A DNA stretch of 15,821 nucleotides from Methanomassiliicoccales archaeon (GTDB lineage: Archaea > Thermoplasmatota > Thermoplasmata > Methanomassiliicoccales > UBA472), in contig JAJRAL010000176.1 of NCBI GenBank assembly GCA_028679935.1, positions 1 through 15,821 of the forward strand, read 5' to 3'. This document shows, piece by piece, positions 1-15,821 of this stretch (position 1 is the first letter of the stretch; every line of letters begins with the position of its first letter). Under the pieces are notes generated by a model. That model worked only from the letters and a program-made list of their open reading frames with translations, was not told where the DNA came from and made no database searches. Position numbers and translations under genes: made by a program.

Positions 1-2
1 GG

Positions 3-245
3 GTACAGGTCAGCAAGCACGTGCTCGTGAATGTGAGACGCCGCAGCCTATGCGACAACTGCCTCGAGGTTGGCTGCGTCGATCCGAGGCGCAACCGCGT
101 GACTGAGTGCGACGGCCACGTCGCCCCGTTCTACGTCTTCAAGAAGTGCCCCCGTTGCGGCAAGGTGTATGAGCTGTTCTCCAACATCACGTCGCTCGAT
201 TACGACATCTGCCCGGAGTGCAATCGTTCGAAGAGGCAGGCCTAG
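3..245 (+). CDS. Small Cys-rich zinc-ribbon protein, possibly 5'-truncated by the window
   Basis: I do not recognise the family. The frame is open to the left edge, so the N-terminus may lie outside the window. An internal GTG at 21 would give a complete 74-residue protein, with in-frame GTGs at 27 and 33 as alternatives. Counting from the GTG at 21, the protein has CDNC at 11-14, Cys19, Cys30, His33, CPRC at 43-46 and CPEC at 64-67. The last two pairs look like a classic zinc ribbon, and the first group could bind a second zinc. No membrane segment is visible. The stop codon at 243-245 overlaps the stop of the convergent M50 protease gene in a shared CTAG. A nucleic-acid or protein-binding role is only a guess from the zinc ribbon. 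Confidence 0.7.
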   Translation, partial: VQVSKHVLVNVRRRSLCDNCLEVGCVDPRRNRVTECDGHVAPFYVFKKCPRCGKVYELFSNITSLDYDICPECNRSKRQA

Positions 246-1849
246 AGAAGCCGCGGCCCGATCAGCTGCCAGATTATCAGGAAGAACACGGTTATGGCGA
301 GCAGGTAGGTCAGCGCCGCCACGATCTTCTGCTTCTCCTGGTCCGATGCGTTCTTCTTGAACTTCGAGACGATCGCGTCGAGCGAATCGCGGAACAGATA
401 GCCTCCGTCGAGCGGCACCGCGGGCAGCACGTTCGTCATGCCGAGCATGAGGTTGATCCAGAATATCCAGTACAAGCTGTTGGCGATGAACCAGAAGACG
501 GCTCCGGGAAGCACCCCGAGCACTCCGCCCGCGACGAACAGGTCGGCCAGCGGCGACTCGATCGGCGCCAGGCCCTGGAACGGAAGGGCGATGAAGAGCA
601 GCGTCGAGCCGATGAAGCCACCCACGTCGCTCACGCCGGCGTACGGGTTCTGGAGCCGGTGGATCAGGGTGCCGGGAGAGTTCATCAGCAGCCCCATGTA
701 GGCGGTGTTTACGCCGAGGAATCCGATGTCCTTGGTCGTCGAGTTCACCATGCCAGGGGACACTTCGAGCAGGTACTCGGTGCGGCTCGACAGCGTCACC
801 GTCAGGTTGACCGACTGGTAGGAATGAGACACCTGGTCATAGGAGAGCATGGTCGCCGGAACGATCTCCCCCGGTCTCGTCTGGTTGAGGATGGCCTCCA
901 ACGCCGTCTGGTTGCCGACGACTGTGCCGTTGAGACTGACGAAGGTCATCCCGACCTTCATGCCCGAATTGTCCGCGGCCAGTCCGGTGACGATGCTGAT
1001 GAGAGTGAGGCCGTTGGCGACCGTCGTGGTCTTGGCCTGGCCGCCATAGTAGTACTCGACGCTGACCATCTGGCCGGGCAGCGGGGCCGATAGGTTGGTG
1101 AAGTCGCTCAGGCTGTTGATGCTCTCCCCGTTGATCGCGGTGATCTGCGAGGCGAAGTTCAATCCGCCCACAGTCGCGGGACTGTTGTTCCCGACGCCGA
1201 CGACCACCGGGTTCTCCCTGATCGGGGTGACCGAGCCCATGAAGGCCACGCAGAACAGCATGGCGCAGACGGCGGCGACGACGATGTTCATCGCCGGTCC
1301 GGCCGCGTAGATGTTCATCCTGCGCCGGCGGTCGGTCTTGACGATGTCCTCCTCCTCCGGTTCGACGAAGGCGCCGAGCGGCACGACGATCAGTATGACG
1401 CCGAGGGAGCGCACCGCCAGATTGCCGACGCGGGTCAGGATACCGTGAGCGAACTCGTGCACCACGATGCCGACGATCAGGCCGATTATTCCGAATATGA
1501 CGGGTATCACCGGGTTGATGCCCGGTATGCCCAGGATCATCTCAGGCGAGGGCGCGCGGTCGGCCGGGATCTGATTGACTATGGTGGCCTCCCAGACCAG
1601 GAGGGCCATGATGAAGATGCCGACGAGAAGGCAGATGACCTTGGCGACGGCGGCGAAGGACAGCCAGAAGCGCTTCGGCTTCGCTAGTCGGTCGATGAGC
1701 TTCTTCCCTCCCTGCGTCTTCCACATCAGGAACGGGCCGTAGGTGCTCAGGCCCTGTTTCGACAGAACGCCCTTCTTCTTGACGTAGATGACGATGGCGA
1801 TCCAAACGACGAGGATCGCGATGAGGATGATGTACGGAGTGTAGTCCAT
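242..1849 (-). CDS. Site-2 protease-like membrane metalloprotease (M50) with tandem PDZ-like domains
   Basis: This is a 535-residue intramembrane zinc protease of the M50/site-2 protease family, which cleaves substrates within or near the membrane. The zinc motif HEFAH is at 131-135 (ligands His131 and His135, catalytic Glu132). The second active-site motif, VLPAVPLDGG at 474-483, supplies the third ligand, Asp481. AAGPAMN at 182-188 is the conserved helix after the first active-site segment. Hydrophobic helices are visible near 6-23, 68-90, 113-135, 150-162, 184-206, 411-425, 436-470 and 508-530. Between the two active-site halves lie two PDZ-like units, around 213-280 and 281-355, rich in N-x-S/T sequons as expected for an extracytoplasmic region. 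The ATG start has a TATA-like box about 30 bases upstream, so the mRNA is nearly leaderless. The substrate cannot be inferred. Confidence 0.93.
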   Translation of the reverse strand: MDYTPYIILIAILVVWIAIVIYVKKKGVLSKQGLSTYGPFLMWKTQGGKKLIDRLAKPKRFWLSFAAVAKVICLLVGIFIMALLVWEATIVNQIPADRAPSPEMILGIPGINPVIPVIFGIIGLIVGIVVHEFAHGILTRVGNLAVRSLGVILIVVPLGAFVEPEEEDIVKTDRRRRMNIYAAGPAMNIVVAAVCAMLFCVAFMGSVTPIRENPVVVGVGNNSPATVGGLNFASQITAINGESINSLSDFTNLSAPLPGQMVSVEYYYGGQAKTTTVANGLTLISIVTGLAADNSGMKVGMTFVSLNGTVVGNQTALEAILNQTRPGEIVPATMLSYDQVSHSYQSVNLTVTLSSRTEYLLEVSPGMVNSTTKDIGFLGVNTAYMGLLMNSPGTLIHRLQNPYAGVSDVGGFIGSTLLFIALPFQGLAPIESPLADLFVAGGVLGVLPGAVFWFIANSLYWIFWINLMLGMTNVLPAVPLDGGYLFRDSLDAIVSKFKKNASDQEKQKIVAALTYLLAITVFFLIIWQLIGPRLL

Positions 1850-1876
1850 TTACTGGACCGTCACTAACGAGGCGAC

Positions 1877-1886
1877 ACTATTAAAT
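1877..1886 (-). promoter_or_regulatory. TATA-like promoter element of the M50 protease gene
   Basis: On the minus strand this reads ATTTAATAGT, an archaeal TATA-like box in an AT-rich patch within GC-rich sequence. Its centre is about 33 bases upstream of the ATG at 1849, so the predicted transcript would have a leader of only a few bases. No clear Shine-Dalgarno sequence precedes the start, which fits near-leaderless initiation. Confidence 0.5.
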
Positions 1887-1896
1887 GGTTCGGGAG

Positions 1897-2298
1897 TCAG
1901 CGCTCCTCGGGGTGACCTTCCCTCGAGCCCCGCCAGACGTCCTCGGAGATGTCGTCGTAGACCGCCGAGCATTCGTCCTTCGCCTGGAGCCCGGCCTCTT
2001 CCCTCTTCGCCAGGCGCAGGATCTGGTCCTTCTTGAGGATCCAGTAATGGATGCGCCACAGCTTGCCCTTCTTGAGGTGGACCTCCTCCTGGGTCGTTGT
2101 CAGGAAGCCCTCCTCCTCCAGCATGTAGAATACGTCCCGGTCCTCCGAGGTGAGGCGGTTGTCGATGACCTCGTCGGTGTATCCGAAGAAGCTCAAGAGG
2201 TACTCCGCGAGCTTCTTGATGTCCTCGTCCGACATGCCCTTCTTGCCGAGCGTGTTCCGTAGAGCCAGGACGACATCATCCATGCTGACGACGGTCAC
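1897..2298 (-). CDS. DUF6015-like small archaeal protein, probable winged-helix fold
   Basis: This 133-residue soluble protein resembles, from memory, the uncharacterised DUF6015 family of Thermoplasmatota and related archaea; the function is unknown. Residues 6-45 look helical (MDDVVLALRNTLGKKGM begins at 6). They are followed by a conserved-looking acidic segment, TSEDRDVFYMLEEEGFL at 50-66, and a basic stretch, KKGKLWRIHYW at 76-86. A helix followed by a beta-wing-like segment suggests a winged-helix unit, but no defining motif proves DNA binding. The C-terminal 30 residues are charged and probably flexible. The chosen start is GTG at 2298, behind a G-rich leader (GGGGGAAAGG); ATG at 2283 is the alternative. 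The gene lies 100 bases beyond the oppABCDF-linked membrane protein and has its own TATA-like box, so it is probably separately transcribed. Confidence 0.8.
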   Translation of the reverse strand: MTVVSMDDVVLALRNTLGKKGMSDEDIKKLAEYLLSFFGYTDEVIDNRLTSEDRDVFYMLEEEGFLTTTQEEVHLKKGKLWRIHYWILKKDQILRLAKREEAGLQAKDECSAVYDDISEDVWRGSREGHPEER

Positions 2299-2330
2299 GC
2301 CTTTCCCCCGGCACCGAATCGCAATCCCGG

Positions 2331-2340
2331 TAAATACATA
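2331..2340 (-). promoter_or_regulatory. TATA-like element upstream of the DUF6015-like gene
   Basis: The minus strand reads TATGTATTTA, an AT-rich patch about 33-42 bases upstream of the GTG start at 2298. Spacing fits an archaeal TATA box with a leader of roughly ten bases. It indicates initiation independent of the ABC transporter operon that ends at 2399, although read-through from that operon is also possible. Confidence 0.4.
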
Positions 2341-2398
2341 TGCCGTAGCGCTTGGCTGGGGCCGTCACGAACCGGACAGCGGATGGCCGCCGACATGC

Positions 2399-2704
2399 CT
2401 ACTCGTGTTCCTCTTCCTCGGGCCAAAGCCTCTGATAGACGAGGATCTCGACGACGATCGCCACGCCCTCAAAGATGATCGCGGCGATGGTACCGACCTC
2501 CCCGCTGATCGACCAGGTTAGCTGCAGACCGCCGAAGACGTCAATCGCGACCGAGAGAATGGCGTACCAGTATCTCGCGTAGTACTGGCGGGCCCAGTCG
2601 CCGAAGCTCCTGGACCTTCTAGTCTGTTCCTTCTCCCAGTCATCCTCGGACTCTCGGGCCGCGCGCCCCGATTCGCTCTCAACGATCCGACGTTTCTTAG
2701 CCAT
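2399..2704 (-). CDS. Small two-helix membrane protein, last gene of the opp operon
   Basis: This 101-residue protein is of unrecognised family. Residues 1-44 are strongly charged (MAKKRRIVESESGRAARESE begins it) and contain an aromatic run, WARQYYARYWY, just before the membrane. Two hydrophobic helices follow at about 46-64 and 69-91, and the tail is acidic (WPEEEEHE). The ATG at 2704 lies 5 bases after the oppF stop codon, so the two are almost certainly co-transcribed and possibly translationally coupled. An upstream in-frame extension to 2818 exists, but it overlaps oppF entirely and has a shadow-like composition, so I rejected it. Position in the operon suggests a role with the peptide importer, for example a membrane-embedded accessory or stability factor. 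That is inference from context only. Confidence 0.8.
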   Translation of the reverse strand: MAKKRRIVESESGRAARESEDDWEKEQTRRSRSFGDWARQYYARYWYAILSVAIDVFGGLQLTWSISGEVGTIAAIIFEGVAIVVEILVYQRLWPEEEEHE

Positions 2705-2709
2705 GTCGC

Positions 2710-3792
2710 TCAGCGGAAGTGGCACGCCACGTAGTGCTCGCCGCCCTTGTTGACCAGCGGAGGCTCGACCTCTTCGCAGATCGCCTCGCGGTACCGGCAG
2801 CGTGTGTGGAATCTGCATCCCGGCGGCGGCCTGGCGGGCGAGGGCACGTCGCCGCTCAGGATGATAGCCTCCCTATGATAGGTCGGGTCAGGAACCGGAA
2901 TCGCCGAGAGCAACGCCTCGGTGTAAGGGTGCAGCGGCTTGGCGAACAGTTCCTCCTTCTTCGCCGATTCCATCACCTTGCCCAGGTACATGACGCTGAC
3001 TCGATCGCACATGTGACGGATCGTGCTCAGGTCATGGGAGATGAATAGGTAGGTCAGGTTGAACTCTCTCTGCAGGTCATCGAGCATATTCAGGATCTGC
3101 GACTGGACCGAGACGTCGAGCGCCGACGTGGGTTCGTCGAGCACCACCAGGTCAGGGTTGAGCGCGAGCGCCCTCGCCACCCCGATCCTCTGCCTCTGCC
3201 CTCCGCTGAACTCGTGCGGATAGCGGTAGAGGTGGTCCGCGTTCAGGCCGACCTTGACCAGCAGCGACTCGGAGCGGGTGATGAGGTCCTCCCTGGCCGA
3301 CACGCCGTGGACCGTCAGCGGCTCCGCGATGACATCCTTAATCAGCATCCTCGGGTTGAGCGAGGAATACGGGTCCTGGAACACGACCTGCATTTCGCGG
3401 CGGAGACGGCGCATGTCCTCGTCGTTCTTGCGGTTGAGCGCGTACTCGTCACGTATCTCCTCGAGCCGCTCGATCTTCGGCAGGTGCTTCTTCTTCTTGG
3501 CCGGGTGCTGCGCATGAAGCTGCTTCTCCTCCTCCTCGAGCTTGAGAAGCTCGGCCCGGACCTCGGGCGGCATCTTGTAGTAGACGAACCCGTCCGTCGG
3601 CGGGGTGAGTTGGAGCAGGCAGCGCCCGCACGTGGTCTTACCGCAGCCACTCTCTCCCACGAGGCCGAGGGTCTCGCCGCGGTGGATCGCGAGGTCGATG
3701 CCGTCGATGGCTCTGACCGCCCCGACGCTCTTCTTGATCAGGCCGCCGCGGATCGGATAGTACTTCATCAGGCCCCTGGCCTCGATCAGCAC
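2710..3792 (-). CDS. oppF: Peptide ABC transporter ATP-binding protein OppF/DppF-type
   Basis: This 360-residue cytoplasmic ATPase energises peptide uptake as one of two nucleotide-binding subunits. From the GTG at 3792 it has Walker A GESGCGKT at 46-53, Q-loop Gln139 in VVFQDPYSSLNPR, signature SGGQRQR at 196-202, Walker B LVVLDEPT at 215-222 and switch His253. The C-terminal oligopeptide-transporter extension contains [11 protein letters not shown], with cysteines at 326, 332, 339 and 357. This pattern is known to hold a [4Fe-4S] cluster in a bacterial DppD. A charged, helical, Lys/Glu-rich insertion of roughly 45-55 residues (about 74-129) sits between Walker A and the Q-loop, where normal family members have a short connector. 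The GTG start is supported by GAGG six bases upstream, overlapping the oppD stop codon. The longer frame to 4113 lies wholly within oppD and was rejected. Confidence 0.94.
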   Translation of the reverse strand: MLIEARGLMKYYPIRGGLIKKSVGAVRAIDGIDLAIHRGETLGLVGESGCGKTTCGRCLLQLTPPTDGFVYYKMPPEVRAELLKLEEEEKQLHAQHPAKKKKHLPKIERLEEIRDEYALNRKNDEDMRRLRREMQVVFQDPYSSLNPRMLIKDVIAEPLTVHGVSAREDLITRSESLLVKVGLNADHLYRYPHEFSGGQRQRIGVARALALNPDLVVLDEPTSALDVSVQSQILNMLDDLQREFNLTYLFISHDLSTIRHMCDRVSVMYLGKVMESAKKEELFAKPLHPYTEALLSAIPVPDPTYHREAIILSGDVPSPARPPPGCRFHTRCRYREAICEEVEPPLVNKGGEHYVACHFR

Positions 3793-3800
3793 CCCGTCCT

Positions 3801-5219
3801 CTATGTTGCCACCCCCTGGTACAGATGACAGGCGGTGAAGTGGCCCTTGTGTATCTCCTGCATCGGAGGCTTCTCCTTCTTGCACACGGCCATCGCGTAC
3901 GGGCATCTGGGGTGGAAACGGCATCCGGGCGGCGGGTTGAGGAGGTTGGGCACGGTGCCCTCGATGGTCTCGAGCCGTTCGACGTCCTGGTGCACCTTCG
4001 GCAGCAGGTTCATCAGGCCTTGGGTGTAGGGATGGAGGGGGTCCTTGAAGATGTCCGTGGTCACTCCGACCTCGGCCATCGTGCCGGCGTACATCACGCC
4101 GACTCGATCGCACGTCTCCGCGACCACTCCTAGGTTATGGGTGATGAGCAGGATGGAGGTGCCGGTCTCGGTCTGAAGGTCGCGCATGAGCTTGAGTATC
4201 TGCGCCTGGACGGTGACGTCCAGGGCCGTCGTCGGCTCGTCGGCTATGAGGAGCCTTGGCTTGCATGCGAGCGCCATCGCGATCATCACGCGCTGTTGCA
4301 TCCCTCCCGAGAGCTCATGAGGGTAGGACTTGACCACGTTCGCCGGGTCGGGGATGCGTACGAGCCGGAGCATCCTCTCCGCCCTCGTCTTCGCCTCGAT
4401 CTTCGCGAACTTCATGTAATGGTTCCAGATGGGGATCTTGGCGGTCCAGCGCAGGTAGCGGGACTTGGGGTTCTCGGCCATCTTCACGAAGTACCTGCGA
4501 TTCCGCTTGATCCTGTACCTCTCCCAATGCCGGAACGGCTCGCTCTTGAAGCTGCCGCCGCACTGCGGGCAACGGTCCAAATCCTCCGCCATCTGGGCGC
4601 CGCAATTGTCGCACCTGTACTCTCCCTTGGCCCCCTTGGTCAGGCCGACGCGGTGATATGAATCAATCTCGGCGAGCCTCTCATCCATGTTCCTCAGGAT
4701 GGCCTTGGCGAGGTCCGCCCTCTCGTGGAGCAGGAGCACCTCGGATATCTGCGCCCCCGCGGGAAACACCGGGTTCAGGGCGCTCATCGGCTCCTGGAAT
4801 ATCATTGAGACCGCCTTGCCGCGGAACTCTTGGAGGTGGATCTTGTCGTAAACGAGGACATCGCAGGTGCCGCACTTGGCGTCGACCTCGGTCTTGAGCT
4901 TCGCCACGTCGGGGTGGTCCTTGCCGAGGCGCTTCTCCGCCTCCTCGAACTCGTTGAGCTTTCCCACCACGTCCTCGGCCGGCATGAAGAGTATCTTTCC
5001 GCTCTCGATCTTCCCCGGTGGCGAGGCTATCAGCCTGAGCACGGAGTTCGCCGTGACCGTCTTGCCGCATCCGCTCTCGCCCACGAGGCCGAAGGTCTCC
5101 CCCTTCGATATCCAGATGCTCACTCCGTCAAGGGCCTTGACGACGCCGGACTTGGTGTAGAAGTTCACGTATAGGTCCCTGATCTCCAGTATCCTCTGGT
5201 TCTCGTCCAGCGTAGTCAC
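3801..5219 (-). CDS. oppD: Peptide ABC transporter ATP-binding protein OppD/DppD-type with inserted zinc ribbon
   Basis: This 472-residue ATPase is much longer than the usual 320-340 residues of the family. From the GTG at 5219 it has Walker A GESGCGKT at 47-54, Q-loop Gln142, signature LSGGMQQR at 303-310, Walker B LLIADEPT at 323-330, switch His361, and the C-terminal cysteines 433, 439, 446 and 464 of the oligopeptide-transporter extension. The excess length comes from two insertions. One of about 35-50 residues lies between Walker A and the Q-loop and contains CGTC (116-119). The other, about 115 residues (roughly 166-280), lies just before the signature and contains CDNC (203-206) and CPQC (217-220), followed by a very basic stretch ([12 protein letters not shown]). 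The start overlaps the oppC stop as GTGA, indicating translational coupling. The open frame continues to 5321, but that part is a shadow of oppC. Confidence 0.93.
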
Positions 5220-6184
5220 CTTCTCGTCCGCGGGTCCAGTATGTCTCTCAGGGCATCGCCCAGAAGCGAGAACCCCATCGTGAATATGAGGATGAACATG
5301 CCAGGCAGTGCCCATGTCCACCAGGCGCTATAGTACACTCCCTTGTACAGAGTCACCACGGGCGGCATCCAGAGTTGGCCGTCCGAAACCATGCGGCCCC
5401 ACTCCGCGTATCCGCTCTCCACGCCGAAGCCGATGAACGACAGGCCCGCCGCAACCAGACAGACCGCGCCAAGGTCGAGAGTGATACTCACCACTAGCGG
5501 GGAGAGCGAGTTGGGGACGATGTGCCGGAACAGGATTCTGCTTTTCTTCGCCCCGATCGAGCGCGCCGCCTCTACGTAAGTGCTCTCTCTCACGGTGAGC
5601 ACCTGACCACGTATCAGCCTGGCGTACGCAGGCCACCACACGATGATCAGTGCCAGCATGATGTTCTCTAGGCTCCTGGTCAGCACGGCAGTGATCGCCA
5701 TTGCCAGGATCAGCGCGGGCAATGAAAGGAAGACATCAGTGATCCTCATCAGCAGCTCGTCTATCTTGCCGCCGTAGAATCCAGCCACCGCACCCAAAAC
5801 GATACCTATTATCGCTGACGTGCCCACGACGAATATGGAAGTGATGAGAGTGGTGCGCGCTCCCCAAACCAGCCCGTAATACATGTCGATGCCATTGTTG
5901 CTTGTCCCGAGAATGTGCCCTTCGGCGCCAGGAGGGATGGGACTGGCCCAGTTCCAGTCGCGGGGTATGAGCAGCGGGTCAGTGTGCGGCGCGGGTGGCG
6001 CGAGGAATGGGGCTAGGATGGCCAATGTGACCATCGCTATCACCATTACCAGCCCGGCCATCGCCGTGTAGTTCGTTCTTATCAGGTACCACGACTTCCG
6101 CCACTCTCTGAACCTCGGCCTTAGCTCTGCCAACCAGGCATCGAGGATTCCCGTCGCTCCTTTGGTGGTGCTTCCCGTCGCCAT
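5216..6184 (-). CDS. oppC: Peptide ABC transporter permease OppC/DppC-type
   Basis: This 322-residue inner permease subunit pairs with OppB to form the peptide channel. A cytoplasmic N-terminal tail (1-38) leads to helix 1 at about 40-62. An extracytoplasmic segment follows, containing the family motif HILGTSNNGIDMY (90-102). Further helices lie at about 112-136, 150-168, 172-188, 230-255 and 290-312. The cytoplasmic EAA loop that contacts the ATPases is EAARSIGAKKSRILFRHIVP at 205-224. The ATG is preceded by GGAGTGA at suitable spacing and lies 4 bases after the oppB stop codon. Its own stop overlaps the oppD start. Length and motif order are normal for the family. Confidence 0.96.
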   Translation of the reverse strand: MATGSTTKGATGILDAWLAELRPRFREWRKSWYLIRTNYTAMAGLVMVIAMVTLAILAPFLAPPAPHTDPLLIPRDWNWASPIPPGAEGHILGTSNNGIDMYYGLVWGARTTLITSIFVVGTSAIIGIVLGAVAGFYGGKIDELLMRITDVFLSLPALILAMAITAVLTRSLENIMLALIIVWWPAYARLIRGQVLTVRESTYVEAARSIGAKKSRILFRHIVPNSLSPLVVSITLDLGAVCLVAAGLSFIGFGVESGYAEWGRMVSDGQLWMPPVVTLYKGVYYSAWWTWALPGMFILIFTMGFSLLGDALRDILDPRTRR

Positions 6185-6188
6185 CTGA

Positions 6189-7211
6189 TCACTCCAGACG
6201 GACGCGCGGGTCCAGGTAGGCGTACATCACGTCGACGACCAAGTTCACTAAGACGTAGATTATGGCCGTTATCAGGACGAAACCGAGAATCGCGGGTATG
6301 TCCTGACCTGCTATCGCTTGCGTGGAATAGCGGCCGAGGCCCGGCCAGTTGAAGATGCTTTCCGTAAGCACCGCTCCACCGAGGAGGCCTCCGAACGCCA
6401 GGCCGATGACGGTCGTCGTAGGTATCATCGCGTTTTTTCTTGCGTGCTTCCTCGTGACCGTCTTCTCCGGCAGACCCTTCGCCCTAGCCGTCTTGACGTA
6501 GTCTAGGCCGAGGACCTCGAGCATGCTGTTCCTCATGATCCTGGTGATCACCGCGATCGAGCTGAACGCGAGCGTGATCGCCGGAAGGACGAGATGCCAC
6601 ACGGCGTCCCCGAACATCTGGAGGTTGCCCACGTAGAGCGAGTCCACTAGGATGAACCCGGTTATGCGAGGCACACCTCCTTTTGCGAATATGAACGAAT
6701 CGCTGAGCCGGTCGCCCTGAGGGAATATGTGCCAGCTGAAGCTGAAGAGATATAAGAGTATCAGGCCCAGAACGAATATGGGGATCGACACTCCGATGAG
6801 CGAGACGACCCTGGTCGTATGGTCGAATACCTTGTTCCTGCGAACGGCGGAGGCCGTGCCTAAAGCAATACCGATAATCACAGCGATGATTATCGCTACC
6901 ACTGTTAATTCGAAAGTAGCTGGAAAGAATTGAGAAATGGCTTTAGTGACAGGTTCACCGACCGAAGTCGACCATCCCCAGTCACCCGATATTATCCCGT
7001 TGAGCCAATAGAAGTACTGCTGCACCGGCGGGTCATTGAAGTGGTATTTCTCATAGACCTGCTGGATCTGCTGCGGCGTCATCTTGGAGTTGATGTAGGC
7101 CGCGGCAGGATCGCCGGTCATGCGGGTGAGGGCAAAGACGATCACCGTGACGCCAATCAGCACGGGGATGAGCAGCAGGAGCCTTCTGATGATGAATTGA
7201 TACATCTTCAT
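6189..7211 (-). CDS. oppB: Peptide ABC transporter permease OppB/DppB-type
   Basis: This 340-residue permease is the first gene of the permease/ATPase operon. The opening IIRRLLLLIPVLIGVTVIVF (7-26) is the typical first helix, followed by RMTGDPAA at 30-37. The remaining five helices lie near 100-120, 135-157, 203-222, 263-283 and 307-332. The EAA loop is DYVKTARAKGLPEKTVTRKH at 237-256. A strong Shine-Dalgarno sequence, AAGGAGG (minus strand, 7222-7228), precedes the ATG at 7211. A second in-frame ATG at 7205 is less well spaced. The protein ends with DVMYAYLDPRVR, the usual OppB ending. The gene is separated from oppA by a 296-base regulatory spacer and is followed after 4 bases by oppC. 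Confidence 0.96.
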   Translation of the reverse strand: MKMYQFIIRRLLLLIPVLIGVTVIVFALTRMTGDPAAAYINSKMTPQQIQQVYEKYHFNDPPVQQYFYWLNGIISGDWGWSTSVGEPVTKAISQFFPATFELTVVAIIIAVIIGIALGTASAVRRNKVFDHTTRVVSLIGVSIPIFVLGLILLYLFSFSWHIFPQGDRLSDSFIFAKGGVPRITGFILVDSLYVGNLQMFGDAVWHLVLPAITLAFSSIAVITRIMRNSMLEVLGLDYVKTARAKGLPEKTVTRKHARKNAMIPTTTVIGLAFGGLLGGAVLTESIFNWPGLGRYSTQAIAGQDIPAILGFVLITAIIYVLVNLVVDVMYAYLDPRVRLE

Positions 7212-7221
7212 CTTGCACTAG

Positions 7222-7228
7222 CCTCCTT
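7222..7228 (-). promoter_or_regulatory. Strong ribosome binding site of oppB
   Basis: On the minus strand this reads AAGGAGG, close to perfect complementarity with the archaeal 16S rRNA 3' end, with a spacer of about 10 bases to the ATG at 7211. It decides the oppB start and shows that this operon is translated from a leadered mRNA, unlike several other genes in the window. Confidence 0.75.
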
Positions 7229-7290
7229 TGACCAAGACCGGGGCATTTGCCTACCCGCCTCTGAATAGGGTGCTTCAATGCAGTGCCGCT

Positions 7291-7359
7291 AAATAAATCA
7301 TAGCAGCATCTGGTGCACTGTTTCCTGATGTATTCCGAACATGGAACCACTATATAAGC
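7291..7359 (-). promoter_or_regulatory. Two candidate TATA boxes for the oppBCDF operon
   Basis: Two AT-rich elements lie upstream of oppB on the minus strand. GCTTATATAGT (about 7349-7359) is the better TATA match and would give a leader of roughly 115 bases. TGATTTATTTAG (about 7290-7301) would give a leader of roughly 55-60 bases. Either explains initiation separate from oppA, whose terminator lies just upstream. Which one is used cannot be decided from sequence. Confidence 0.45.
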
Positions 7360-7382
7360 AATGCTGGCGGCACGCCTTCGCA

Positions 7383-7438
7383 CCTGAACGAATCGAAAGC
7401 GCTCGACCCGCCCCCCGATCACGATTCGATGAGTCAGG
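7383..7438. repeat. Interrupted inverted repeat upstream of the oppBCDF promoter
   Basis: Two nested inverted elements face each other. CCTGA (7383-7387) pairs with TCAGG (7434-7438), and CGAATCG (7389-7395) pairs with CGATTCG (7422-7428), around a 26-base centre. It lies between the oppA T-run and the better oppB TATA box, about 25-80 bases upstream of the latter. It could be an operator for a dimeric regulator or an RNA hairpin in an oppA read-through transcript. Chance occurrence is possible given the gap of 1 base on one arm against 5 on the other. Confidence 0.35.
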
Positions 7439-7481
7439 TTGATCCGCAAGCAGGTTCGCTAGATTGACGAAAGAAATGGAT

Positions 7482-7492
7482 AAAAGAAAAAG
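7482..7492 (-). terminator. T-rich terminator after oppA
   Basis: On the minus strand the sequence reads CTTTTTCTTTT about 15-25 bases after the oppA stop codon. Oligo-T runs in the non-template strand are the standard intrinsic termination signal in archaea. It separates oppA from the downstream permease/ATPase operon and explains why that operon has its own promoter elements. Confidence 0.6.
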
Positions 7493-7507
7493 GTTTGATG
7501 TGGGGTT

Positions 7508-9397
7508 TCAATCCTTGGCGATGAAGCTATCCAACACGGTCGTTTTCTGCACCGATGCGGTGGGTGGTAGGACCGTCGACCTCAGCAAGTTTGCCGCTTT
7601 GGTCAGGTTGAACTCATACACCGGGACTTCAGGTGGCGCGACGTAGCCGAACAGGCCCTTCGGAATCGGTCCGTTGGGTTGGATTGCGGTGCCCTTGAGA
7701 GTCTGGTTGTTGAATGTGTTGAAGTCAAAGGCGTAGTTGAATGCCTGTCTGACCTTCACATCGGCGAAGAAGTTCGACGGTATGTCGTTCAGGGTCGGGT
7801 TGAGACCGGTCGTGTTGATGTCCTGGTTCAGGCCCATGAAGTTCACGTTGAGCGACGAGGAGTTCGTCATCACGACGTTTCCGGAGGTAACATCCGGGTA
7901 CAGCGACTCCTGTATCGTGCGCGGGATGATCGCGGCATCCACATCGCCGAGTTTGAGGGCGCTGAGTCTCGCGTTGTCCGTGGCGTACTGCTTCAGCAGG
8001 ATGTTCTTGATCTTTGCCGGGCCCGCCCAGTAATCGTCATAGCGCGTCAGCGATATGAACTGGTTGGCCTGGAACTCCTGGAACTTGTACGGTCCGGTAC
8101 CGATCGGGTTGGTGTTGACCCAGGTGAACGCGGTCTGCGAGTACGGCTTGTTGCTCGAGTGCGCTAGGGTGTTGGTCAACGAGACGATCGACACGGAGTT
8201 GAACGCCAGCCTTGAGATGAACGCTGGGTCCTTCTGTGTCAGGTTGAACTGGACCGTCGTATCGTTCTTGGCCCAGACTGCACCCTGGATTGCCGACATC
8301 GGTACGCCGCTGGTCGCGGTGATGTTGCCGCCCGCGCCAAACACTCCTGCCGGGTTCTTCGTCGCGTTGTAGTAATCCGGGATCATGACCTCACCGATGA
8401 TCCAAGCAGGACCATGCGGGTCGTTTAGGCGCAGCTCCCTTGCGACGCTGAACACAACATCGGCGGCGGTGAAGGCGCTCCCGTCCTGGAACGTCACGCC
8501 CGGCCTAATGTGGAACGTGTAGTTCAGGCCGCTCGCGTTGATGCCGCCGTTCGCTAGGGTCGGGACCTCAGTGCAGAGCACCGGGGTGAACTCGTCAGTG
8601 TGCGAGCCGTTGTAGAAGATCAGCGTCTCCATGACGTTCTGTAGGACCTCTCCGCCCGCTGTCTCGTAGTCCTGGGCCGGGTCGAGGTACTGCGGATTGC
8701 CGCTAATCTCGCCCATCGTGAACGTGTCGGGGGTGGTCGAGCTCGCTGTCTTGTTCAGCAGGTAGTAGATCAGGTTCGAGTACAACGGGTTGAACGCGAA
8801 TCCGCTGACCCAGCTCCTCATGCATGTGAGGACCGATCCCTGAGAGAGCCAGATATAGATGGCCTCCTTCTGGGCGGCGAGGCTCACGTTCTTGAGCTCA
8901 TTGGCACGCGTCACCGGGTTGACATCCGATCCAGCCTGTTGGACCAATGCGTCCAACGTTGCGTTGTGGTAGCCTATCGTCTGCGGGAAGGTTCCTCCAG
9001 AGAGCAGGAAGGGTACGGTGTAATCGTTCGGGTCAGCATAGTCAGGTGCCCATCCCAGCCAGTAGGCGGGCATTGCACCGGATTGCTGCTTCTGCAGGTA
9101 AACCGACCATTCAAGCCCCGTCACGGTGATAACGATCTTGCCGGGGTTGAGCTTCTCCAGGTTTGTCTTCATTAGCGTAGCCGCTGTCTGTCTCGCAGAG
9201 TTGCCAGTGTTGTAGTAGATCTCCATCTTGAAGCCACGGTCCAACCAGTTTGTCGGCTTCGTCGGTGTGGGGGTTGTGCTGGTCAGCAAGACCGCCGCGA
9301 CCGCTGCGATGATGACGACGACTACGACCACAATCGCAATCAACATCGTCCTACCGCTGCGGGCAGCCTTAGCGCCAGCGCTTGAACTGCCTTCCAT
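7508..9397 (-). CDS. oppA: Membrane-anchored family 5 peptide-binding protein with circularly permuted domain order
   Basis: This 629-residue extracellular substrate-binding protein belongs to the peptide importer. Basic residues 1-17 and a hydrophobic helix at 18-38 form a signal anchor without a lipobox cysteine. A Thr/Pro linker (39-49) follows, and the rest carries 14 N-x-S/T sequons by my count, as expected for a glycosylated surface protein. The segment order is unusual. Residues 55-215 (GFKMEIYYNTGN at 55-66, LGWAPDYADPNDY at 114-126) correspond to the normal C-terminal third of SBP_bac_5 proteins. Residues 224-607 correspond to the normal N-terminal two thirds: TFTMGEISGNPQYLDP, the YTFHIRPGVTFQDGS motif (293-307), GTGPYKFQEF, KVRQAFNYAFD, and finally FNLTKAANLL at 596-605, which normally directly precedes the GF-x-YYNTGN motif. 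GGAGG eight bases upstream fixes the ATG. Confidence 0.92.
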   Translation of the reverse strand: MEGSSSAGAKAARSGRTMLIAIVVVVVVIIAAVAAVLLTSTTPTPTKPTNWLDRGFKMEIYYNTGNSARQTAATLMKTNLEKLNPGKIVITVTGLEWSVYLQKQQSGAMPAYWLGWAPDYADPNDYTVPFLLSGGTFPQTIGYHNATLDALVQQAGSDVNPVTRANELKNVSLAAQKEAIYIWLSQGSVLTCMRSWVSGFAFNPLYSNLIYYLLNKTASSTTPDTFTMGEISGNPQYLDPAQDYETAGGEVLQNVMETLIFYNGSHTDEFTPVLCTEVPTLANGGINASGLNYTFHIRPGVTFQDGSAFTAADVVFSVARELRLNDPHGPAWIIGEVMIPDYYNATKNPAGVFGAGGNITATSGVPMSAIQGAVWAKNDTTVQFNLTQKDPAFISRLAFNSVSIVSLTNTLAHSSNKPYSQTAFTWVNTNPIGTGPYKFQEFQANQFISLTRYDDYWAGPAKIKNILLKQYATDNARLSALKLGDVDAAIIPRTIQESLYPDVTSGNVVMTNSSSLNVNFMGLNQDINTTGLNPTLNDIPSNFFADVKVRQAFNYAFDFNTFNNQTLKGTAIQPNGPIPKGLFGYVAPPEVPVYEFNLTKAANLLRSTVLPPTASVQKTTVLDSFIAKD

Positions 9398-9788
9398 TTC
9401 ACTTTCCTCCTTCTATCCCTGAGATGAAAGACATCCAGGGAAGTTGAAAGAATAACAATTTATCACTATAAAAAGGATTCTCCACACCGCGGCTCGATTT
9501 TCGCACCGTCCAGATATCCAAATCCCGAGCCCGTCTTCACCACCGCGGAACGACCATCCCGATATACTGACATGCCCTATCCTGCCACGGCCCGAAGTAT
9601 CGTACCTCCTGCCAAGAGAGACCTTCGCGGGACGTGCCTCTGCCTCTTTCGTGGGTCATATTCTTGACGACGACGCCGGAGCCGGGACGACGGACCTGGC
9701 GAGGACCGTTCCCTTGAGAGCTCTCGCCTCGCCCCTTCCTGAGCCCGTCTTCCGGGTTGGTTCCGTCTGCATCATGGCCCGAATCCGC
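9398..9788. other. Intergenic region between mptE and oppA
   Basis: This 391-base spacer holds the oppA promoter and ribosome binding site at its left end. The rest has no confident gene. On the minus strand the frame of mptE stays open for about 80 codons after its TGA, down to 9537, with an internal ATG at 9659 that would give a 40-residue peptide rich in Arg, Gly, Trp and Gln. No plausible ribosome binding site or recognised domain supports it. A plus-strand frame from 9651 is an mptE shadow. No tRNA or clear terminator was seen. Confidence 0.5.
9466..9474 (-). promoter_or_regulatory. TATA box of oppA
   Basis: The minus strand reads TTTTTATAG, preceded by AATCC as a possible BRE-like element. 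The box is about 70-77 bases upstream of the ATG, giving a predicted leader near 45 bases that includes the GAAGGAGG ribosome binding site at about 9406-9413. A binding protein with its own strong promoter fits the usual excess of this subunit over the permease. Confidence 0.6.
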
Positions 9789-10454
9789 TCAAGGAGACCA
9801 CAGAACGACCCCGGGAGGGTTCAGATCATAGATCAACTTCCTCGCCCAGGCGAGCTTGCGCCTCTTCCTCTCCAGGTCCTTCCCTCCGACCGGATTCGGG
9901 TTCCTGAAATCGAAGCCAAGGAGGTTCACCTTCCTCGCCCCGAAATGCCTCGCCAGCTCGACCGCCCTGTCCCCGTCCGTGAACCCGCCGAAGTTCGATA
10001 GATGACCGTGAGGCCGTACCTGGGTGGTCGGGACTATTGGGCCGAGCAGCCTCGGAACCACCTCTTTAATCCGTTCCAGATTGTCCCCGTGGGCCAGTAC
10101 TACCATCACCGCGCCGCTCTCGTTGGCGAGATGCTGCGGCTCCACATCCCCGTCGAGGTCCGTTACGATGATATCCGGCCAGATGCGCCTTGCCATAAGC
10201 CTTCCGGTCGCGCCGTCGGCGACGAGGAGCGTGCCGCGGGGAGAGAATGTCTGAAGGTCCTCGTCGAGATTGGGGCCGTCGCCACACACCGTCGCCTCCG
10301 TCCCGATTATCGAGCCGAGGCGCGCCTCATCCAGTAGCTTCTTGCCTTCGACCAGCGAATCCAGAATGGATGCCGATGCGTCGTCCTTCTCCGCCGAGAA
10401 CCCGAACTCCTTGGCTATCTGGCCGTAGATCGGTTCCCAATCAGAGTAGCGCAT
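9789..10454 (-). CDS. mptE: 6-hydroxymethyl-7,8-dihydropterin pyrophosphokinase, MptE/DUF115 type
   Basis: This 221-residue enzyme of the DUF115 family transfers pyrophosphate from ATP to 6-hydroxymethyl-7,8-dihydropterin, a step towards (tetrahydro)methanopterin or folate-like cofactors in archaea. The methanogen MptE is the characterised example. Visible features are the glycine-rich CGDGPNLDEDL at 57-67, VADGATGRLM at 78-87, the acidic DIIVTDLDGD at 94-103 that suggests metal and nucleotide binding, and AHGDNLERI at 121-129. GGFTDGDRAV (156-165) and NLLGFDFRNP (177-186) are typical of the C-terminal half. The position that is usually Ser in the GxGPS motif is Asn here. The ATG lies 7 bases after the DUF373 stop, with AGGTGG overlapping that stop codon as ribosome binding site, so the two genes form an operon. 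Confidence 0.9.
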   Translation of the reverse strand: MRYSDWEPIYGQIAKEFGFSAEKDDASASILDSLVEGKKLLDEARLGSIIGTEATVCGDGPNLDEDLQTFSPRGTLLVADGATGRLMARRIWPDIIVTDLDGDVEPQHLANESGAVMVVLAHGDNLERIKEVVPRLLGPIVPTTQVRPHGHLSNFGGFTDGDRAVELARHFGARKVNLLGFDFRNPNPVGGKDLERKRRKLAWARKLIYDLNPPGVVLWSP

Positions 10455-10461
10455 GCGCCAC

Positions 10462-11610
10462 CTAGTCCGGCGTCTCGAGGGCCTCTGGGGCCTCGACCTC
10501 GGACGCGGAACCGGCCGCCTGCCTCCTTAGGGTGAGGTTCAGCAGCCCTCCGAAGGCCGCCAGGAGGAAACCGGTCAGTATCTCCAGGAAGATGAAGACC
10601 TCATTGTAGTGGTGGAAGTTCAGGAAGTACATCGTGGCGTCTATGGCCCCCTGCCCGATGAACGCGATGGCCAGGACCGAGAGCGTCAGCACTATGTAGC
10701 TCCAGTGGACCTTCCCGGTGTGGAAGTACTGGCTCACAAGTTTGCCAGCGGTGTACGACACGACGGCGAACATCCACATCCATAGCGCAGCCCCCATGAA
10801 GAGGAGCATCTGGAGCGTGAGGTCGTCCGCTGTCGCGCTCCTCGCCGCATCGATGCCGTTCGTTATCCCTCCGATCACCAGGATGACCGACAGCACTCCG
10901 AACGGGATCATCAGCGAGCCGGAGCGCACCGCTCGGGCCGCCCGGACGAATCCGTTGCTCACCTTCTCTCCGACCCTGTAGGCGTAGAATATCAGGTACA
11001 GGCCGATGACGATGGCGATCACTCCCAGCCCCATCTCCGATATAATGCCGAAGTTGGGCGTCGCCATGTACTGTAGTATCTTCGGGAACACGGTGAAGAG
11101 TCCCAGGACCAGGAACACGAGGCCGATCGGCGGCAGGACGCGCCTCCTGATCTTGTCGTCCTTCATCATCTTCGTGATGATGTAGTAGGTGCCCTCGACC
11201 GTCGGCGCCTGCTTGACGAAGACCCGCCTCACCGAGTCGACCTTCACCCTCGACGAGACCATAGGGAAGATGTATTCGTCCTCCGCGCCGTCGCTGACGA
11301 GGACGACCCGATCTGGCTTGACCATCTCGAGAACGTTCTCGAGCTGCGTCGCGAGGGCGAGGTCGCTCTCGTAGCCGACCTTGACGTCCCCGCAGATCGT
11401 CGCGATCTCCGCGTCGACGCCCTTCTTGACCATCTCCTCGTAGATGCTGATGGCTGCGAGTATGGTGTTGATGTCTGAGTCCTCTGGATCCTTCACGCCA
11501 AGGGCCAGCGCCGCGTCCATGTTCTCCTGTCTTCCGATGAACGGGCTGTTCAGTCCGGCCTTGGACCCGAAGTCGTCGTCCCTATCAACGCTGAGGACCA
11601 GTACCTTCAT
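10462..11610 (-). CDS. DUF373 family archaeal membrane protein
   Basis: This 382-residue protein of unknown function belongs to the archaeal DUF373 family. A soluble N-terminal domain of about 155 residues has a Rossmann-like alternation and two acidic motifs: LVLSVDRDDDFG at 4-15 and LVSDGAEDE at 104-112. Roughly six hydrophobic helices follow near 161-177, 190-212, 232-250, 265-292, 304-321 and 338-360, then a polar tail. I chose the ATG at 11610 because an AT-rich TATA-like patch lies only about 25-35 bases upstream, which fits a leaderless mRNA. The in-frame GTG at 11631 would fall within that promoter. It is followed by mptE after 7 bases. The acidic motifs could bind metal or a nucleotide, but no reaction is known. 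Confidence 0.9.
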   Translation of the reverse strand: MKVLVLSVDRDDDFGSKAGLNSPFIGRQENMDAALALGVKDPEDSDINTILAAISIYEEMVKKGVDAEIATICGDVKVGYESDLALATQLENVLEMVKPDRVVLVSDGAEDEYIFPMVSSRVKVDSVRRVFVKQAPTVEGTYYIITKMMKDDKIRRRVLPPIGLVFLVLGLFTVFPKILQYMATPNFGIISEMGLGVIAIVIGLYLIFYAYRVGEKVSNGFVRAARAVRSGSLMIPFGVLSVILVIGGITNGIDAARSATADDLTLQMLLFMGAALWMWMFAVVSYTAGKLVSQYFHTGKVHWSYIVLTLSVLAIAFIGQGAIDATMYFLNFHHYNEVFIFLEILTGFLLAAFGGLLNLTLRRQAAGSASEVEAPEALETPD

Positions 11611-11631
11611 CGCAACTCTATCCAGAATCAC

Positions 11632-11645
11632 CTTATTTTTATCTT
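11632..11645 (-). promoter_or_regulatory. TATA-like element of the DUF373-mptE operon
   Basis: The minus strand reads AGATAAAAATAAGG. The distance of about 25-35 bases to the ATG at 11610 predicts a start of transcription within a few bases of the start codon. This supports the shorter DUF373 start and a leaderless transcript for the operon. Confidence 0.5.
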
Positions 11646-11768
11646 TTCACGGAATTCGCGTTGGGGCCCTTCGTGATCGGCGCTATGGCCCCGGGCTCTA
11701 GCGGTCCGAGCGAAAAGGGCTCGGTGGGATGGAAATCTAGGTGTCGCCGCTTGCCACTGAGGAACAAG

Positions 11769-11778
11769 CATTATTATC
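11769..11778 (+). promoter_or_regulatory. TATA-like element of the zinc-ribbon membrane protein gene
   Basis: The plus strand reads CATTATTATC in an otherwise GC-rich spacer. It lies about 30 bases before the ATG at 11804, so transcription would begin almost at that codon. It is divergent from the DUF373 promoter, about 125 bases away. Confidence 0.4.
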
Positions 11779-11803
11779 GAGCATGGGAGTTCTTAGCCTT
11801 TGG

Positions 11804-12649
11804 ATGGAGAGGAAATCAGGGTTCAAGGAGTGCCCCAGGTGCGGACTCAGGAACAAGCTCGCCGCGGTGCAGTGCGACTTCTGCGGCTGGGAGTTCCACG
11901 AGGCCTCCGAGGAGTGGAGCGCCCACGTCAAGGCCTTGGACCGTCTCAGTCATGATGTCGACTCGGTCGTGCTCGACGACGAGCTCTCGAAGAAGATCGA
12001 ATCGACTATCGTAAGAGGATCCAGGGAGGCACCGCCGCCCTCGCCCAAGCCATTGATGACGGTCGAGGAGATAACCTCAATCGAGAAGGACGCGGAGCTC
12101 CGGTCCGAGGGAAGGAAGTGGTCCGCGGAGCACAGGCCCCAGGCCGAGATGGCCCCGACCGAGATCCATGAGGTCAAGGCCTTCGTCGATGCGATGATTG
12201 GAGGGCCGCTGCCCGAACCGACGCCGGCGCCATTGAGGGCCGAGCCTCCGGTGGCGGTAGCCGAGAGCCCGGCGAGCGAGCTCCTCTCCGACCAGCTGAT
12301 CGAGGCAAAGGCCGAACGGGCCGTTGCACTCTCCCTGCGCGACGGACTCGGAATGCCCCTGGGACTGATGGGGGGCGGAGTGGTTGTCTACGCCATCGCG
12401 CTCACCGCGTACTCCAATGCGGCGGTGGGGATATACCTGGGCTGGGGGATAGCGATCTTCGGCGCGCTCGTCTTCACCATCGGCATCAACTGGTTCTACA
12501 CTAGAAGGGCGAGGACAAGGCAGAGAGATGAGCCGATGATTGGTGGAGAACACGCCGTCTCGAACGAGGTCGTCATCTGCGCATCGTGCAGAGAGCTGGT
12601 GAACGAGAGTCTCGATTCCTGTCCAAGTTGCGGCGCGCGAATGCAGTAG
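11804..12649 (+). CDS. Membrane protein with a zinc ribbon at each end
   Basis: This 281-residue protein is of unrecognised family. From the ATG at 11804, the N-terminal ribbon has CPRC at 10-13 and CDFC at 24-27. A long charged and Pro-rich region (about 35-180) follows, with ALDRLSHDVDSVVLDDELSK at 44-63 and PAPLRAEPPVAVAESP around 141-156. Two hydrophobic helices lie at about 182-203 and 208-233, followed by a basic stop-transfer RRARTRQR. The C-terminal ribbon has CASC at 259-262 and CPSC at 273-276. Both ribbons would therefore sit on the same, probably cytoplasmic, side. Alternative starts are ATG 11783 and GTG 11741; the chosen one fits a leaderless transcript from the TATA-like box. 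The MBL-fold gene follows after 14 bases, so the two are probably co-transcribed. A scaffold or sensor role is only a guess. Confidence 0.8.
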   Translation: MERKSGFKECPRCGLRNKLAAVQCDFCGWEFHEASEEWSAHVKALDRLSHDVDSVVLDDELSKKIESTIVRGSREAPPPSPKPLMTVEEITSIEKDAELRSEGRKWSAEHRPQAEMAPTEIHEVKAFVDAMIGGPLPEPTPAPLRAEPPVAVAESPASELLSDQLIEAKAERAVALSLRDGLGMPLGLMGGGVVVYAIALTAYSNAAVGIYLGWGIAIFGALVFTIGINWFYTRRARTRQRDEPMIGGEHAVSNEVVICASCRELVNESLDSCPSCGARMQ

Positions 12650-12663
12650 ACTGGAGGAAGGAA

Positions 12664-13299
12664 ATGAGGATCGTCTGGCATGGCCATTCCTGCTTCGAGA
12701 TCGAGGGACGCTCGACCGTGGTGGTGGACCCCCACGATGGCAAGTCTCTCGGGATCAAGGCGCCGGCCGTCAGGGCGGACATCGTCCTCATCTCCCACGA
12801 ACACTTCGACCACAACTGCGCGAGGGTGATCCGCGGGGATTTCGCCACGATCAAGGACCCGGGCAAGAGGGAGCTGAAAGGTGTGCGGGTGCTCGGTCTT
12901 CCGGCATTCCACGACACCGATGAGGGCGAGAAGCGCGGGAAGGTCACAATCTTCAGGTTCGAGATGGACGGGTTCACCTTCTGCCATTGCGGGGACCTCG
13001 GCCACGAGCTCAGCGACCAGCAGGTCCAGGCGCTCGGAGATGTCGACATCCTCTTCGTACCGGTCGGCGGGGTGTTCACCCTCGACGGAGCGGGCGCCCG
13101 GCGCCTTGTCGACAAGGTCGGACCGAAGGTGGCAGTCCCGATGCACTTCCGCTACGGCGGCCTTTCGCTATCGATCCAGACCGCCGACGGCTTCCTCGAA
13201 GGATTGCCAGAGAAGAGGATTCTGAGGGTCGGAAACGAGGTCGAGGTGCAGCCCGAGGATCTGCCCATCGAGACAGAATTCTGGGTCTTCTCGCCGTGA
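12664..13299 (+). CDS. Metallo-beta-lactamase-fold hydrolase, UlaG/UPF0173-like
   Basis: This 211-residue metal-dependent hydrolase has the metallo-beta-lactamase fold. It opens with RIVWHGHSCFEIEG (2-15), the characteristic first strands of the UlaG/UPF0173-like subgroup. The metal motif HEHFDH is at 45-50 in its normal form LISHEHFDHN. Later metal or active-site residues are likely His83 (AFHD), Asp111 (CGDLGH) and His161 (PMHF). The substrate is unknown; characterised relatives act on phosphate esters, lactones or RNA, so no reaction is assigned. The ATG has a strong ribosome binding site, GGAGGAAGG. The in-frame extension to 12586 lies in the upstream gene and was rejected. The gene converges on aIF6 with only 14 bases between the stops. 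Confidence 0.9.
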   Translation: MRIVWHGHSCFEIEGRSTVVVDPHDGKSLGIKAPAVRADIVLISHEHFDHNCARVIRGDFATIKDPGKRELKGVRVLGLPAFHDTDEGEKRGKVTIFRFEMDGFTFCHCGDLGHELSDQQVQALGDVDILFVPVGGVFTLDGAGARRLVDKVGPKVAVPMHFRYGGLSLSIQTADGFLEGLPEKRILRVGNEVEVQPEDLPIETEFWVFSP

Positions 13300-13313
13300 G
13301 TTCGACCCGATGC

Positions 13314-13973
13314 CTAGATCAGACCGAGGGCGTCCTCGGCCCTTCCGAGCTCGATCGGGGTGCTCCTGTAGCCTACGACCCCACCCTTCGAGTTCGCGAC
13401 CATGCATGCGCCGACCAGCGGCGCGCCGTAGTTGAGGGTGCCGATCGCCGCCGGAACACGGAAGATGTTGCGGATCATCTCCATCTCCTCAGGCGCCGTT
13501 GAGGGGTGGCACAGAGCACCCCTGTTCGTGACGATGCACGCCGAACCGACCGTCTTGTGGTCCGCTATTGTTCCCTGGCCGACCTTGACCTGAAGCGTCT
13601 CGGCGATCGCCTGCAGCGCCTTGGGCCCGAGGTCCGGGTTCGCCAGCGCTCCCTCGTCGTTCACCAGGATGTTGTTCCCCGAGGCGTTGACCTTGTCGTG
13701 TATCCGGTAGACCGGCAGAAAGCGGGAAAGGGATTCGACCTCGGTGTTTGTGGCCATGTTCGTGACCACACCTCCGTATGAGTTGAGCGATAACAGCGTG
13801 CCGATCAGGTTCGTTCCGCCGAGGGTGCACCTCTCGACCTGCACTCCGAGCGCCTCCTCGAGGTCCTCGATGAGCGCCTGAGGTGCATCTCGAGGTACGA
13901 AGGCGTACTCCTCGTTCGCTGCACAGTGCACTCCCAGGTAGGGGTTGCCGAGGTATTGCGAGAGGCGCAACAT
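13314..13973 (-). CDS. eif6: Translation initiation factor 6 (aIF6)
   Basis: This 219-residue factor of the eIF6/aIF6 family binds the large ribosomal subunit and prevents premature joining of the small subunit. The family fold is a five-fold pseudo-symmetric pentein, and the length here is normal. Recognisable stretches are NPYLGVHCAANEEYAFVP at 10-27, GGTNLIGTLLSLNSYGGVV at 52-70, the SRFLPVYRIHDKVNASGNNI region from about 82, GQGTIADHKTVGSACIVTNR near 132-151, and the ending VGYRSTPIELGRAEDALGLI at 200-219. It is the last gene of the rps19e-PDCD5-rpl39e-rpl31e-aIF6 operon, 13 bases after rpl31e. In many Euryarchaeota this factor is followed by L18Ae (LX), prefoldin alpha and ftsY; here a convergent hydrolase gene follows instead. 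Confidence 0.97.
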   Translation of the reverse strand: MLRLSQYLGNPYLGVHCAANEEYAFVPRDAPQALIEDLEEALGVQVERCTLGGTNLIGTLLSLNSYGGVVTNMATNTEVESLSRFLPVYRIHDKVNASGNNILVNDEGALANPDLGPKALQAIAETLQVKVGQGTIADHKTVGSACIVTNRGALCHPSTAPEEMEMIRNIFRVPAAIGTLNYGAPLVGACMVANSKGGVVGYRSTPIELGRAEDALGLI

Positions 13974-13986
13974 GAGCTACGCCCGC

Positions 13987-14262
13987 TCACTCTTCCGGCA
14001 AGGAGACCTCGACCAGTCCGTCCTCGAACTTGACCGCCTTCACCCTGACCCGAACGGGAGGCTTCTTGATGCCCCTGGCCCAGACCAGCTCATTGACCTT
14101 CTGGTCTATCCAGACGTCCTCCGGTTTGGCCTTCAGATGCTTCGATATGTAGTCGCGGATCTCGATCATCGCCTTCTTCGACTTCTTGGAGCGGGGGGAC
14201 GCCTTCGTGGTCAGGAGGGGGATGGTGATGATCTGCTCTTCGTTCTTCTCTTCATCGGCCAT
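13987..14262 (-). CDS. rpl31e: Large-subunit ribosomal protein L31e
   Basis: This 91-residue ribosomal protein L31e is an archaeal/eukaryotic large-subunit protein near the peptide exit tunnel. Family features include the IITIPLLTTKASPRSKK region (11-27), AMIEIRDYISKHLKAKPEDV (31-50) and DQKVNELVWARGIKKPPVRV at 53-72, followed by the strand VRVKAVKFEDGLVEV. The N-terminus is acidic (MADEEKNEEQ). The ATG lies 4 bases after the rpl39e stop codon and is preceded by GAAGGAGTGA, a good ribosome binding site that overlaps that stop. Gene order L39e-L31e-aIF6 is the common archaeal one. Confidence 0.97.
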   Translation of the reverse strand: MADEEKNEEQIITIPLLTTKASPRSKKSKKAMIEIRDYISKHLKAKPEDVWIDQKVNELVWARGIKKPPVRVRVKAVKFEDGLVEVSLPEE

Positions 14263-14266
14263 GCGA

Positions 14267-14422
14267 TCACTCCTTCAGCTTGTTCTGGCGCCAGGTGCGG
14301 CGGTGCGGATGGCGGGTGAAGGTGCGGTTCGTCCTCATCATCACCCATGCCGGCACCCTGCGGTTCTGCTTCTCCTTGTGCAGGAGTCGCGTCTTCATCG
14401 CCGTGGGCTTGTTCCTCGTCAT
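14267..14422 (-). CDS. rpl39e: Large-subunit ribosomal protein L39e
   Basis: This 51-residue, very basic protein is the L39e family member that lines the peptide exit tunnel. I translated it directly from the minus strand. It begins [20 protein letters not shown], contains the hallmark [20 protein letters not shown] at 21-40 and ends [11 protein letters not shown], which is the standard length and pattern. The ATG is 5 bases after the PDCD5 gene stop, with GAGGAAGTGA as ribosome binding site. The rpl31e start follows its stop by 4 bases. It is easily missed in gene calling because of its size, but both the conserved motif and the operon position support it. Confidence 0.95.
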
Positions 14423-14427
14423 GAAAA

Positions 14428-14760
14428 TCACTTCCTCTCTATCGTGATCTCTCTTTTCTGGGGCGCTACTTTGCGGAGGATGGCTTTGAGCGTGTTGTCA
14501 TCCACCTGCTGGTTTATCTTGCCAGCCTGGACGAGCGCTATTAGCTGGTCCTCGACCGAACGGGCGACGTCTGGGTAGGCCATCTTCAACGTGGCCAACC
14601 GGTCTCTCGCTTCGGGCGTGAGAATCTGGCGCATGATCGCCTGCTTCTGTTGGTCGATCTCGCGCTGGCGTTCCGCTGCCATGGCCTGCTGCTCCTGTTG
14701 GCGCTGCAGGTCTGACATGCGTCGCCGCCTGAGTTCTTCCAGCTCGATGTCCTCCGCCAT
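14428..14760 (-). CDS. PDCD5/TFAR19-family DNA-binding protein
   Basis: This 110-residue archaeal homologue of human PDCD5 forms a small helical bundle and binds nucleic acid in vitro in characterised members. It opens with [20 protein letters not shown] (2-21), continues with a Gln-rich helix, then the family core [20 protein letters not shown] (about 44-63) and [20 protein letters not shown], and ends with a basic tail ([14 protein letters not shown]). Two starts compete. ATG 14760 is used here from family expectation. GTG 14769 overlaps the rps19e stop as GTGA and has GGAG five bases upstream; it would add three residues. It lies in the usual place, directly after S19e, in the ribosomal operon. 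Confidence 0.93.
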
Positions 14761-14765
14761 GCCCC

Positions 14766-15194
14766 TCACTTCTTCTCCGGGACCGCGATCTCCATCGCCA
14801 GGCCATCGAGCATCTTCTGCCCCTTGGCGGTGATGACGCGTCCCTTGTTCTTGCTCTTGGCGACTAGCCCACTGGCCTCTAGCTGCATTATGGCCTTTCG
14901 GGCGATATTGCGCGACCCCTTGACCGCCCTGTTCGGCTTGGAGCCACGGTCGGCGAAGCCGCCATACTCCTCGGCGAGGCGCGAGGTCCCGATCGGCCCG
15001 AGCATGTAGACCTTTCTCAGGATCGATGCCGCCCTAGTGTACCACCAGTCCTTCTGGACCGGGGCCTTTTCAGTGTGTCTTCCAGTACGCACGAACTCCG
15101 CCCACTCTGGCGGCTTGATCGTGTCAATCTCTCGCAGCTTCGCTGAAGTCATCGCTATCAGCTTCTCCGCGGGAACGTCGTATGCAGTAACCAT
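14766..15194 (-). CDS. rps19e: Small-subunit ribosomal protein S19e
   Basis: This 142-residue archaeal/eukaryotic small-subunit protein has a winged-helix core. Its role in 40S/30S maturation is established for the eukaryotic homologue. Recognisable stretches are TAYDVPAEKLIAMTSAKLRE (3-22), PPEWAEFVRTGRHTEKAPVQ (28-47), the hallmark DWWYTRAASILRKVYMLGPI (49-68), YGGFADRGSKPNRAVKGSRN (77-96) and the C-terminal GLVAKSKNKGRVITAKGQKM. It is the first gene of the ribosomal operon. The ATG has AGAGGTAGG upstream, a TATA-like box about 70 bases away, and a leader that contains a perfect 7-base inverted repeat. Its stop overlaps the possible GTG start of the next gene. Confidence 0.97.
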   Translation of the reverse strand: MVTAYDVPAEKLIAMTSAKLREIDTIKPPEWAEFVRTGRHTEKAPVQKDWWYTRAASILRKVYMLGPIGTSRLAEEYGGFADRGSKPNRAVKGSRNIARKAIMQLEASGLVAKSKNKGRVITAKGQKMLDGLAMEIAVPEKK

Positions 15195-15208
15195 TCTTAC
15201 CTACCTCT

Positions 15209-15231
15209 GATTGAGCGTAACTCTCTCAATC
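15209..15231 (-). promoter_or_regulatory. Hairpin in the predicted leader of the rps19e operon
   Basis: GATTGAG (15209-15215) and CTCAATC (15225-15231) form a perfect 7-base inverted repeat around a 9-base loop. It sits between the predicted transcription start (about 15241) and the ribosome binding site, with its edge within about 10 bases of the latter. This is where a ribosomal protein could bind for autogenous translational control. That use is inference; only the repeat and its place are seen. Confidence 0.35.
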
Positions 15232-15261
15232 GTCGGACGACTCAGGCCGCCTAACTAGGTT

Positions 15262-15273
15262 CCATTATTTATG
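15262..15273 (-). promoter_or_regulatory. TATA-like promoter element of the rps19e ribosomal operon
   Basis: The minus strand reads CATAAATAATGG, an AT-rich island in GC-rich surroundings. Initiation about 26 bases downstream would give a leader of roughly 45-50 bases before the rps19e ATG, enough to hold the hairpin and the ribosome binding site. It lies about 100 bases from the divergent ubiX promoter. Confidence 0.5.
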
Positions 15274-15292
15274 TGTTGCGCACTCGAGCCGA

Positions 15293-15306
15293 CCCCGCTG
15301 GCGGGG
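15293..15306. repeat. GC-rich palindrome between the divergent rps19e and ubiX promoters
   Basis: CCCCGCTGGCGGGG can fold as a five-pair stem with a four-base loop. It lies upstream of both the rps19e TATA element and the ubiX TATA element, so it is unlikely to be transcribed from either. It could be a factor binding site or chance in GC-rich sequence. Weak evidence. Confidence 0.25.
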
Positions 15307-15372
15307 TGGGGTGGACGTACCCGTGCGAGCGTCATTCTAGGTTGGGGACACGAAGAGCAAACGCAGGGCGGG

Positions 15373-15382
15373 ATTAAATACC
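15373..15382 (+). promoter_or_regulatory. TATA-like element of ubiX
   Basis: The plus strand reads ATTAAATACC. The 22-31 base distance to the GTG at 15404 places the expected transcription start at or next to the start codon, suggesting a leaderless mRNA and supporting this GTG as the start. Confidence 0.5.
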
Positions 15383-15403
15383 ACCGGCAGAATCTCAGGT
15401 ATC

Positions 15404-15821
15404 GTGAGGACGATAGTCGGCATATCGGGCTCGTCTGGCGTGGTGTACGGAGTCCGCCTCCTGAAGGCGCTGCCGTCCAAGAAGGTCCTGATCATCTCGC
15501 CGATAGCGGAGAAGATTCTCGAGCTCGAGGCGGGCATCGACGCGAATGCCGTCAGGGCCCTGGCCGATGAAACGTATCAGGACTCGGACCTTTTCTCGCC
15601 CACCTCGTCCGGATCGAACCTCTTCGACGCAATGGTCGTATGCCCTTGCTCCGAGAGCACCGTGGCGAAGATTGCCTGTGGCATTGCCGACACGCTGATC
15701 ACTAGGACGGCTGCGGTGGCGCTGAAAGAAGGACGCAAGTTGATACTCGTTCCCAGAGAGACGCCGCTCAGCGCGATTATGCTCGAAAACGAACTCAAGC
15801 TCGCCAGGCTTGGGGTCACGA
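15404..15821 (+). CDS. ubiX: UbiX-type flavin prenyltransferase, 3'-truncated by the window
   Basis: The first 139 residues of a UbiX/Pad1-family enzyme are present; the frame is open at the window end. UbiX joins a dimethylallyl group to reduced FMN to make prenylated FMN, the cofactor of UbiD decarboxylases. Visible are the flavin-binding opening IVGISGSSGVVYGVRLL (4-20), the phosphate and flavin region VVCPCSESTVAKIACGIADT (78-97), and the catalytic region LKEGRKLILVPRETPLSAIM (107-126), with Lys108, Arg118 and Glu119 in the family pattern. In archaea a UbiD homologue acts in a modified mevalonate pathway, which gives ubiX a housekeeping role; no ubiD is in this window. The GTG start fits a leaderless mRNA. 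The usual HLENM motif reads MLENE here. Confidence 0.92.
   Translation, partial: MRTIVGISGSSGVVYGVRLLKALPSKKVLIISPIAEKILELEAGIDANAVRALADETYQDSDLFSPTSSGSNLFDAMVVCPCSESTVAKIACGIADTLITRTAAVALKEGRKLILVPRETPLSAIMLENELKLARLGVT

Follow-up and report, generated by a model that had tools for sequence, protein, structure and literature searches.

Genes at the locus

The window, by which we mean the whole analysed stretch of 15,821 nucleotides from a Methanomassiliicoccales archaeon, carries a gene for a family-5 solute-binding protein (SBP). This gene is encoded together with two permeases and two ATPases, the composition of an OppABCDF system (Table 1), and synteny agrees with the assignment. The coordinates of the SBP gene in the preliminary description were correct, and its strand, which was missing there, is minus. 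Archaeal marker genes and the nearest relatives are the basis of the window's affiliation.

Table 1 Features of the SBP gene and of the transporter genes in the window (residues are those of the SBP)
Feature	Position in window	Strand	Basis
Circularly permuted family-5 solute-binding protein gene, 629 aa	7508..9397	-	ORF; SBP_bac_5 in two stretches, permuted order
N-terminal membrane anchor helix, residues 16-36	9290..9352	-	Hydrophobic stretch; AF2 helix, low confidence there
Thr/Pro linker, residues 39-50	9248..9283	-	Sequence
Moved part (native C-terminal third), residues 51-216	8750..9247	-	Pfam and DppA alignments
Asp119, aligned to DppA Asp408 (peptide-binding residue of DppA)	9041..9043	-	DppA alignment
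Junction of native C-end to native N-start, residues 217-224	8726..8749	-	Segment borders
Native start and middle, residues 225-607	7577..8725	-	
C-terminal tail, residues 608-629 and stop	7508..7576	-	Tail shuffles; native-order alignment
OppB-type permease, downstream of SBP	6189..7211	-	PF00528, PF19300
OppC-type permease	5216..6184	-	PF00528, PF12911
OppD-type ATPase	3801..5321	-	PF00005, PF08352
OppF-type ATPase	2710..4113	-	PF00005, PF08352

Both ATPase domains are unusually long. In the OppD-type protein the ABC_tran match extends over residues 64-365 for 137 profile positions, and the inserted region contains, by eye, a zinc-ribbon-like CxxC...CxxC stretch. The OppF-type protein likewise contains a charged insertion of considerable length, with residues 137-330 standing for 137 profile positions.

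Chain order and fold of the SBP

The window protein scored 236 bits against SBP_bac_5 (PF00496; curated cut-off 32.4) and is a member of this family by profile. The match is not collinear with the native order, as residues 54-135 aligned with profile positions 287-365 and residues 278-614 with positions 3-282 (of 368). The moved front part by itself also matched SBP_bac_5 with an E-value of 9.5e-10. The alignment with E. coli DppA concurred (residues 277-610 to DppA 46-340 and residues 75-206 to DppA 367-497). Since the two SBP_bac_5 stretches occur in exchanged order, the protein is a permuted relative of the family that lacks its usual chain order.

The preliminary description had proposed two exchanged, complementary segments, each present once, and this was borne out: the profile matches do not overlap, and each segment occurs once in the Pfam and in the DppA alignment. 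Both native segments are thus complementary and exchanged, with the native ends joined, as in a circular permutation. No second signal sequence is visible by eye at the junction (residues 217-224), and the anchor helix and the Thr/Pro linker precede the permuted core, both as described before. The N-terminus with the anchor is alike across 37 aligned permuted proteins. The profile, DppA, the relatives and the shared locus (see below) together give good support to the earlier claim that an OppA-type binding protein has been circularly permuted in nature.

An AF2 model of the window protein had a mean pLDDT of 82.4 and a pTM of 0.80. Of the suggested superposition on DppA, one part succeeded: residues 224-610 of the predicted model superposed on DppA 1-340 (of 507), while the moved part was not superposed by this comparison, which runs in chain order. 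The residue Asp119 aligns with DppA Asp408, numbered Asp436 in the precursor (the two aligned DppA chains are offset by 28). It is invariant among the 37 aligned permuted proteins, and the GW.PD..DP motif that contains it is found in all 46 permuted members. Asp436 and Arg383 of DppA are critical for dipeptide capture (PMC12136057).

Distribution and conservation of the permuted form

A protein search yielded 248 homologues, of which the best 120 were taken. Together with the query these made 121 sequences, and in 117 of them both segments were long enough for classing; 46 were permuted and 71 had the native order, with the window protein counted twice (P0001 and P0002). The permuted relatives among the matches listed were 41-77 % identical to the window protein. 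An alignment-based protein search returned mostly the same homologues. When contigs were searched with the window protein alone, no relative was recovered; an alignment-based contig scan did recover relatives, and the best 80 of 209 were kept. The permuted form was present in L001-L008, which bear the names Methanomassiliicoccus, Methanomassiliicoccales, Methanomassiliicoccaceae and broader Thermoplasmatota/Euryarchaeota bins.

The order to which G001 belongs was surveyed in 147 genomes, 37 of which had a match at an E-value of 1e-30. The match ran through the permuted model in ten (G001-G008, G137 and G146, with G008 interrupted at a contig end), and the other 27 mostly had two matches in native order, with a few fragments. 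When eight permuted genomes were searched whole, seven showed one match over the entire model and G008 was split by contig ends. No native-order SBP pair was found at 1e-20 in the seven unsplit genomes, and G006 had an additional weak match to another SBP. The preliminary description had asked for the same order in related genomes; the junction recurs in independent genomes, so it is not an accident of assembly between two paralogues.

The dN/dS ratios (Nei-Gojobori) were 0.16-0.30 for the pairs L003/L147, L005/L002, L005/L001, window/L145 and L007/L003, with dS about 1 or above in the last two. On either side of the junction they were 0.10-0.34 in the four permuted pairs that could be split, and one native-order pair gave 0.31. 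Because of these low values, the permuted genes are regarded as being under purifying selection.

Some further arrangements were noted. A junction-crossing match (G135:C57:15654-17473) lies downstream of the N part of a further SBP, within a frame of 1249 aa, and is possibly a tandem SBP. Most of P0071-P0121 are 719-1079 aa long and have annotated PKD-type domains in addition to the SBP core; these native-order relatives were the outgroup of the permuted family. In L141 and L142 (G641 and G742) the N and C parts of the SBP, in native order, are divided between two overlapping frames, which may reflect a frameshift, a sequencing error or a split gene; L141 contains an undetermined base.

Both chain orders at one locus

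Stretches of 14 kb around three permuted (L145, L147 and L148) and three native-order genes (L149, L150 and L151) were compared. The gene order MBL, zinc-ribbon protein, DUF373, MptE, SBP, OppB, OppC, OppD, OppF and DUF6015 was found in all six genomes, with eIF6 in five and M50 in four of the stretches, and the window has the same layout. The neighbouring genes around L001-L013 are alike as far as listed, the Opp genes in L006, L008 and L010 excepted. As permuted and native-order genes occupy one locus, they are not paralogues but orthologues with different chain orders.

For L001-L013 and L145-L151, the flanking non-transporter genes and OppBCDF gave conflicting trees. This conflict suggests that genomes may have exchanged the opp operon, including the SBP, as one unit while its chromosomal place was conserved.

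History within the order

The first tree had 80 rows, without P0002 and with 12 of the long PKD-type rows; removal of 17 long or near-copy rows left a 63-row tree, and the trees of the separate parts had 50 rows. In the 63-row tree a single permuted clade was rejected (AU p 3.6e-5), and a native-order subgroup (P0032, P0034, P0054, P0056, P0060 and P0064) nested inside the permuted members. Permuted monophyly was also rejected for the N part alone (p 3.9e-4) and was borderline for the C part alone (p 0.051). In both halves the native subgroup is nested among permuted proteins, but its closest neighbours are not the same: it joins P0030/P0031 in the C-part tree and the P0020 group in the whole-protein tree. 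For the C part, a constraint of the native subgroup to the P0020 group was not rejected (p 0.063), and native-order rows as one clade were weakly rejected (p 0.041). In the OppBCDF tree, for which 14 of 17 rows were usable, the native-order genomes L011 and L150 are likewise nested, here within the permuted L004, L001, L002 and L005. The trees of the window's group need three order changes.

The permuted members end in a tail of about 22 residues, which is absent from 14 aligned native-order proteins. Four permuted sets (three subgroups plus five proteins of mixed origin, all from the 37 of alignment A1) were compared, and in each of six comparisons the resemblance of the tails was above that of all 60 shuffles. 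Since the tail is found just in permuted forms, one permutation followed by one later return to native order is favoured for the window's group over repeated gains, as judged from the sequences.

Tandem copies as possible intermediates

A permutation that arises by duplication is predicted to pass through fused tandem intermediates (PMC3320104). Fused tandem SBPs were found in three genomes of an Asgard-centred sample (L196, L200 and L201). L201:1488-6941 (G993) is one frame of 1818 aa with two family-5 SBP copies that are 61 % identical, followed by a CARDB domain, and L196 (G1012) has the order N-C-N in a frame with masked stretches; both belong to archaea other than the window family. These arrays fit an origin of the permuted order by tandem duplication and trimming of the redundant ends, which would have left the single copy of each segment.

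We also considered the tail as a leftover of a duplicated start of the moved part (segC) and rejected this, as 209 of 300 shuffles scored as high. The tail matched the start of the moved part no better than shuffles did, and the window family thus showed no detectable remnant of a duplication.

Permuted lineages outside the window's group

Permuted family-5 SBPs were also found outside the window's group, in archaea and Chloroflexota, with three cut sites in all. A match to the junction-spanning model (A4) was counted as crossing when it extended at least 50 positions on both sides. The survey counts are lower bounds, since scoring in the phylum searches was confined to the top few candidates of each genome. 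In a Thermoplasmatota-phylum sample of 389 genomes, 44 matched at 1e-60 and seven crossed the junction (six of the window's order and G719). The Asgard-centred sample (148 genomes) had 43 matches at 1e-40 and six crossing ones, namely two single permuted genes (L197 and L198), the three tandem arrays and L199, which is open at a contig edge. There were 68 matching and two crossing genomes among the 201 of the Chloroflexota sample. A search of 398 genomes with A3 gave 11 matches at 1e-60, and G420 (L144) had the sole crossing match besides the four genomes of the second cut site.

The cut site of the window protein recurs in L140/P0126 of the Thermoplasmatota-phylum sample, in L202 and L203 (Chloroflexota) and in L197 and L198 (Asgard-centred sample), the last two on long branches. 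P0126 is 87 % identical to the native-order P0127 (87.4 % and 87.5 % for the two halves). Comparison of the L140 tail with tails of the window family gave a mixed result and supports no claim: 0 and 1 of 200 shuffles were as high for two sets, and 119 and 66 for the other two. The eight genomes nearest to L202 (58-61 % identical) all have the native order, and L197 had no match beyond itself in 148 genomes at 1e-40. L202 and L203 are two closely similar records, and the frame of L203 differs in the signal region.

The second cut site is used in L014, L015, L016 and L021 (Thaumarchaeota, Brockarchaeota and Methanomethylicus), in four of 398 genomes of that phylum, and a CARDB-like beta-sandwich lies between anchor and SBP core in all four proteins. 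Their native-order kin L024 and L137 have Thr-rich linkers in place of this domain. P0234 is also permuted at this site, and so is P0151, the two parts of which are 95.9 % and 93.9 % identical to the native-order P0177, with the same lipoprotein-type signal. An AF2 model of this type (L015, four sequences) was set aside (pLDDT 51.3, pTM 0.31).

The third cut site, within the moved part, is represented by L144. Its short moved piece scored 60 bits by the segC profile and was weak in the PDB alignments shown. Pfam found SBP_bac_5 in two stretches in every protein tested of the first two cut sites, and in one stretch in L144 and in two native-order proteins. P0151, P0234, L140, L144, L197 and L198 are each a single record or contig. 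OppBCDF-type genes follow the SBP in L015, L016, L021, L202 and L203.

A tree of 74 hand-chosen rows, for which the pieces had been arranged in native order, requires 11 changes of the order label, at least nine of them forced by starred branches; the tree was made by a quick method with SH-aLRT only and includes the long branches L197 and L198. The three cut sites map near DppA residues 341-366, 260-280 and 417-440. They lie inside or at the edge of lobe II of DppA, which we take to be residues 261-478, and for this reason the tether would shift to the other lobe.

Comparison with known binding proteins

The E. coli proteins DppA and OppA (family 5, cluster C; PDB 1dpp and 1b05) belong to the same profile family as the window protein, and the predicted fold agrees with theirs for residues 224-610; the chain order differs. 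DppA is a soluble periplasmic protein, whereas the window protein has an N-terminal anchor. Native-order SBPs of the Methanomassiliicoccales type (P0032, P0040, L009 and L011) have the same MEGS-type anchor as the permuted protein and are 40-49 % identical over about 60 % of the window query, but their N part stands before the C part and the C-terminal tail is absent. Two of them (L009/L149 and L011/L151) are found at the locus of the permuted genes.

TpMglB-2 (Tp0684) of Treponema pallidum is a naturally permuted glucose binder of cluster B, for which its authors proposed a 'cluster Bc' and raised membrane anchoring as a possible cause of the permutation (PMC4990184). It is like the window protein in being a tethered, naturally permuted binding protein of an ABC importer. 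In TpMglB-2, however, the first strands of the N-lobe have moved to the C-end and the moved part aligns with only 13 % identity (PMC4990184), whereas in the window protein, of family 5 and cluster C, the last third is in front, both parts are clearly homologous to the family and native-order orthologues exist at the same locus. The window protein therefore lies outside cluster Bc, being family 5 by profile with the C-terminal third in front. No permuted family-5 SBP was found in literature searches, to which subscription papers were mostly out of reach. The permuted family-5 SBP therefore appears to be new, TpMglB-2 being one permuted binding protein in print, with a different family and cut.

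Interpretation

The exchanged order, its conservation, the locus shared with native-order genes and the purifying selection are direct observations. We consider it highly probable that the protein is the working, naturally permuted peptide-binding protein of an OppABCDF importer. The anchor and linker have kept their N-terminal place and are now followed by the third that ordinarily closes the fold; a short linker connects the native C-end with the native N-start, and the chain stops at the point from which the native one continues. The permuted protein probably folds into the usual two-lobed flytrap, where peptides would be captured in the cleft and held by the Asp of the GW.PD motif as in DppA. 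The anchored SBP would deliver them to OppBC, powered by OppDF, with its tether entering the C-lobe instead of the N-lobe, that is, the lobe opposite the native ends. The permuted order may have arisen once in this group, from tandem copies that were fused and then lost their redundant ends, one subgroup having reverted afterwards.

The window is a short contig, and one might suspect from this that assembly has fused two paralogues at the junction. The same join in 46 classed sequences, in L001-L008 and in ten genomes of the order, the anchor kept in frame and the failure to find a native-order SBP pair at 1e-20 in the permuted genomes searched whole make such an artefact practically negligible. 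A real recombination of C and N parts from two different SBP genes is very unlikely. An origin of the moved part from another gene was left open by the authors of TpMglB-2 for their own protein (PMC4990184), and the conflict between flank and OppBCDF trees indicates that the operon seems to be exchanged; yet both halves nest the native subgroup among permuted members, though with different nearest neighbours, and in the youngest cases elsewhere (P0151/P0177 and P0126/P0127) both halves come from the same gene.

That the permutation arose at least three times at one cut site within the order, and never reverted, is a serious but rather doubtful alternative. The three order changes needed by the trees speak for it, as does the independent use of this cut site elsewhere (L140 and L202). 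The tail, common to the permuted sets and not seen in the aligned native-order forms, is against it, and so are the SASP-like residues at the end of native-order P0032 and P0054, which by eye resemble the permuted linker. SBPs serve as receptors in other systems, and the permuted protein might be a tethered peptide sensor rather than the binding subunit of the importer; since oppBCDF directly follows the gene, both in the window and in the syntenic genomes, this is highly improbable.

Beyond the naturally permuted importer protein of this group, we tentatively propose that family-5 SBPs are prone to permutation. Their native ends may be close enough for the chain to have been closed there repeatedly and reopened at a few C-lobe loops, the N-terminal tether or signal being kept and so moved to the other lobe. 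Such changes would be reversible and might be favoured where the SBP has to be anchored beside its permease.

OppA and DppA are textbook importers, the chain order of which is usually taken as fixed. Permuted proteins are named as ordinary substrate-binding proteins, so the rearrangement is invisible in annotation. With syntenic orthologues of both orders, a 94-96 % identical pair and fused tandems at hand, the birth of a permutation can be observed stepwise. As the position of the tether is what changes, such pairs offer a natural experiment on which lobe is anchored.
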